From Rhodopseudomonas palustris (GTDB taxonomy: Bacteria; Pseudomonadota; Alphaproteobacteria; Rhizobiales; Xanthobacteraceae), in NCBI RefSeq assembly GCF_034479375.1, contig NZ_CP140155.1, positions 248,001 through 312,000 of the forward strand: 64,000 nucleotides of DNA, written 5' to 3'. This document shows, piece after piece, positions 1 to 64,000 of the stretch. The first letter of the stretch is position 1, and each line of letters opens with the position of its first letter. A program made the position numbers and the translations under genes. Under the pieces are notes generated by a model. That model worked only from the letters and a program-made list of their open reading frames with translations, had not been told where the DNA came from and ran no database searches.

Positions 1-271
1 CTCCTGACGCATTATGGGCAATTCCCGTACCATGATCTAGCTGGTATGAGGACACCCGCAAGAGCAAGGGTCGCAGAGTTCCCATGGGCGGCGTGCAAAA
101 CGCCCTTGGCAATCCAGCCCAGTGAGATTACTTCCGGCCACGACACCCCGCGGGCCTCTTGGGTTATTTCGCAGTCTTTGGTCGCTGGAAGGTAGAAACC
201 AGTTCGATCGACTCGATACCCGGCGGAGCCGACGCATTCTAGGCAAGCCGATCGCAATAGAAAGAGCAAAT

Positions 272-2878
272 GTGCTGAAAAGTGCCATCGTTTCCGTTGT
301 GAAAGCCAGCACCCGTTTCGCGTCTTTTACTGTGCTGATCGGCGTATTTCTCGCGATCGCCAGCGGCTTCTATACTTACCAGAACTTCGGGATCAACACC
401 GATATCAATCATTTGATCTCGTCCGACCTCGATTGGCGGAAGCGCGATATCGCTTTCGAGAAGGCGTTTGATCAGGAAAGATTGATCCTGGCGGTGGTCG
501 AGGCCCCGACGCCCGAATTCGCGAACGCCGCGACAGCCGCGCTGACAGAAAAATTATCGAGCAATCACAAGAACTTCGACTCGGTCAAGCGGCTCGGTGG
601 GGGCGAATTCTTCGACCGGAACGGACTGCTGTTCCTGCCGACCGAGGAGGTCGCCAAGGTGACGGGCCAGTTCCAGTCGGCGGTTCCGCTGATCGAGATC
701 ATGGCCGGCGATCCCAGCATTCGGGGTCTCACTGCGGCCCTCGAAACCGGCCTGCTCGGCGTGAAACGGGGGCAGATCTCGCTCGATGGTGCTGCCGCAC
801 CGTTCAATACGATCGGCCAGACCGTCGAGGACGTCCTCGCCAAGCGTGCGGCTTTCTTTTCCTGGCGCGGTCTCAGCAGCCCCGAGCCGCTGACCGACGG
901 CGACAAGCGTGCCTTCATCGAAGTGAAGCCGATCCTCGACTTCACCGAACTCGAGCCAGGGCGCGCCGCGACTGACGCGATCCGCGCAGCGGCCGCCGAA
1001 CTCAACCTGGCGCAGCAGTTCGGCGCCAGGGTGCGGCTGACCGGCCCGGTGCCGATCGCCAACGAGGAATTCTCCACCGTCAAGGAAGGCGCCGTCGTCA
1101 ACGGCATCGGCACTGTCGTGGTGGTGCTGCTCATCCTGTGGCTGGCGCTGCACTCGTCGAAGATCATCTTCGCCGTCGCTGCCAATCTCTTCATCGGTCT
1201 GGCGATCACCACCGCGGTCGGATTGATGCTGGTCGACACGCTCAATCTGCTGTCGATCGCCTTCGCGGTCCTGTTCGTCGGCCTCGGCGTCGATTTCGGC
1301 ATTCAATTCAGCGTCCGCTATCGATCCGAGCGCCACAAGACCAACGACCTCGACAAGGCGCTGGCGCAGGCGGCGGAGTATTCTGCGGTGCCGCTGTCGC
1401 TGGCCGCGATGTCGACGACCGCCGGTTTCCTGTCGTTTCTGCCGACCTCCTACAAGGGAATCTCAGAGCTCGGCGAGATCGCCGGCGCCGGCATGGCGAT
1501 CGCTTTCATCTCCAGCATCACGGTGCTGCCGGCGCTGATCAAGCTGCTCAATCCGCCCGGCGAGAAGGAGCCGCTGGGCTATGCGTTTCTGGCGCCGGTC
1601 GATCGCTTCCTGGAGGTTCACCGCGTCGGCATCATCGCCGGCACGATCGGCGTCGCATTGGCCGGTCTGCCGCTGCTCTACTACATGCACTTCGACTTCA
1701 ACCCGATCAATCTGCGCAGCCCGAAGGTGGAGTCGATCGCGACCTTCCTCGACCTGCGCAAGGATCCGAACACCGGCGCCAATGCCATCAATGTGCTGGC
1801 CCCGTCGGAACAGGCCGCCAAGGACATCCAGGCCAAGCTGGCGAAGCTGCCCGAGGTGTCCCGAACGCTGTCGCTCGACACCTTCGTGCCCGACGACCAG
1901 CCGGCGAAGCTGAAGCTGATCGAGGCAGGCGCCAAGGTGCTGGAGCCGGCGCTGAATCCGGAACAGGTCGATGCTCCGCCGACCGATCAGGAGAACATCG
2001 AGTCGCTGAACAGTTCGGCGGAAGCGCTGCGCAGGACCGCCGGCGACGCCACCGGACCGGGCGCCGAGGCTGCCCGGCGGCTCGCCACCGCGCTCGGCGC
2101 GCTCGCCGGCGCCGATGAGGCGACCCGCGACCGGGCGCAGGCGGTGTTCGTGACGCCGCTCAAGCTCGCCTTCAATCAGCTCCGCAGCCTGCTGCAGGCG
2201 CAGCCGGTGACGCTGGACAATCTGCCCCAGGACATCGTGTCGTCGTGGAAGACCAAGGACGGCCAGGTCCGCGTCGAAGTGCTGCCGACCGGCGATCCGA
2301 ACGACAACGAGACGCTGCGCAAATTCGCGGCGGCGGTGCTGCAGGCCGAGCCGACTGCGCTCGGCGGGCCGGTGTCGATCCTGAAGTCCGGCGACACCAT
2401 CGTTGCGTCCTTCATCCAGGCCGGCCTTTGGGCGTTGCTGTCGATCTCGGTGCTGCTGTGGCTCGCGCTGCGGCGCATCTCGGACGTGCTGCTGACGCTG
2501 GTTCCGCTGCTGGTCGCGGGCGCGGTGACGCTGGAAATCTGCGCGCTGATCGGCTTGCCGCTCAATTTCGCCAATATCGTCGCGCTGCCGCTGCTGCTCG
2601 GGATCGGCGTCGCATTCAAGATCTACTATGTGGTTGCCTGGCGGGCGGGTCGCACCAATCTGCTGCAATCGGCGCTGACGCGGGCGATCTTCTTCAGCGC
2701 GCTGACGACCGCAACCGCGTTCGGCAGCCTGTGGCTATCGAGCCACCCCGGCACCGCCAGCATGGGCAAGCTGCTGGCGCTGTCGCTGCTGACGACGCTG
2801 GGCGCGGTGCTGCTGTTCCAGCCCGCGCTGATGGGCAAGCCGCGGCATGTCGACGAGACCGGCGATACAGACCTCTGA
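272..2878 (+). CDS. hpnN: HpnN hopanoid transporter, RND superfamily (MMPL-like)
   Basis: This 868-residue inner-membrane protein matches the HpnN family. In R. palustris HpnN is an RND exporter that moves hopanoids towards the outer membrane. An N-terminal transmembrane helix (about residues 15-35) precedes a periplasmic domain. A block of helices follows at about 330-460 with the motif GLGVDFGIQFSVRYRSE. A second periplasmic domain and a second helix block (about 760-860) repeat the pattern, giving the usual 12-helix two-fold RND layout. The frame stays open upstream to 122, but the GTG at 272 gives the normal family length and puts the first helix at the N terminus. The following gene, hpnO, is also a hopanoid gene, which supports the call. 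Family assignment is firm; the start is probable. Confidence 0.93.
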   Translation: MLKSAIVSVVKASTRFASFTVLIGVFLAIASGFYTYQNFGINTDINHLISSDLDWRKRDIAFEKAFDQERLILAVVEAPTPEFANAATAALTEKLSSNHKNFDSVKRLGGGEFFDRNGLLFLPTEEVAKVTGQFQSAVPLIEIMAGDPSIRGLTAALETGLLGVKRGQISLDGAAAPFNTIGQTVEDVLAKRAAFFSWRGLSSPEPLTDGDKRAFIEVKPILDFTELEPGRAATDAIRAAAAELNLAQQFGARVRLTGPVPIANEEFSTVKEGAVVNGIGTVVVVLLILWLALHSSKIIFAVAANLFIGLAITTAVGLMLVDTLNLLSIAFAVLFVGLGVDFGIQFSVRYRSERHKTNDLDKALAQAAEYSAVPLSLAAMSTTAGFLSFLPTSYKGISELGEIAGAGMAIAFISSITVLPALIKLLNPPGEKEPLGYAFLAPVDRFLEVHRVGIIAGTIGVALAGLPLLYYMHFDFNPINLRSPKVESIATFLDLRKDPNTGANAINVLAPSEQAAKDIQAKLAKLPEVSRTLSLDTFVPDDQPAKLKLIEAGAKVLEPALNPEQVDAPPTDQENIESLNSSAEALRRTAGDATGPGAEAARRLATALGALAGADEATRDRAQAVFVTPLKLAFNQLRSLLQAQPVTLDNLPQDIVSSWKTKDGQVRVEVLPTGDPNDNETLRKFAAAVLQAEPTALGGPVSILKSGDTIVASFIQAGLWALLSISVLLWLALRRISDVLLTLVPLLVAGAVTLEICALIGLPLNFANIVALPLLLGIGVAFKIYYVVAWRAGRTNLLQSALTRAIFFSALTTATAFGSLWLSSHPGTASMGKLLALSLLTTLGAVLLFQPALMGKPRHVDETGDTDL

Positions 2879-2895
2879 GCGGCGAGGCGCTGCGC

Positions 2896-2956
2896 CGCCC
2901 CGAGAGGGGCGGGTCTGCCGACCTTGGCGACGAATCCCGCCTGAGTTCGGGATTCT
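2896..2956. repeat. Two small hairpins downstream of hpnN
   Basis: Just after the hpnN stop there is GCCCC-GAGA-GGGGC, and at 2932-2955 an inverted repeat GAATCCCG-N8-CGGGATTC. Neither is followed by a T-run, so they are not clear intrinsic terminators. They may be processing or folding elements between hpnN and hpnO. Confidence 0.4.
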
Positions 2957-3155
2957 GCCCTGCCGAGGCGGGACTGGCGCCCGGATGGCGGATCGGACTA
3001 TACCGCTTGCGGGCAGGGCGTTGGGCCGGCGTTCATCTCGGCACTGCCACAGGTTTCGCGCGGGGGCTGTATGCCCTTGCCGGGACGTACGGGTCAAAGC
3101 GACGCAACCCGCGTTTTGGGTTGACGATGCACTCAACAACCGACGTAAGTAGCCG

Positions 3156-4547
3156 ATGCCATACCCTCAGATTGAAGTCGCCGAGCTGTTCGCCGACCGC
3201 GAGTCGCAGCGCAGTGCAATGCATACGCGCCATCTCAACGAGCAGCTCGTGCGCGTGCTCAAGACGATCGGCTACGACGTCGGGTTCCAGAAGGGCAGCG
3301 GGCAGTATCTGTTCGATCGTGATGGTGCGCGCTATCTCGACCTGCTCAGCGGTTTCGGCGTGTTCGCACTCGGCCGCAATCATCCGGTGCTGCGCGACGC
3401 GCTGAAGAGCGTGCTCGACAGCGAGCTGCCCAATCTGGTGCAGCTCGACGTCTCGACGCTGGCCGGCGTCCTCGCCGAGCGCCTGCTGGAGCTGGTGCCG
3501 TATCTCGACAAGGTGTTCTTCGCCAATTCGGGTGCCGAGTGCGTCGAGGCGGCGATCAAGTTCGCGCGCGTGGCGACCGGCCGTACCGGCATCGTCAATT
3601 GCGACCACAGCTATCACGGCCTGACCTACGGCGCGCTGTCGCTGACCGACGACCAGAATTTTCAGGGCGGCTTCGGGCCGCTGCTGCCCGGCGTCACCAC
3701 GATCCCGTTCAACGATCTCGCCGCGCTGGAGAAGGTGCTGTCGACCCGCGAGATCGCGGCCTTCATCGTCGAGCCGATCCAGGGCAAGGGCGTCAACATG
3801 CCCACCGACGAATTCCTGCCGGGCGCGGCGGCGCTGTGCAAGCGCTACGGCACGCTGTTGGTCGCCGATGAAATCCAGACCGGCATGGGCCGCACAGGCC
3901 GCTTCCTCGCGGTCGAGCACTGGAACGTCGAGCCCGACATGGTGCTGCTATCGAAGGCATTGAGCGGCGGCCATGTGCCGGTCGGCGCGGTGCTGACGCG
4001 CAAGGCGATCTTCGACAAGATCTTCAACCGGATGGATCGCGCCGTGGTGCACGGCTCGACCTTCGCCAAGAACGATCTGGCGATGGCCGCTGGCATCGCC
4101 ACGCTCGACGTGATGAAGCACGAGAAGCTGATCGAGGCCGCCGCCAAGCGCGGCGCCGAGCTGCGGCTGGCGCTGACCCGCATGGTCCCGGGCTACGAGA
4201 TGCTCAAGGAAGTCCGCGGCAAGGGGCTGATGATCGGCGTCGAGTTCGGTCCGCCGAAATCGCTGCGGCTGAAGGCGTCGTGGACCATGCTGGAGACCGC
4301 CAACAAGGGCCTGTTCTGTCAGCTCATCACCGTGCCGCTGTTCAAGGATCACAAGATCCTGACCCAGGTCGCGGGCCACGGCCTGCACACCATCAAGCTG
4401 CTGCCGCCGCTGACGATCACCGAGGACGACTGCAAGTGGATCGAGCGCGGTTTCGACGAGACCATCGCCGCCAGCCACAAGGTCCCCGGCGCGATCTGGT
4501 CGCTCGGCAAGACGCTGGTCGACAACGCGGTCCGCAAGTCGGCGTGA
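3156..4547 (+). CDS. hpnO: HpnO, class III PLP aminotransferase of hopanoid synthesis
   Basis: This 463-residue protein is a fold-type I, class III aminotransferase of the acetylornithine/ornithine aminotransferase group. Visible cofactor features are S125-G126-A127 (phosphate binding), the VADE motif with D238, and the Schiff-base lysine K267 in LLSKALSGG. In hopanoid producers HpnO adds the terminal amine that forms aminobacteriohopanetriol. The N-terminal extension before the catalytic domain (about 45 residues) is usual for HpnO. The gene lies 277 bases after hpnN on the same strand, and this neighbour argues for HpnO rather than ArgD. ATG 3156 was chosen; an internal ATG at 3219 would remove conserved-looking sequence. 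Confidence 0.9.
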   Translation: MPYPQIEVAELFADRESQRSAMHTRHLNEQLVRVLKTIGYDVGFQKGSGQYLFDRDGARYLDLLSGFGVFALGRNHPVLRDALKSVLDSELPNLVQLDVSTLAGVLAERLLELVPYLDKVFFANSGAECVEAAIKFARVATGRTGIVNCDHSYHGLTYGALSLTDDQNFQGGFGPLLPGVTTIPFNDLAALEKVLSTREIAAFIVEPIQGKGVNMPTDEFLPGAAALCKRYGTLLVADEIQTGMGRTGRFLAVEHWNVEPDMVLLSKALSGGHVPVGAVLTRKAIFDKIFNRMDRAVVHGSTFAKNDLAMAAGIATLDVMKHEKLIEAAAKRGAELRLALTRMVPGYEMLKEVRGKGLMIGVEFGPPKSLRLKASWTMLETANKGLFCQLITVPLFKDHKILTQVAGHGLHTIKLLPPLTITEDDCKWIERGFDETIAASHKVPGAIWSLGKTLVDNAVRKSA

Positions 4548-4580
4548 TCTGAAGCTCGCCCGGTCCGTCGCCGCGTCAGG

Positions 4581-4600
4581 GCGCCGCATGCAGGCGGCGC
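4581..4600. repeat. GC-rich hairpin after hpnO
   Basis: Seven-base arms GCGCCGC and GCGGCGC enclose six bases, 33 bases after the hpnO stop. There is no U-tract, so it could be a weak terminator or simply a 3' end structure of the hpnO transcript. Confidence 0.4.
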
Positions 4601-4606
4601 ACCGCT

Positions 4607-4623
4607 TGACTTGAAGCAAGTCA
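4607..4623. promoter_or_regulatory. Perfect 7-3-7 inverted repeat upstream of usp (candidate operator)
   Basis: TGACTTG-AAG-CAAGTCA is a perfect palindrome 72 bases before the ATG of the universal stress gene. Its size and position fit a dimeric regulator site. It resembles an FNR/FixK box but does not match TTGAT-N4-ATCAA, so the regulator is unknown. Confidence 0.45.
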
Positions 4624-4694
4624 CTCGCGACCTGTTAGGCCTAGTCTCGGCTCGGGCGTCGCTGGACGACCGGCCTCCAACAACGGCGAGCAGA

Positions 4695-5537
4695 ATGTCA
4701 CTCAAATCACTGGTCGTCTTCGTTGATCCGACGGCTGTCTGCGAGGCGCGGCTTCGCTATGCCGCGCGGCTGGCCGTGCAGCACGGTGCGCATCTGATCG
4801 GTGCTTTCGTGATGCCGAATGCGTGGCAGAACGACCGCTCCAGTTCTTTCATCCAGGGCGGCGGCGCGATCCGGGAGATGCTTGAACGACACGGTCTCGC
4901 CGAACGCAAGGCGCTGTCCGACGCAAGCCAGCGCTTCGAGGCGCTGGCGGGCCGCGACTCGCCTTCGTTCGAGTTTCGCGTCATCCGCGACGACGAAGTC
5001 GGCAATCTGGCACAGTTGCATTGCCTGCATACGGATCTCGTTCTGGTCGGCCACCCTGCGCCGGGCGGGCTGCCCTCGGGATGGTCGCCGGAAAAAATGC
5101 TGCTGTCGTCCGGGGTTCCCCATCTCATCATCCCCGAGGGCTGGCGCGACGGGCCGGTCGCGACCAACGTGCTGTTGGCCTGGAATGCGAGCAGGGAAGC
5201 CCGGCGCGCGATCACCGATTCGCTGCCGATCCTGCGAGCTGCGGCGTCGGTGGCCGTCGTCGTCGTCGATGCCGAGAAGAACCCGCTGCATGGCCACGAA
5301 CCCGGCGCCGGCATTGCGCATTTTCTCAGCCGTCACGGTGTGAAGGTGCGCGTCGAACAATTGCACTCCAAGGGGACGCCGGTCGCGGAGGTGATCCGCC
5401 GCTTCGCCGCCGACGATCAGTCCGACCTGATGGTGCTCGGCGCCTACAGCCACTCGCCGAAACGCGAATTGTTGTTCGGCGGCGTGACGCGGTCGCTGCT
5501 GAGCACAGTGACGATCCCGACGCTGATCGCGCATTGA
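4695..5537 (+). CDS. Universal stress protein, tandem UspA domains
   Basis: This 280-residue cytoplasmic protein is made of two Usp folds. The first starts at MSLKSLVVFVDP and the second at about residue 155 (TNVLLAWNASREARRA). The second domain ends with MVLGAYSHSPKRELLFGG, a partial match to the Usp nucleotide-binding motif G-x2-G-x9-G-S/T. The second glycine is not conserved, so ATP binding is uncertain. Tandem Usp proteins of this size are common in Bradyrhizobium and Rhodopseudomonas and are often induced by low oxygen or stationary phase. The frame is open further upstream, but ATG 4695 starts directly at the first Usp strand. Confidence 0.85.
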   Translation: MSLKSLVVFVDPTAVCEARLRYAARLAVQHGAHLIGAFVMPNAWQNDRSSSFIQGGGAIREMLERHGLAERKALSDASQRFEALAGRDSPSFEFRVIRDDEVGNLAQLHCLHTDLVLVGHPAPGGLPSGWSPEKMLLSSGVPHLIIPEGWRDGPVATNVLLAWNASREARRAITDSLPILRAAASVAVVVVDAEKNPLHGHEPGAGIAHFLSRHGVKVRVEQLHSKGTPVAEVIRRFAADDQSDLMVLGAYSHSPKRELLFGGVTRSLLSTVTIPTLIAH

Positions 5538-5608
5538 GGGAAGGCGAGTTGCGCGCAACCTTCCTGCGCTGCTTGTGAATAGTTCAGAAACAGACCGATC
5601 TACCGTCC

Positions 5609-5649
5609 GCGAACGCGTCCGGCCCGCGCGGCGGGCCGGACGCGTTCGC
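5609..5649. terminator. 41-base perfect hairpin between convergent genes
   Basis: Nineteen-base arms (GCGAACGCGTCCGGCCCGC and its complement) enclose GCG. The hairpin lies between the convergent usp and TonB-receptor genes, only 4 bases beyond the receptor stop. No T-run follows on either strand, so it is probably a bidirectional barrier or transcript-end structure rather than a classic intrinsic terminator. Confidence 0.55.
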
Positions 5650-5653
5650 GCTG

Positions 5654-7996
5654 TCAGAATGTGTGCGTGAGCCGGGCGGTGAAATTGCGGCCGGGCTCCA
5701 GCAGCGGATTGTACATCGACTGGGCGTAGGACCTGTTCACGTAGGTCGCCGCGCTCACATAGGAGGTGTCGAAGATGTTCTGCAGGCTGAGATGCACCTT
5801 GGTGTCGCCGAGGCGGCGCGAGATCAGCACGCCGAGATCGAACGACGCGTAGATGCTCGGGACCGCATAGCCGCCGGTCGGGAACTCCTCGGTGGGGCTG
5901 ATGCGGGTCTTTGCTCCGGCCCAGTCGACCGCCGCGCCCAGCGAGTAGCCGGAGCCGAGCGGCGCGTATTGCACCCCGACACGTCCCTTCCACGGCGCGA
6001 TGAACGGCAGCGGCGCGCCTGTGTCGGTGTTGGTCGCCTGCAGCCAGGCGGCGTTGCCGTACAGGTTGAACGACTGCGTCGCCTGCCAGCGCCACTCGGC
6101 CTCGACGCCGTTCACCGTGGCGTGGCCGACGTTCTGCCGCTGGGTCATCGAGGAGCCGTTGTATTTGACGAACACCGTCTGCAGGAAGTTCGCGTAGTGG
6201 CTGTCGAACGCCGTCACCTTGACGGTGGCGGTCGGGAAGTTGAGCTGGAAGCCGCCCTCGTAGGTGAGGCCGGTCTCCGGCTTCAGTTCCGGATTCGGAA
6301 TCGTGGTGGCCGAGAAGGCGAACAGCTCGGAATTGGTCGGATAGCGATACGAGGTGCCGACCGAGGCGAGCAGGTCGAGAATCGGCGTCACGTGGACGGT
6401 GGCGCCGAAGCTGCCGGTCGGCGCGGTGGCGGTGACGTCCGCGTTCCGTCGAAGCACCGCGAGCGCGTTCGCGGAGCTGACAGGAGATAGCTCGGACGTC
6501 GTGTTGAACCAGTCGTACCGGCCGCCGGCCGACAGCGTCAGCAGCTTGAGCGGTGTCCACTCGTGCAGCATGAAGGCGCCGACATTGGCCTGGGTGTTGT
6601 CCGGCGCGGTCTGCGTTTCGGGCGAGATCGTCGTGGTCGTAGCCGTTTGCCGCACCGACCACGACGTGCTGCCTGGGCGCCATTCCTGGAAGCCGTCGAT
6701 CCCGAACGTCGTCTTCACGAGCCCCCACGGCGCCGGCTCCCACGGGATCACACCCTGGGCCCGGCCGCCGATCACCAGGGGGCCGCCGACGTGACTGACC
6801 GAACTGGTGACGACCCCTGCGGTGGCGGTGTTCACGGTCGCGACCTTGGTGTCGAAATAGTTGGCGTAGAACGAGCCTTCGACGTGCTGAACCAACTGAT
6901 CGGTGAAGTCGCCGGCGTAGGACAATTTCGCCATGTGCACCTGGTTCGGCTGCTGGCGGACCTGCATGTAAGGCCAGCCCGGGGCCCCGCCGACGCCGCC
7001 GGCGCGGCCGTCCTCTTCCCAATAGTCGCGCAGCGTCAGTTCGAAACGCTGGTTGGAGGTCGGCGACCAGCCCAGCCGCAGATTGCCGCCGATGCTCTCG
7101 TAGTCGCTGTTGAGCGCCGCGCCGCTCGGCGTGTGGTAGTTGCCGCCCTTGCGATAGCTGACGCCGCCGAGCACGTCGAAGCCCAGGCCCGCGGCCTGCG
7201 CCCATTCATAGGTGCTGAAACCGTTGTCGACCGAACTGTAGCCGGCCGAGAAGCCGCCGTGCGCGATCCGCCAGGGCCCGAACGGATCGACCTCCGGTCG
7301 CCGCGTGACGACGTTGACCAGGCCGGTCATCGCCTCCGATCCGTAGACGACCGAGCCGGGTCCGCGAATCACCTCGACGCGCTCGATCTCCTCGGGCGCG
7401 AAGTAATTGAGCTGCAACGTGTTGCGGCCGCGGAAGCGGTCGCCGTCGATGTACATCGGCGAGCGCCAATTGTTGGACGAGAAGCCGCGCAGATAGATCT
7501 GACCGCCGATGCCGCCGGCGCGGGCGATCGACACGCCGGGAACGTTCTGGAGGATGTCGAGCAGGCTGGTCGGGCTGGTCTGCTCGATCTGAGCGCGATC
7601 GACGACCGTGATGCTCTGCTGCGCCGGATGCGGAATGCCGGGCTCCGGCAGCTTGCCGCCCATCGGCTTGAGAGAATTGTCGTTGCTCGTGTCGGAGCGG
7701 ACCGCCGCGGCCTGGGGAGTCTGTTCCGGCTTGGGAGCACGTGCCGACGTTCGCCGCGTCGCCTGACCCGTGTTCGAACGTGACGCACGCTGCGGCCGCG
7801 ATGAACTCGCCGCTTCGACGCGCACCTCCGGCAAGACGTGGCGGCCGCGCTCCGATGACGTGTCCGCGCTTTGAGCCCGAGTGTCGACGCTCGATCCGGC
7901 CGTGATCACGCAGGCCAGCGCGACGCTCAATCCGCAGCACGTCGACGCGAGAAATCTGCGTCTCCCGGATTCCCACGTGAATGTTCTTTCAATCAT
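5654..7996 (-). CDS. TonB-dependent outer-membrane receptor
   Basis: This 780-residue protein has a signal peptide (about residues 1-42, ending near TRAQ). A TonB-box-like LPEVRVEA at 55-62 follows. Next come an unusually long Ser/Pro/Arg-rich linker (about 63-125), a plug domain (about 125-235, with ITVVDRAQIEQT, PGVSI, YLRGF, MYIDG and VEVIRGPGSVVYGSEAMTGLVNV) and a beta-barrel ending in a terminal Phe. Such receptors import siderophores, haem, cobalamin or other metal complexes using the proton motive force. It is divergent from a periplasmic-binding-protein ABC transporter, so the two very likely handle the same ligand. The ligand cannot be read from sequence. Confidence 0.9.
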   Translation of the reverse strand: MIERTFTWESGRRRFLASTCCGLSVALACVITAGSSVDTRAQSADTSSERGRHVLPEVRVEAASSSRPQRASRSNTGQATRRTSARAPKPEQTPQAAAVRSDTSNDNSLKPMGGKLPEPGIPHPAQQSITVVDRAQIEQTSPTSLLDILQNVPGVSIARAGGIGGQIYLRGFSSNNWRSPMYIDGDRFRGRNTLQLNYFAPEEIERVEVIRGPGSVVYGSEAMTGLVNVVTRRPEVDPFGPWRIAHGGFSAGYSSVDNGFSTYEWAQAAGLGFDVLGGVSYRKGGNYHTPSGAALNSDYESIGGNLRLGWSPTSNQRFELTLRDYWEEDGRAGGVGGAPGWPYMQVRQQPNQVHMAKLSYAGDFTDQLVQHVEGSFYANYFDTKVATVNTATAGVVTSSVSHVGGPLVIGGRAQGVIPWEPAPWGLVKTTFGIDGFQEWRPGSTSWSVRQTATTTTISPETQTAPDNTQANVGAFMLHEWTPLKLLTLSAGGRYDWFNTTSELSPVSSANALAVLRRNADVTATAPTGSFGATVHVTPILDLLASVGTSYRYPTNSELFAFSATTIPNPELKPETGLTYEGGFQLNFPTATVKVTAFDSHYANFLQTVFVKYNGSSMTQRQNVGHATVNGVEAEWRWQATQSFNLYGNAAWLQATNTDTGAPLPFIAPWKGRVGVQYAPLGSGYSLGAAVDWAGAKTRISPTEEFPTGGYAVPSIYASFDLGVLISRRLGDTKVHLSLQNIFDTSYVSAATYVNRSYAQSMYNPLLEPGRNFTARLTHTF

Positions 7997-8054
7997 CAGC
8001 TACCTCCCCCGACTCTCGATCTGTGAGTAAGGTCCTTATCGTCTCACAATGTCG

Positions 8055-8117
8055 TCCACCACCATCTCCACGTTAGCTTTCGGGTCATCCACCATCATCC
8101 GCGCGTAAGCTTCGAGG
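8055..8117. promoter_or_regulatory. Imperfect 30-base direct repeats in the divergent promoter region
   Basis: Two 30-base copies start with TCCACCA at 8055 and 8088, and both carry CGT(T/A)AGCTT near their ends. About 22 of 30 positions agree. The 33-base period is about three helical turns, so bound proteins would sit on the same face of DNA. The repeats lie between the start of the TonB receptor (7996, minus) and the transporter operon (8326, plus), and a shared regulator binding here would control both. The regulator is not in the window. Confidence 0.45.
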
Positions 8118-8325
8118 CATTACAATAACAACCCGTGCTGCGGGGGTGCGATTAGCAGGGCGCACAACCAAATCAGTTCATGCGTTGAACGATTCTATTC
8201 TCCGACCCGCACTTCCAGCCCGGGGGCATTGTTTTGCTTTTGCGTTTCCTCACCGCGGTCCCCTATGTAAGCGTCATGTGTGCCGCCACGCGGCTCATTG
8301 CTTGCGAGTCGAGGTCGTCGAACTC

Positions 8326-9420
8326 ATGCCGCCATTGTTGCGTTGGAGAACACGGGCGATTGCGGTGGCGATCGATGTCGTCGTTGCATTCGTCGCTTTC
8401 GGTCCGGTGCACGCGACCGATCTGACCGATCAGCGCGGCCGGACCGTCGCCGTCACGACGCCGGCGCAGCGCGTGGTGTTCCTGCCGATGCCGGCGCCGT
8501 CGACCTATATGGCGATCGACCGCTCGTCCGCGCATGTCGCCGGCATGAACCCGGCCTCGGCGACCGCGATGCAGTCCGGCATTCTCGGCCGCATCTTCCC
8601 GTCCTTCGAGAGGATCGCGACCGGCATCACGCGTGGTGCCGGCGTGGTGCCGAACGTCGAGGCGATCATGGCCCTGCATCCCGACGCCGTGCTGCAGTGG
8701 GCGACCTCGGGTGACGAGCCGATCGCGATGCTCGACCGCGCCGGACTGACCGTGCTGGGACTGCGCTACGGCGGTCAGGACGACGTCGATGGCGCCATTC
8801 TGATGATGGGCCGGCTCGCCGGCCAGGAAACGCGCGCCGCCGCGATCGTCGCGCGCCAGCGGCAGCGCCAGCAAGCGCTCGCTGCCGCGCTCGGCGGCTT
8901 GGCCGACACCGAGCGGCCTCGCGTCCTGCATCTCACGCGCGCGTCGGATTCGTTCTCCGCCGCCGGGCGCGATTCCTATTCGGATTTCGTGATCAGGACC
9001 GCAGGTGGCCGCAACGCGGCCGCGGAGATCGGCGGCAGTCGCAGCGTGACGCTCGAGCAGTTGCTGGTCTGGAATCCCGACGTCATCCTGCTCGGCAATT
9101 TCGACACCGCGATGCCGTCCGACCTCTACGGCGATCCGCGTCTGCAGGGCATCAAGGCCGTGCGGGAGCGGCGGGTTTTCCGCGTGCCGCTCGGCGGCTA
9201 TCGCTGGGATCCGCCGAGTCACGAATCGGCGCTCGCCTGGGTCTGGCTCGCCGACCTGCTGCATCCCGACCGCGTCGCCATCGATTTGCGCGCCGAGATG
9301 CGTGACTGGTACGCATTTCTCTACGGCCACCCGCTCGTCGATGCCGAGATCGACGCCATCCTGCATGCGCGGCAGAATGGCGGATCGGCCGGCTACGCGC
9401 GGTTCGCGGCGTCGCGATGA
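8326..9420 (+). CDS. Periplasmic metal/metallophore-binding protein (TroA/FepB-like)
   Basis: This 364-residue protein has a signal peptide (residues 1-30, cleavage after VHA). The mature part begins TDLTDQRGRTVAV, the usual start of cluster A-II binding proteins for siderophores, cobalamin or oxyanions (FepB, BtuF, MolA). Further family marks are NVEAIMALHPDAVL, WNPDVILLGNF and the C-terminal GGYRWDPPSHESALAWVWLADLLHP. The frame is open to 8146, but ATG 8326 places the signal peptide at the N terminus and a GAGG lies just upstream. It overlaps the permease gene by ATGA. Its partner receptor is encoded divergently. The substrate is not predictable; iron chelates are likeliest, and molybdate or tungstate are possible. 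Confidence 0.85.
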   Translation: MPPLLRWRTRAIAVAIDVVVAFVAFGPVHATDLTDQRGRTVAVTTPAQRVVFLPMPAPSTYMAIDRSSAHVAGMNPASATAMQSGILGRIFPSFERIATGITRGAGVVPNVEAIMALHPDAVLQWATSGDEPIAMLDRAGLTVLGLRYGGQDDVDGAILMMGRLAGQETRAAAIVARQRQRQQALAAALGGLADTERPRVLHLTRASDSFSAAGRDSYSDFVIRTAGGRNAAAEIGGSRSVTLEQLLVWNPDVILLGNFDTAMPSDLYGDPRLQGIKAVRERRVFRVPLGGYRWDPPSHESALAWVWLADLLHPDRVAIDLRAEMRDWYAFLYGHPLVDAEIDAILHARQNGGSAGYARFAASR

Positions 9421-10502
9421 CTACGCTCGACGCTGCCGTCGCCACCCGCCATGGCGGTCCCGTCGTCGCGATCGCCGCACTCGCAGCGCTGCCGGTCGCG
9501 ACGGCGCTGCTGTGCTTGTCGGCCGGTCGTTATCAGGTGCCGGCCGCGCATGTGTTCGGCATCCTGCTCCACGAATTGCTCGCCCGCGTCGGTCTCGTCC
9601 CAGCCGACTGGCTCCCGTCCGGATGGGCTGCAGTGAGTTGGACGCCGACCGAGCGGATCGTCATCACCACGGTGCGGCTGCCGCGGATTCTGATGGCCGG
9701 CATCGCCGGGGCCGGGCTCGCGCTCTCCGGCGCGGTGTTGCAGGGGATCTTCCGTAATCCGCTGGTCGGCCCGCAGACGATCGGTGTGGCGTCCGGCGCC
9801 TCGCTCGGCGGCGTCGTCGCCATTCTGCTGTTCGGCTTCGGCCTGCCGGTTCACCTCGGAGCCTTCGCAGGCGCGGCGCTTGCGCTCGCCGCGGTGCTGC
9901 TCGTCCATCGAGGCGACGGCGTCTCACCGGTGCTGACGCTGGTGCTCGCCGGCGTCGTGGTCGGTTCGTTTTGCGGCGCGCTGGTCGGGTTCGTCACCTT
10001 CATCGCCGATCCCGAGGTGAAGCTGCCCGGCATCGTGTTCTGGCTGCTCGGCAGTTTCGCGGCGGCGAGCTGGCCGAACCTCGCTCTCCTCGCCGCTTGC
10101 ACCGCAGTCGGCGGCAGCGTGATGTTGGCGATGCGCTGGCGTGTCAATGTGCTGTCACTCGGCGATGAGGAAGCGCTCTCGCTCGGCGTCGATCCGCGGC
10201 GCGATCGGGTGATCCTGCTCGCCGCGACTTGCCTTGCGATTTCGGCCCAGGTGGCGGTCTCGGGCGCGATCGGCTGGGTCGGCCTCGTCATCCCCAATCT
10301 CGCCCGCATGCTGGTCGGCGCCGATCACCGTCGGCTGCTGCCGGTGTCGGCCGTGGCGGGCGCAGCCTTCCTGATGGCGGCAGACACGTTGGCCCGCGAC
10401 CTTACGGCGGCGGAGATCCCGGTCGGCATCGTCACGGCGATCGTCGGCACGCCGGTGTTCGCCTGGCTGCTCCGCCGCCACGCGCGAGGAGCCGGCGCAT
10501 GA
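9417..10502 (+). CDS. FecCD/BtuC-type ABC transporter permease
   Basis: This 361-residue integral membrane protein is of the FecCD family, with about ten hydrophobic helices. Family signatures are RLPRILMAGIAGAGLALSGAVLQGIFRNPLVGPQTIGVASGASLGG and, near the C terminus, GAIGWVGLVIPNLARMLVGADHRRLLPVSAVAGAAFL (quoted in parts: RLPRILMAGI, LSGAVLQGIFRNPL, GWVGLVIPNLARM). It should form a homodimeric channel. It overlaps the binding-protein gene by four bases and the ATPase gene by four bases, so all three are translationally coupled. A GATPTERI-like loop after helix 1 (WTPTERIVITTVRL) is normal for the family. Confidence 0.93.
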   Translation: MTTLDAAVATRHGGPVVAIAALAALPVATALLCLSAGRYQVPAAHVFGILLHELLARVGLVPADWLPSGWAAVSWTPTERIVITTVRLPRILMAGIAGAGLALSGAVLQGIFRNPLVGPQTIGVASGASLGGVVAILLFGFGLPVHLGAFAGAALALAAVLLVHRGDGVSPVLTLVLAGVVVGSFCGALVGFVTFIADPEVKLPGIVFWLLGSFAAASWPNLALLAACTAVGGSVMLAMRWRVNVLSLGDEEALSLGVDPRRDRVILLAATCLAISAQVAVSGAIGWVGLVIPNLARMLVGADHRRLLPVSAVAGAAFLMAADTLARDLTAAEIPVGIVTAIVGTPVFAWLLRRHARGAGA

Positions 10503-11272
10503 TCCGAGTCGAGAGCGTCGGGCATTGGTTTCGGCCGGAGCAATGGCTGTTCCGCGATCTCTCCTTCGCGGTCGCGGAGGGCGAGGCGACGGCGATTCTC
10601 GGGCCCAACGGCTGCGGCAAGACCACGCTGTTGCGCGCGATGGGCGCGACGCTGACGCTGAAGCAGGGCCGGATCGCCGTCGACGGCGTCGTCGGCGTGG
10701 TGCCGCAAGCCCTGCGCGCCGACGTCGCCTACCGGGTGATCGACATGGTGCTGCTCGGCCGCAGTCGCTATCTCGGCCGCTTCGGCGCGCCCGGCCGGCG
10801 CGATCTCGCCCGCGCGGAGGAGTGCCTCGCCGCGGTCGGCCTCGCCGATTTCGCCGAGCGTCGCTACGATCGGCTGAGCGGCGGCCAGCGCCAGCTCGTG
10901 CTGTTCGCCCGTGCGCTGGCGAGCGACTGCCGCGTGCTACTCCTCGACGAGCCGGCCTCGGCGCTCGATCTCGCCAATCAGGGTGTGGTGCTGCGGCTGA
11001 TCCGGCGGCTGGTGCGCGACGACGGCATGACCGTGGTGTTCACCACCCATCATCCCGATCACGCGCTGGCGGTGGCCGACAAGGTGCTGATGATGGCGGG
11101 AACGCCGGTGTTCGGCCCCGCGGCGACGACGCTCGACGAGGCCAATCTGGGCCGTCTCTACGGCGTGCCCGTGCGCCGTATCACGGTCGTCGCGGACGGC
11201 GAGACGATCGAGGCGACCGTGCCGGTGCACCGGATGGTGGCCGCCGACCCAGCGGGCGCGCCGCGATCATGA
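10499..11272 (+). CDS. ABC transporter ATPase, FecE/BtuD type
   Basis: This 257-residue ATPase has Walker A GPNGCGKTT (35-43), signature LSGGQRQ (126-132), Walker B VLLLDEP (146-152) and the switch histidine in VFTTHHPDHAL. It completes the binding protein-permease-ATPase operon. ATG 10499 overlaps the permease stop (ATGA); longer in-frame extensions would lie inside the permease gene. Its 3' end overlaps by six bases the 3' end of a convergent gene. Confidence 0.93.
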   Translation: MIRVESVGHWFRPEQWLFRDLSFAVAEGEATAILGPNGCGKTTLLRAMGATLTLKQGRIAVDGVVGVVPQALRADVAYRVIDMVLLGRSRYLGRFGAPGRRDLARAEECLAAVGLADFAERRYDRLSGGQRQLVLFARALASDCRVLLLDEPASALDLANQGVVLRLIRRLVRDDGMTVVFTTHHPDHALAVADKVLMMAGTPVFGPAATTLDEANLGRLYGVPVRRITVVADGETIEATVPVHRMVAADPAGAPRS

Positions 11273-11896
11273 TCGCGCAGTTTCCTGCGCCCAGCGCAGG
11301 AAGCCGTCGAGGAATCGCGTCGTCGCCGGCATAAAGCGGCTGCCGTGGTGATAGAACGGGTCGAGTGTCGAGATGATCATCCTGCCTGGCGTCGTCACCC
11401 GGTCGTCGTAAAGCAGCGCGCCGCCGTGGTCGCGGCCGTCGCGGTCGGCGGGCACGGTGACGAGCGGCACCGCGCCCTCGGGCGGAAACAGCACGCCGTG
11501 GATGTGCCAGACCGTCGAGTCCGGCGCGATGTAGCCGAACATTTCGTGTTCGGGCGCGACGAACTGATGCGGCGGCTTCTGCGCAGGGTCCAGCCACCAC
11601 CAGAAATTGGTCGGGCGCGGCGCGCTGCGCACACCCGGCGCCCAGGTCTCCGCCTCGCATTCGCCGAGCACCACGAGCGTTCGCCCGCGTGCGAGGAAGT
11701 CCATCAGCAGCGGCCGATGCCGACGCAACAGATCGGGGTTCAGCCGGTCCGGCACGATCAGCAGTGTCGGCTCGGCGAGGTCGTCGGCGGTCAACGCCGG
11801 TGCATAGATCACTTGGTCGAAACGATCGCGGAAACGCTCCCCAAAGATCGTCTCGTGATGATAGTAAGTACCACCGTCGAGCACTGCCACGGTCAT
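11267..11896 (-). CDS. Class I glutamine-amidotransferase-like protein (unknown role)
   Basis: I do not recognise a characterised family for this 209-residue protein. Its alternating beta-alpha pattern (TVAVLDGG, TLLIVPDRL, RTLVVLGECEAE, GGALLYDDR, GRMIISTLDPFYHHG) looks like a class I GATase/ThuA-type flavodoxin-like fold. C80 in VVLGECEAE sits where the GATase nucleophile elbow would be. WHIHGVLFPP and the C-terminal TTRFLDGFLRW are further landmarks. It looks distantly related to the gene upstream of it. It is last in a three-gene minus-strand unit, and its ATG overlaps the upstream stop (ATGA). A role with the adjacent uptake system is inferred only from position. Confidence 0.7.
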   Translation of the reverse strand: MTVAVLDGGTYYHHETIFGERFRDRFDQVIYAPALTADDLAEPTLLIVPDRLNPDLLRRHRPLLMDFLARGRTLVVLGECEAETWAPGVRSAPRPTNFWWWLDPAQKPPHQFVAPEHEMFGYIAPDSTVWHIHGVLFPPEGAVPLVTVPADRDGRDHGGALLYDDRVTTPGRMIISTLDPFYHHGSRFMPATTRFLDGFLRWAQETARS

Positions 11897-12498
11897 CGGC
11901 GCGCCTCCACCAGCCAATTGATGAGCTGTGGCAGCAGGCGCCGCGTGGTGTCGTCGCCACCGAAGCTCCACAGATCGTTGCCGCCGTGCAGCAGCACGGC
12001 GCCGCGTCCGAGCGGATAGATGAAGTCGAGCGGGCGATGTGCCGGGCCGAGCGTGTGGATCACAATTGCGTCCTTCGGAGGCGCATGCCAGGCATGACCA
12101 TAGAAGCCTGCGACGCCGCGTCGGAAGGTGAGGTCGTCGAGCGCAACGCCGTCCCAGATCGGATGCGCCGTGGCGCGCGATATTGTCAGGTCGGCGATGC
12201 CGCCACCGTCCAGTGGCTGCACCGGGCCGAGGCCGGCCATGAACGGGTGTGCGACATGGCCGCTGATCGCGATGCGGCCGCCGGCCGTCACGTGGTCGTC
12301 GAGCAGCCCCGCATTGGCCTTCAGGAAACGCTGGTCCATGTGCATGCCGATAAGCAGCGCATCTGCGCCGGCGAGCAGGGCCGCGTCGAGCGCGTAGAGA
12401 TCGACGTCGCGGACGGTGCAGTCGAGACCGGCGAGCCGTTCGGCCCAGGCCGCCGACGAGGTCTTGTGGCCGCAGGAGAATCGAATGACGGTTTTCAT
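11893..12498 (-). CDS. GATase/ThuA-like protein (unknown role)
   Basis: This 201-residue protein has the same general fold pattern as the gene after it: ADALLIGMHMD, GGRIAISGHVAHPF, PIWDGV and a C-terminal HGGNDLWSFGGDDTTRRLLPQLINWL. The HPIWDGV and HGGNDLW pieces recall ThuA-like domains. At the position of the nucleophile elbow it has G80-H81 instead of a cysteine, so ordinary amidotransferase chemistry is unlikely. No signal peptide is seen. ATG 12498 lies 14 bases after the upstream gene. Sequence resemblance to the downstream gene suggests an ancient duplication. Confidence 0.68.
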   Translation of the reverse strand: MKTVIRFSCGHKTSSAAWAERLAGLDCTVRDVDLYALDAALLAGADALLIGMHMDQRFLKANAGLLDDHVTAGGRIAISGHVAHPFMAGLGPVQPLDGGGIADLTISRATAHPIWDGVALDDLTFRRGVAGFYGHAWHAPPKDAIVIHTLGPAHRPLDFIYPLGRGAVLLHGGNDLWSFGGDDTTRRLLPQLINWLVEARR

Positions 12499-12512
12499 CG
12501 CGCGCCTACCGA

Positions 12513-13040
12513 TCAAAGCCGATCGAACAGCGCGTCCGGCGAAGCGGCCAGAACATCGTCGGCAACGCATCGCTTCAGCGCCGACAACTCGACGTTCTCT
12601 TCGTCGCTGCGAGCGCCGCCGCGGGCGATCAGTTCGAAGAACCGCTCCGGCACCACGCCGGCGCGTAGCGCGGCGCCGACGCTGCGATCACCTGCCGACA
12701 GCCGCCAGCTATACGACATGTCCACGCCTGGACACAGCCGCGCCGCTGGCAGCGTCCGGTCGATCGTGTAGACGCCGCGCGTCACCGCGCGGGTGACGAA
12801 CTCGAAGGTATCGCGCACGCCGGGGCCCGGATGACCGCTGACCACGACGAGGTCGGCGCGGCGCGGCGGCCGCTGCGGCGACAACGCCGGCAGCATCAGG
12901 CGCAGCGCCTGAAACGTCACCGCCAGCATCGCCAGTGCGGCCTGTCCGTGATACGCGGCGACCGCGTCGTAGGGGATTTGGATGAGATCCTCTTCGCCTT
13001 CCACGGTGAGCGTGGGGCGTGTCTCGACGGTTATGGTCAT
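12513..13040 (-). CDS. FmdE-like protein lacking the usual Cys/His residues
   Basis: This 175-residue protein aligns by eye with the formylmethanofuran dehydrogenase subunit E (FmdE) domain. YHGQAALAMLAVTFQALR takes the place of the canonical HGH-containing helix. GVRDTFEFVTRAVTRGVYTID takes the place of the canonical C-x-x-D-x-x-Q...T-G-C-T...G-K-G strand. SYSWRLSAGDRSVGAALR matches the following beta pair. The canonical cysteines are gone and HGH reads H31-G32-Q33, so metal binding may be altered. FmdE-domain proteins often lie beside metal-uptake ABC systems. It is first in the three-gene minus-strand unit. The family assignment is tentative. Confidence 0.6.
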   Translation of the reverse strand: MTITVETRPTLTVEGEEDLIQIPYDAVAAYHGQAALAMLAVTFQALRLMLPALSPQRPPRRADLVVVSGHPGPGVRDTFEFVTRAVTRGVYTIDRTLPAARLCPGVDMSYSWRLSAGDRSVGAALRAGVVPERFFELIARGGARSDEENVELSALKRCVADDVLAASPDALFDRL

Positions 13041-13307
13041 ATCAATTGTACTTTGCTCAGCAGCGGAGGCGGCGAGGCCGATCGGCGACGACGCGGAGTG
13101 CGGCTGCGTAGCAGCAATGCCAGGGTGCAGCAATTTCCGGCGCTCACGCGGAGCGTGCGGCGACCGCCGCCGATCCGCGTAACTTCATAGCCTGACGTGT
13201 TTCTTCGGGGAGTTTAGAATAGTCGGAAGATCGCGCCGCGCCATGCAGCGGTGGTCCGCCGGGCCGAGTCCGGGTCGGCGGTCCGTCGTCCGTGCGGCGG
13301 CCGCGCA

Positions 13308-14927
13308 CTACTTGCCGTCCTCGATGATCATCGTCGCGCCCTTCTCGGCGATCATCGCGGTCGGCGTATTGGTGTTGCCCGAGGTGATTGTCGGCATCAC
13401 CGAGGCGTCGACGACGCGCAGGCCTGCGAGGCCGTGCAGCCGCAGCCGGTCGTCGACCACAGCCATCGGATCGCTGGCGAGCCCCATCTTGGCGGTGCCG
13501 ACGGGGTGGAAGATCGTGGTGCCGATGTCGCCGGCGGCCTTCGCCAGCGCTGCGTCGTCGTCCCCCACCGCGCGGCCGGGCAGATACTCCTCGGGTTGAA
13601 ACCGCGCCAGCGCCTGCTGCTGCATCAGCCGCCGCGTACAGCGGATCGCGTCGGCGGCGACGCGGCGGTCGTCGTCGGTCTCCAGATAATGCGGCGCGAT
13701 CGAGGGGGCTGCGTCGAGCGCGGTCGACTTGATCCTGATCTCGCCGCGCGAGGTCGGGCGCAGGTTGCAGGCGCTGACGGTGATCGCCGGAAAGCGGTGC
13801 AGCGGATCGCCGAATTTGTCCAGCGACAGCGGCTGGACGTGGAACTGAATGTTGGCGCGCTCCTGATGCGGATCGGAGCGGGTGAAGATGCCGAGCTGCG
13901 ACGGCGCCATCGTCAGCGGCCCGCGCCGGCGCAGCGCGTAGTCCATACCCATCCAGGCGCGGCGCGGCAGCGAATGATAGATCTCGTTCAGGGTGCGGCC
14001 GCCGGTCACGCGATAGATCGCACGCTGCTGCAGATGATCCTGCAGGTTGCGTCCGACGCCGGGGCGGTCGAGCAGCGGCGCGATGCCGAGCGGCGTCAGC
14101 CATTCCGCCGGGCCGATGCCGGAGCGCTGCAGCACCTGCACCGAGCCGATCGATCCGGCGCACAGCACCACCTCGCGCCGCGCTCGCGCCTCGACCGGCA
14201 CGCCGCCCTGCAGGAAGCGCACGCCCACCGCGCGGCCGTTCTCGACGATCACGCTGTCGGTGAGCACGCCGGTTTCGAGCCGCAGGTTCTGGCGGTGCAG
14301 CGCCGGCTTGAGGAAGCCGCGCGCCGACGACCAACGCCGGCCGCGCTTCTGGTTGACGTGGAAATAGCCGACGCCTTCATTGTCGCCGGTGTTGAAATCG
14401 GCGCTGCGCGGGATGCCCATCTCGCCGGCAGCGTCCGCCACCGCGTCGAGGATCGGCCAGGACAGCCGCGCCGCCTCGATCCGCCAGCCGCCGCCCGCGC
14501 CGTGATGCTCGCTGTCGCCGAGGAAATGATCCTCGAGCCTGCGGAACGCCTGGCGGACGTCGTCCCAGCCCCATCCGGCAAGGCCCAGTTGCCGCCAATG
14601 GTCGTAATCGGCGGCCTGGCCGCGCATCGAGATCATGGCGTTGATGGCCGAGGAGCCGCCGATCACCTTGCCGCGCGGATAGGCCAAGGACCGACCGTTG
14701 AGGCCGGGCTCCGGCTCGGTCTTGAACATCCAGTCGGAGCGCGGATTGCCGATCGCGAACAGATAGCCGACCGGGATGTGAAACCAGATCCAGTTGTCGC
14801 GGCCGCCGGCTTCCAGCAGCAAGACCCGGCAATTCGGGTCGGCCGAGAGCCGGTTGGCAACGATGCAGCCGGCGGTGCCCGCGCCCACGACGATATAGTC
14901 GAATTCGCCCTCGATCCGCGCCGTCAT
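13308..14927 (-). CDS. GMC-family FAD alcohol/choline dehydrogenase
   Basis: This 539-residue flavoprotein shows the FAD-binding VVGAGTAGC (G15-x-G17-x2-G20) and ARG-type glucose-methanol-choline signatures: PRGKVIGGSSAINAM (about 84-98) and GSIGSVQVLQRSGIG. The C-terminal catalytic segments are FHPVGTAKMG and SGNTNTPTAMIAEKGA. Such enzymes oxidise alcohols (choline, aliphatic or polyethylene glycols) to aldehydes. The substrate cannot be decided; it lacks a betaine-aldehyde dehydrogenase neighbour, so a choline role is not supported. It is divergent from an M20 amidohydrolase, with 149 bases between the starts. Confidence 0.9.
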   Translation of the reverse strand: MTARIEGEFDYIVVGAGTAGCIVANRLSADPNCRVLLLEAGGRDNWIWFHIPVGYLFAIGNPRSDWMFKTEPEPGLNGRSLAYPRGKVIGGSSAINAMISMRGQAADYDHWRQLGLAGWGWDDVRQAFRRLEDHFLGDSEHHGAGGGWRIEAARLSWPILDAVADAAGEMGIPRSADFNTGDNEGVGYFHVNQKRGRRWSSARGFLKPALHRQNLRLETGVLTDSVIVENGRAVGVRFLQGGVPVEARARREVVLCAGSIGSVQVLQRSGIGPAEWLTPLGIAPLLDRPGVGRNLQDHLQQRAIYRVTGGRTLNEIYHSLPRRAWMGMDYALRRRGPLTMAPSQLGIFTRSDPHQERANIQFHVQPLSLDKFGDPLHRFPAITVSACNLRPTSRGEIRIKSTALDAAPSIAPHYLETDDDRRVAADAIRCTRRLMQQQALARFQPEEYLPGRAVGDDDAALAKAAGDIGTTIFHPVGTAKMGLASDPMAVVDDRLRLHGLAGLRVVDASVMPTITSGNTNTPTAMIAEKGATMIIEDGK

Positions 14928-15076
14928 CCGTTCCGTCCCGCTGCTGCGTCCACGATTTCTTGATTGCGCAGACGCTTAGCCCCACGCGGGGGCGCTGTAC
15001 AGTTGCTGCGGAGCGGCAGGCCGGCTAGCCTGCCGTATCAGGATAACGAAACCGCCGTTCGGAGCCCGTCAGCCCC

Positions 15077-16249
15077 ATGCCAGTGATCAACCGCGTCGCC
15101 GACCTGCAACCCGACATCATGGCCTGGCGCCACGACATCCATCAGCACCCCGAGCTGATGTACGACGTCGACCGCACCGCCGAGTTCGTCGCCCAACGCC
15201 TGCGCGAGTTCGGCTGCGACGAGGTCGTGACCGGCCTCGGCCGCACCGGCGTGGTCGGCGTGATCCGCGGCCGCAAGCCGGCGAATGGCGGCGACCTCAA
15301 GGTGATCGGGCTGCGCGCCGACATGGACGCGCTGCCGATCGAGGAGGAGACCGGGCTGCCCTATGCCTCGAAAGTGTCCGGCAAGATGCACGCCTGCGGC
15401 CATGACGGCCACACCGCGATGCTGCTCGGCGCCGCGCGTTATCTCGCCGAGACCCGCAATTTCGCAGGCAGTGCGGTGGTGATCTTCCAGCCGGCCGAGG
15501 AGGGCGGCGCCGGCGCCGCGGCGATGCTCAAGGACGGGCTGATGGACCGTTTCGGCATCGAACAGGTCTACGGCATGCACAACGGCCCCGGCATCCCGGT
15601 CGGCTCCTTCGCCATCAGCCCGGGCGCGATCATGGCCTCGACCGATTCGGTCGACATCCGGATCGAGGGCGTCGGCGGCCACGCCGCCCGGCCGCATATG
15701 TGCGTCGATTCGGTGCTGGTCGGCGCGCAGCTCGTCACCGCGCTGCAGTCGATCGTGTCGCGCACGGTCGATCCGCTGGAATCGGCGGTGGTCTCGATCT
15801 GCGAATTCCACGCCGGCAACGCCCGCAACGTCATCCCGCAGATCGCCGAGCTGAAAGGCACCGTCCGAACCCTGAAGGCCGAGGTTCGCGATCTGGTCGA
15901 GAAGCGGATCCACGAGGTCGCGGCCGGCGTCGCGCAGTCGACCGGCGCCAAGATCGACATCGTCTACGAGCGCGGCTATCCGGTGGTGGTCAACCACGCC
16001 GAGCAGACCGAGGTGGCGCAGCGGATCGCCCGCGACATCGCCGGCGAGTCCAACGTGACGTCGATGCCGCCGCTGATGGGCGCCGAGGATTTCGCCTATA
16101 TGCTGGAAGCGCGGCCGGGCGCCTTCATCTTCCTCGGCAATGGCGACAGCGCCGGGCTGCATCACCCGGCCTATAATTTCAACGACGACGCCATCGTCTA
16201 CGGCACCTCGTACTGGATCAAGCTGGTCGAGAGCCAACTCGCGGCGTGA
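15077..16249 (+). CDS. M20D-family amidohydrolase (hippurate/N-acyl amino acid hydrolase)
   Basis: This 390-residue protein is a metallopeptidase M20 subfamily D enzyme. Metal ligands and catalytic residues are visible: C107 and H109 in MHACGHDGH, E141-E142 in QPAEEGG, H168 in YGMHNGPG, and the C-terminal histidine in LHHPAYNFND. D82 in RADMDALP is the bridging region. The dimerisation insert begins near ASTDSVDIRIEG. Members hydrolyse N-acyl, N-benzoyl or indoleacetyl amino acids to free acid plus amino acid. No signal peptide is present, so it is cytoplasmic. Exact substrate unknown. Confidence 0.92.
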   Translation: MPVINRVADLQPDIMAWRHDIHQHPELMYDVDRTAEFVAQRLREFGCDEVVTGLGRTGVVGVIRGRKPANGGDLKVIGLRADMDALPIEEETGLPYASKVSGKMHACGHDGHTAMLLGAARYLAETRNFAGSAVVIFQPAEEGGAGAAAMLKDGLMDRFGIEQVYGMHNGPGIPVGSFAISPGAIMASTDSVDIRIEGVGGHAARPHMCVDSVLVGAQLVTALQSIVSRTVDPLESAVVSICEFHAGNARNVIPQIAELKGTVRTLKAEVRDLVEKRIHEVAAGVAQSTGAKIDIVYERGYPVVVNHAEQTEVAQRIARDIAGESNVTSMPPLMGAEDFAYMLEARPGAFIFLGNGDSAGLHHPAYNFNDDAIVYGTSYWIKLVESQLAA

Positions 16250-16277
16250 CGACGTCGCTCGGCTCCGCCGCGGCGGG

Positions 16278-17630
16278 TCAGTAGCTCAGCGTGGTGCGGA
16301 TGCCGAGGACCAAGGCGTCCCTGATCCGCCGGGTCCCGGCGGGATCGAACGGATCGGTCGCGCCGCCGGCCGGATGCATCACATATTCGATCACCGGCTG
16401 CAGTGCGAAGTTGCCGGTGATCTGCGCCAGATATGTCAGCTCGATCACGGCCTCGAAGTCGCGGATCGGCGATGCGACGCCGCTCCAGCGCCGCAGGTCG
16501 CGATCGAGCCCGCGCGCCGCATCCGAGATCCGCGCGTAGCTGATGGCCACGCCGAACTTGTCGTCCGGGCGCGAACGGCTGAAGCCGGTAAACAGCAACG
16601 CCGCATCGACGTAGAAGCTGACCAGGTTGCGGTCCGACGGGCTCGCCAGCACGCGCGCCACGAAGCCCGTGCCTTTGGCCGGATCGGCGGCGCTGTGCGC
16701 CAGCGGCTGCTCGATCACCGCGAACACGCCCTGATCGCCGCGCAACCTGGCCGGCAACCCTGAGCCGGCAGGATCGACGATCGAGACGCCCTGCGCGGTG
16801 AAGCGCTGGCTGTCGAATTCGCCGAAATGATACCACGCGCCGGCGGTGAGTCCGGAGGGCATGCCGTTGCCGTTGCCGAAGCCGTATTTCACTTGCCCGA
16901 TCAGCCAGGCCGGGTCGTGCACGCGAAACAGCAGCCCGTTCGGATTCCGGATCTGCGGATCGCCGGGACCGGGCGGCGCCGCGTCGCCGTCGAACACCGC
17001 GACCGAGGCAGTGAGATTGTCGCCGAGCTGCGCCTTGATGCGGATGCCGGGCACCGCCAAGGGCGGCGATGGGCCGCCGCTCGGCAGCACGGCACCGGTG
17101 AGACCGGGCCAGCCCAGCGCCGCGTTGACGAACATGTCGAGGTAGCGGCTGTCGATGAATTCGGTGTCGGCCGATTGCTGCCCGGCCTTGATCGACAACG
17201 CGCCGCCGAGCAGCGATTGTTCGATCCATGCCTCGTAGAGCCGGGTCGCCGGCAGCGACTCGATCCCGCTCACCAGCAGCAGATTGCCGACATAGTTGCG
17301 CGACAGGCCGTTGCCGTGGATCTGGAACATATTGGCGTGAAAGGTGGCGCCGCGCCAGCCGAGCAGCCGGTCGAGATCGATGGTGGTGCCGAGATCGAGA
17401 CGACCCGCGTAGATCGCCCCGCGCCTCATGCCACCGGACACATCGGCCAGCGTTTCGCCGATATAGGTGGCGCTGAACTGGACCCCCCAATCGGCCAGCG
17501 TCTGGCGGTGATCTGCGGCCGGCGTGACCGCCGGATCCGCCGCGTTGCCGGCGACCGGTGCCCCCAATCCCGCTAGTAGCGCGATCGCAATGACCGCGAG
17601 CCGCGGCGTTCGCGTGACTGACGGGCACAT
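16278..17630 (-). CDS. Carbohydrate-selective porin, OprB family
   Basis: This 450-residue outer-membrane protein has a signal peptide (about 1-32, ending AGNAADP). The OprB-like body has WGVQFSATYIGE, GRLDLGTTIDLDRLLGWRGATFHANMFQIHG, YEAWIEQSLLGGALSIKAGQQSADTEF and GLLFRVHDPAWLIGQVKYGFG (split here into landmarks). The C-terminal strands include FGVAISYARISDAAR and FEAVIELTYLAQI, and the protein ends LGIRTTLSY with an aromatic terminal residue, as porins do. OprB porins take up sugars or small organic solutes by diffusion. The gene starts 7 bases after the zntB-like gene on the same strand, so the two may be cotranscribed. Confidence 0.85.
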   Translation of the reverse strand: MCPSVTRTPRLAVIAIALLAGLGAPVAGNAADPAVTPAADHRQTLADWGVQFSATYIGETLADVSGGMRRGAIYAGRLDLGTTIDLDRLLGWRGATFHANMFQIHGNGLSRNYVGNLLLVSGIESLPATRLYEAWIEQSLLGGALSIKAGQQSADTEFIDSRYLDMFVNAALGWPGLTGAVLPSGGPSPPLAVPGIRIKAQLGDNLTASVAVFDGDAAPPGPGDPQIRNPNGLLFRVHDPAWLIGQVKYGFGNGNGMPSGLTAGAWYHFGEFDSQRFTAQGVSIVDPAGSGLPARLRGDQGVFAVIEQPLAHSAADPAKGTGFVARVLASPSDRNLVSFYVDAALLFTGFSRSRPDDKFGVAISYARISDAARGLDRDLRRWSGVASPIRDFEAVIELTYLAQITGNFALQPVIEYVMHPAGGATDPFDPAGTRRIRDALVLGIRTTLSY

Positions 17631-17637
17631 GCGCTGG

Positions 17638-18723
17638 CTACCTGATCAGGCCGATACGCTTCATGAACAGCCAGGCCGCGAGCGACGACACCGCCATCGC
17701 CAGCAGCGCCAGGACGAATCCGCCGTCGCCTTCGGCGAAAGGCAGACCGCGCAGGTTCATGCCGAACATGCCGCTGACCAGCGTCGGCGGCATCAGCAAG
17801 GCGGTGAGCATCGACAGCACCCGCAGGCTGCTGTTGCCCTGTTCCTCGATCTTCAGATGCAGCTCTTCCTGCAGCAGCCGGCTGCGTTCGCGCATCTCGA
17901 CCACCGAATGGTCGAGCCCGTCGAGCCGTTGCGCCAGCTTGCCGGCGCGCGGCCGCAGCGCCGGCTTCAGGGCGGCGCTGTCGTTGCGGTCGAACCGGTG
18001 CAGCACGATGCGCAGGCCGGACAGGTGGCGGTGCAGCCGGACGCAGGTCCGCCGCACCCGCCCGAGCCCCTGGCGCAAATCGTCGGTGTCGTCCGACAGC
18101 AGCTTCTCCTCGATCCTGTCGAGCGTCTCGAAGACGTCGTCGGCGATCCTCTCCATCGCATCGGCGACATTGTGGACGATGATCTCGAACAGCGCCGCAC
18201 AGCTCTCGACCCGATGCCCGCCTTCGAGCGCGCGCCGGGCGGTGTCGACCGCGCATAGAGCCTGATAGCGGCCAGTAATCAGCAGCCGTTCGGTCATCAC
18301 GAAGCGCAGGAAGCCGGTGTCCTCGGTGGCGTCGGCGATGTCGCGCATCAGATCGGCGATCACGCCGTAGACGCAGCCGTCGAGGCTGTGCATCTGCTGA
18401 TAGGTGTCCTTGGACTGCAGCAGCGCCCGAGCCGGCGCAGGCAGTTCCATTTCGGCCAGCGATTGCTGTGAGCGCTTATCGGCGAGGTTGAAGTGCAGCC
18501 AGTGGCAACCGCCGGGCTCGAAGTCGAGCGGTGCGTCGTCCGGCAGCAATTGCGGGGTTCCGTCGGGACCGATCCTGAATCCCCATACCAGTCCGGGAAT
18601 CGCTGCGCTGTGGCGCTGGGGGTCCGTGGTGGTGGGCGACGGCGGCGTCGCGCGTTCGTCAGCACGCACCGGCCGGCCCTGATCGTGCCGCAGGCCCCGG
18701 CATGTGCCCGACGTCGACGGCAC
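17638..18723 (-). CDS. zntB: ZntB/CorA-type divalent cation transporter
   Basis: This protein of up to 361 residues belongs to the CorA superfamily. A long cytoplasmic domain (GLVWGFRIGPDGTPQLL..., then helical FETLDRIEEKLLSDD) leads to two C-terminal helices. The first ends with the ion-selectivity motif GMN (321-323) in FGMNLRGLPFAEGDGGF, the form seen in ZntB zinc transporters rather than in CorA. The last helix ends WLFMKRIGLIR. The annotated ATG gives an Arg/Pro-rich start that is probably not part of the fold; a GTG at 18669 is a possible alternative. It likely moves zinc across the inner membrane. Confidence 0.85.
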   Translation of the reverse strand: MPSTSGTCRGLRHDQGRPVRADERATPPSPTTTDPQRHSAAIPGLVWGFRIGPDGTPQLLPDDAPLDFEPGGCHWLHFNLADKRSQQSLAEMELPAPARALLQSKDTYQQMHSLDGCVYGVIADLMRDIADATEDTGFLRFVMTERLLITGRYQALCAVDTARRALEGGHRVESCAALFEIIVHNVADAMERIADDVFETLDRIEEKLLSDDTDDLRQGLGRVRRTCVRLHRHLSGLRIVLHRFDRNDSAALKPALRPRAGKLAQRLDGLDHSVVEMRERSRLLQEELHLKIEEQGNSSLRVLSMLTALLMPPTLVSGMFGMNLRGLPFAEGDGGFVLALLAMAVSSLAAWLFMKRIGLIR

Positions 18724-18919
18724 CGCCCGCGGCGCACGGGGCCGGGATGCGCATCGTCGTTCGGTATGTCTGGAAGTTCATCGGAAGGTGTCTCGCGTGA
18801 CTGATGACCTTGCCGGACCGATTTGAAATCTGGATGACACCCGGGGATCGTCAGGAACAATCAATCGAAGGCCGCGTTGGGCGCAGGTCTGAGATCACGC
18901 ACACCAACCGGAGACCACC

Positions 18920-19420
18920 ATGGCTGCCGCCAAAGACAAGAATCTCAACGATCTCTTCCTCGACACCCTCAAGGACATCTACTACGCCGAAAAGCAGATT
19001 CTGAAGGCGCTGCCGAAGATGGCCAAGGCCGCGACGTCGGACAAGCTGCGCGCTGCGTTCGAGAAGCACGAAGGCGAGACCGAAGGTCAGATCGAGCGGC
19101 TGGAACAGATCTTCGAGCTGCTCGACAAGCCGGCGCGCGGCAAGACCTGCGACGCGATCATGGGCATCCTCGACGAGGGCAAGGAGATCATGAGCGACTA
19201 CAAGGGCAGCGAGGCGCTCGACGCCGGGCTGCTCGCCGCCGCGCAGGCCGTCGAGCACTACGAGATCTCGCGCTACGGCACGCTGAAGCAGTGGGCGACC
19301 CAGCTCGGCATGAAGGACGCCGCCAAGCTGCTCGACCAGACGCTGCAGCAGGAAAAGACCACCGACGTGACCCTGACCAAGCTCGCCGAGAGCGCTGTCA
19401 ATCTCGCCGCGGCGGCCTGA
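18920..19420 (+). CDS. YciE/YciF ferritin-like protein (DUF892)
   Basis: This 166-residue protein begins MAAAKDKNLNDLFLDTLKDIYYAEKQ, the hallmark of DUF892. It is an all-helical ferritin-like bundle, with E-x-x-H in EKHEGETEGQIERLEQIFE and HYEISRYGTL as likely metal-site helices. Members are stress-induced cytoplasmic proteins of unclear function. The start is well placed, with GGAG about nine bases before the ATG (GGAGACCACC). It is a single-gene unit divergent from the zntB-like gene. Confidence 0.9.
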   Translation: MAAAKDKNLNDLFLDTLKDIYYAEKQILKALPKMAKAATSDKLRAAFEKHEGETEGQIERLEQIFELLDKPARGKTCDAIMGILDEGKEIMSDYKGSEALDAGLLAAAQAVEHYEISRYGTLKQWATQLGMKDAAKLLDQTLQQEKTTDVTLTKLAESAVNLAAAA

Positions 19421-19470
19421 CGGTTCGACCGAACCGGCCTTCGTCTGTTCGGCTGCCGTCAACCTAACGA

Positions 19471-19559
19471 CGTCGTCATGGCCGGGCTCGTCCCGGTCAT
19501 GACGACGTTGTTCGATGCAGAGGCTGAAGACGTAGATGCCCGGCGCAAGGCCGGGCATC
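19471..19559. repeat. Intergenic palindromic repeats (GTCATG..CCGGG type)
   Basis: CGTCGTCATG-g-CCGGG pairs with CCCGG-TCATGACGACG at 19471-19507, and GATGCCCGGC-gcaag-GCCGGGCATC follows at 19535-19559. This is the REP-like family that recurs at 36421-36497 and 50504-50632. It lies between the convergent DUF892 and binding-protein genes. Confidence 0.7.
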
Positions 19560-19609
19560 ACGATGGTGTGGAACGTGCGCCTACAGCACGAGCCTTGTGG
19601 ATGAGAGGC

Positions 19610-20839
19610 TCAGCCGCCGACGTCGGCGCTGATCACGTCGCCGAACAGCTCCCACTTCTCGCCCTTGAACCGCATCAGTTGCAACTGGCTGATCGGCGCG
19701 AAGTCGGTCGCCGAGGTGTTGATCTTGATGCCGGGCAGCAGCGCTTCGGTTCGGAAGTCCTTCAGGCTCGCGGCCTGCTTCATCACGTTGGCGCGGGTGA
19801 GATCGTCGCCGCTCTTCTTCAGAACTTCGACCAGCGTCTGCGCCACGCCGTAGCCGACGATGGTGCCGCTGTCGAGCTTGTTGCCTTCCGGAAACTCCTT
19901 GTCCATGAAGGCTAGGAACTCCTTCATGCCGGGGTCGTCCTTCCACTGCGTGTCGGAGACGTCCTTCATGTAGGCCGCCGAGATGATGCCCTGCGCATTG
20001 TCGTAGCCGGCCGGCTTGATGACGCTGCCGACCGAGGCGGAGACGTTGTTCAGGAAGTGGGTCGGCTTCCAGCCGATCTCGGCCAGCTTCTTGATCGCCT
20101 GGGCGGCGAACTTCGGTGTGGTGATGTTGACGAAGACGTCGGCGCCGGTCGATTTCAGCTTGACGATCTGGTTGTCGATCGTCGGCGAGGAGACCTCGTA
20201 GCTCTCCTTCATCACGATCATCGAAGCGCCCTTGGCGCCGAGCCCGTCCTCGAGGCCCTTGAGATAGTCCTTGCCGTAATCGTCGTTCTGATACAGCACG
20301 GCGATCTTGGCGTTGGGCATCTCCTTCATGATGTACTTGGCGTAGATCTGGGTCTCGCTCTGGTAGTTGGGCTGCCATCCCATCGTCCAGGGGAAGTCCT
20401 TCGGATCGTTCCACTTGGTCGCGCCGGTGGCGACGAACAGTTGAGGCACCTTCTTGCTGTTCATGTATTTGTGGATCGCCGAATTCGGCGGCGTGCCGAG
20501 CGAGTTGAAGATCAGCAGCACTTCGTCGCTCTCGACCAGCTTGCGTGCCTGTTCGACGGTCTTCGGCGGCGAATAGGCGTCGTCGTAGGTGATGAAGTTG
20601 ATCTTGCGGCCGTTGATGCCACCCTTGTCGTTGATCATCTTGAAGTACGCGGCCTCGGTCCTGCCGATCACGCCGTAGGCGGAGGCGGGTCCGCTGTAGG
20701 GCATGATGTTGCCGATCTTGATTTCGGTGTCGCTGGCGCCGGTGTCGTATTTCTTCTGCGCGAGCGCGCCGCTCGAGGCTGCGAGTGTCACCGCGAGCGC
20801 AGCCGAGATGGCAGCCGCGTGCGAACGGAGTGAAGGCAT
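19610..20839 (-). CDS. Periplasmic ABC binding protein 1 (Leu/Ile/Val-binding-like)
   Basis: This 409-residue protein has a signal peptide (about 1-27, ending GALAQ) and a type I periplasmic-binding fold. The mature N terminus KKYDTGASDTEIKIGNIMPYSGPASAYG is nearly identical to those of the two genes upstream. Landmarks are INFITYDDAYSPPKTVEQARKLVE and MGWQPNYQSETQIYAKYI. Members feed LivHMGF-type transporters. In R. palustris this group includes binders of aromatic acids, fatty acids and dicarboxylates, and the pim genes nearby favour acids of that sort. GGGAG sits eight bases before ATG 20839. The frame remains open upstream, but the signal peptide fixes the start. Confidence 0.9.
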   Translation of the reverse strand: MPSLRSHAAAISAALAVTLAASSGALAQKKYDTGASDTEIKIGNIMPYSGPASAYGVIGRTEAAYFKMINDKGGINGRKINFITYDDAYSPPKTVEQARKLVESDEVLLIFNSLGTPPNSAIHKYMNSKKVPQLFVATGATKWNDPKDFPWTMGWQPNYQSETQIYAKYIMKEMPNAKIAVLYQNDDYGKDYLKGLEDGLGAKGASMIVMKESYEVSSPTIDNQIVKLKSTGADVFVNITTPKFAAQAIKKLAEIGWKPTHFLNNVSASVGSVIKPAGYDNAQGIISAAYMKDVSDTQWKDDPGMKEFLAFMDKEFPEGNKLDSGTIVGYGVAQTLVEVLKKSGDDLTRANVMKQAASLKDFRTEALLPGIKINTSATDFAPISQLQLMRFKGEKWELFGDVISADVGG

Positions 20840-21186
20840 TTCGGACTCCCTTTTCTTGATGTGTGATTGTTGTGTTTGATCGCGGAGCTCTTGGTGGCTC
20901 CTGCGGACATTCAACACCTTTCGGCGGTTAGCAGCAAGGAAAAGCCCTTGCGTGAAAGCCACAGGTCGACTTGCTGCAGTGCGAAGTAACGACTATCCGT
21001 GGTGCGGTGCACGCCGAGGTCCGCTGCTCGGCCGACCGCCCGACTGCGGCGCTCGGTCGTGTGATGTTGCAGCACGGAAGCAGGGCGGCGGGTCGCGAGT
21101 GGGCAAACAAAAACCCCGGCAACTGCGTTGCCGGGGTGATCGTCTGGATCGGGAGAGTGGCCGGACCTGCGTCCGGCCGCCCGTTC
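20840..21186. other. Gene-free stretch between binding proteins 1 and 2
   Basis: This 347-base interval holds the likely promoter and leader of binding protein 1 at its left end and the intrinsic terminator of binding protein 2 at 21104-21136. I see no open frame with a coding look and no other structure. Confidence 0.6.
21104..21136 (-). terminator. Intrinsic terminator of binding protein 2
   Basis: Reading the minus strand, a ten-base stem CCCCGGCAAC/GTTGCCGGGG with a three-base loop is followed by TTTTTGTTT. It lies 50 bases after the stop of binding protein 2 and should end its transcript before binding protein 1. Confidence 0.9.
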
Positions 21187-22419
21187 TTACTGCGTGATGT
21201 CGCCGGAGATGATTTCTCCGAACAGCTCCCACCTGTCGCCCTTGAAGCGCATCATCTGGAGCTGGCTGATCGGCGCGAAGTCGGTCGCCGAGGTGTTGAT
21301 CTTGACGCCGGGCAGCAGCGTGTCGGGCTCGAAGTCCTTCAGGCTGGCGGCCTGCTTCATCAGGTTGGCGCGGGTCAGGTCGTCGCCGCACATCTCGAGC
21401 ACCTTGTGCAGGGTCTGGGCGGCGCCGTAGCCGTAGACCATGTTGCTGTCGTTCTTGTTGGAGCCGGGCATGTATTTTTCGACGAAGGCATGCCACTTTT
21501 TGAACTGCGGATTGTCCGCCCACTGCTGGTCGGTCGGATCCTTCGCGTAGTTCGCCGACAGCACGCCCTGCGCGTTTTCGAAGCCGGCAGGCTGCATCAC
21601 GCTGCCGACCGAAGCCGAGACGTTGGTGAGGATCACCATCGGCTTCCAGCTCAGCTCGGCGATCTTCTTGATGGTCTGGGCGGCGAATTTGGGCGTGGTG
21701 TAGACCAGCACGACGTCGGGATTGGCCGACTTCAGCTTGACGACGTTGCTGTCGATGGTCGGCGCCGAGATTTCGTAGGTTTCTTCGGCGATGATCATCG
21801 AGGCGGCCTTGGCGCCGAGGCCGTCCTTGGTGCCCTTGAGATAGTCTTTGCCGAAATCGTCGTTCTGATAAAGGATGCCGATCTTGGCGTTCGGCTTCTC
21901 CTTCAACAGATACTTGGCGTAAATCTGCGCTTCGCTCTGGTAGGACGGCTGCCAGCCGATCGTCCAGGGGAAGTTCTTCGCGTCGTTCCACTTGGTGGCG
22001 CCGGTGGCGACGAACAGTTGCGGCACCTTCTTGACGTTGAGGTACTTCTGGACCGCAGTGTTGGAGGGCGTGCCGAGCGGGTTGAACACCGCCAGCACTT
22101 CGTCGCTCTCGACCAGCTTGCGGACCTGTTCGACCGCCTTCGGCGGCGAATAGGCGTCGTCGTAGCTGATGAAATTGACCTTGCGGCCGTTGATGCCGCC
22201 GTTGTCGTTCACCATCCGGAAGTAGGCTTCTTCGGTCTTGCCGATCGTGCCGTAGGCCGACGCCGGGCCCGAATAGGGCATGATGTTGCCGATCTTGATC
22301 TCGGTATCGGAGGCGCCGGTATCGTATTTCTTTTGAGCGAAGGCCGCGCCGTTGAACGCTGCGAGGCTGACCGCGGCGGCTGCTGAAAAGACGAGCGCGC
22401 GCGAAAGCGAAGTTTGCAT
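21187..22419 (-). CDS. Periplasmic ABC binding protein 2 (Leu/Ile/Val-binding-like)
   Basis: This 410-residue paralogue of the flanking genes has a signal peptide (about 1-28, ending GAAFAQ) and then KKYDTGASDTEIKIGNIMPYSGPASAYGTIGKTEEAY. INGRKVNFISYDDAYSPPKAVEQ and IGWQPSYQSEAQIYAKYLLKEKPNAKIGILYQNDDFGKDY follow the family pattern. AAGGAGCC lies just upstream of ATG 22419. It has its own terminator and an upstream inverted repeat, so it can be expressed independently. It likely delivers an organic acid to the LivHMGF system; the precise ligand is unknown. Confidence 0.9.
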   Translation of the reverse strand: MQTSLSRALVFSAAAAVSLAAFNGAAFAQKKYDTGASDTEIKIGNIMPYSGPASAYGTIGKTEEAYFRMVNDNGGINGRKVNFISYDDAYSPPKAVEQVRKLVESDEVLAVFNPLGTPSNTAVQKYLNVKKVPQLFVATGATKWNDAKNFPWTIGWQPSYQSEAQIYAKYLLKEKPNAKIGILYQNDDFGKDYLKGTKDGLGAKAASMIIAEETYEISAPTIDSNVVKLKSANPDVVLVYTTPKFAAQTIKKIAELSWKPMVILTNVSASVGSVMQPAGFENAQGVLSANYAKDPTDQQWADNPQFKKWHAFVEKYMPGSNKNDSNMVYGYGAAQTLHKVLEMCGDDLTRANLMKQAASLKDFEPDTLLPGVKINTSATDFAPISQLQMMRFKGDRWELFGEIISGDITQ

Positions 22420-22453
22420 TGCAGAAGGCTCCTTGGTCGTGGGTTTTTTCTTG

Positions 22454-22475
22454 TTCGAACTTCGTTGAGTTCGAA
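22454..22475. promoter_or_regulatory. Perfect inverted repeat upstream of binding protein 2
   Basis: TTCGAACT and AGTTCGAA flank a six-base centre, 35-56 bases before the ATG. It could be an operator or a 5' leader hairpin. No equivalent is visible before binding proteins 1 or 3. Confidence 0.4.
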
Positions 22476-22578
22476 ACGAATTGAACACGTTTCTCGCGCG
22501 TGCAGCAATAGTCGGTAGCGGCGACATCGTCGCCGGCTCCCCGTCGCGAATATCCCGTGTCGCGGATTATGCGGCGGA

Positions 22579-23820
22579 TCAGTTGCGCAGATCGCCGTCG
22601 ATCACCGGTCCGAACAGTCGCCAGTGGTCGCCTTCGAAACGCATCATTCGAAGCTGTTCGATGGGATGAAAGTCGTTTGGAGCGGTGCTGATCGTGATGC
22701 CCGGCAGCAGCGTGTCGGGCGCGTAGCCGTCGAGATTGGCGGCTTCGCGCATCACATTGGCGCGCGTCAGGTTGTCGCCGGCGCGGCGCAGGACTTCGAC
22801 GAGGCACTGCGCCGCACCGTAGGCGTACACCACCGAATTGTCGCCGCGATTGACGTCCGGCGCGTAGGCATCGAGGAAGGCATGGAACCGCTTCATGCCC
22901 GGATCGCCGATCCATTGCGGGTCTGCGGCGTCCTTGTTGTAGGCCGCCGAGACCAGTCCCTGTGCGTTGTCGAGTCCCGCCGGCCGCAACACCGCGCCGA
23001 TCGAGGCCGACACCAGCGCCTGCAGATAGAGCGGCCGCCACGCCATCTCGGCGGCCTTGCGAATACTCTGCGCGGCGAATTTCGGGGTGGTGATGCTGAC
23101 GAACACGTCGGCGCCCGAGGCCTTCAGCCGGGCGATGTGATTGTTGGCCGAGGGCTCGGCGACTTCGTAGCTCTCCTCGGCGACGATCAGCGATGTCAGG
23201 TCGCCGAGGCCGTCCTTCAAGCCCTTCAGCAGGTCGCGTCCGAGATCGTCGTTCTGATACAGCACCGCGATCCGAGGTTCGGGCTTGTTGGCGAGGATGT
23301 ATTTGGCATAGACGCGGCCCTCGACCTGGTAGGGCGGTTGCCAGCCCATCGTCCAGGGAAAGCCGTTCGGGTCGCCGAACCGCGTCGCGCCGCTGGCGGC
23401 GAACAATTGCGGCACGCGCCTGGTGTTGAGATATTTCTGGATCGCGGCGTTCGAGGGCGTGCCCATCGGACTGAACATCAGCAGCACCTCGTCGCTCTCG
23501 ACCAGCTTGCGCGTCTGCTCGACCGCCTTGGCCGGGCTGTAGGCGTCGTCATAGGAAATGAACTCGATCCTGCGACCGTTGATGCCGCCCTGGTCGTTGA
23601 TCATCCGGAAATAAGCCTGCTCGATCCGACCGACGATGGCATAGGCCGAGGCCGGGCCCGAATAGGGCATCAGATTGCCGATCCGGATCGCGGTGTCGCT
23701 TGCGCCGGGATCGTAGCTCTTCTGGGCCAGTGCGGACGGCGCAGCGGCGAGGGAGGCAAAGGCTGAAACAACGGCGAGCATCGCGGTGAACGGCGCGCGC
23801 CGGAAGGCATTGGAAAGCAT
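22579..23820 (-). CDS. Periplasmic ABC binding protein 3 (Leu/Ile/Val-binding-like)
   Basis: This 413-residue protein is the most diverged of the three tandem paralogues. Its signal peptide covers about residues 1-32 (ending SALAQ). The mature start is KSYDPGASDTAIRIGNLMPYSGPASAYAIVGRIEQAY. IEFISYDDAYSPAKAVEQTRKLVE and MGWQPPYQVEGRVYAKYIL are shared landmarks. The start could be ATG 23820 or ATG 23835, which adds five residues. It is the copy nearest the permease operon, 225 bases after livM. The ligand is probably a related carboxylic acid. Confidence 0.88.
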   Translation of the reverse strand: MLSNAFRRAPFTAMLAVVSAFASLAAAPSALAQKSYDPGASDTAIRIGNLMPYSGPASAYAIVGRIEQAYFRMINDQGGINGRRIEFISYDDAYSPAKAVEQTRKLVESDEVLLMFSPMGTPSNAAIQKYLNTRRVPQLFAASGATRFGDPNGFPWTMGWQPPYQVEGRVYAKYILANKPEPRIAVLYQNDDLGRDLLKGLKDGLGDLTSLIVAEESYEVAEPSANNHIARLKASGADVFVSITTPKFAAQSIRKAAEMAWRPLYLQALVSASIGAVLRPAGLDNAQGLVSAAYNKDAADPQWIGDPGMKRFHAFLDAYAPDVNRGDNSVVYAYGAAQCLVEVLRRAGDNLTRANVMREAANLDGYAPDTLLPGITISTAPNDFHPIEQLRMMRFEGDHWRLFGPVIDGDLRN

Positions 23821-23981
23821 GGTCGGGTCTCGCATCGGGCCGCATCGCGCGGCGGAATCCGCCCTGCATACGCCGGATCGTGCGACCCGACCCGTCATCC
23901 GATCGTGGGGCAGCCCCGCGTCACCGGCGGGCGGCGGCGCCGCGGCCGATGCGGGCACGAGACGGCCGAAGCGGATCGCAA

Positions 23982-24014
23982 GAAAAAGCCCCCTGCGGAA
24001 GCTCCGCAGGGGGC
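23982..24014 (-). terminator. Intrinsic terminator of the livGFHM operon
   Basis: On the minus strand a twelve-base stem GCCCCCTGCGGA/TCCGCAGGGGGC with a three-base loop is followed by TTTTTCTT, 31 bases after the livM stop. It separates the permease operon from the binding-protein genes. Confidence 0.9.
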
Positions 24015-24045
24015 CGAGGCTGTCGCGTCCGTCACGCGAGACGGA

Positions 24046-25056
24046 TCATTTTCTGAGTTTGTGGACCCAGCCCTGCACCGTGTAGGCGATCTGCCGCGAA
24101 CCGTGCGGCAGCACGAAGATGATCAGCACCAGGATCAGGCCGAACACCGCGCCGGACAGGCCCTTGGAGAAGTGCTCGGCGATGTTCGGCACGAACACGA
24201 TGAACGCCGCGCCGACGATCGAGCCCGGCAGCCAGCCGACGCCGCCGACCACCATGCCGAGGAACAGCGCGATGGCGAGCTGGATGGTGTAGCTGTCCGG
24301 CGCCACGAACTGCACCGCGATGGCGCCGAGTCCGCCGGCGACGCCGGTGATGCCGGCCGAGACGCCGAACGCCAGCGTCTTGTACAGCGCCACGTCGACG
24401 CCCATCGCCGACGCCGCGATCTCGTTGTCGCGGATCGCCATCATGGCGCGGCCCGAGCGCGACTTCAGCAGGTTCACCGAGGCGACGTAGATCAGCATCG
24501 AGACGACGAGCACGAAGTAGTACAGCCACATGTCCTGCGACAGCGGCAGGCCGAACGGCGCGTCGGGCTTGGTGATCACCAGGCCCTGCACGCCGCCGGT
24601 CCACGCTTCGAAGTAGTGCAGCTTCAGCAGTTGCGGCATCGCGGTGGCGAGCGCGAAGGTCGCGAGCGCCAGATAGATGCCGGAGAGCCGCAACGCCGGC
24701 AGGCCGAACAAATAGCCCGCGATGAAGCAGATCCCGCCGGCGACCGGCAGCGTCAAAGCGTAGTTGACGCCGAAGGTCTCCATCAGGATCGCGGAGGTGT
24801 AGGCGCCGAGCGCGTAGAACGCGCTCTGGCCGAGCGAGAACTGGCCGCTGCCGCCGGTGAGGATGTTCAGCGCCAGAACGGCGATGGCGTAGATCAGGAC
24901 CATCGTCATCTGGAAGATGACGAAGTTCTTGGCGATCAGCGGTGCGGCGCACAGCAAGATCACCACCACGACCGAGGCGTAAGTGCCCAGCGCCATGTAC
25001 TTCTTCGGCGTGGTCTCGATCGGCGGGGTTTCGACGATTTCCTGCAAGGCGCTCAT
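24046..25056 (-). CDS. livM: LivM-type branched-chain/organic-acid ABC permease
   Basis: This 336-residue membrane protein has about eight to nine hydrophobic helices. The LivM signature includes NILTGGSGQFSLGQSAFYALGAY, LRLSGIYLALATFALA and the coupling loop RSGRAMMAIRDNEIAASAMGVD. It pairs with LivH two bases upstream to make the translocation channel. It is last in the livG-livF-livH-livM unit. Substrate class follows from the binding proteins, probably dicarboxylic or fatty acids given the pim genes. Confidence 0.93.
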   Translation of the reverse strand: MSALQEIVETPPIETTPKKYMALGTYASVVVVILLCAAPLIAKNFVIFQMTMVLIYAIAVLALNILTGGSGQFSLGQSAFYALGAYTSAILMETFGVNYALTLPVAGGICFIAGYLFGLPALRLSGIYLALATFALATAMPQLLKLHYFEAWTGGVQGLVITKPDAPFGLPLSQDMWLYYFVLVVSMLIYVASVNLLKSRSGRAMMAIRDNEIAASAMGVDVALYKTLAFGVSAGITGVAGGLGAIAVQFVAPDSYTIQLAIALFLGMVVGGVGWLPGSIVGAAFIVFVPNIAEHFSKGLSGAVFGLILVLIIFVLPHGSRQIAYTVQGWVHKLRK

Positions 25057-25058
25057 GA

Positions 25059-25937
25059 TCAGACTCGCTTGACGATGGAACGGCCGAACAGGCCGGTGGG
25101 TTTGACGACCAGGACGGTGATGATCAGCGCCAGCGCGATCGGCAGTTTCAGTTCGTTGCCGACGCCCGGGATGTAGGTTCCGGCGAGATTCTCGAAGATG
25201 CCGACCAGGAAGCCGCCGACCACGGCGCCGAGCGGGCTCGTCAGACCGCCGAGCACCGCCGCGGCGAATCCGTAGATCAGTACGCCGCCCATCATGTTGG
25301 GCTCGAGGAACACCACCGGGGCGATCAGCATGCCGGCGATCGAACCGATCGCCGCCGCCATGCCCCAGCCCAGCGCCACCATCCAGGAGGTGTTGACGCC
25401 GACGAGACGTGCGGATTCAGGCTGCGCCGCCGCCGCCCGCATCGCCAGACCGATCCGGGTGAACTGGAAGAAGAAGTACAGCAGCAGCAGCAGCACCAGC
25501 GTGACGCCGATCATGCCGGCCTGGTGGGTCGAGATCAGCTGGCTGCCGAGGAAGGGCGACGAGCCGAACGGCGACGGGAACTGCTTGATGGTGAAGTCCC
25601 AGGTCAGGCCCGCGACCGAATTGACGATCGCGAACAGCGCGATGAAGCCCGCGACGTGGGTCAGCACCGGCGCGTTGCCGAGCGGTTTGAACAGAGCCCG
25701 CTCGATGACGATGCCGCCCGCGAAGGACAGCGCCAGCGTCAGCACGAAGGCGCCCCAATACGGCACGCCCCACTGCAGCATCTGCCAGGCGATGAAGGTC
25801 GAGAACATCGCCATTTCGCCCTGGGCGAAGTTGAGGTGGTCGATCGCCTGATAGATCATCACCACGGCCAGCGCCATACATGCGTAGATGGCGCCCGTGG
25901 CGATACCTGCCAGGACCTGATTCAGCAGAAGTTCCAT
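25059..25937 (-). CDS. livH: LivH-type branched-chain/organic-acid ABC permease
   Basis: This 292-residue permease begins MELLLNQVLAGIATGAIYACMALAVVMIYQ. It carries the LivH hallmarks LNFAQGEMAMFSTF and the coupling loop TRIGLAMRAAAAQPESARLVGVNTSW, followed by VLGGLTSPLGAVVGGFLVG. It lies 11 bases after livF and two bases before livM, consistent with one transcript. Confidence 0.93.
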   Translation of the reverse strand: MELLLNQVLAGIATGAIYACMALAVVMIYQAIDHLNFAQGEMAMFSTFIAWQMLQWGVPYWGAFVLTLALSFAGGIVIERALFKPLGNAPVLTHVAGFIALFAIVNSVAGLTWDFTIKQFPSPFGSSPFLGSQLISTHQAGMIGVTLVLLLLLYFFFQFTRIGLAMRAAAAQPESARLVGVNTSWMVALGWGMAAAIGSIAGMLIAPVVFLEPNMMGGVLIYGFAAAVLGGLTSPLGAVVGGFLVGIFENLAGTYIPGVGNELKLPIALALIITVLVVKPTGLFGRSIVKRV

Positions 25938-25948
25938 GGCCGGTCTCC

Positions 25949-26658
<710 letters not shown>

Positions 26659-26662
<4 letters not shown>

Positions 26663-27456
26663 TGGTCCTTGCTCCCCAGATAGGCCTTGATCACATCCGG
26701 GTCGTTCTGCACCTGCGTGGGCGTTCCCTCTGCGAGCTTGCGGCCGAAATTCAGCGCGACGACATGGTCGGCGATCGACATCACCAGACCCATGTGGTGT
26801 TCGACGAGAAGCACGGTGATGCCGCGGTCGTCGCGGATCTTCCGGATCAGGTCGCCGAGGATGTAGACCTCCTCGTGATTGAGACCGCCGGCCGGCTCGT
26901 CGAGCAGCAGGATCTTCGGCTCGGCGGCGAGCGCGCGCGCCAGTTCGACGCGCTTCTGGGTGCCGAACGGCAGGCCCGACACCACGGTGTGGGCGACGCT
27001 GCCCAGTTCGAGATAGTCGAGGATGTCGTGGACGCGCTTGTTCATCGCCTTTTCACCGTTGCGGATCCAGGGCAGGCGCAGCGAGTCCGAGACGATGTCG
27101 CTGTTGGTGCGCGAATGCGTGCCGACGCGGACGTTGTCCAGCACCGTCAGATTCGGAAACAGCGCGACGTTCTGGAAGGTGCGGCCGATGCCGACTTCCG
27201 CGATGCGGTGCGGCGGACGGGTGAGGATGCTGTCGCCTTCGAGCAGGATGTCACCCTTGCTCGGCTGATATAGCCGCGACAGGCAGTTGAACAGCGTGGT
27301 CTTGCCCGCGCCGTTCGGGCCGATCAGTCCGAGGATCTGGCCCTTCAACATGTCGAATGAAATGCCGTTCAAGGCGACGATGCCGCCGAACACGACGCTG
27401 ACGTCGCGCACCGCGAGCAGCGGTGACGCGGTTTGTCCCGAATGTGCCTGCATCAT
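26659..27456 (-). CDS. livG: LivG-type ABC ATPase
   Basis: This 265-residue ATPase has Walker A GPNGAGKTT, Walker B ILLLDEPAGGLNHEE and the LivG-type VEHHMGLVMSIADHVVALNFG. The signature loop reads LPFGTQKRVELARAL, in place of LSGGQ; this form recurs in LivG proteins. First gene of the transporter unit, 63 bases after the IclR regulator, on the same strand. Confidence 0.93.
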
Positions 27457-27519
27457 TTGCTGCTGCCCTGAAACGGGCTGCCAAGCATGATCATCGGCGA
27501 CGCTTCGCGACGACGGATG

Positions 27520-28407
27520 CTACCTGATCCCCTCGACGACACGCGCAACTTTCCCTCCTGACTTAGTTTTCTTGTTGTCGGATTTGTCTGGTCTTCTTGA
27601 TTGCGGCGCCGCTGTCCCGCCGAGCGCCGCTTCGATTTTCCTTACCATCGCCACGAGACGAGGTCCAATGTCGTTGAGCAGACGATCTTCCGTGAAGCGG
27701 AATGCAGGCGCTCCACAATTGAATGCGTAAGGGCCCGTACCGTCGTTCAACGTCAGAGCGACTCCCGCGGCGTGCACGTCGTCCTGCCACTCGCCGGCCG
27801 AAATGGCAAAGCCGTACTTTGCGACCATCTCCTCGGAACGCTCGATTCCTTCCTTGATGCGCGGCCAGCGACTGCCGTAGTGCTCGCGCATGTCGCGCAG
27901 CAAGGACATGCGTTCATCACCTTGCAGCGCACTCAAGTAAGCGCGCCCCATCGCGGTGGTCGCGATCGGAATGCGCGAGCCGACGTCGAGTTGCACGCCG
28001 ACGGTGAGGCTGGAGCGCGCCTGGCCGACATAGATCATGCTGATCCGGTCGCGCGCGCCGACCGCGACCGCGCCGCCGGTCTGCTGCATCAATTCGTCGC
28101 GAAACGGCTGCGACAGGTGACGGACGCCGAGATTGGCGAGCGCCGCATAACCGAGCGACATCGCCGCCGGCGCGAGCTGATACTTCTCGAATCGCGGCAC
28201 CTGGGTGAGGTAGCCGAGCTTGGTGAGCGTGTAGGTCAGCCGCGAAATCGTCGGCTTCGGCAATTTGGTGCGCGCCGCGATCTCCTGGTTGCCGAGCAGG
28301 CCGTCATTGGGGCCGAACGCGCGCAAGACTTCGAGGCCGCGCGACAGCGCGACGACGAAACTGCGATCGGTCGCGGCTTTTTTCGGCGGACGTTTCATTC
28401 CCGGCAC
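27520..28407 (-). CDS. IclR-family transcriptional regulator
   Basis: This 295-residue protein has a winged helix-turn-helix (about residues 15-75; FVVALSRGLEVLRAF, NQEIAARTKLPKPTISRLTYTLTKLGYL) and an IclR effector domain (about 90-265; MIYVGQARSS, IATTAMGRAYLSAL, GVALTLNDGTGPYAFNCGAPAF). A basic, probably disordered tail rich in Lys/Arg/Ser follows. Such regulators sense aromatic or aliphatic acids. It sits between the transporter it may be cotranscribed with and the divergent pim operon, and a palindrome stands in the shared promoter region. It is therefore the likely regulator of both. Confidence 0.92.
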   Translation of the reverse strand: MPGMKRPPKKAATDRSFVVALSRGLEVLRAFGPNDGLLGNQEIAARTKLPKPTISRLTYTLTKLGYLTQVPRFEKYQLAPAAMSLGYAALANLGVRHLSQPFRDELMQQTGGAVAVGARDRISMIYVGQARSSLTVGVQLDVGSRIPIATTAMGRAYLSALQGDERMSLLRDMREHYGSRWPRIKEGIERSEEMVAKYGFAISAGEWQDDVHAAGVALTLNDGTGPYAFNCGAPAFRFTEDRLLNDIGPRLVAMVRKIEAALGGTAAPQSRRPDKSDNKKTKSGGKVARVVEGIR

Positions 28408-28481
28408 GTTTGATTGATTATGGTCGTCGTTGACAAGCGACGCTCTTCAAAATATCCCTCGCTGTCAAGATGTGAAACTAA

Positions 28482-28498
28482 ATTTCGCACTGCGAAAT
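28482..28498. promoter_or_regulatory. Palindromic operator candidate in the pim/IclR divergent promoter
   Basis: ATTTCGC-ACT-GCGAAAT is a perfect 17-base palindrome, 42 bases before the pimF ATG and 75 bases before the IclR gene start. Palindromes of this size are typical IclR-family sites. Site and regulator are linked only by position. Confidence 0.6.
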
Positions 28499-28539
28499 AG
28501 ATTTAGATCAATCAAGAAACGTAGCCCGAGGAGAATGCA

Positions 28540-30639
<2,100 letters not shown>

Positions 30640-30648
30640 TTTTTTCTT

Positions 30649-30751
30649 CTCCCTCCCCCCTTGCGGGGGAGGGTCGGGGTGGGGGGTAGCCACGGGCGCT
30701 ACGCCTCGTTGCCCCCCACCCCCGACCCCTCCCCGCAAGGGGGAGGGGAGC
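30649..30751. repeat. Inverted repeat between pimF and pimA
   Basis: A CTCCCTCCCCCCTTGCGGGG-type arm with GGGTCGGGGTGGGGGG pairs with a mirrored copy ending CCCGCAAGGGGGAGGGGAG, giving a long imperfect cruciform. A T-run follows the pimF stop directly but precedes, rather than follows, the hairpin. Confidence 0.75.
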
Positions 30752-30822
30752 CGACCACGCCGCGTCATCCGCGCTCCGGAGCGACGAGTAGATAGTATCA
30801 TTCCAATCGTGAATGTGACCAC

Positions 30823-32508
30823 ATGACCCATCCCGGTGAGCAGTACTACCCGCCCGGCGTTCGCTGGGATGCGGAGATCGCGAAGGGCACGTTGCCCGAT
30901 CTGCTGGCAAAGGCGGCTGCGGACTACGCGGCGCGGCCGGCGCTGGAATTCCGCGATCGGCAGATAACTTACGCCGGGCTGAAGGAACGCGCCGACACCG
31001 CCGCTTCGGCGTTGCTACGCGCCGGCTACGGCCCCGGCGCTTCGGTCGCGCTGTTCCTCGGCAACACGCCGGATCATCCGATCAATTTCTTTGGCGCGCT
31101 GAAGGCCGGCGCCCGCGTGGTGCATCTGTCGCCGCTCGACGGCGAGCGCGCGCTGTCGCACAAGCTCAGCGATTCCGGCGCGCGCGTGCTGATCACCACC
31201 GATTCCGCAGCCTTGCTGCCGATGGCGCTGAAATTTCTCGCCAAGGGCCTGCTCGATCGCCTGATCGTCTGCGCCGACGCGGCATGGGGCGAGTCCGCCA
31301 CGCCGCTGGCGCCGCTGCCGGAAGATCCCCGCGTGATCCGCTATGCCGACTTCCTCAAGGATGCGCCGCAGCCTGCGAACTGGCCCCAAATCTCGCCCGA
31401 CGACATCGCGCTTCTGCAATACACCGGCGGCACCACCGGCCTGCCGAAGGGCGCGATGCTGACCCACGCCAATCTCACCTCGGCGGTGTCGATCTACGAC
31501 GTCTGGGGCCTGGTGCGCGGCGGCGACGGCGTCGTGCATCGCGTGATCTGCGTGCTGCCGCTGTTTCACATCTACGCGCTCACCGTGATCCTGCTGCGCT
31601 GCCTGAAGCAGGGCGACCTGATCTCGCTGCATCAGCGCTTCGACGTCGGCGCGGTGTTCCGCGACATCGAGGAGAAGCGCGCCACCGTATTCCCGGGCGT
31701 GCCGACGATGTGGATCGCGCTCGCCAACGATCCGTCGCTGGAGAGCCGCGATCTGTCGTCGCTGACGATGGCCGGCTCCGGCGGCGCGCCGCTGCCGGTC
31801 GAGGTCGCGCGATTGTTCGAGCGCAAGACCAATCTCAAACTCAAGAGCGGCTGGGGCATGACCGAGACTTGCTCGCCCGGCACCGGCCATCCGCCGGACG
31901 GGCCGGACAAGCCCGGTTCGATCGGGTTGATGCTGCCGGGGATCGAACTCGACGTCGTCGCGCTGGCCGATCCGAAGAAGGTTCTGCCGCCCGGCGAGGT
32001 CGGCGAGATCCGCGTCCGCGGCCCGAACGTCACCCAGGGCTACTGGAACAGGCCTGAGGAAACCGCAGAGTCGTTCGTCGGCGACCGTTTTCTCACCGGC
32101 GATATCGGCTATATGGACGCCGACGGCTATTTCTTCCTGGTCGACCGCAAGAAGGACATGATCATCTCCGGAGGCTTCAACGTCTATCCGCAGATGATCG
32201 AACAGGCGATCTATGAACATCCCGCGGTGCAGGAAGTGATCGTGATCGGCATCCCCGACGATTATCGCGGCGAGGCGGCGAAGGCGTTCGTCAAGCTGCG
32301 CGACGGCGCGAAGCCGTTCAGCGTCGAGGAACTACGCGATTTCCTCAAAGGCAAGCTCGGCAAGCACGAACTGCCGGCCGCGGTCGAATTCGTCGACGAA
32401 TTGCCGCGCACGCCGGTCGGCAAACTCTCGCGCCACGAATTGCGCAATCAGCTACCCAAATCCACCAACCAGAGCCAACAGCAAACCGCACAGGGAGTCC
32501 GCCCATGA
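30823..32508 (+). CDS. pimA: PimA-like acid-CoA ligase (AMP-forming)
   Basis: This 561-residue adenylate-forming ligase carries the AMP-binding motif [16 protein letters not shown], the motif [26 protein letters not shown] and the C-terminal lysine loop in [14 protein letters not shown]. It activates a carboxylic acid to its CoA thioester. The R. palustris PimA enzyme acts on C7-C14 dicarboxylic and fatty acids. There is no strong ribosome-binding site, so the exact ATG is less certain. It overlaps pimB by four bases (ATGA), giving tight coupling. Confidence 0.92.
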
Positions 32509-33692
32509 CCGACGCCGTAATCGTTTCCACCGCGCGCACGCCGATCGGCAAGGCGTATCGCGGCGCCCTCAACGCCACCGAGGGCGCAACCTTGCTCGGC
32601 CATGCCATCGAGCACGCGGTCAAGCGCGCCGGCATCGACCCGAAGGAGGTCGAGGACGTGGTGATGGGCGCGGCGATGCAGCAGGGCGCCACCGGCGGCA
32701 ACATCGCCCGCAAGGCGCTGCTCCGCGCCGGCCTGCCGGTGACCACCGCCGGCACCACGATCGACCGGCAGTGCGCCTCCGGCCTGCAGGCGATTGCACT
32801 CGCGGCGCGCTCGGTGCTGTTCGACGGCGTCGAGATCGCGGTCGGCGGCGGCGGCGAGTCGATCAGCCTGGTGCAGAACGACAAGATGAACGGCTTCCAC
32901 GCCGTCGATCCGGCGCTGCAGGCGATCAAGGGCGACGTCTACATGGCGATGCTCGACACCGCCGAAACCGTGGCCAAGCGCTACGGCATCTCGCGCGAGC
33001 GCCAGGACGAGTACTCGCTGGAGAGCCAGCGCCGCACCGCGGCGGCGCAGCAGGGCGGCAAGTTCAGTGACGAGATCGCCCCGATCGCGACCAAGATGGG
33101 TGTCGTCGACAAGGCCACCGGCGAGGTGTCGTTCAAGGACATCACGCTGTCGCAGGACGAAGGCCCGCGGCCCGAGACCTCGGCCGAAGGCCTCGCCGGC
33201 CTGAAGGCGGTGCGTGGCGACGGCTTCACCATCACCGCCGGCAACGCCAGCCAGCTCTCCGACGGCGCCTCCGCCACGGTGATCATGAGCGACAAGACCG
33301 CGGCGGCGAAGGGCCTGAAGCCGCTCGGCATCTTCCGCGGCATGGTCTCGCACGGCTGCGAGCCGGACGAGATGGGCATCGGCCCGGTGTTCGCGGTGCC
33401 GCGCCTCTTGAAGCGCCATGGCCTGACGGTCGACGACATCGGTGTCTGGGAACTGAACGAAGCCTTCGCCGTGCAGGTGCTGTACTGCCGCGACAAGCTC
33501 GGCATCGATCCGGAGAAGCTCAACGTCAACGGCGGCGCGATCTCGGTCGGCCATCCCTACGGCATGTCGGGCGCCCGCCTGACCGGCCACGCGCTGATCG
33601 AAGGCCGCCGCCGCAAGGCGAAATACGCGGTCGTCACCATGTGCGTCGGTGGCGGCATGGGCTCGGCGGGATTGTTCGAGATCGTGCACTAA
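32505..33692 (+). CDS. pimB: PimB-like thiolase (acetyl-CoA acyltransferase)
   Basis: This 395-residue thiolase has the nucleophile C90 in DRQCASG, H350 in [12 protein letters not shown] and the second active-site cysteine C380 in MCVGGGMG. It cleaves 3-oxoacyl-CoA with CoA, releasing acetyl-CoA and the chain shortened by two carbons. ATGA overlap with pimA. The family length is normal, with no sign of damage. Confidence 0.94.
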
Positions 33693-33703
33693 CGACTAAC
33701 ACC

Positions 33704-33808
33704 GTCATTCCGGGGCGCGAGCGCAGCTCGCGAACCCGGAATCCCGAGATTCAGGCCGGATGAACAGCTCGAGATTCCGGGTTCGCGCTCCGCGCGCCCC
33801 GGAATGAC
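33704..33808. repeat. Inverted GTCATTCCGGGGCGCG repeat between pimB and pimC
   Basis: GTCATTCCGGGGCGCGAGCG at the left end is mirrored by GCGCGCCCCGGAATGAC at the right end, and each arm also contains AACCCGGAAT or ATTCCGGGTT. This family recurs at 36323, 37341 and 60313. Confidence 0.8.
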
Positions 33809-33844
33809 AAGGCGAACGGCATTGGTATTCACAAGGAGGATCCG

Positions 33845-35035
33845 ATGGATCTGAATTTCAGCAAGGAAGAAATCGCGTTTCGCGACGAGGTGCGGCAGTT
33901 CTTCAAGGACAACGTGCCGGCGAAGACGCGGCAGAAGCTGGTCGAGGGCCGGCATCCCTCCAAGGACGACATGGTGGAGTGGTATCGCATCCTCCACAAG
34001 AAGGGCTGGGGCGTCACGCACTGGCCGAAGGAATATGGCGGCACCGGCTGGAGCTCGGTGCAGCACTACATCTTCAACGAGGAGCTGCAGGCCGCGCCGG
34101 CGCCGCAGCCGCTCGCCTTCGGCGTCTCGATGGTGGGCCCGGTGATCTACACCTTCGGCAGCGAGGAGCAGAAGAAGCGCTTCCTGCCGCGCATCGCCAG
34201 CGTCGAGGATTGGTGGTGCCAGGGCTTCTCCGAGCCCGGCTCCGGCTCCGATCTCGCCTCGCTCAAGACCAAGGCCGAGAAGCGCGGCGACAAGTGGATC
34301 ATCAACGGCCAGAAGACCTGGACCACGCTGGCGCAATACGCCGACTGGATCTTCTGCCTGTGCCGCACCGACCCCGCCGCCAAGAAGCAGTCGGGCATCT
34401 CCTTCATCCTGGTCGACATGAAGACCAAGGGCATCACGGTGCGCCCGATCCAGACCATCGACGGCGGCAAGGAAGTCAACGAAGTGTTCTTCGATGACGT
34501 CGAGGTGCCGCTGGAGAATCTGGTCGGTGAGGAGAACAAGGGCTGGGACTACGCCAAGTTCCTGCTCGGCAACGAGCGCACCGGCATCGCCCGCGTCGGC
34601 ATGTCGAAGGAGCGCATCCGCCGCATCAAGGAGCTGGCGGCGTCGGTCGAATCCGGCGGCAAGCCGGTGATCGAGGACCCGAAGTTCCGCGACAAGCTGG
34701 CCGCGGTCGAGATCGAGCTGAAGGCGCTGGAACTGACGCAGCTCCGCGTCGTCGCCGACGAGGGCAAGCACGGCAAGGGCAAGCCCAACCCGGCGTCGTC
34801 GGTGCTGAAGATCAAGGGCTCCGAGATCCAGCAGGCGACCACCGAGCTGTTGATGGAAGTGATCGGCCCGTTCGCCGCGCCCTACGACGTGCACGGTGAC
34901 GACGACAGCAACGAGACGATGGACTGGACCGCGCAGATCGCGCCGAGCTACTTCAACAACCGCAAGGTGTCGATCTACGGCGGCTCGAACGAGATCCAGC
35001 GCAACATCATCACCAAGGCGGTGCTCGGGCTGTAA
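33845..35035 (+). CDS. pimC: PimC-like acyl-CoA dehydrogenase, large subunit
   Basis: This 396-residue FAD acyl-CoA dehydrogenase begins MDLNFSKEEIAFRDEVRQF. It has the FAD/substrate segment WWCQGFSEPGSGSDLASL and the C-terminal YGGSNEIQRNIITKAVLGL. With PimD it should oxidise pimeloyl-CoA or longer dicarboxyl-CoA to the 2-enoyl-CoA. AAGGAGGA seven bases upstream of the ATG gives a strong start. The electron acceptor would be ETF, not encoded here. Confidence 0.92.
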   Translation: MDLNFSKEEIAFRDEVRQFFKDNVPAKTRQKLVEGRHPSKDDMVEWYRILHKKGWGVTHWPKEYGGTGWSSVQHYIFNEELQAAPAPQPLAFGVSMVGPVIYTFGSEEQKKRFLPRIASVEDWWCQGFSEPGSGSDLASLKTKAEKRGDKWIINGQKTWTTLAQYADWIFCLCRTDPAAKKQSGISFILVDMKTKGITVRPIQTIDGGKEVNEVFFDDVEVPLENLVGEENKGWDYAKFLLGNERTGIARVGMSKERIRRIKELAASVESGGKPVIEDPKFRDKLAAVEIELKALELTQLRVVADEGKHGKGKPNPASSVLKIKGSEIQQATTELLMEVIGPFAAPYDVHGDDDSNETMDWTAQIAPSYFNNRKVSIYGGSNEIQRNIITKAVLGL

Positions 35036-35051
35036 GGGCCGGCACGCTCTC

Positions 35052-35132
35052 CGTCATTGCGAGCGAAGCGAAGCAATCCAGATCCACGCCTCGAAGCTGG
35101 ATTGCTTCGTCGCTTCGCTCCTCGCAATGACG
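35052..35132. repeat. Inverted CGTCATTGCGAGCGAAGCGAAGCAATCC repeat between pimC and pimD
   Basis: The CGTCATTGCGAGCGAAGCGA arm is mirrored by CGTCGCTTCGCTCCTCGCAA followed by TGACG. The same family recurs at 45571-45653. Confidence 0.8.
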
Positions 35133-35166
35133 CCCGCTCGATTTTGCTATTCAAGGAAGCATCACC

Positions 35167-36309
35167 ATGGATTTTGATTTGTCGGAGGAGCAGCGGCTGC
35201 TCAAGGAGAGCGTCGAGGGTCTGCTGAAGACCTCGTACGATTTCGACAGCCGCAAGAAATACGCCAAGGAGAAGGACGGCTGGAGCCGCGAGATCTGGGG
35301 CAAGTTCGCCGAGCAGGGTCTGCTCGGCCTGCCGTTCTCGGAGGAAGACGGCGGCTTCGGCGCCGGCGCGGTCGAGACCATGATCGTGATGGAAGCGCTC
35401 GGCCATTCGCTGGTGATCGAGCCGTATCTGCCGACCGTGATCATCGCCGGCGGCTTCCTGCGCCGCGCCGGATCGGCCGCGCAGAAGGCCGCGCATTTGC
35501 CCGGCATCATCGACGGCAGCAAGACCTTCGCGTTCGCGCAGCTCGAGAAGAACTCGCGCTGGGATCTCGGCGACGTCACCACCACCGCCAAGAAGAGAGG
35601 CGACGGCTGGATCATCGACGGCGAGAAGTTCGTGGTGCTGAACGGCGAGGCCGCCGATACGCTGGTGGTCACCGCGCGCACGAACGGCGCGCAGCGTGAC
35701 CGCAACGGCGTCGGTGTGTTTTTGGTGCCGGCCGATGCCAAGGGCGTGTCGCGCAAGGGCTACCCGACCCAGGACGGCCAGCGCGCCGCGGATATCACAT
35801 TCACCGGCGTCGAGATCGGCGCCGATGCGGTGATCGGCGATCCCGCCAATGGCCTGCCGCTGGTCGAGCAGGTCGTCGACGACGCCCGCTCGGCGCTGTG
35901 CGCGGAAGCGGTCGGCGCGATGGATGAATCGCTCACCACCACGGTCGAGTACATCAAGACCCGCAAGCAGTTCGGCGTGCCGATCGGCAGCTTCCAGGTG
36001 CTGCAGCATCGCGCCGCCGACATGTTCGTCGCCGCCGAACAGGCCCGCTCGATGGCGATGTTCGCCACCATGGCGGCGGATTTCGACGACGCGAAAGAAC
36101 GCGCCAACGCCATCGCCGCCGCCAAGGTGCAGATCGGCAAGTCGGCCAAGTTCGTCGGCCAGCAGTCGATCCAGCTCCACGGCGGCATCGGCATGACGAT
36201 GGAAGCCAAGATCGGCCACTACTTCAAGCGGCTGACCATGATCGAGCAGACCTTCGGCGACACCGACCACCACCTCGCCCGCGTCAGCGAGGCCGGCGGG
36301 CTGATCTGA
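35167..36309 (+). CDS. pimD: PimD-like acyl-CoA dehydrogenase, small subunit
   Basis: This 380-residue acyl-CoA dehydrogenase homologue begins MDFDLSEEQRLLKESVEGLL. Landmarks are QKAAHLPGIIDGSKTFAFAQ, EYIKTRKQFGVPIGSFQVLQHRAADMF and the C-terminal QLHGGIGMTMEAKIGHYFKRL. It is divergent from PimC, as expected for the partner subunit of a hetero-oligomeric dehydrogenase. AAGGAAG precedes the ATG. Its separation from pimC (131 bases, filled by a repeat) is larger than the pimA-pimB overlap. Confidence 0.9.
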   Translation: MDFDLSEEQRLLKESVEGLLKTSYDFDSRKKYAKEKDGWSREIWGKFAEQGLLGLPFSEEDGGFGAGAVETMIVMEALGHSLVIEPYLPTVIIAGGFLRRAGSAAQKAAHLPGIIDGSKTFAFAQLEKNSRWDLGDVTTTAKKRGDGWIIDGEKFVVLNGEAADTLVVTARTNGAQRDRNGVGVFLVPADAKGVSRKGYPTQDGQRAADITFTGVEIGADAVIGDPANGLPLVEQVVDDARSALCAEAVGAMDESLTTTVEYIKTRKQFGVPIGSFQVLQHRAADMFVAAEQARSMAMFATMAADFDDAKERANAIAAAKVQIGKSAKFVGQQSIQLHGGIGMTMEAKIGHYFKRLTMIEQTFGDTDHHLARVSEAGGLI

Positions 36310-36322
36310 ACGCTCTCAACGA

Positions 36323-36497
36323 GTCATTCCGGGGCGCTCACGCAGTGAGCGAACCCGGAATCTCTCACTTTCGTCATTCCGGGGCGCGCGTAGCGCGAGC
36401 CCCGGAATGACTTGTATCAACGTCATTGCCGGGCTTGACCCGGCAATCCATCTTCTTCGGAAGAGATGGATGCGCGGGTCAAGCCCGCGCATGACGG
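36323..36497. repeat. Composite of three repeat units between pimD and pimE
   Basis: Two GTCATTCCGGGGCGC units (36323 and 36373, the second with its mirrored CCCCGGAATGAC) are followed by a CGTCATTGCCGGGCTTGACCCGGCAATCCA-type unit (36421) mirrored by GGATGCGCGGGTCAAGCCCGCGCATGACGG. Several hairpins are therefore possible within one pim intergenic gap. Confidence 0.8.
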
Positions 36498-36545
36498 CCA
36501 GAATGCGGAATAACCGCAAATAACAACCTTAGGGAGAGCGCTAAC

Positions 36546-37319
36546 ATGACCGCCAACCCGTTCGATCTCACCGGCAAGGTCGCGGTGATCACCGGCTCGT
36601 CGCGCGGCATCGGGCGGGCGTCGGCGGAATTGCTGGCGAAGCTCGGGGCGAAAGTCGTGATCTCCAGCCGCAAGGCCGATGCCTGCGAGGAGGTCGCCGA
36701 CGGCATCCGCAAGGACGGCGGTGACGCCCATGTGATCGCCTGCAACATCTCGCGCAAGCCAGAGGTCGAGGCGCTGATCGACGGCGCCAACGCCAAATAC
36801 GGCAAGGTCGACATCCTGGTCTGCAACGCCGCGGTCAATCCTTACTACGGCCCGCTGCTCGACATCGCCGACGAGGCGTTCGACAAGATCATGGCCAGTA
36901 ACGTCAAGAGCAACATCTGGCTGTGCGCCCGCGCGATCCCGCAGATGGCGGAGCGCGGCGGCGGCTCGGTGGTGATCGTGTCGTCGATCGGCGGTCTGCG
37001 TGGCTCCACCGTCATCGGCGCCTACGGCATCTCGAAGGCCGCCGACTTCGCGCTGTGCCGCAGCCTCGCCGGCGAATGGGGCGAGAAGGGCGTACGGGTC
37101 AATTGCATTGCGCCCGGCCTGGTCAAGACCGACTTCGCCCGCGCGCTGTGGGAAGACGAAGCCAATCTCAAGCGCCGCACCGCCTCGACCCCGCTGCGCC
37201 GCATCGGCGAACCCCACGAAATCGCCGGCGCCGTCGCGTATCTGGGCTCCGACGCCTCGACCTTCATGACCGGCCAGACCATCGTCATCGACGGCGGCGT
37301 GACGACGGCGTCGGTGTAG
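36546..37319 (+). CDS. pimE: Short-chain dehydrogenase/reductase, last gene of the pim cluster
   Basis: This 257-residue SDR has the NAD(P) motif TGSSRGIGRASAE (about 15-27), NAAVNP (structural NNAG equivalent), the catalytic Ser in VSSIGGLRG and the catalytic YxxxK in YGISKAADF. It ends TGQTIVIDGG as classical SDRs do. Gene order after pimD matches the position of pimE in R. palustris, so I use that symbol, but the SDR identity is surer than the symbol. It could oxidise or reduce 3-hydroxyacyl intermediates. Confidence 0.8.
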   Translation: MTANPFDLTGKVAVITGSSRGIGRASAELLAKLGAKVVISSRKADACEEVADGIRKDGGDAHVIACNISRKPEVEALIDGANAKYGKVDILVCNAAVNPYYGPLLDIADEAFDKIMASNVKSNIWLCARAIPQMAERGGGSVVIVSSIGGLRGSTVIGAYGISKAADFALCRSLAGEWGEKGVRVNCIAPGLVKTDFARALWEDEANLKRRTASTPLRRIGEPHEIAGAVAYLGSDASTFMTGQTIVIDGGVTTASV

Positions 37320-37340
37320 TAACGACGCTCGCCCCTCGTT

Positions 37341-37579
37341 CGTCATTCCGGGGCGCCGCGAAGCGGAGAACCCGGAATCCATACGCCGCAGCCTTCGCGT
37401 TCGCGCAGGGCGGTCGTGTGTTGTTATCAACGTGAGGTCAGGGGTTATGGATTCCGGGTTCGCGCTGCGCGCGTCCCGGAATGACAGATGGATGGTTCGT
37501 AGGGTGGGCAAAGGCGCACAAGCGCCGTGCCCACGCGTGACGCCTGCGTGGGCTTCGCTTCGCTCAGCGCCACCCTACG
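37341..37579. repeat. Two repeat clusters downstream of pimE
   Basis: A GTCATTCCGGGGCGC/GCGTCCCGGAATGAC inverted pair spans 37341-37485. A CGTAGGGTGGGCAAAGGCGC...GCCACCCTACG pair spans 37498-37579. They fill the gap between the convergent pimE and nasA genes and may act as transcript ends. A GTAGGGTGAGCAGAGGCGC copy recurs at 53551. Confidence 0.75.
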
Positions 37580-37600
37580 AGGTCGTTCGCGCGATGCACG

Positions 37601-40294
37601 TCACGCCGTCATCACCATCTTCGCCCCCGCCACGATCTTGCGGAGCTCCGGCAGGCACGAGCCGCAATTGGTGCCGGCGCGGAGAGACTTGCCGATCGCT
37701 TCGACGCTGACGGCGGTGCCGCTTTCGATCGCGTCGCGGATGGTGGTGAGGCCGACGCCGAAACAGGCGCAGACGATCGGACCGGAATCGGCAAGGCCGT
37801 CGGTGGAGCGGCCCGAGAGCACGGCGCGGCGCTGCTGATCGGGGAGCACTTCGGCCTCGAACAGCGCCTTCACCGCGTCCCATTGCGGCGTGGCCTCGGC
37901 CGGTCCGACGAACAGGCAGCCGACCAGCTTTCCGTCTTGGAACGCCGCCGCGCGAAAACTCTGCCGCGGCGCGTCGAGATATTCGGCGAGCTCGACGCCG
38001 TCGCCGAACAGCGCCTTGGCGCGACCGCGCCACGCCGATGCGGGCTCATCGCTCGCGAACAACAGGCCCGCGCCGTTGCGGACCGCGACCCGCGTCCACC
38101 AATTGCCCTCCGGCAGCGCCAGCGGCTGCCGCGACAGCGCGAAGCCGCGCCGCGCGTAGTCGACCGGCGCGATTGCCGCCGGCGTCGCTTTGGCTTCGGG
38201 CTGGCCGGAGAACGGATCGGTGGCCGGCGCCACCAGCGCGCCGACCCGCGCGGTCGCCGCGGTCTCGCCGCTCCAGTGGATCGGTGCGAACAGCGAACCC
38301 TGGCGCTGGCCGGCGCTGACCATCACCGCGAGCACGCAGGCGCCGTGCGCCGTGGTGATGCGGGCGAAGCCGCCGTCGCGGAGGCCGGCCGCCGCGGCGT
38401 CGTCCGGATGCACCTCGACGAACGGCTCCGGCCGATGCGCGCCGAGCCGCGGGCTGAGGCCGCTGCGGGTCATGGTGTGCCACTGATCGCGGATCCGGCC
38501 GGTGTTCAGCACCAGCGGGAATGTTTCGGACACAGCGTTGCGCGGCGCCGGCCGTTCCGGCGCGATCAGCCGCGCGCGGCGGTCGGGGGTGAAGAAATGT
38601 CCTTCGGCGAAGAACCGAGTCTCGCCTTGCGCCTCGCCCACGCGGGCCGGCCATTGCACCGGATCGAGCGCGTTGAAGGCGTCGTCGCTCAGCGAACCCA
38701 GCGCGCCGATGTCGAAGTCGCGGCTGCCGTCATTCTCGAACGCCGACAGCGCGGCGTGCTCGCGGAAGATATCGGCCGGGGACTGATAGTTGAACGCCTC
38801 CGCAAAACCCATCCGCTGCGCCACCTGCGCCACGATCCACCAGTCCGGCCTGGCCTCGCCCGGCAGCGGCAGGAACGCTCGCTGGCGCGAGATCCGCCGT
38901 TCCGAATTGGTGACTGTTCCGTCTTTCTCGCCCCAGGCGGCGGCCGGCAGCAGCACGTGCGCGCCGCAGGCGACGGTGTCGTTGCTGATCACGTTTTCCG
39001 AGATCACCAGCAGGTCGAGCTTCTTCAAGGCCTCGGCGACGAAGCCGGCACGCGGCAGCGACACCGCCGGGTTGGTCGCCATCACCCACAGCGCCTTGAT
39101 CTCGCCGCGGCCGATCGCGTCGAACATCGCGACCGCCTTGTGCCCCTCGCGTTGCGCCATGTTCGGCGCGCGCCAGAACCGGCCGACGCGATCAATCGCC
39201 TCCGGCGTGAAGTCCATATGAGCGGCGAGCTGATTGGCGAGGCCGCCGACCTCGCGGCCACCCATCGCATTGGGCTGACCGGTCAGCGAGAACGGCCCCA
39301 TGCCGGGCCGGCCGATCCGGCCGGTGGCGAGATGGCAGTTGATGATCGCGCCGACCTTGTCGGTGCCCTGCGCCGACTGATTGACGCCTTGGGAATAGCA
39401 GGTGACCACCTTCGGCGTGTCACGGAACAACGCGAAGAACTGCGCCACATCGGTTTCGCTCAGTCCGGTTGCTGCCGCCGTCGCGGCGATGTCCGGCGCG
39501 ATCTCGCGGGCGCGCACCAGCGCGTCGGTCAATCCCGTGGTGTGCTTGTCGAGATAGTCGAAGTCGAAGGACAAAGTGTCGGCGAGATGCACCAGCAGGC
39601 CGCTGAACAAAGCGGTGTCCATGCCGGGCGCGACCGCCAGATGCAGGTCGTCGTTCTCGACGCTGGCGGTGCGGCGCGGGTCGATCACCACGATCCTGGC
39701 GCCGCGCGCGCGCTTGTTGGCGATGATGCGTTGATACAATACCGGGTGGCACCACGCGGCGTTGGAGCCGACCAGCACGATCAGATCGGCCTGATCGAGA
39801 TCGGCATAGGTCCCCGGCACGGTGTCGCTGCCGAAGGCGCGGCGATGGCCGGCGACCGAGGAGGCCATGCACAGCCGCGAATTTGTGTCGACATTGGCCG
39901 AGCCGACAAAACCTTTCATCAGCTTGTTGGCGACGTAGTAGTCCTCGGTCAGCAACTGGCCCGAGAGATAGAACGCAACCGAGTCCGGCCCGTGCTTTGC
40001 GACGATCTCCGCAAAGCCGTTCGCGACGTTGTCCAGCGCGGTGTCCCAGGACGCCTGCGCCATCGCGCCGTCCGGTCCGCGCAGCATCGGGTGCAGCAAC
40101 CTTGTGCCGAGCGCCAGCGTTTCGCCGAGCGCCGAGCCCTTCGAGCACAGCCGGCCGAAATTCGCCGGATGCTCGGGATCGCCGCTGATCGTCGCGCCGC
40201 CGATGCCGTCGGGCCTGGCGAGCACGCCGCAGCCGACGCCGCAATAGGCGCAGGTGGTGCGCACCGCCGGCGGGTGCTGCGTCAGCGCGTTCAT
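37601..40294 (-). CDS. nasA: Assimilatory nitrate reductase catalytic subunit with C-terminal BFD Fe-S domain
   Basis: This 897-residue cytoplasmic Mo-bis-MGD enzyme reduces nitrate to nitrite. An N-terminal [4Fe-4S] site is formed by C15, C18, C22 and C50 (TTCAYCGVGCGV...RLCSKG). Molybdopterin segments include NSRLCMASSVAGHRRAFGSD, VGSNAAWCHPVLYQRI and ATNPAVSLPRAG. The molydopterin-dinucleotide domain is near TGRIRDQWHTMTRSG. The C terminus is a bacterioferritin-associated-ferredoxin-like [2Fe-2S] domain (CACFGVG...NCGSCLPELRKIV), as in NasA/NasC. It starts one base inside the end of the flavoprotein gene (TGATG), indicating coupling. The frame is open upstream, but the Fe-S motif and overlap fix ATG 40294. 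Confidence 0.93.
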   Translation of the reverse strand: MNALTQHPPAVRTTCAYCGVGCGVLARPDGIGGATISGDPEHPANFGRLCSKGSALGETLALGTRLLHPMLRGPDGAMAQASWDTALDNVANGFAEIVAKHGPDSVAFYLSGQLLTEDYYVANKLMKGFVGSANVDTNSRLCMASSVAGHRRAFGSDTVPGTYADLDQADLIVLVGSNAAWCHPVLYQRIIANKRARGARIVVIDPRRTASVENDDLHLAVAPGMDTALFSGLLVHLADTLSFDFDYLDKHTTGLTDALVRAREIAPDIAATAAATGLSETDVAQFFALFRDTPKVVTCYSQGVNQSAQGTDKVGAIINCHLATGRIGRPGMGPFSLTGQPNAMGGREVGGLANQLAAHMDFTPEAIDRVGRFWRAPNMAQREGHKAVAMFDAIGRGEIKALWVMATNPAVSLPRAGFVAEALKKLDLLVISENVISNDTVACGAHVLLPAAAWGEKDGTVTNSERRISRQRAFLPLPGEARPDWWIVAQVAQRMGFAEAFNYQSPADIFREHAALSAFENDGSRDFDIGALGSLSDDAFNALDPVQWPARVGEAQGETRFFAEGHFFTPDRRARLIAPERPAPRNAVSETFPLVLNTGRIRDQWHTMTRSGLSPRLGAHRPEPFVEVHPDDAAAAGLRDGGFARITTAHGACVLAVMVSAGQRQGSLFAPIHWSGETAATARVGALVAPATDPFSGQPEAKATPAAIAPVDYARRGFALSRQPLALPEGNWWTRVAVRNGAGLLFASDEPASAWRGRAKALFGDGVELAEYLDAPRQSFRAAAFQDGKLVGCLFVGPAEATPQWDAVKALFEAEVLPDQQRRAVLSGRSTDGLADSGPIVCACFGVGLTTIRDAIESGTAVSVEAIGKSLRAGTNCGSCLPELRKIVAGAKMVMTA

Positions 40295-41913
40295 CAATAG
40301 ACGTCCTGCTGATAGCGGCCCTGCTTCTTCAGCTCGGAGACGAAGGCGGTGGCCTCCGCCGCGCTGCGCGCGCCGTGCTGCGCGACGATGTCGACCAGCG
40401 CCAGTTCGACGTCCTTGGCCATCCGTTGGGCGTCGCCGCAGACATAGATGGTGGCGCCCTCGGTGAGCCAGCTCCACAGATCGCGGCCGACCTCGCGCAT
40501 CCGGTCCTGCACGTAGATCTTCTCGCCCGAGTCGCGCGACCATGCCAGCGACAGCCGCGTCAGCAGGCCGCTGCGCTTCATCGCGTTCAGTTCGTCGTCG
40601 TAGAAGAAGTCGCAGGCGGAGCGTTGATGCCCGAAGAACAGCCAGTTCTTGCCGGGCGCCGCGATCGCCTGCCGCTCGTGCAGAAAGGCGCGGAAGGGTG
40701 CGACGCCGGTGCCGGGACCGATCATGATGATCGGCTGAGCGGGATCGGCCGGTAGCGCGAAATTATGCGCCTTCTGCACATAGACGCGCACGCTGTCGCC
40801 GGGCGTCACGCGTTCGGCGAGGCCGGTCGAACAGACGCCGAGCCGCTGCCGCTTGCCGATGGTGTAGCGCACGCAATCCACCGTCAGTGACAGCCGGCCG
40901 GGGATGGTCTTCGGCGACGACGAGATCGAATACAGCCGCGGCTGCAGCGGATCGAGCGCCTCGACGAAGGCTTCGGGATCCGGACGGATGCCGGGGAATT
41001 TCTCCAGCGCCGCCAGCACGTCGAGCGTTGCGGCGTCGCCGTCCGGGTCCTCGCCATTGGCGAGCGCGCGGGCCTTCTTCCGCTTGTCGCCGCCGGTGAT
41101 GTAGCTGATCAGCTGGAACAGCATGTCGGGCGCCGGCGACAGCGACACGCTGTCGGTTAGCACCGCGCGCAGGCTGCGCTCGCCGATCGGGAATTCAGCG
41201 GGCGCCCGGAGCGCTTGAAGCACCAGATCGACCAGCGCCGGATCGTTGCCCGGAAACAGCCCGAAGGAATCGCCGGCCTCGTAACTCAGTCCCTCCTCGA
41301 GCTCGAATTCGATGTGCCAGGTCTCCTTTTCGGAGCCGTCCTTGTTCAGCTTGCGGCGCGAGAGAACCTTTGCGGTCGCCGGATTGTCGCGCGAGGTGCC
41401 GCGCGGCGGCAGCGCCGCGGCGGCGGCAGCGTCGACCGCGAGCGGCGGCGCGCTGTCGAGCTTCGGCGCGCTGCCGATCTGCTCGGCCAGCGTCTTCACC
41501 ATCCGGGCGGTGTCCTTGCCGCCGGGCGCGCACAGATTGAGTCGCGGTTCCTTGCCTTCGAAGATCGCTGCCGAGTAGTTCTTGCAGTCGTAGCCGCACT
41601 GGCCGCAATCCTGCTGCGCCATAGCCGCCATCAGCTTCCAGCGTAGCGGCTTGCTCTCGGCGAGTTGCATCCGCTCGGCGATCGGCAGCGTCTGGTCGTG
41701 CCACGGCGCGCCGCCGTCGTCGGCGGCGGCCCCGGGGGCAGGGCCGTTGCCGAGCAGCGCCGCGGCCTGTTCGCTCGACAGTGCGGTGACGCCGGAGCCG
41801 TCGAGCGAGACGAGGCCGGCGAAGAAACCGTTGAGCCAGGCGCGCTGCTCCTCGGAGAACGGCGCGGTGTCGGGGATCAGGGTCGGGATCGGCGGCGGCA
41901 TATTCTGGCTCAT
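40294..41913 (-). CDS. CysJ-like FAD/NADPH reductase with N-terminal Fe-S motif, no flavodoxin domain
   Basis: This 539-residue protein has an N-terminal Fe4S-type motif, C103-x2-C106-x3-C110 with C128 (QQDCGQCGYDC...LNLC). A sulfite-reductase-flavoprotein-type FAD domain follows (RLYSISSSP, GVCSTGLA), then a NADP domain (GPGTGVAPFRAF, YVCGD), ending in QDVY as CysJ does. The flavodoxin domain of CysJ is absent. By its position between nirA and nasA it probably passes electrons from NAD(P)H to nitrate reductase, like the flavoprotein in the Bradyrhizobium nitrate-assimilation/haemoglobin cluster. Its ATG overlaps the nirA stop (ATGA). Confidence 0.85.
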   Translation of the reverse strand: MSQNMPPPIPTLIPDTAPFSEEQRAWLNGFFAGLVSLDGSGVTALSSEQAAALLGNGPAPGAAADDGGAPWHDQTLPIAERMQLAESKPLRWKLMAAMAQQDCGQCGYDCKNYSAAIFEGKEPRLNLCAPGGKDTARMVKTLAEQIGSAPKLDSAPPLAVDAAAAAALPPRGTSRDNPATAKVLSRRKLNKDGSEKETWHIEFELEEGLSYEAGDSFGLFPGNDPALVDLVLQALRAPAEFPIGERSLRAVLTDSVSLSPAPDMLFQLISYITGGDKRKKARALANGEDPDGDAATLDVLAALEKFPGIRPDPEAFVEALDPLQPRLYSISSSPKTIPGRLSLTVDCVRYTIGKRQRLGVCSTGLAERVTPGDSVRVYVQKAHNFALPADPAQPIIMIGPGTGVAPFRAFLHERQAIAAPGKNWLFFGHQRSACDFFYDDELNAMKRSGLLTRLSLAWSRDSGEKIYVQDRMREVGRDLWSWLTEGATIYVCGDAQRMAKDVELALVDIVAQHGARSAAEATAFVSELKKQGRYQQDVY

Positions 41914-43682
41914 GCGCCGGGCTCCGAAGTCGTATCGATGGCGAAGATCTGCCTCAACGCTGCCGCGTCGTGGCGGCGGGTGAAGGCGAGGAAGCTCTCG
42001 TCGGGCGAGGCGCGCTGCGCGAGATAGATGCGCAGCATCTGCTCGATCACGCGCGGCGCATCCTCGGACTTCACGTCGCGGAGGATCTCGGCGCCGATCG
42101 CGGCGTCGGGCCCGAACGCGCCGCCGACATGGATGTGATAGCCCTCGACGGTGTCTTCGTCCGAGACCGGCACCTTGGCGCCGATCAGGCCGATGTCGCT
42201 GATGAAATGCTGCGCGCAGGAATGATGACAGCCGGTGAGGTGGATGTTGACCGGCGTGTCGAGCGCCACGCGTGGCTCGCAATACTCGGCGATCGCCTCC
42301 GCGCTCTCCTTGGTATGCGCGGCGGCGAAGCGGCAGCCGGTGGCGCCGGTGCAGGCGATCAGGCCGGCGCGGATCGGGCTGGCGTGGGTCGCAAGGCCGA
42401 GCGCCTCGATCGCGGCGGTCGCATCGGCAACGCGGGCATCGGCGACGCCGGAGATCAGCAGATTCTGCCAGACGGTGAGGCGGATGTCGCCGTCGCCGAA
42501 GCCGCGCGCGATCTCGGCGAGGCCGCGCATCTGCGCCGACGTGAGCCGGCCGAGCGACAGCCGGACGCCGATGTAGTTCAGGCCCGGCTGCTTCTGCGGA
42601 TGAACGCCGATATGCGCGGCGCGATCGGCGGCCGGGCGCGGCTGCGCGGCCTCGGTCGGCACGCGCAGCAGTTTGCGGCCGAGTCTGTCCTCGACCAGCC
42701 CGAGAAACTTGTCGAAGCCGAAAGCGTCGAGCACGTATTTCAGCCGCGATCTGTTGCGGTCGGTGCGGTCGCCGTGCTCGATGAACACCCGCACGATCGC
42801 GTCCGCGACCTCGGTTGCTTCATCCGGCGGCACGATCACGCCAGTGTCGCGGGCAAAATCCTTGTGGCCGGTGATGCCGCCGAGCGCGAGCCGGAACCAG
42901 ACGCCGGGCGCGACGCCGTGACCTTCGGCAATCGTCACCGCCTGGAACGCGATGTCGTTGGTGTCCTCCAGCGTCGGGATCAGCCCGCCGCCGTCGAACG
43001 CGACGTTGAATTTTCGCGGGAGCCCATACAGGGCGCGTTCGTTCAGGATGTGGAAGTGCCATTCGCGCGCATAGGGCCGCGTGTCGATCAGTTCCTGCGG
43101 GTCGATGCCGGCGGTGGCTGATCCCGTGACGTTGCGGATGTTGTCCGCGCCGGCGCCGCGCGCCCACAGGCCGAGGCTCTCGATGCCCTCGATCAGCGTC
43201 ACGGCGTTCTTCGGCGCGATCTCGCGTAGTTGCAGATTGGCGCGCGTCGTCACATGCGAATAGCCGCCGCCGCACGAATCCGCGAGATCGGCGAGGCCGG
43301 CCATCTGCCACGAGGTCAGCACGCCGTTGGGAATCCGCAAGCGGCACATATAGGAGGTCTGCGCCGGCGCGACGTAGAACAGCCCGTAATAGCGCCAGCG
43401 GAAATTGTCCGCCGGCTTCGGCGGCGTATTCGTCTTGGCTTGCTGCTTCAGCCGCGCATAGGCGTCGAACGGATGTTCCTCGCGCTTCCACTTCTCCTGA
43501 TCGGGCAGCTTCTTGCCGGAGGCCGTAGCACGGTCCTGAGCGGCGATGTGAATCGCATCGGGCCCGCTCGGAGCGGCCTCGCTCGACGCGGGCAGGGCGC
43601 CGCGGGCCGCGCGCGCGGCGGTGACGCCGGTGGCGAAGCCTTCGAGGTAGCGCTTCTGGTCGATCGTGAATTCGCTTCCCAT
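41910..43682 (-). CDS. nirA: Siroheme/[4Fe-4S] nitrite reductase, NirA type
   Basis: This 590-residue protein belongs to the nitrite/sulfite reductase family. It has two ferredoxin-like repeats (SYMCRLRIPNGVLTSWQM and LNYIGVRLSLGRLTSAQM). The cluster ligands are C444, C450 (CTGATGC) and C485, C489 (CHHSC). RANLQLREI and NLLISGV lie at the siroheme-binding repeats. It reduces nitrite to ammonium with electrons from ferredoxin or a flavoprotein. ATG 43682 has GAGGG at a good distance; an upstream TTG is less likely. It overlaps the downstream flavoprotein gene by ATGA. Confidence 0.9.
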   Translation of the reverse strand: MGSEFTIDQKRYLEGFATGVTAARAARGALPASSEAAPSGPDAIHIAAQDRATASGKKLPDQEKWKREEHPFDAYARLKQQAKTNTPPKPADNFRWRYYGLFYVAPAQTSYMCRLRIPNGVLTSWQMAGLADLADSCGGGYSHVTTRANLQLREIAPKNAVTLIEGIESLGLWARGAGADNIRNVTGSATAGIDPQELIDTRPYAREWHFHILNERALYGLPRKFNVAFDGGGLIPTLEDTNDIAFQAVTIAEGHGVAPGVWFRLALGGITGHKDFARDTGVIVPPDEATEVADAIVRVFIEHGDRTDRNRSRLKYVLDAFGFDKFLGLVEDRLGRKLLRVPTEAAQPRPAADRAAHIGVHPQKQPGLNYIGVRLSLGRLTSAQMRGLAEIARGFGDGDIRLTVWQNLLISGVADARVADATAAIEALGLATHASPIRAGLIACTGATGCRFAAAHTKESAEAIAEYCEPRVALDTPVNIHLTGCHHSCAQHFISDIGLIGAKVPVSDEDTVEGYHIHVGGAFGPDAAIGAEILRDVKSEDAPRVIEQMLRIYLAQRASPDESFLAFTRRHDAAALRQIFAIDTTSEPGA

Positions 43683-43689
43683 CAGTCCC

Positions 43690-44922
43690 TCATGCGGCAA
43701 CGGATTTGCCGGCGCGCGCAGCGAGCGCGCGGCCGAACATCATGTCGTTGCGGATGGTTTCGATCGATTGGCCGGAGCGGATCAGGTCGAGATACCAGAG
43801 CCCGTCATGGGTATCGCCGAACAGCACGCAGCCGGTCAGCTTCTCGCCCTTGATCACCAGCTTTTTGTAGCTGCCGAGGCCCGGATCGGTGAATACGATC
43901 TGCTCGGTGCCCGGGCTGCCGAGGAAGTCCCCGGCGGAAAACAGATTCACGCCTGAGACTTTGAGATTGGTGGCGAGCACGCTGCCGCGATAGGCGCCGT
44001 CGCCGCCGGACAGATGCGACGCCAGCGCGCGGGCCTGCTCATAGGCCGGCTCGACCAGGCCGTAGCAGGCGCCGCGATGCTCAGCGCATTCGCCGATCGC
44101 GTAGATGCCGTGTTTGCTGGTCTGCAGATGATCGTCGACCAGGATGCCGCGACCGATGTCGAGGCCGGCGGCGCGCGCGAGATCAACGTTGGGGCGGATG
44201 CCGGCGGCGACCACGACCAGATCGGCGGCTACGGCGCTGCCGTCTTTCAAATGCACGGTCTCGACCCGGCCGTCGCCGGTGATCGCCGCGGTGTCGGCTT
44301 CGAGCCGCACCGCGATGCCCTTGCTCTCGACCGCGTTCTTCAGCATCGCCGAGGCGGTCGGATCGAGCTGGCGTTCCATCAGCCGGTCCATCAGATGCAC
44401 CACGGTGACGCGCGCGCCGGCCTTGGCGAGGCCGTAGGCGGCCTCCAGCCCGAGCAGGCCGCCGCCGATCACCACGGCGCTGCGGCCACCGGAGGCTGCG
44501 TCCTCGATCGCCGCGACGTCGGCGAGATCGCGGAAGGTCAGCACGCCGGGCAGCTCCATCCCGGGCACGTTCAGCCGGATCGGCTTCGAGCCGGTGGCGA
44601 TCACCAGTTTGGAAAACGGCAGCGTCGCGCCGGTGGCGAGCCGCACCCGCCTGATCGCAGGATCGATCGCTTTCGCCGCGGCACTCTCGCCGTACAGCAG
44701 CGTGACGCCGCGGTCGCGCCACCATTGCGCCGGCCGCAGCTCGATCTCGGCCTTGGAGACTTCGCGCGCCAGCACCGACGACAGCAGCACGCGATTATAG
44801 GCCAGCCGCGGCTCGTCGCCGATCACCGCGATGGCGTAGCGGCCCAGCGCATTCTTGCCGAGTTCCTCCACTAGCCGCACCGCCGCCATGCCATTGCCGA
44901 TGATGACGAGGGGTTCGCTCAT
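43690..44922 (-). CDS. FAD/NAD(P) reductase equivalent to the NirB N-terminal part
   Basis: This 410-residue pyridine-nucleotide disulfide-oxidoreductase-like protein resembles the N-terminal half of NADH-nitrite reductase NirB: MSEPLVIIGNGMAAVRLVEEL, AYNRVLLSSVLA, LVIATGSKP, AVVIGGGLLGLEAAYGLAKAG and VVAAGIRPN. It ends KSVAA with none of the BFD or siroheme domains of full NirB. It therefore probably supplies electrons to a separate partner, most likely NirA, whose gene starts eight bases after this stop. Confidence 0.87.
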   Translation of the reverse strand: MSEPLVIIGNGMAAVRLVEELGKNALGRYAIAVIGDEPRLAYNRVLLSSVLAREVSKAEIELRPAQWWRDRGVTLLYGESAAAKAIDPAIRRVRLATGATLPFSKLVIATGSKPIRLNVPGMELPGVLTFRDLADVAAIEDAASGGRSAVVIGGGLLGLEAAYGLAKAGARVTVVHLMDRLMERQLDPTASAMLKNAVESKGIAVRLEADTAAITGDGRVETVHLKDGSAVAADLVVVAAGIRPNVDLARAAGLDIGRGILVDDHLQTSKHGIYAIGECAEHRGACYGLVEPAYEQARALASHLSGGDGAYRGSVLATNLKVSGVNLFSAGDFLGSPGTEQIVFTDPGLGSYKKLVIKGEKLTGCVLFGDTHDGLWYLDLIRSGQSIETIRNDMMFGRALAARAGKSVAA

Positions 44923-44940
44923 CGAAGCGCCTCACCGATC

Positions 44941-45092
44941 CTTCCTTCTCCCCTTGTGGGAGAAGGTGGCGCGGACATCGTCCGCGCCGGATGAGGGGTG
45001 CCACGAGCGCTGCGCCGGCGTCCGCGCGACTCCTCACCCGCCTTCGACGCTGCGCGTCTCAGGCACCCTCTCCCACAAGGGGAGAGGGAAGG
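44941..45092. repeat. Inverted CCTTCTCCC...GGGAGAAGG repeats between haemoglobin and reductase genes
   Basis: CCTTCTCCCCTTGTGGGAGAAGG stands at the left end, and CACCCTCTCCCACAAGGGGA with GAGGGAAGG at the right end, so the two outer arms are complementary. It lies inside the nitrate-assimilation gene row. Confidence 0.75.
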
Positions 45093-45124
45093 GGTGCGTA
45101 CCGTATCGCGCGCTGACTTCATCA

Positions 45125-45544
45125 TCATGCCGCCACGCTATTCGCTTCGGCGATCATGTAGCTCGACAGCGTTGTGTAGGCCGTGGTCCAAGCCTCGGCG
45201 AGGTCCGGCGTCCAGTCCTGGCCCAGCCCCTGTTCGAGTGTCCACAGCAGCGCGGCGCCGACCGGGGCGTAGTGCGCGGGCGCGACGCCGTAGCCGACAT
45301 GCAGCTTGGCGAGCCGGCTCGCCGCCGGCAGGATCGCCGGCAGGTCGGTCAGCCCGCCGACCACGACCGCGAGCGTGCCCATCAGCTTCTTGCCCTGTTC
45401 GCGGATGTCCGCCTTGGCGAATAGCGGCTTCACCTCCGGCGCGATCTCGAACAGCCGGCCGTAGAACAGGCGGGCTGCCTGCTCGGAGATCGGCGCCACC
45501 TTGGAGAAGCTTCGCTGCACGAGGGCGATCTGGTCGGGGGTCAT
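45125..45544 (-). CDS. Single-domain haemoglobin (Bjgb-like)
   Basis: This 139-residue globin begins MTPDQIALVQRSFSKVAP. The proximal histidine is H82 in RLAKLHVGYGV, and there is a phenylalanine (F42) in the CD corner (VKPLFAK). It matches the haemoglobin domain of flavohaemoglobins without the reductase part, like Bjgb of the Bradyrhizobium nitrate-assimilation cluster, which protects against nitric oxide made during nitrate reduction. The reductase partner may be one of the flavoproteins encoded downstream. AGGAGG before the ATG decides the start; the longer reading frame runs into repeat DNA. Confidence 0.9.
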   Translation of the reverse strand: MTPDQIALVQRSFSKVAPISEQAARLFYGRLFEIAPEVKPLFAKADIREQGKKLMGTLAVVVGGLTDLPAILPAASRLAKLHVGYGVAPAHYAPVGAALLWTLEQGLGQDWTPDLAEAWTTAYTTLSSYMIAEANSVAA

Positions 45545-45570
45545 AGTCGGTCCTCCTGTTCCAATGTCCT

Positions 45571-45653
45571 CGTCATTGCGAGGAGCGAAGCGACGAAGCA
45601 ATCCATCTTCCGTGCAAAACGCTCTGGATTGCTTCGCTTCGCTCGCAATGACG
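45571..45653. repeat. Inverted CGTCATTGCGAGGAGCGAAG repeat between nrtC and haemoglobin gene
   Basis: CGTCATTGCGAGGAGCGAAG is mirrored by CTTCGCTCGCAATGACG at the right end. Same family as 35052-35132. Confidence 0.8.
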
Positions 45654-45665
45654 CTGTGCATGTGC

Positions 45666-46460
45666 TCACGCCGCCTCGATGTAGCGGTGGCGTTCGTAGA
45701 GGAATTCGAGCACGCGCTGGCGACATTTCAGGTAGGTCGCGTTGGTGGCGAGCTCGAGCCGCTTGCGCGGATGCGGCAGCGGCACGTCGAGCACTTCGCC
45801 GATACGCGCCGACGGGCCGTTGGTCATCATCACGATGCGGTCGCTGAGCAGCACCGCCTCGTCGACGTCGTGGGTGATCATCAGGATGGTGTTGTTCAGC
45901 TTCTGGTGCAGCGCCATCACCGAGTCCTGCAAGTGAGCGCGGGTCAAGGCATCAAGCGCGCCGAACGGCTCGTCGAGCAGCAGCACCTTCGGCTCCATCG
46001 CCAGCGCCCGGGCGATGCCGACGCGCTGTTTCATGCCGCCGGAGATTTCCGACGGCCGCTTGTCGGCGGCGTGGCCCATCTGCACCAAATTGAGGTTGTG
46101 CATCGTCCAGTCGTGGCGCTCGGCGCGCGACTTGCTCTTGGCGAACACCTTGTCGACGCCGAGCCGGACGTTTTGGTACACGGTGAGCCACGGCAGCAGG
46201 CTGTGGTTCTGGAACACGACGGCGCGGTCCGGCCCCGGCGAGTTGACCTCGCGGTCTTCCAGCAGCACGCCGCCGGTCGTCGCCCGCGTCAGCCCGGCGA
46301 CGATGTTGAGCAGGGTCGACTTGCCGCAGCCGGAATGGCCGATGATCGAGACGTATTCGCCGCGTTCGATCGTCAGGTTGATGTCCTTCAGCACCTCGGT
46401 GGTGGCGGAGCCGCGGGTGAAGGTCTTGTCGATGTGATCGAGCTTCAGATAAGCGGTCAT
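45666..46460 (-). CDS. nrtC: Nitrate ABC transporter ATPase
   Basis: This 264-residue ATPase has Walker A GHSGCGKST, signature ISGGMKQRVGIARAL and Walker B LLLDEPFGALDALTR. VFQNHSLLPWLTVYQNVRLGVD is typical of nitrate/sulfonate/taurine (NrtD/SsuB/TauB) ATPases. It follows nrtB by 11 bases. It lacks the NrtA-like C-terminal sensor domain of cyanobacterial NrtC, so it corresponds to the single-domain form used in rhizobia. Confidence 0.92.
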   Translation of the reverse strand: MTAYLKLDHIDKTFTRGSATTEVLKDINLTIERGEYVSIIGHSGCGKSTLLNIVAGLTRATTGGVLLEDREVNSPGPDRAVVFQNHSLLPWLTVYQNVRLGVDKVFAKSKSRAERHDWTMHNLNLVQMGHAADKRPSEISGGMKQRVGIARALAMEPKVLLLDEPFGALDALTRAHLQDSVMALHQKLNNTILMITHDVDEAVLLSDRIVMMTNGPSARIGEVLDVPLPHPRKRLELATNATYLKCRQRVLEFLYERHRYIEAA

Positions 46461-46471
46461 GCTGTTTGTCC

Positions 46472-47377
46472 TCAACCGGCCGAGGTGCCGTGGGTGACGA
46501 TCCGGCCGAGCCCCGCGATCATGCGGTCGAGCACGAAGCCGATGATGCCGACATAGAACAGCGCCAGAATGATCTCGCTGATATGCGAAGAATTCCAGGC
46601 GTCCCAGATGAAGAAACCGATGCCGACGCCGCCGATCAGCATCTCGGCCGCGATGATCGCCAGCCACGACAGGCCGATGCCGATACGCAGGCCGGTGAAG
46701 ATGTAGGGCGCAGCCGAGGGCAGCATCACCTTCCAGAAGAACTCCAGCGGATTGAGCTGCACCACCGCGGCGACGTTGCGATAGTCCTGCGGAATGTTGC
46801 GGATGCCGACCGCGGTGTTGATGATGATCGGCCAGATCGAGGTGATGAAGATCACGAAGATCGCCGAGGGCTGGCCGTCGCGGAAGGCGGCGAGCGCCAG
46901 CGGCAGCCAGGCCAGCGGCGGAATCGTGCGCAATACCTGGAAGATCGGATCGAGTCCGCGCATCGCCCACACCGACTGCCCGACCAGCACGCCGAGCGCG
47001 ATGCCGACGATCGCCGCCAGCGAGTAGCCCAACGCGACACGCTGCAGGCTGGCGCTCAGATGCCAGAACAGCCCCTTGTCGAGGCCGCCGCGATCGAAGA
47101 ACGGATCGAAGATCAGCTCCTTGGTGTCGGTGTAGACCTTGGACGGCGGCGGCAACGCCGAACCCGGCTGTCGGCAGACCAATTCCCAGAACACCATCAG
47201 CAGCGTGAACACGATCAGCGGCGGGATCACCCGGGCCGCGGTTTCGCGCGCGGCCTTGATGTATTTGTCGGCGCGCGGCTGCAGCTTCGGCCGCATCGCC
47301 ACCACCGCGGAAGGCGGCGGCGCGAGCACGGTGACGGTTTCGGTTTCGGTCCCGGATTTGAGGGCGGTCATCGACAT
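46472..47377 (-). CDS. nrtB: Nitrate ABC transporter permease
   Basis: This 301-residue inner-membrane protein of the NrtB/SsuC/TauC group has about six helices. The EAA-type loop reads AAVVQLNPLEFFWKVMLPSAAPYIFTGLRIGIGLSW. LRTIPPLAWLPLALAAF and INTAVGIRNIPQDYRNVA are NrtB landmarks. The N terminus carries a cytoplasmic extension of about 45 residues. It lies 61 bases after nrtA. Confidence 0.93.
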   Translation of the reverse strand: MSMTALKSGTETETVTVLAPPPSAVVAMRPKLQPRADKYIKAARETAARVIPPLIVFTLLMVFWELVCRQPGSALPPPSKVYTDTKELIFDPFFDRGGLDKGLFWHLSASLQRVALGYSLAAIVGIALGVLVGQSVWAMRGLDPIFQVLRTIPPLAWLPLALAAFRDGQPSAIFVIFITSIWPIIINTAVGIRNIPQDYRNVAAVVQLNPLEFFWKVMLPSAAPYIFTGLRIGIGLSWLAIIAAEMLIGGVGIGFFIWDAWNSSHISEIILALFYVGIIGFVLDRMIAGLGRIVTHGTSAG

Positions 47378-47438
47378 CGGCGTGGCTCTCCGTCGTCAGT
47401 AGGGGCGGGCCGCGCGTGTGCGCGGCCCGGTGTGGCGG

Positions 47439-48752
47439 TTACGCTTCGACGCGCTTGATCGACAGCGACTTCAGGTAGGCGGCGGGATCTTCCGGATCGA
47501 ACACCTTGCCGTCGAAGAACGTCTCCTTGCCGCGCGAGGTCGAGGCCGGCATCGCGGTGACGCCGAGCGCCTTGGCGGCATCCTTCCACAGGTCTTCGCG
47601 GTTGACCTTGGCGATCAGCGCTTTGCTGTCGAAGCCGGCTTCGTACTTGCCCCAGCGGATGTCCTCGGTCATGAACCACAGATCGTGGCTCTGATACGGG
47701 TAGGACGCGAAATCCTCCCAGAATTTCATGATGTGCGGCGAGTTCTCGACCACACGGCCGGTGCCGTAGTCGAACTTGCCCTTGACGCGGTCGGTGACGT
47801 CGTCGACCGGGCAGTTGATCCACTGCCGCTTGGCGCAGATCGCCGCGACCTCGTCGCGGTTCTCCGGCTTCTCGCACCATTGCTGCGCTTCGAGCACCGC
47901 CATCAGCAGCGCCTTGGCGGCTTTCGGGTACTTGTCGACCCAGGCGGCGCGCATGCCGAAGGATTTCTCCGGATGCTTGTTCCAGAGCTCGCCGGTGGTC
48001 AGCGCGGTGTAGCCGATGTTCTGGTGGATCAGCTGCAGATTCCACGGCTCGCAGACGCAGAAGCAGTCCATCGTGCCGACCTTCATGTTGGCCACCATCT
48101 GCGGCGGCGGCACCACGATGGTTTCGATGTCCTTGTCCGGATCGATGCCGCCGGCGGCGAGCCAGTAGCGGATCCACAGATCGTGGGTGCCGCCCGGGAA
48201 GGTCATCGCCGCCTTCACAGATTTGCCGGCGGCCTTCTTCTTCTCCAGAGCCGTCTTGAACGGCGCGCTGTCGAGGCCGACCTTGATGTCGGCATATTCC
48301 TTGCCGACCGAGATGCACTGCCCGTTCAGATTGAGCCGCGCCAAAATGTACATCGGCGTCGGCACGTTGTTCTGCGTCACTTTGCCGGCGCTGATCAGAT
48401 AAGGCATCGGCGTGAGAATATGCGCGCCGTCGATGCCGTTGCCTTCGGAGCCGAGCACCAGGTTGTCGCGCGTGGTGCCCCACGACGCCTGCTTCAGCAC
48501 TTCGACGTCCGGCATGCCGTATTTCGCGAAGATGCCCTTCTCCTTGGCGACGAACAGCGGCGAGGCGTCGGTCAGCGCGATGAAGCCGAGCTTGGCGCCC
48601 TTCACCTCGGGGCCGCCCTCCTGCGCGAAGGCGCCGCCGGGCAAGTTCAGCTTCGCTGCAGCGAGCAATGCGGCTGCGCTGCCGCCGGCCTTCAGGAGTT
48701 GGCGGCGGCTCACTCTGCTTCCGGTGCGGTCCTTGCTGATCATCGTTGCCAT
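47439..48752 (-). CDS. nrtA: Nitrate-binding protein NrtA with Tat signal
   Basis: This 437-residue protein has a twin-arginine signal, SRRQLLKAGG, cleaved after about residue 43 (GGAFAQ). The NrtA body includes KLGFIALTDASPLFVAKEKGIFAKYGM, TFPGGTHDLWIRYWLAAGGIDP and VPPPQMVANMKVGTMDCFCVCEPWN. It captures nitrate or nitrite in the periplasm for NrtB-NrtC. GCAGGGAAC precedes the ATG. Its leader contains the ANTAR antitermination element, so expression should depend on NasT and nitrate. Confidence 0.94.
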   Translation of the reverse strand: MATMISKDRTGSRVSRRQLLKAGGSAAALLAAAKLNLPGGAFAQEGGPEVKGAKLGFIALTDASPLFVAKEKGIFAKYGMPDVEVLKQASWGTTRDNLVLGSEGNGIDGAHILTPMPYLISAGKVTQNNVPTPMYILARLNLNGQCISVGKEYADIKVGLDSAPFKTALEKKKAAGKSVKAAMTFPGGTHDLWIRYWLAAGGIDPDKDIETIVVPPPQMVANMKVGTMDCFCVCEPWNLQLIHQNIGYTALTTGELWNKHPEKSFGMRAAWVDKYPKAAKALLMAVLEAQQWCEKPENRDEVAAICAKRQWINCPVDDVTDRVKGKFDYGTGRVVENSPHIMKFWEDFASYPYQSHDLWFMTEDIRWGKYEAGFDSKALIAKVNREDLWKDAAKALGVTAMPASTSRGKETFFDGKVFDPEDPAAYLKSLSIKRVEA

Positions 48753-48815
48753 GTTCCCTGCTGGGGTCGCGCGACCCTGTTTGCTTGTGATGCGGGCGCC
48801 TTCGAAAAATCGGCA

Positions 48816-48863
48816 AAAAAAAGCCGCCGCCTGGCCTCGCTTGCACGAGCCAGGACAGCGGCA
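48816..48863 (-). terminator. Attenuator terminator in the nrtA leader
   Basis: Arms GCCGC-tgt-CCTGGC-TCG and CGA-g-GCCAGG-cg-GCGGC enclose TGCAAG and are followed by TTTTTTTT. It lies 64 bases upstream of the nrtA start and would stop transcription unless the P2 hairpin forms. Confidence 0.85.
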
Positions 48864-48912
48864 TTGCTGTCGGAGTTATCGATGGACGCCGGGACACCCA
48901 TCGGTGACCCGT
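48816..48912 (-). promoter_or_regulatory. ANTAR-type antitermination leader of nrtA (NasT target)
   Basis: On the minus strand, hairpin P1 (48912-48891) has arms CGGG-t-CACC and GGTG-t-CCCG. Hairpin P2 (48872-48855) is GACAGC-AATGCC-GCTGTC, with a hexaloop having A at position 1 and G at position 4, as ANTAR proteins require. The 3' arm of P2 overlaps the 5' arm of a terminator (GCCGC...CCTGGC/GCCAGG...GCGGC) ending in eight U at 48823-48816. P2 and the terminator exclude each other. NasT, encoded at 50665, is the expected ligand. The P1 loop does not match the A1/G4 rule, which is the weak point. Confidence 0.8.
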
Positions 48913-48923
48913 ACTAAGCATAG

Positions 48924-48938
48924 CGAAAACCGTGCCAA
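48924..48938 (-). promoter_or_regulatory. Sigma-54 (-24/-12) promoter of nrtA
   Basis: TGGCACGGTTTTCGC on the minus strand has GG-N10-GC spacing and the TGGCAC -24 element. The predicted start (about 48912) falls at the first base of the P1 hairpin. This suits NtrC-dependent nitrogen control of nitrate assimilation. Confidence 0.75.
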
Positions 48939-49099
48939 CTGATCGAGTCAGGTGATCCGATAGCATTTGCAATTAGTTGACGTTCGCGCCGTGAATTGTT
49001 CGAGGTCACCCGCGACCGCGCTCAGCGCAGCGGGCTTGTGCAGAGTGGCGACGAAATGTGCAGCGCAGCAGGGCAGGGAGGCGCCGCGAGCACGACCAG

Positions 49100-49302
49100 C
49101 TCCTTCTCCCCGCGCGCGGGGAGAAGGCTGGGATGAGGGGGCGCCTCAAGTCACCCTCCCCTGGAGGGGAAGGGTCGCTCGCGCAGCGAGCGGGGTGGGG
49201 TGGCGAAGAGTTCATCCGCCGAGCTTGCGGCTCACCCCACCCCGTCCCGCATCCCGCTACGCGGGTTGCGTGCCGACCCTCCCCCTCCAGGGGAGGGTGA
49301 GA
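49100..49302. repeat. Inverted repeats between nrtA and nasS
   Basis: CTCCTTCTCCCC-gcgcg-GGGGAGAAGG is followed by CACCCTCCCCTGGAGGGGAA with a mirrored CCCTCCCCCTCCAGGGGAGG plus GTG. CTCGCGCAGCGAG and CCCGCTACGCGGG hairpins lie between. Confidence 0.75.
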
Positions 49303-49319
49303 GAGAGGTGACCGCGGCC

Positions 49320-50480
49320 TCAGCGCCGGATGCTGAGCGCCGACAGATAGCCCGCGATGTCGTCCGGATCGAAATGCGTGCCGGTGCATTCGCCGATGCC
49401 GTCGGCGGGGGCGATCGGCAGGATCGGCGGCGTGCCGACGGCGGCGTCGTAGAGGTCGGGCCGGAACACCGCCTTGGCCGCGGCCAGCAGTTCGGCCGAC
49501 AGCGGCGCCTGGCCCCAGCGCACCATCTGTGCGTAGTTCCAAGCGCCCTGCACCGGATCGGGCCGCGCCGCGGCTTCGCGCCCGACCAGCAGATAGCGGT
49601 CGGTCTCGCGGATGCGGCCGTCGGGCGACACTTTGAGCCGGCCGTCGAGGGTGCGGCGGATCAGCTCCGGCGTGACTTCGATGCGGCCCGGCGCGGTGAG
49701 GATGGAGCAGACCTCGTCGCGATTGGGTTCGTGCTCGATGAACTGCGCGGCGCGGTCGTGCGCCCGGATCAGCCGCGCCAGCGTGTCGGGATGGCCCTCG
49801 GCCCAGGAGGCGCGCACCGCCAGCATCTTCTCCGCCGCGCGCTGGAACAGCTCGCAGGCGAAGTGCAGGATGTGGCCGATGCCGAGATCGATCGCCACCG
49901 AATTCCACGGCGCGCCGACGCAGAAGCCGTCGAGATGCTTGTTGGCGAGGCTTTCGACCATATAGGGCGGCGGCAGTACCACGAGGCGCACGTCCTCGTC
50001 GGGATCAACCCCGCCGGTCGCCATCCAGAACCGCAAATCGTAATTGTGGCTGGAGAACGGGAAGGTCATGCCGAAGATCAGCGGCTCCAGCCCCAGCGCC
50101 TTGCGCTCGGCGACGACGCGCGCCAGCGCCCGTGCCGAGACCAGCGGATCGGCGACGTCGCCCTCGGCCATCGCCGCGATCGCTGCCTGCAGATCCGGCG
50201 ACACGGTGATGGCGTTGCCGTTGACGCCGAGCCCGAAGCCCGAGATCACCGGCACCTTGATGTGGCCGATGCCGAGGCTCGAGGCGACCGCCATCGGCGC
50301 CAGCAGATGGGCCGCGTCGAACAGGCCGATGTTGAACTTGTCGCGGACATTGGCCCAGGAGATTTCGCGCACCAGCTCGACGTCGAGCCCTTCGGCGGCG
50401 CAGAACCCCTTGTCGACGGCGACGATCAGCGCCGCCGCGTCGGCCAGCGGGATGAATCCGATGCGCAGGCGCTCGCTCAT
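49320..50480 (-). CDS. nasS: NasS nitrate sensor (cytoplasmic NrtA homologue)
   Basis: This 386-residue NrtA-like protein starts MSERLRIGFIPLADAAALIVAVDKGF directly with the fold and has no signal peptide, so it is cytoplasmic. Shared NrtA segments are TFPFSSHNYDLRFWMATGGVDPDEDV and VLPPPYMVESLANKHLDGFCVGAPWN. In NasS-NasT systems NasS holds NasT inactive until nitrate or nitrite binds. It follows nasT by 184 bases that contain a repeat. The start at 50480 fits the family; upstream frame is repeat DNA. Confidence 0.92.
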   Translation of the reverse strand: MSERLRIGFIPLADAAALIVAVDKGFCAAEGLDVELVREISWANVRDKFNIGLFDAAHLLAPMAVASSLGIGHIKVPVISGFGLGVNGNAITVSPDLQAAIAAMAEGDVADPLVSARALARVVAERKALGLEPLIFGMTFPFSSHNYDLRFWMATGGVDPDEDVRLVVLPPPYMVESLANKHLDGFCVGAPWNSVAIDLGIGHILHFACELFQRAAEKMLAVRASWAEGHPDTLARLIRAHDRAAQFIEHEPNRDEVCSILTAPGRIEVTPELIRRTLDGRLKVSPDGRIRETDRYLLVGREAAARPDPVQGAWNYAQMVRWGQAPLSAELLAAAKAVFRPDLYDAAVGTPPILPIAPADGIGECTGTHFDPDDIAGYLSALSIRR

Positions 50481-50503
50481 GCTGGACGCTCCAGCTTTCC
50501 GCT

Positions 50504-50632
50504 CGTCATGCCCGGCCTTGTGCCGGGCATCCACGCCTTGCTGACGGAAACGCGAGAAAGGCGTGGATGGCCGGGCCTTCGCCGCGCCGGAGCGGCTTCG
50601 GCCGCGCAGGCGGGACGAGCCCGGCCATGACG
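50504..50632. repeat. Inverted GTCATGCCCGGCCTTGTGCC repeat between nasT and nasS
   Basis: CGTCATGCCCGGCCTTGTGC with GGGCATCCACGCC is mirrored by GGCGTGGATGGCCGGGCC and GAGCCCGGCCATGACG. Same family as 19471-19559. Confidence 0.8.
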
Positions 50633-50664
50633 CGTGGAGAGGATGGTGGCAATGGCGCTACGCA

Positions 50665-51249
50665 TCATTTCAGCATCTCCGACGCGGTGACCACCGACTG
50701 GGCGATCTCGGCGATTTTCTTCTTCTCGTTCATGGCCGCGGTCCGCAGCAGGACGTAGGCCTGCTCTTCGGTCAGGCCCTTGGCCTTCATCAAAATGCCC
50801 TTGGCGCGGTCGATCACCTTGCGGTCGTCCAGCGCGCTGCGGGCGCGATGCAGCTCTGTCTCGAGATGGGCGAAGGCGTTGAAGCGCGAGATGCACAGAT
50901 CGAGGATGTGCTTCATCCGCTCCTTCTTCAGCCCGTCCACGATATAGGCCGAGACGCCGGCGTCGACCGAGGCCTGGATCGAGGCGGTGTCGCTCTGGTC
51001 GACGAACATCGCGATCGGCCGCTTCACGATCCTGGAGACCTGGAACATCTGCTCCAGCATGTCGCGGCTCGGGTTCTCCAGGTCGATCAGGATGACGTCG
51101 GGGTCGATCTCGTAGATCCGCGCCAGCAGATTGGTGGTCGCGGCCAGATAGGTGATCTGCGTCATGCCGGCTTCGCGCAGCCCCTCGGTGAGAATCCCGG
51201 CGCGCACCGGATTCTCGTCGACGATCACGATTTTCAGCAGCGGGTCCAT
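50665..51249 (-). CDS. nasT: NasT ANTAR-domain nitrate-responsive antiterminator
   Basis: This 194-residue protein has a receiver-like domain (about 1-120; LKIVIVDENPVRAGIL, LIDLENP with D56) joined by a helix to a C-terminal ANTAR RNA-binding domain (about 130-190; ALDDRKVIDRAKGILMKAKG, TEEQAYVLLRTAAM). In NasST systems it is freed from NasS by nitrate and binds two-hairpin RNA leaders to prevent termination. The leader before nrtA matches that target. It is divergent from glpK. The start at 51249 opens directly at the receiver fold. Confidence 0.93.
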   Translation of the reverse strand: MDPLLKIVIVDENPVRAGILTEGLREAGMTQITYLAATTNLLARIYEIDPDVILIDLENPSRDMLEQMFQVSRIVKRPIAMFVDQSDTASIQASVDAGVSAYIVDGLKKERMKHILDLCISRFNAFAHLETELHRARSALDDRKVIDRAKGILMKAKGLTEEQAYVLLRTAAMNEKKKIAEIAQSVVTASEMLK

Positions 51250-51425
51250 CGGGCGGCGGTGTCTCGATCGGGGCGGACCAGTGCGACAAACCACAGTCCG
51301 GCGGCCAAATGAAGGAGATTCGCTGGGCAGCGCGCCGGCCGGCGTGCCGATATTGACGCCGCAAGCGCGATCGGGTGGGGTGCGGTCAAACGCTTCCGAC
51401 ATTCGACAATCCGGGACGAACGCTC

Positions 51426-52928
<1,503 letters not shown>

Positions 52929-52948
52929 GGATCGGAGTGGGCCCGCAG

Positions 52949-53542
52949 ATGATGCTTCCCGACGGCTATTCCGATGTGCCTGCCGGCAAGATTGCGGCGG
53001 TCGTCACGCATCTGCAGATGACGGCGCGCCCGTCTTTGCTTGCAGAGCGGGCCGGGCCATGGACGCTGCGCCGCGTCGCCGACCCCGATGTCGACTGGTT
53101 TCGCGATCTGTTTTATCGCGTCGGCCATCACTGGCTCTGGTTCTCGCGGCTGCGGATGTCCGACGATGAACTCCGCGCCGCCATTCATGCACCGCTCGTC
53201 GAAATCCATGCCCTGTCCTACGACGGCCGTGATGAAGGCCTGCTCGAACTCGATTTCCGCACCGCGCGCGAATGCGAGCTGGCGTTTTTCGGCGTGACCG
53301 CTCGTCTGATTGGAAGCGGAGCCGGTCGCTGGCTGATGAATCGTGCGCTGGAAGCGGCGTGGTCGCGCCCGGTCGATCGGCTCTGGCTCCACACCTGCAC
53401 CTTCGACCATCCGAAGGCGCTGGCGTTCTACGAACGCACCGGCTTCATCGCGTTCCGCCGCCAGATCGAGATCGCCGATGATCCTCGGCTCGACGGCTTC
53501 ATCCCACGCAGCGCAGCCGGGCACGTTCCGATCATCGAATGA
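52949..53542 (+). CDS. GNAT-family N-acetyltransferase
   Basis: This 197-residue protein has the GNAT pattern: ELDFRTARECELAFFGVTARLIGSGAGRWLMNRAL contains the acetyl-CoA loop (RLIGSGAGRWL, a form of R/Q-x-x-G-x-G/A), and FDHPKALAFYERTGFIAFRR is the C-terminal motif B. Substrate unknown. The gene starts 20 bases after glpK; ATG 52949, ATG 52952 or GTG 52937 are all possible starts. Confidence 0.82.
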   Translation: MMLPDGYSDVPAGKIAAVVTHLQMTARPSLLAERAGPWTLRRVADPDVDWFRDLFYRVGHHWLWFSRLRMSDDELRAAIHAPLVEIHALSYDGRDEGLLELDFRTARECELAFFGVTARLIGSGAGRWLMNRALEAAWSRPVDRLWLHTCTFDHPKALAFYERTGFIAFRRQIEIADDPRLDGFIPRSAAGHVPIIE

Positions 53543-53884
53543 TCACCCGTAGGGTGAGCAGAGGCGCGTAGCGCCGTGCCCACGCGGCCGTTGCGTGACA
53601 GCCGATCGACGTGTGGCACCGGCGCCGCCACACCTCCTCACGTCATCGCCCGCGAAAGCGGGCGATCCAGGATTCCAGTGCGCCCGCAGGTCGGCACCGC
53701 TTTTGCCATATACGCTATGCGATACTGCATCACCCGCCTTCGCGGGTGATGACGGTCGTTGGGCGGATCACCGCAGTGATAGCAGTGAATGCCGACCGAG
53801 GTAGCCTTCAGGTCGGTCCGCAGGTCGGCGAGCCTCAGGGTGCGTCCGCGTGAACGGACTGGGGCGTGCACCGAGAGGTGGTGC
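53543..53884. other. Gene-free stretch with repeats between GNAT gene and metH
   Basis: This convergent 342-base gap has a CGTAGGGTGAGCAGAGGCGC unit (53550-53590). It also has an inverted CGTCATCGCCCGCGAAAGCG...CCGCCTTCGCGGGTGATGACG pair (53641-53754). No coding sequence is seen. Confidence 0.65.
53641..53754. repeat. Inverted GTCATCGCCCGCGAAAGCGG repeat
   Basis: The arm CGTCATCGCCCGCGAAAGCG is mirrored by CGCCTTCGCGGGTGATGACG, with about 70 bases between. It belongs to the same broad class of GTCAT-ended intergenic repeats seen elsewhere in the window. Confidence 0.75.
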
Positions 53885-57787
<3,903 letters not shown>

Positions 57788-57807
57788 TTGCGGAGTACTC
57801 AGCGCGA

Positions 57808-57922
57808 CTCCCTCTCCCCGTCGGGGAGAGGGCTGGGGTGAGGGGGATCGAACGCATGCGGCCTGATCGTTCGGGCAATCGTCTCGAGCACGCCGTCGAT
57901 GTTCGACAGGGGAGAGGGAGCG
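57808..57922. repeat. CCCTCTCCCC repeat between metF and metH
   Basis: CTCCCTCTCCCC-gtc-GGGGAGAGGG makes a compact hairpin at 57809-57834, followed by GGGGTGAGGGGG and a second GGGAGAGGG at 57910. It lies in the 166-base metF-metH gap. Confidence 0.65.
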
Positions 57923-57953
57923 CGCCATCCGCGCGGAGAGTTCAGTTGCAAGT

Positions 57954-58841
57954 TCACGCTGCTTTCCTTGCGGCATTGGGCCGAAGGCCGAGCAGATGGC
58001 TGATCGCGAACACCAGGTCGGCGCGGTTCATGGTGTAGAAATGGAAGGTGTCGACGCCGTGCTTGGCGAGCTTGTGGACCTGGCCGGCCGCCATCGTCGC
58101 GGCCACCAGCTTGCGGGTGTCGGGATCGTCGTCGAGACCTTCGAACTGCTTCGCCAGCCAGTCCGGCACGCTGGCGCCGGCGCGCGTGGCGAAGCTGGAA
58201 GCCTGCTTGAAGTTCTGCACCGGCAGGATGCCGGGCACGATCGGAATGTCGATGCCGCGGGCGCGGACGCGGTCGAGGTAGCGGAAGTACAGATCGTTGT
58301 CGAAAAAGAACTGCGTGATGGCGCGGGTCGCCCCGGCATCGACCTTCGCCTGCAGCATGTCGAGGTCGGCGTCGAAGCCGCTGCTCTCCGGATGCTTCTC
58401 CGGATAGGCCGACACCGTGACGTCGATGTCCGGATGCTTGCGCTTGATCGACGCGACCAGATCGGCCGAGCTGCGATAGCCCTGCGGATGCGGCGTGTAG
58501 GCGCCGCCGAGCCCGCTCGACGGATCGCCGCGCAGCGCGACGATGTGGCGGACGCCGATCTCGTAGTAGCGCTCGACCACCTCGTCGACATCGGCGCAGG
58601 GCGCGTCGACGCAGGTGAGGTGGGCGGCCGGCGTCAGGCTGGTTTCGCGCAGGATGCGGGCGATGGTCGAATGGGTGCGCTCGCGGGTCGAGCCGCCGGC
58701 GCCGTAGGTCACCGAGACGAAACGCGGATGCAGCGGCGCCAGCCGGCTGATGGCCTGCCACAGATTGCGTTCCATCTCGTCGGTCTTCGGCGGAAAGAAC
58801 TCGAACGAGATCGCCGGAATGTGCTGCAGCACGTCGCTCAT
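57954..58841 (-). CDS. metF: Methylenetetrahydrofolate reductase
   Basis: This 295-residue TIM-barrel flavoprotein shows [10 protein letters not shown] at the N terminus, the FAD-site segment [30 protein letters not shown] and [13 protein letters not shown]. It makes 5-methyltetrahydrofolate, the methyl donor used by MetH encoded just downstream, so the pair forms a methionine-synthesis unit. Confidence 0.95.
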
Positions 58842-59282
58842 GTCGGGTCATCCAGAGTGAAAGTCGAAACTCACGTCGACCGCTGCATCGCAAAGCGGAG
58901 TCGTTACGACGTCGTAGCCGGTCGTGCGTGCACCGCCGCATCGGCCGACGCTTTCGAAATTAAGCCGAACCCGCGGGGCGATCCAGCCCACCCATCGGCG
59001 AAATCGGGTGGGAATTTGCCCAACAGATGTTAATTAGACTGAAAATCTGGCATTCAAGTCCTTGAAAGTGGGCAAGATTGGCCGAGATTCCGGCTGCTTC
59101 TGTAGGGTTTCGCCCGAAAAACAAGGAATATCAGCACGGTTGCGGCGCCGGGATGAAAAACCAGACGAGATCTCCTCGCAAAAGTCCCAGGACTGCCCAC
59201 TAAGAGGTTCCGATCCTCCTTACGGCGAATTTCCTAGCCGCTTACCTTTGCGCCACTCGTGGTTGAGCATTACCTTAGCCGG
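58842..59282. other. Divergent promoter region, metF and luciferase-like gene
   Basis: This 441-base region is the longest non-repeat gap. CCCACCC (58987-58993) and GGGTGGG (59006-59012) form a hairpin. I found no B12-box (GCCACTG) or recognisable riboswitch core, and no credible small gene. Base composition is less GC-rich than its neighbours between about 59015 and 59240. Confidence 0.5.
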
Positions 59283-60299
59283 ATGTTACCACTCTCCATC
59301 CTCGACCTGTCCGTCGTCACCACCGGCACCCCGCCGGCGGCGGCGTTGCGCAACTCGATCGACCTCGCCCGGCATGCCGACAAGCTCGGCTATGTCCGCT
59401 ACTGGCTGGCCGAACATCACAATCTGCCGTCGGTGGCGAGTCCGGCGCCGGAAATCATGATCGGGCAGATCGCGGCGGTGACCGAGCGCATCCGCGTCGG
59501 CTCCGGCGGCGTGATGCTGCCCAACCACGCGCCGCTGATGGTCGCCGAGCGCTTCAAGATGCTGGAGGCGCTGTTCCCCGGCCGGATCGATCTCGGCATC
59601 GGCCGCGCGCCCGGCACCGATCAGGCGACGATGCACGCGCTGCGCCGCCGGCTCGACATCCGCGAGGGCGACGATTTTCTCGAGCGGCTGCAGGAGTTGA
59701 TGCTGTGGGAGACGCGCGGCTGGCCCGCCGGCCATCCCTACAACAATGTCGTCGCCATGCCGAACGACGCGCCGCTGCCGCCGGTCTGGCTGCTCGGCTC
59801 CAGCGATTACAGCTCGGAGCTGTCGGCGCAGGTCGGCATGGGCTTCGCCTTCGCGCATCACTTCGCGTCCTACGACGCCGTCGAGGCGCTGACGCATTAC
59901 CGCGCCGCTTTCCGGCCGACCCGCTGGCGCAGCAAGCCGCACGCTATTCTCGCGGTGGCGGCGGTGATCGCCGAGACCGACGAGGAGGCCGAGCGGCTGG
60001 CGATCTCGATGGACATCAACCGGCTGCGCCGCGACCGCGGCCAGTACGTGCCGCTGCCGAGCGTCGAGGAGGCGCAGGCCTATCCCTTGACCGATGCCGA
60101 CCGCGCTTCGATCACGCGCAACCGCTCGCGGCTGTTCGTCGGTAGCCCGGCGACGGTGATGCAGGCGCTGCAGCCGCTGATCAGCGCCAGCCAGGCCGAC
60201 GAACTGATGGTGATCACCGCCACCTACGACCACGACGCCCGCAAGCGCAGCTACACGCTGTTGGCGGAAGCGTTCGAGGCACAGAGGGCGGCGGCGTAG
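59283..60299 (+). CDS. Luciferase-like (LLM class) flavin monooxygenase
   Basis: This 338-residue protein matches the bacterial-luciferase superfamily group often annotated as alkanal monooxygenase-like: MLPLSILDLSVVTTG, RYWLAEHHN, GSGGVMLPNHAPLMVAERFKMLEALFPGRIDLGIGRAPGTD, WLLGSS and FAHHFA. It should use reduced flavin and oxygen; no substrate can be named. ATG 59283 gives the standard start; a GTG at 59259 would add eight residues. Confidence 0.9.
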   Translation: MLPLSILDLSVVTTGTPPAAALRNSIDLARHADKLGYVRYWLAEHHNLPSVASPAPEIMIGQIAAVTERIRVGSGGVMLPNHAPLMVAERFKMLEALFPGRIDLGIGRAPGTDQATMHALRRRLDIREGDDFLERLQELMLWETRGWPAGHPYNNVVAMPNDAPLPPVWLLGSSDYSSELSAQVGMGFAFAHHFASYDAVEALTHYRAAFRPTRWRSKPHAILAVAAVIAETDEEAERLAISMDINRLRRDRGQYVPLPSVEEAQAYPLTDADRASITRNRSRLFVGSPATVMQALQPLISASQADELMVITATYDHDARKRSYTLLAEAFEAQRAAA

Positions 60300-60312
60300 T
60301 TCGGTTCGAGTC

Positions 60313-60415
60313 CGTCATTCCGGGGCGCGAGCGTCAGCTCGCGAGCCCGGAATCTAGAGGAGTTCATCATCTCGGGATTCCGGGTTCGCTTGCTGCGCAA
60401 GCGCCCCGGAATGAC
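60313..60415. repeat. Inverted CGTCATTCCGGGGCGCGAGC repeat
   Basis: CGTCATTCCGGGGCGCGAGC with GAGCCCGGAATC is mirrored by GGATTCCGGGTTCGC and GCGCCCCGGAATGAC. It sits between the convergent LLM and pheA genes. Same family as 33704-33808. Confidence 0.8.
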
Positions 60416-60453
60416 CACGCGTGGATGAATCGGCGACGGAGGTCAGTTAGACT

Positions 60454-61308
60454 TCACCGCTCCGTAAACGTCGCCCGGAACGGGTGCCCCGGATAGACTC
60501 CGACGATGCGAAATTCGCGCGAGAAGAATTTCAGTTCGTCGAGCGCGAAGGCGAGGTTGCGGTCTTCGGGGTGGCCGTCGACGTCGGCGTAGAACTGCGT
60601 GGCGAAGAAATTGCCGTCGACCATGTAGCTTTCCAGCTTGGTCATGTTGACGCCGTTGGTGGCGAAGCCGCCCATCGCCTTGTACAGAGCGGCCGGCAGA
60701 TTGCGCACCCGAAACACGAACGTCGTCACCAGCGGGCCCGAGCCCTGCGCCGCCCAGCGCGGCTCACGCGCCAGCATCACGAACCGCGTGGTGTTGTGGG
60801 TCTCGTCCTCGATGTCCTCGGCGAGGATGTCGAGGCCGTAGATCTTCGCCGCGAGCCGCGACGAGATCGCAGCACTGCTCTTGTCGCCGCGCTCGGCGAC
60901 GATCCGCGCCGAGCCCGCGGTGTCGCCGGCGACGATCGGCCGGATGCCGAATTTGCGGATGATGCGCCGGCACTGGCCGAGCGCGTGGACGTGGCTCTCG
61001 ACGGTCTTGATGTCTTCCAGCTTGGCGCCGGGCACCGCGACGAGCTGATGCCGGATCGGCAGAAACCATTCGCCGACGATGAACAGGCCGGACTGCGGCA
61101 GCAGATGGTGGATGTCGGCGACGCGGCCGGCGACCGAATTCTCGATCGGGATCATGCCGAGATCGGCCTCGCCCGAGGTGATGGCGGCGAGCGCGTCCTC
61201 GAAGGTGGCGCAGGGCAGCGCCTCGGCGGTGGGATAGGCGTCGCCGATCGCGATATGGGAATTTGCGCCCGGCTCGCCCTGGAATGCGATTTTCATGGTC
61301 TTGGTCAT
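60454..61308 (-). CDS. pheA: Prephenate dehydratase with ACT domain
   Basis: This 284-residue monofunctional enzyme converts prephenate to phenylpyruvate for phenylalanine synthesis. The catalytic domain spans about 5-185: IAFQGEPGANSHIA, GMIPIENSVAGRV, the active-site segment NTTRFVML, and VESHVHALGQC. The ACT regulatory domain (about 200-280) has LYKAMGGFATNGVNMTKLESY, whose ESY element binds phenylalanine. No chorismate mutase domain is present. It follows kdsB by 60 bases on the same strand. Confidence 0.95.
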   Translation of the reverse strand: MTKTMKIAFQGEPGANSHIAIGDAYPTAEALPCATFEDALAAITSGEADLGMIPIENSVAGRVADIHHLLPQSGLFIVGEWFLPIRHQLVAVPGAKLEDIKTVESHVHALGQCRRIIRKFGIRPIVAGDTAGSARIVAERGDKSSAAISSRLAAKIYGLDILAEDIEDETHNTTRFVMLAREPRWAAQGSGPLVTTFVFRVRNLPAALYKAMGGFATNGVNMTKLESYMVDGNFFATQFYADVDGHPEDRNLAFALDELKFFSREFRIVGVYPGHPFRATFTER

Positions 61309-61368
61309 GGGATCCTGCGTGTTGCGGCGCGTTCTAGCAGCCGCAGCAGTTTTCGCCAGTGGGCAGGC

Positions 61369-62106
61369 TCACCCGGCCAGCACCCGCCGGGCGGTTTCCA
61401 GATCGGCCGGGGTGTCGACGCCGCGCGGCACGCTGTCGACGATGCCGACGTCGATCCGCATCCCGGCCTCCAGCGCGCGGAGCTGTTCGAGTTTCTCGCG
61501 CTGTTCGAGCGGCGAGGGCGGCAGCGCCACGAACCGCTCCAGCGCGGCGCGGCGATAGGCGTAGAGCCCGATATGGTGGTAGCGCGGCCCGTCGCCCCAC
61601 GGCGCGGTGGCGCGGGTGAAATACAGCGCGCGCAGCCGGGCGTCGCCGATCGGGGAGCCGACCACCTTCACCACGTTGGGGTTGGTGCTCTCTTCCTCGG
61701 TGTGAATTTCGGCGGCCAGCGTCGCGATATCCACCGCCGGATCGTCGAGCGGCGGCAGCACGGCGCCGATCTGCTCCGGCCGGATGGTCGGGAAGTCGCC
61801 CTGCAGATTGATCACCGTCTGGATCGTGCGCTCGGGGTCGAGATTTTGCAGCGCCTCGTGGATGCGGTCGGAGCCGGACGGATGGTCCGCCCGCGTCATC
61901 ACTACCTCGCCGCCATGGGCTCTGACGGCGTCGGCGATCGCCGGCGTATCGGTCGCGACCGCGACCCGGCCGATGTTCGCCGCCAGCGCGCGGCGCAGCA
62001 CATGCACGATCATCGGCACGCCGCCGATGTCCAGCAGCGGCTTGCCGGGGAGCCTGGTCGCGGCCATCCGCGCGGGGATCAGGACGAGCGTGGGGTGTGC
62101 TGTCAT
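61369..62106 (-). CDS. kdsB: 3-deoxy-manno-octulosonate cytidylyltransferase
   Basis: This 245-residue enzyme makes CMP-KDO for lipopolysaccharide. [23 protein letters not shown] is the nucleotide-binding start, HPSGSDRI and [11 protein letters not shown] are family motifs, and [17 protein letters not shown] and [13 protein letters not shown] complete the fold. ATG 62106 begins next to the first strand; an upstream in-frame start adds a non-homologous stretch. Confidence 0.95.
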
Positions 62107-62315
62107 CAGGATGCGGGATAGGGCCCGTGCGGTGGAAAATGGGCCCACCGTGCCTCAATCAGGACGGTATCAGGCTGTTGGTACGTCGGGGTGTAAAGCA
62201 CTTATACGGGTTGCAAGAGCAGGGGCAAACCGTTATCTCATCACAACTAAAGTCTATTTGCGAATGCCAACGATAAACAATCCAGACTCGGTCTGACGGG
62301 AAACGCGAGCGCACC

Positions 62316-62864
62316 ATGGATTCATTCGAGCTCAACAAAATTCTCGGCGCAGTTCTCGCCACCTGTCTCGTTCTGCTGCTGTCGAATTTCGCCGCGCAGG
62401 CGATTTTTGCACCGGACAAGGTCGAGAAGCAGGGCTACGCCATTGCGGTGAAGGAAGCCGAGCCCGCCCCGAGCAAGGACGCTGCGCCCGTCGCCTCCGA
62501 GCCGATCGAAAATTTGCTGCAGACCGCATCGATCGAGAAGGGCATTTCCGCCGCCAAGAAATGCGCCGCCTGCCACACCTTCGAGAAGGACGGCCCGAAC
62601 CGCGTCGGCCCCAATCTCTACGGCATCGTCGGCGAGAAGCTTGGCGAAGGTCGCAATTTCAACTTCTCGGCCGCGATGAAGGCCAAGGGCGGCGAATGGA
62701 CGTTCGAGGAACTCAACAAGTTCCTCGCCAGTCCGAAGGGCTATATCCCGGGCACCGCGATGAGCTTCGCCGGGATCTCGAACGAGAAGGAACGGGCGGA
62801 TCTGATCGCCTATCTGAACAAGAATTCCGACACGCCCGAGGCGATTCCGACCGCCGCCAAATAG
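62316..62864 (+). CDS. cycM: Membrane-anchored cytochrome c (CycM-like)
   Basis: This 182-residue protein has one N-terminal transmembrane anchor (about 9-31), a Pro/Ala/Glu-rich linker (about 40-65) and a class I cytochrome c domain. Heme is attached at C83 and C86 with H87 as axial ligand (CAACH), and M149 in PGTAMSFAG is the sixth ligand. In Bradyrhizobium CycM shuttles electrons from the bc1 complex to aa3 oxidase. A terminator follows at 62896. It is divergent from kdsB. Confidence 0.9.
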   Translation: MDSFELNKILGAVLATCLVLLLSNFAAQAIFAPDKVEKQGYAIAVKEAEPAPSKDAAPVASEPIENLLQTASIEKGISAAKKCAACHTFEKDGPNRVGPNLYGIVGEKLGEGRNFNFSAAMKAKGGEWTFEELNKFLASPKGYIPGTAMSFAGISNEKERADLIAYLNKNSDTPEAIPTAAK

Positions 62865-63164
62865 CGGTCCATCCCCAGCGCGATCGACGATCTCCAACGG
62901 CCGGGTCTTTCCCGGCCGTTTTCGCGTGCGCGCCACAAGCCTTCACGCTGTCCTGATCGGGACGTTTCGCCGCAACGCTCCCTGCCGCGGGGTGCTATCT
63001 TGCCGGAAATCCGGCATAATCGGCCGAATCCTCGCCGCATATTGCGGCTTGAGTGCTGTCTTGATGTCCAAATCTTAAGAACCAGATCCCGAGATCATGT
63101 GCTGAGATCATGCCCTGACATCAGGTCCGAACTGCCAGTCCGACGCCAACAGGAATTCCAGACC
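62865..63164. other. Gene-free stretch between cycM and the oligopeptide-binding gene
   Basis: This 300-base stretch contains the cycM terminator. After it I see short repeated CTGAGATCATG and GAGATCATG segments at 63090-63112 and no coding sequence. Confidence 0.55.
62896..62922 (+). terminator. Intrinsic terminator of cycM
   Basis: Ten-base arms AACGGCCGGG/CCCGGCCGTT enclose TCTTT, with TTTT ending the 3' arm, 31 bases after the cycM stop. Confidence 0.85.
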
Positions 63165-64000
63165 GTGAATTTGACCCGACGACATCTTCTGCAAGCCGGC
63201 GTAGCGGCGGCCGCCACCCCGGCACTCGGTCTCGGCTCCGGCCTGCTGGCCGGCGGGCCCGCGATGGCCGAGGACGCGGCGGACAAGCTGACTTCCGGAC
63301 TGACCTGGCGGCACGGCCTGTCGCTGTTCGGCGAGCTCAAATATCCGCCCGGGTTCAAGCGGTTCGATTACGTCAATCCGGACGCGCCGAAGGGCGGCGC
63401 GGCGCGGCAGATCTCGCTCGGCACGTTCGATAATTTCAATCTCGCGGTGGCGGGCGTGAAGGGCAACATCGCCCCGGCGGTGGGCTATCTCTACGAGACG
63501 CTGATGACCCAGTCGCAGGACGAGGTCGGCACCGAATACGGCCTGCTCGCGGAGAGCGCGGCGCATCCCGACGATTTCTCCTGGGTGGTGTACCGGCTGC
63601 GCGCCGATGCGCGCTGGCACGACGGCAAGCCGGTGACCGCCGACGACGTGGTGTTCTCGTTCGACTCGCTGAAGAAATTCAGCCCGCGCTACGCCTCGTA
63701 TTATCGCCACGTCACCAAGGCCGAAAAGACCGGCGAACGCGACATCCGCTTCAGCTTCGACGGGCCCGGCAACCGCGAACTGCCGACCATCGTCGGCGAA
63801 CTGATGATCCTGCCGAAGCACTGGTGGGAAGGCACCGACGACCAGGGCCGCAAGCGCGACATCTCCGCCACCACGCTGGAGAAGCCGCTCGGCTCCGGCC
63901 CGTACCGGATCAAGGACTTCGTCGCCGGCCGCTCGATCGTGCTGGAGCGCGTCAAGGACTATTGGGGCGAGAAGCTGCCGGTCCGCGTCGGCCAGTACAA
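63165..64000 (+). CDS. YejA-like oligopeptide ABC binding protein, 3' end beyond the window
   Basis: The frame from GTG 63165 stays open to the window end (278 codons seen). It starts NLTRRHLLQAGVAAAATPALG, a twin-arginine signal, and the mature part has WRHGLSLFGELKYPPGFKRF followed by DYVNPDAPKGG, the start typical of YejA-type family 5 solute-binding proteins. DGKPVTADDVVFSFDSLKKF and PLGSGPYRIKDFVAGRSIVLERV are family 5 landmarks. AGGA lies about ten bases before the GTG. YejA systems import oligopeptides such as microcin C. The permease and ATPase genes would be expected just outside the window. Confidence 0.87.
   Translation, partial: MNLTRRHLLQAGVAAAATPALGLGSGLLAGGPAMAEDAADKLTSGLTWRHGLSLFGELKYPPGFKRFDYVNPDAPKGGAARQISLGTFDNFNLAVAGVKGNIAPAVGYLYETLMTQSQDEVGTEYGLLAESAAHPDDFSWVVYRLRADARWHDGKPVTADDVVFSFDSLKKFSPRYASYYRHVTKAEKTGERDIRFSFDGPGNRELPTIVGELMILPKHWWEGTDDQGRKRDISATTLEKPLGSGPYRIKDFVAGRSIVLERVKDYWGEKLPVRVGQY

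Follow-up and report, generated by a model that had tools for sequence, protein, structure and literature searches.

A TonB receptor and ABC importer island with a GATase-like protein pair and an FmdE-like protein in Rhodopseudomonas palustris, a candidate member of the Irr regulon

An island of seven genes in Rhodopseudomonas palustris is read here, with somewhat more confidence than doubt, as an accessory, Irr-controlled iron-uptake system in which two GATase-like proteins (A and B), helped by an FmdE-like protein, handle the imported complex in the cytoplasm. Under iron control via Irr, the TonB receptor would carry an iron-bearing compound (a xenosiderophore, another organic chelate or a heme-like molecule) across the outer membrane, and the binding protein with its BtuCD-type transporter would import it into the cytoplasm. 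Here A and B, two paralogues that lack the amidotransferase cysteine, would join as a heterodimer and, assisted by the FmdE-like protein, accept the compound and release the iron or hand it on. The chemical action of the pair and FmdE on the imported complex is the least certain part of this scheme.

The window, the whole stretch of DNA that was analysed, comprises 64,000 nt (assembly GCF_034479375.1, contig NZ_CP140155.1, positions 248,001-312,000, forward strand). As in the initial annotation, the receptor gene is divergent from an operon for binding protein, permease and ATPase, which is itself convergent with the FmdE-like and two GATase-like genes (Table 1). A signal peptide was recognised by eye in the periplasmic binding protein; none was found by eye in the three small proteins, which are presumably cytoplasmic. 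An Rfam scan of the window found no family that reached gathering score, and hence no known riboswitch family.

Table 1. Genes and promoter boxes of the island (coordinates are positions within the 64-kb window, position 1 being its first letter)
Feature	Coordinates	Strand	Evidence
TonB-dependent outer-membrane receptor, 780 aa	5654..7996	-	PF00593 153.8 bits, PF07715 87.5 bits
Second Irr/ICE-like box TTCGAGGCATTACAA	8111..8125	.	PWM 9.5; copies align in Rhodopseudomonas relatives
Irr/ICE-like box GTTGAACGATTCTAT, between receptor and binding protein	8184..8198	.	De novo motif search, PWM
Periplasmic binding protein, Peripla_BP_2, 364 aa	8326..9420	+	PF01497 80.9 bits (scored from next codon)
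FecCD/BtuC-type permease, 361 aa	9417..10502	+	PF01032 271 bits
ABC ATPase, 257 aa	10499..11272	+	PF00005 91.8 bits
GATase-like protein B, 209 aa	11267..11896	-	Alignment of homologues, model and fold, neighbour genes
GATase-like protein A, 201 aa	11893..12498	-	Alignment of homologues, homology to B, fusions with B elsewhere
FmdE-like protein, 175 aa	12513..13040	-	Alignment of homologues, model and fold
Weaker Irr/ICE-like box TTAGAATAGTCGGAA, upstream of FmdE operon	13214..13228	.	PWM against shuffles

The receptor, transporter and small genes are a real unit, as had been supposed. Of 25 close FmdE loci in alpha- and betaproteobacteria, 24 have all three small genes together with the transporter, and the order of the genes is rearranged among these complete loci, which range from Rhodopseudomonas to Bordetella. 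A second sampling, by GATase-like B, gave 35 loci (20 chromosomal stretches and 15 plasmid records), and in every one the GATase pair adjoins an ABC importer; for the pair, the possibility that the small genes lie mostly away from transporters thus falls away. The importer is of the FecCD/BtuCD family in 22, Nik/Dpp in 11, NitT in one and Fbp in one. An FmdE gene is present in 15 of the 35 and an adjacent TonB receptor in 4, and the receptor was accordingly rejected as an obligatory part. FmdE was rejected as a constant part because its far relatives (27-35% identity) sit elsewhere, all 10 of the far loci lacking the pair; among seven genomes of other classes with an FmdE match, two have the GATase pair. 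The constant core is therefore ABC importer plus GATase pair, with FmdE and receptor optional and the importer family variable. The original description of receptor, transporter and three small genes as one set stands for importer and pair, and its linkage of FmdE holds for the close loci. Two local associations were also seen: nitrogenase-like genes adjoin the receptor only in the two Rhodoplanes loci, and in all seven betaproteobacterial loci a Crp/Fnr-like gene (Pfam checked for L033) is next to the binding protein, except that in L034 its neighbour is the receptor.

A palindromic box, TTnGAAnnnTTCnAA, was found de novo in the receptor/transporter promoters. It resembles the iron control element (ICE) of Irr. 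In 15 promoters the motif reached 230.8 against 170.5 +/- 3.9 (maximum 175.4) in 20 dinucleotide-shuffled sets, and in a control for relatedness, with 8 promoters from 7 lineages, 118.0 against 95.6 +/- 2.7, the best of 30 shuffled sets being 104.6. GTTGAACGATTCTAT has the top PWM score in the window, being itself among the 15 sites in the PWM; TTCGAGGCATTACAA is second best in the divergent promoter and is what the one-per-lineage motif search picked from the window. The best box of the window has two mismatches to the core. On the FmdE side the same kind of box is weaker. The score of TTAGAATAGTCGGAA was reached by none of 300 shuffles, yet this site ranks only sixth in the window, where four sites outside the module outscore it. 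Sites at -171 to -187 recur on the FmdE side in L013, L014, L015 and L037 (p 0.02 to 0.08), and no more than 5 of the 15 regions upstream of FmdE, the window's included, have a site at p <= 0.05. The shared regulation that was expected of receptor, transporter and small genes is borne out to this extent.

The motif extends to loci that were not used in building it. The scan covered 30 of the 35 loci sampled by B (all except L107-L111), L127 being too short to score. A site at p <= 0.05 was found in 11 of 29 upstream regions against an expectation of 1.5, although L112, among the 11, is a training locus fetched again; the remaining 18 had no box at this threshold. Among those with a site are modules with Nik/Dpp (L114, L115, L118, L122) and NitT (L101) importers. 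In betaproteobacterial loci there was no clear iron box, and a Fur box was not established. The exact TTnGAAnnnTTCnAA pattern has six sites in the genome (a reversed control pattern has three), lying upstream of genes for an MbfA homologue (Rubrerythrin plus VIT1), a TonB receptor, a PepSY_TM protein and fumarase, with two unclear. The genome also encodes an Irr-like Fur-family protein (L135) with a Fur domain and the motif GCPWHD, presumably the heme motif of Irr. Both marks of an Irr regulon are found: the promoter carries an ICE-type box, and the genome encodes an Irr-like protein. The island is a candidate member of the Irr regulon; that Irr binds there, and in which direction it acts, we infer. 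In Rhodobacter, direct control of mbfA by Irr has been verified (PMC3413700, in the passages available). On the opposing side, a paper known from its title in a reference list concerns positive and negative control in Bradyrhizobium.

Import of a metal complex had been proposed at the outset, with MolA named as a BtuF-fold binder of molybdate or tungstate. Among the NCBIfam models listed (25 of 34), the receptor is under the cut-off of every one; the nearest is TIGR01785, at 230.4 bits against 316.85, and heme receptor identity was rejected on this score, as was that of the B12 receptor BtuB (131 bits, 600 needed). B12 permease (BtuC) equivalogs gave 204 and 255 bits where 334 and 461 are needed, and the B12 binding protein (BtuF) equivalog 23 where 234 is needed. 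Against PDB profiles the binding protein is closest to 4ovk (280 bits), followed by 4hn9 (134), 4pag (116) and MolA, 3psa (113); heme binders score 60 and B12 binders 54.

That MolA is nearer than the heme or B12 binders would suit an island importing another metal chelate (of Mo/W, Ni, Co or Zn), with the small proteins as metallochaperones or insertion factors and the box read by a different Fur-family protein, two more of which are encoded in the genome. Nik/Dpp-type importers accompany the GATase pair, and the neighbours of a remote FmdE relative in L045-L047 include hydrogenase-maturation-like genes and a NiCoT-like permease (named by eye). A Zur-like pattern is enriched by about 3 SD (85 mismatches against 94.4 +/- 3.0). 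This and the other regulator patterns were compared with mononucleotide shuffles: Fur and Mur patterns are enriched by less than 2 SD, and those of NikR, ModE, RirA, FNR and Mnt are within 1 SD of the shuffles or on the wrong side. The majority of FmdE genes adjoin metal-ion transporters (Axelrod 2010, PMC2954224, as far as its passages go), and so the FmdE neighbourhood assumed in the initial annotation was already in print. Against this reading, which we regard as unlikely, the box lies far above the NikR, ModE and Mur patterns, and in the same genome it precedes the MbfA homologue and iron-uptake genes. Islands on plasmids of the methanotrophs Methylocystis and Methylosinus have siderophore receptors, PepSY, HemP and FecR/sigma genes as neighbours, and in L124 a ferritin-family gene adjoins the module. 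Because of the Irr-type box and these plasmid iron islands, iron is more likely the metal than Mo/W.

The small proteins themselves bear on what is done with the cargo. A and B have the GATase-1-like fold of class I glutamine amidotransferases and are homologous to each other, i.e. paralogues. Invariant in B (24 sequences) are N-x-WWW, WH-x-HG and LDPxxHxGSxFMP, and in A (26 sequences) DQ, R-x-GV-x-GF and an H-x-G close to the C-terminus; a conserved catalytic cysteine of the amidotransferase type is missing, since in neither alignment is any Cys invariant or nearly so. With the ThuA profile (PF06283) a single one of the 26 A sequences was listed (E 0.16), and none of the B sequences. Since A and B are paralogous and are fused elsewhere in both orders (A-B in L104, L059 and L099, B-A in L097), they probably form a heterodimer. 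The FmdE-like protein carries the motifs HGQAALAM and GHPGPGVRD. In a Foldseek search of the PDB with its model the top four rows were all FmdE structures (2glz, 2gvi and 3d00 among them; best E 6e-5, TM-score 0.49-0.58 by query length), and the next row had E 0.38. The PF02663 profile did not match the window's protein at E 0.001 and gave weak matches in 9 of 35 relatives (best E 1.5e-4); a PDB sequence-profile search with FmdE-like, A and B proteins gave no meaningful match.

The GATase/ThuA fold is common among enzymes for sugars and amides, and NitT- and Dpp-type importers, both found beside the pair, usually carry organic molecules. The cargo might then be an organic nutrient and the pair and FmdE catabolic enzymes that degrade it; regulation by iron would be secondary, a consequence of iron binding by the nutrient. 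A related set in Labrenzia, Martelella and Agrobacterium vitis continues into a C-P lyase operon, which suggests a phosphonate. This too is improbable: neither GATase-like protein has a conserved cysteine nucleophile, clustering of the neighbourhoods of close loci gave no recurrent shared catabolic gene, and the iron-type box spans importer types. Least probable is a role of the pair and FmdE in regulating or gating the importer (by trans-inhibition or substrate sensing) with no action on the cargo. The constant link to ABC importers of unrelated folds and the lack of an obvious active site speak for it; against it, a single regulator pair would hardly fit four unrelated importer families, and the positions of strong His, Trp and Asp conservation resemble, by eye, a ligand site.

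Iron uptake with handling of the complex by the pair remains the preferred reading. As a constant partner across importers, the pair would serve the cargo or the import event and therefore not one transporter fold. A wider form of the proposal, which is tentative and perhaps doubtful, sees in A/B an accessory complex of a new class, located in the cytoplasm and able to move among four or more unrelated families of ABC importer (FecCD, Nik/Dpp, NitT, Fbp) across Proteobacteria, Bacillota and Halobacteria; it would perform a general missing step of iron-complex assimilation, in which the complex is taken apart by a metal-dependent GATase-fold active site with FmdE sometimes as partner. To our knowledge, the release of iron from imported chelates is understood for few compounds. 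That the pair travels with several kinds of pump points to a missing step in the handling of imported iron, and its constancy across unrelated importers, often with an iron-type promoter, offers a concrete entry point to iron release. Families currently named hypothetical gain a testable assignment, and FmdE proteins, already described in 2010 as neighbours of metal-ion transporters (PMC2954224, in the passages available), a possible role.

Searches of an open-access library listed no description of the gene set, and the single paper there with both 'FmdE' and 'siderophore' treats, in the part available, formate dehydrogenases. With the FmdE family PF02663 the island shares fold and metal-transporter neighbourhood, and it adds the GATase pair and TonB receptor, which are absent from the passages of PMC2954224. 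The receptor, binding protein, FecCD permease and ATPase families are those of TonB-BtuFCD uptake of siderophores, heme and B12, but the island falls below all listed receptor, permease and binding-protein cut-offs and has three extra cytoplasmic-looking genes. Its binding protein is related by profile score to MolA (HI_1472) of the Haemophilus molybdate/tungstate importer MolBC-A, from which the island differs by its iron-type promoter box, TonB receptor and GATase pair. The palindromic box, and its site before the MbfA homologue, are as in the Rhizobiales Irr regulon, in the available passages on which the island's seven genes are not named. Unlike ThuA-like and class I GATase-like proteins, A and B have no conserved Cys and no ThuA match at threshold, and they form an obligate-looking pair tied to ABC importers.

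The seven genes of the island were all found where the initial annotation had placed them (see the table). The binding protein start at 8326 leaves about 330 bases for the divergent promoter, neighbours within an operon overlap or almost abut, and the two convergent operons share 6 bases. Family assignment is clear for the receptor and transporter genes. None of the three small proteins matches Pfam or NCBIfam at E 0.001, and their names, at first guessed from sequence, were upheld by fold comparison of AlphaFold models for two of them (FmdE fold for the FmdE-like protein, GATase-1/ThuA fold for B). The closest named relative of the FmdE-like protein, 90% identical, is from the genus Rhodopseudomonas. 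The genome is a single contig of 5.3 Mb, and a close FmdE gene is present in 2 of 7 same-genus genomes of the family sample (its own counted), so the island is patchy.

Genes and Irr/ICE-like (iron control element) sites of the island
Feature	Position in window	Strand
TonB receptor	5654..7996	-
Irr/ICE-like site, divergent promoter	8111..8125	
Irr/ICE-like site, divergent promoter	8184..8198	
Binding protein	8326..9420	+
Permease	9417..10502	+
ATPase	10499..11272	+
B, GATase-like	11267..11896	-
A, GATase-like	11893..12498	-
FmdE-like	12513..13040	-
Weaker Irr/ICE-like site, before FmdE operon	13214..13228	

An alignment search with FmdE over named genomes gave 35 loci. The hosts of the 25 closest (L013-L037) are Rhodopseudomonas, Rhodoplanes, Bradyrhizobium, Hansschlegelia, Bosea, Rhodovarius, Achromobacter, Corticibacter, Bordetella and a few MAGs. 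Of these, 24 hold A, B, binding protein, permease and ATPase together, in reshuffled order and direction; in the 25th, from a Streptosporangiales MAG (L035), the stretch stops a few bases 3′ of FmdE and the 10 kb upstream carry no member of the set. Of the 24 complete loci, 22 also have the TonB receptor; the other two (L023, L026) lie on contigs 4.9 and 5.6 kb long. The set was also found in two further alphaproteobacteria (L059, L060), with no TonB receptor seen within the 17-18 kb examined. A and B are absent from all ten of the farthest FmdE relatives (L038-L047, 27-35% identity). In three of these (L045, L046, L047) the remote FmdE-like gene adjoins genes that by eye are HypE-like, HypB-like and NiCoT-like, which suggests that another FmdE branch has a role with nickel.

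Because that sample had been picked by FmdE, a second was drawn by B, which occurs in 20 of 297 genomes of the order, the window's own included. It comprised 20 chromosomal stretches (21 of the 22 B places other than the window's own) and 15 of the 32 plasmid records with B. In all 35, B has both an ABC importer and A (or an A/B fusion) next to it. The importer, typed by record annotation and tblastn with representatives from the same loci, is FecCD/BtuCD in 22, Nik/Dpp in 11 (Paenibacillus L109 among them), NitT/SsuABC in one (Chelatococcus, L101) and Fbp in one (the haloarchaeon Natribaculum, L107). FmdE-like genes are present in 15 of the 35 and an adjacent TonB receptor in four, in a sample that is not independent, as it holds several near relatives and the Hansschlegelia locus of the first sample (L112). 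Since A and the importer are constant and FmdE and receptor are not, the core of the module is an ABC importer with A and B. Of the association first proposed, of the small genes with this receptor and transporter, the pairing of A and B with an ABC importer stood; receptor and FmdE proved optional and the importer family varies. The FmdE-A-B set of the Paenibacillus replicon (L109:6857-8576) is an example from outside Proteobacteria. At another locus (L119), two tandem A/B pairs adjoin a single Nik/Dpp-type importer and a single FmdE-like gene.

A and B are paralogous (hhalign E 5.8e-10). A single protein joins them as A-B in A. vitis (L104) and as B-A in Rhizobium etli (L097), the latter fusion with close relatives in L106, L108 and L128-L131 (45-87% identity); in L059 and L099 one ORF or annotated gene spans both. 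Fusion in both orders makes a physical complex of A and B likely. The alignments of A and B hold no conserved cysteine, so neither protein is expected to be a glutaminase. Some relatives weakly match DUF4159 or DUF4350 (best E 8.5e-5 and 1.4e-4), both families of unknown function.

When 15 divergent receptor/transporter promoters were searched for palindromic motifs by Gibbs sampling, TTnGAAnnnTTCnAA emerged with a score of 230.8 (obtained from one of eight starts in a repeat run); the highest of 20 dinucleotide-shuffled sets reached 175.4. Since shuffling does not keep relatedness and Rhodopseudomonas and Rhodoplanes together contribute 7 of the 15 promoters, the search was rerun with eight: two from Bradyrhizobium and one each from Rhodopseudomonas, Rhodoplanes, Hansschlegelia, Bosea, Rhodovarius and an unclassified MAG (L025). 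The same motif was recovered, at 118.0, whereas 30 shuffled sets averaged 95.6 +/- 2.7 and peaked at 104.6; the window site picked was that at 8111, not that at 8184. Among regulator consensus patterns compared over 16 promoters with mononucleotide shuffles, that of the iron control element bound by Irr, an iron-responsive Fur-family regulator, stands out (72 total mismatches vs 93.5 +/- 1.9). The Zur pattern is less enriched (85 vs 94.4 +/- 3.0), a shorter Zur pattern is just over 2 SD, and the others are under 2 SD.

The exact box pattern has six sites in the genome versus three for its reversed control. Four precede the genes for an MbfA homologue, a TonB receptor, a PepSY_TM protein and a fumarase, some between divergent genes; the other two are unclear. 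The genome encodes one Irr-like and two other Fur-family proteins. The passages of PMC3413700 that treat Irr give mbfA as a verified direct target in Rhodobacter and report Irr binding for blr7895 and bfr of Bradyrhizobium. According to the same paper, Irr represses at iron depletion in the species studied by then and plays no major part in the response of mbfA to iron in Rhodobacter, so the putative Irr control of the island may run in either direction. The weaker box before the FmdE operon of the window has a score that 0 of 300 shuffles reach, yet it ranks only sixth in the whole window, and a box at p <= 0.05 is present in 5 of the 15 regions upstream of FmdE. Out of sample, upstream regions of 29 B-sampled operons were scored (30 of the 35 loci submitted, one too short). 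At p <= 0.05, 11 matched versus shuffles and 10 versus same-locus windows, the 11 including the training-sequence locus L112 and the near identical L099 and L100. Nik/Dpp and NitT importer variants are among the matches; the Rhizobium-type fusion loci (L128-L131) have no box versus shuffles.

A Fur-like palindrome common to the betaproteobacterial loci was not established. AATAAGATTGATTCTTATT is complete in two of seven (L030, L033), nearly complete in L036, kept as a single arm in L029, L031 and L032 and absent from L034; with 8 mismatches in 19 to the E. coli consensus it does no better than the best L034 site, and it at most hints at a Fur-like box. All seven (L029-L034, L036) have a gene for a Crp/Fnr-like regulator pointing away from the module, and in six its first codons overlap the conserved TTGACAATAGTCAT.

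Neighbours bear on the cargo. On Methylocystis and Methylosinus plasmids the set is among siderophore receptors, PepSY proteins and HemP or FecR/sigma genes, and in L124 the FmdE-like gene is followed by a ferritin-family gene, which hints at iron as the metal carried. A hint against plain iron lies in plasmids of A. vitis, Martelella and Labrenzia (L099, L103, L104, L110), where a related BtuCD-type transporter and FmdE set precedes the C-P lyase genes from phnG on; in Labrenzia and Martelella the A/B pair is immediately upstream of this set. Downstream of the TonB receptor in Rhodoplanes tepidamans, Pfam identifies a NifH-family gene (L017:17540-18346) and a nitrogenase component 1-type gene (L065:15612-16817), the latter also seen in Rhodoplanes elegans (L018, L066). 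NitT-type ABC transporter genes have an NnrS gene nearby in L057, where it adjoins an FmdE-like gene (NnrS and permease named by eye), and on Martelella plasmids (L100, L110), where the annotated NnrS is near the module.

The cargo of receptor and transporter is very probably a chelate or some other large compound that bears iron. As the A/B pair is kept across different importer folds, its most likely task concerns the cargo once it is inside: A and B, with FmdE where present, would take over the imported compound and release or transfer its iron. The gene linkage, the kinship and fusions of A and B and the promoter box are observed, whereas the chemistry and the ligand are inferred.

No description of the A/B pair or the seven-gene set was found in the open-access literature searched (subscription journals could hold one), and the link of FmdE to transporters is already published (PMC2954224). 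We regard the island as a case of a known process, TonB/ABC metal uptake, with an undescribed accessory A/B pair that could represent a new class.
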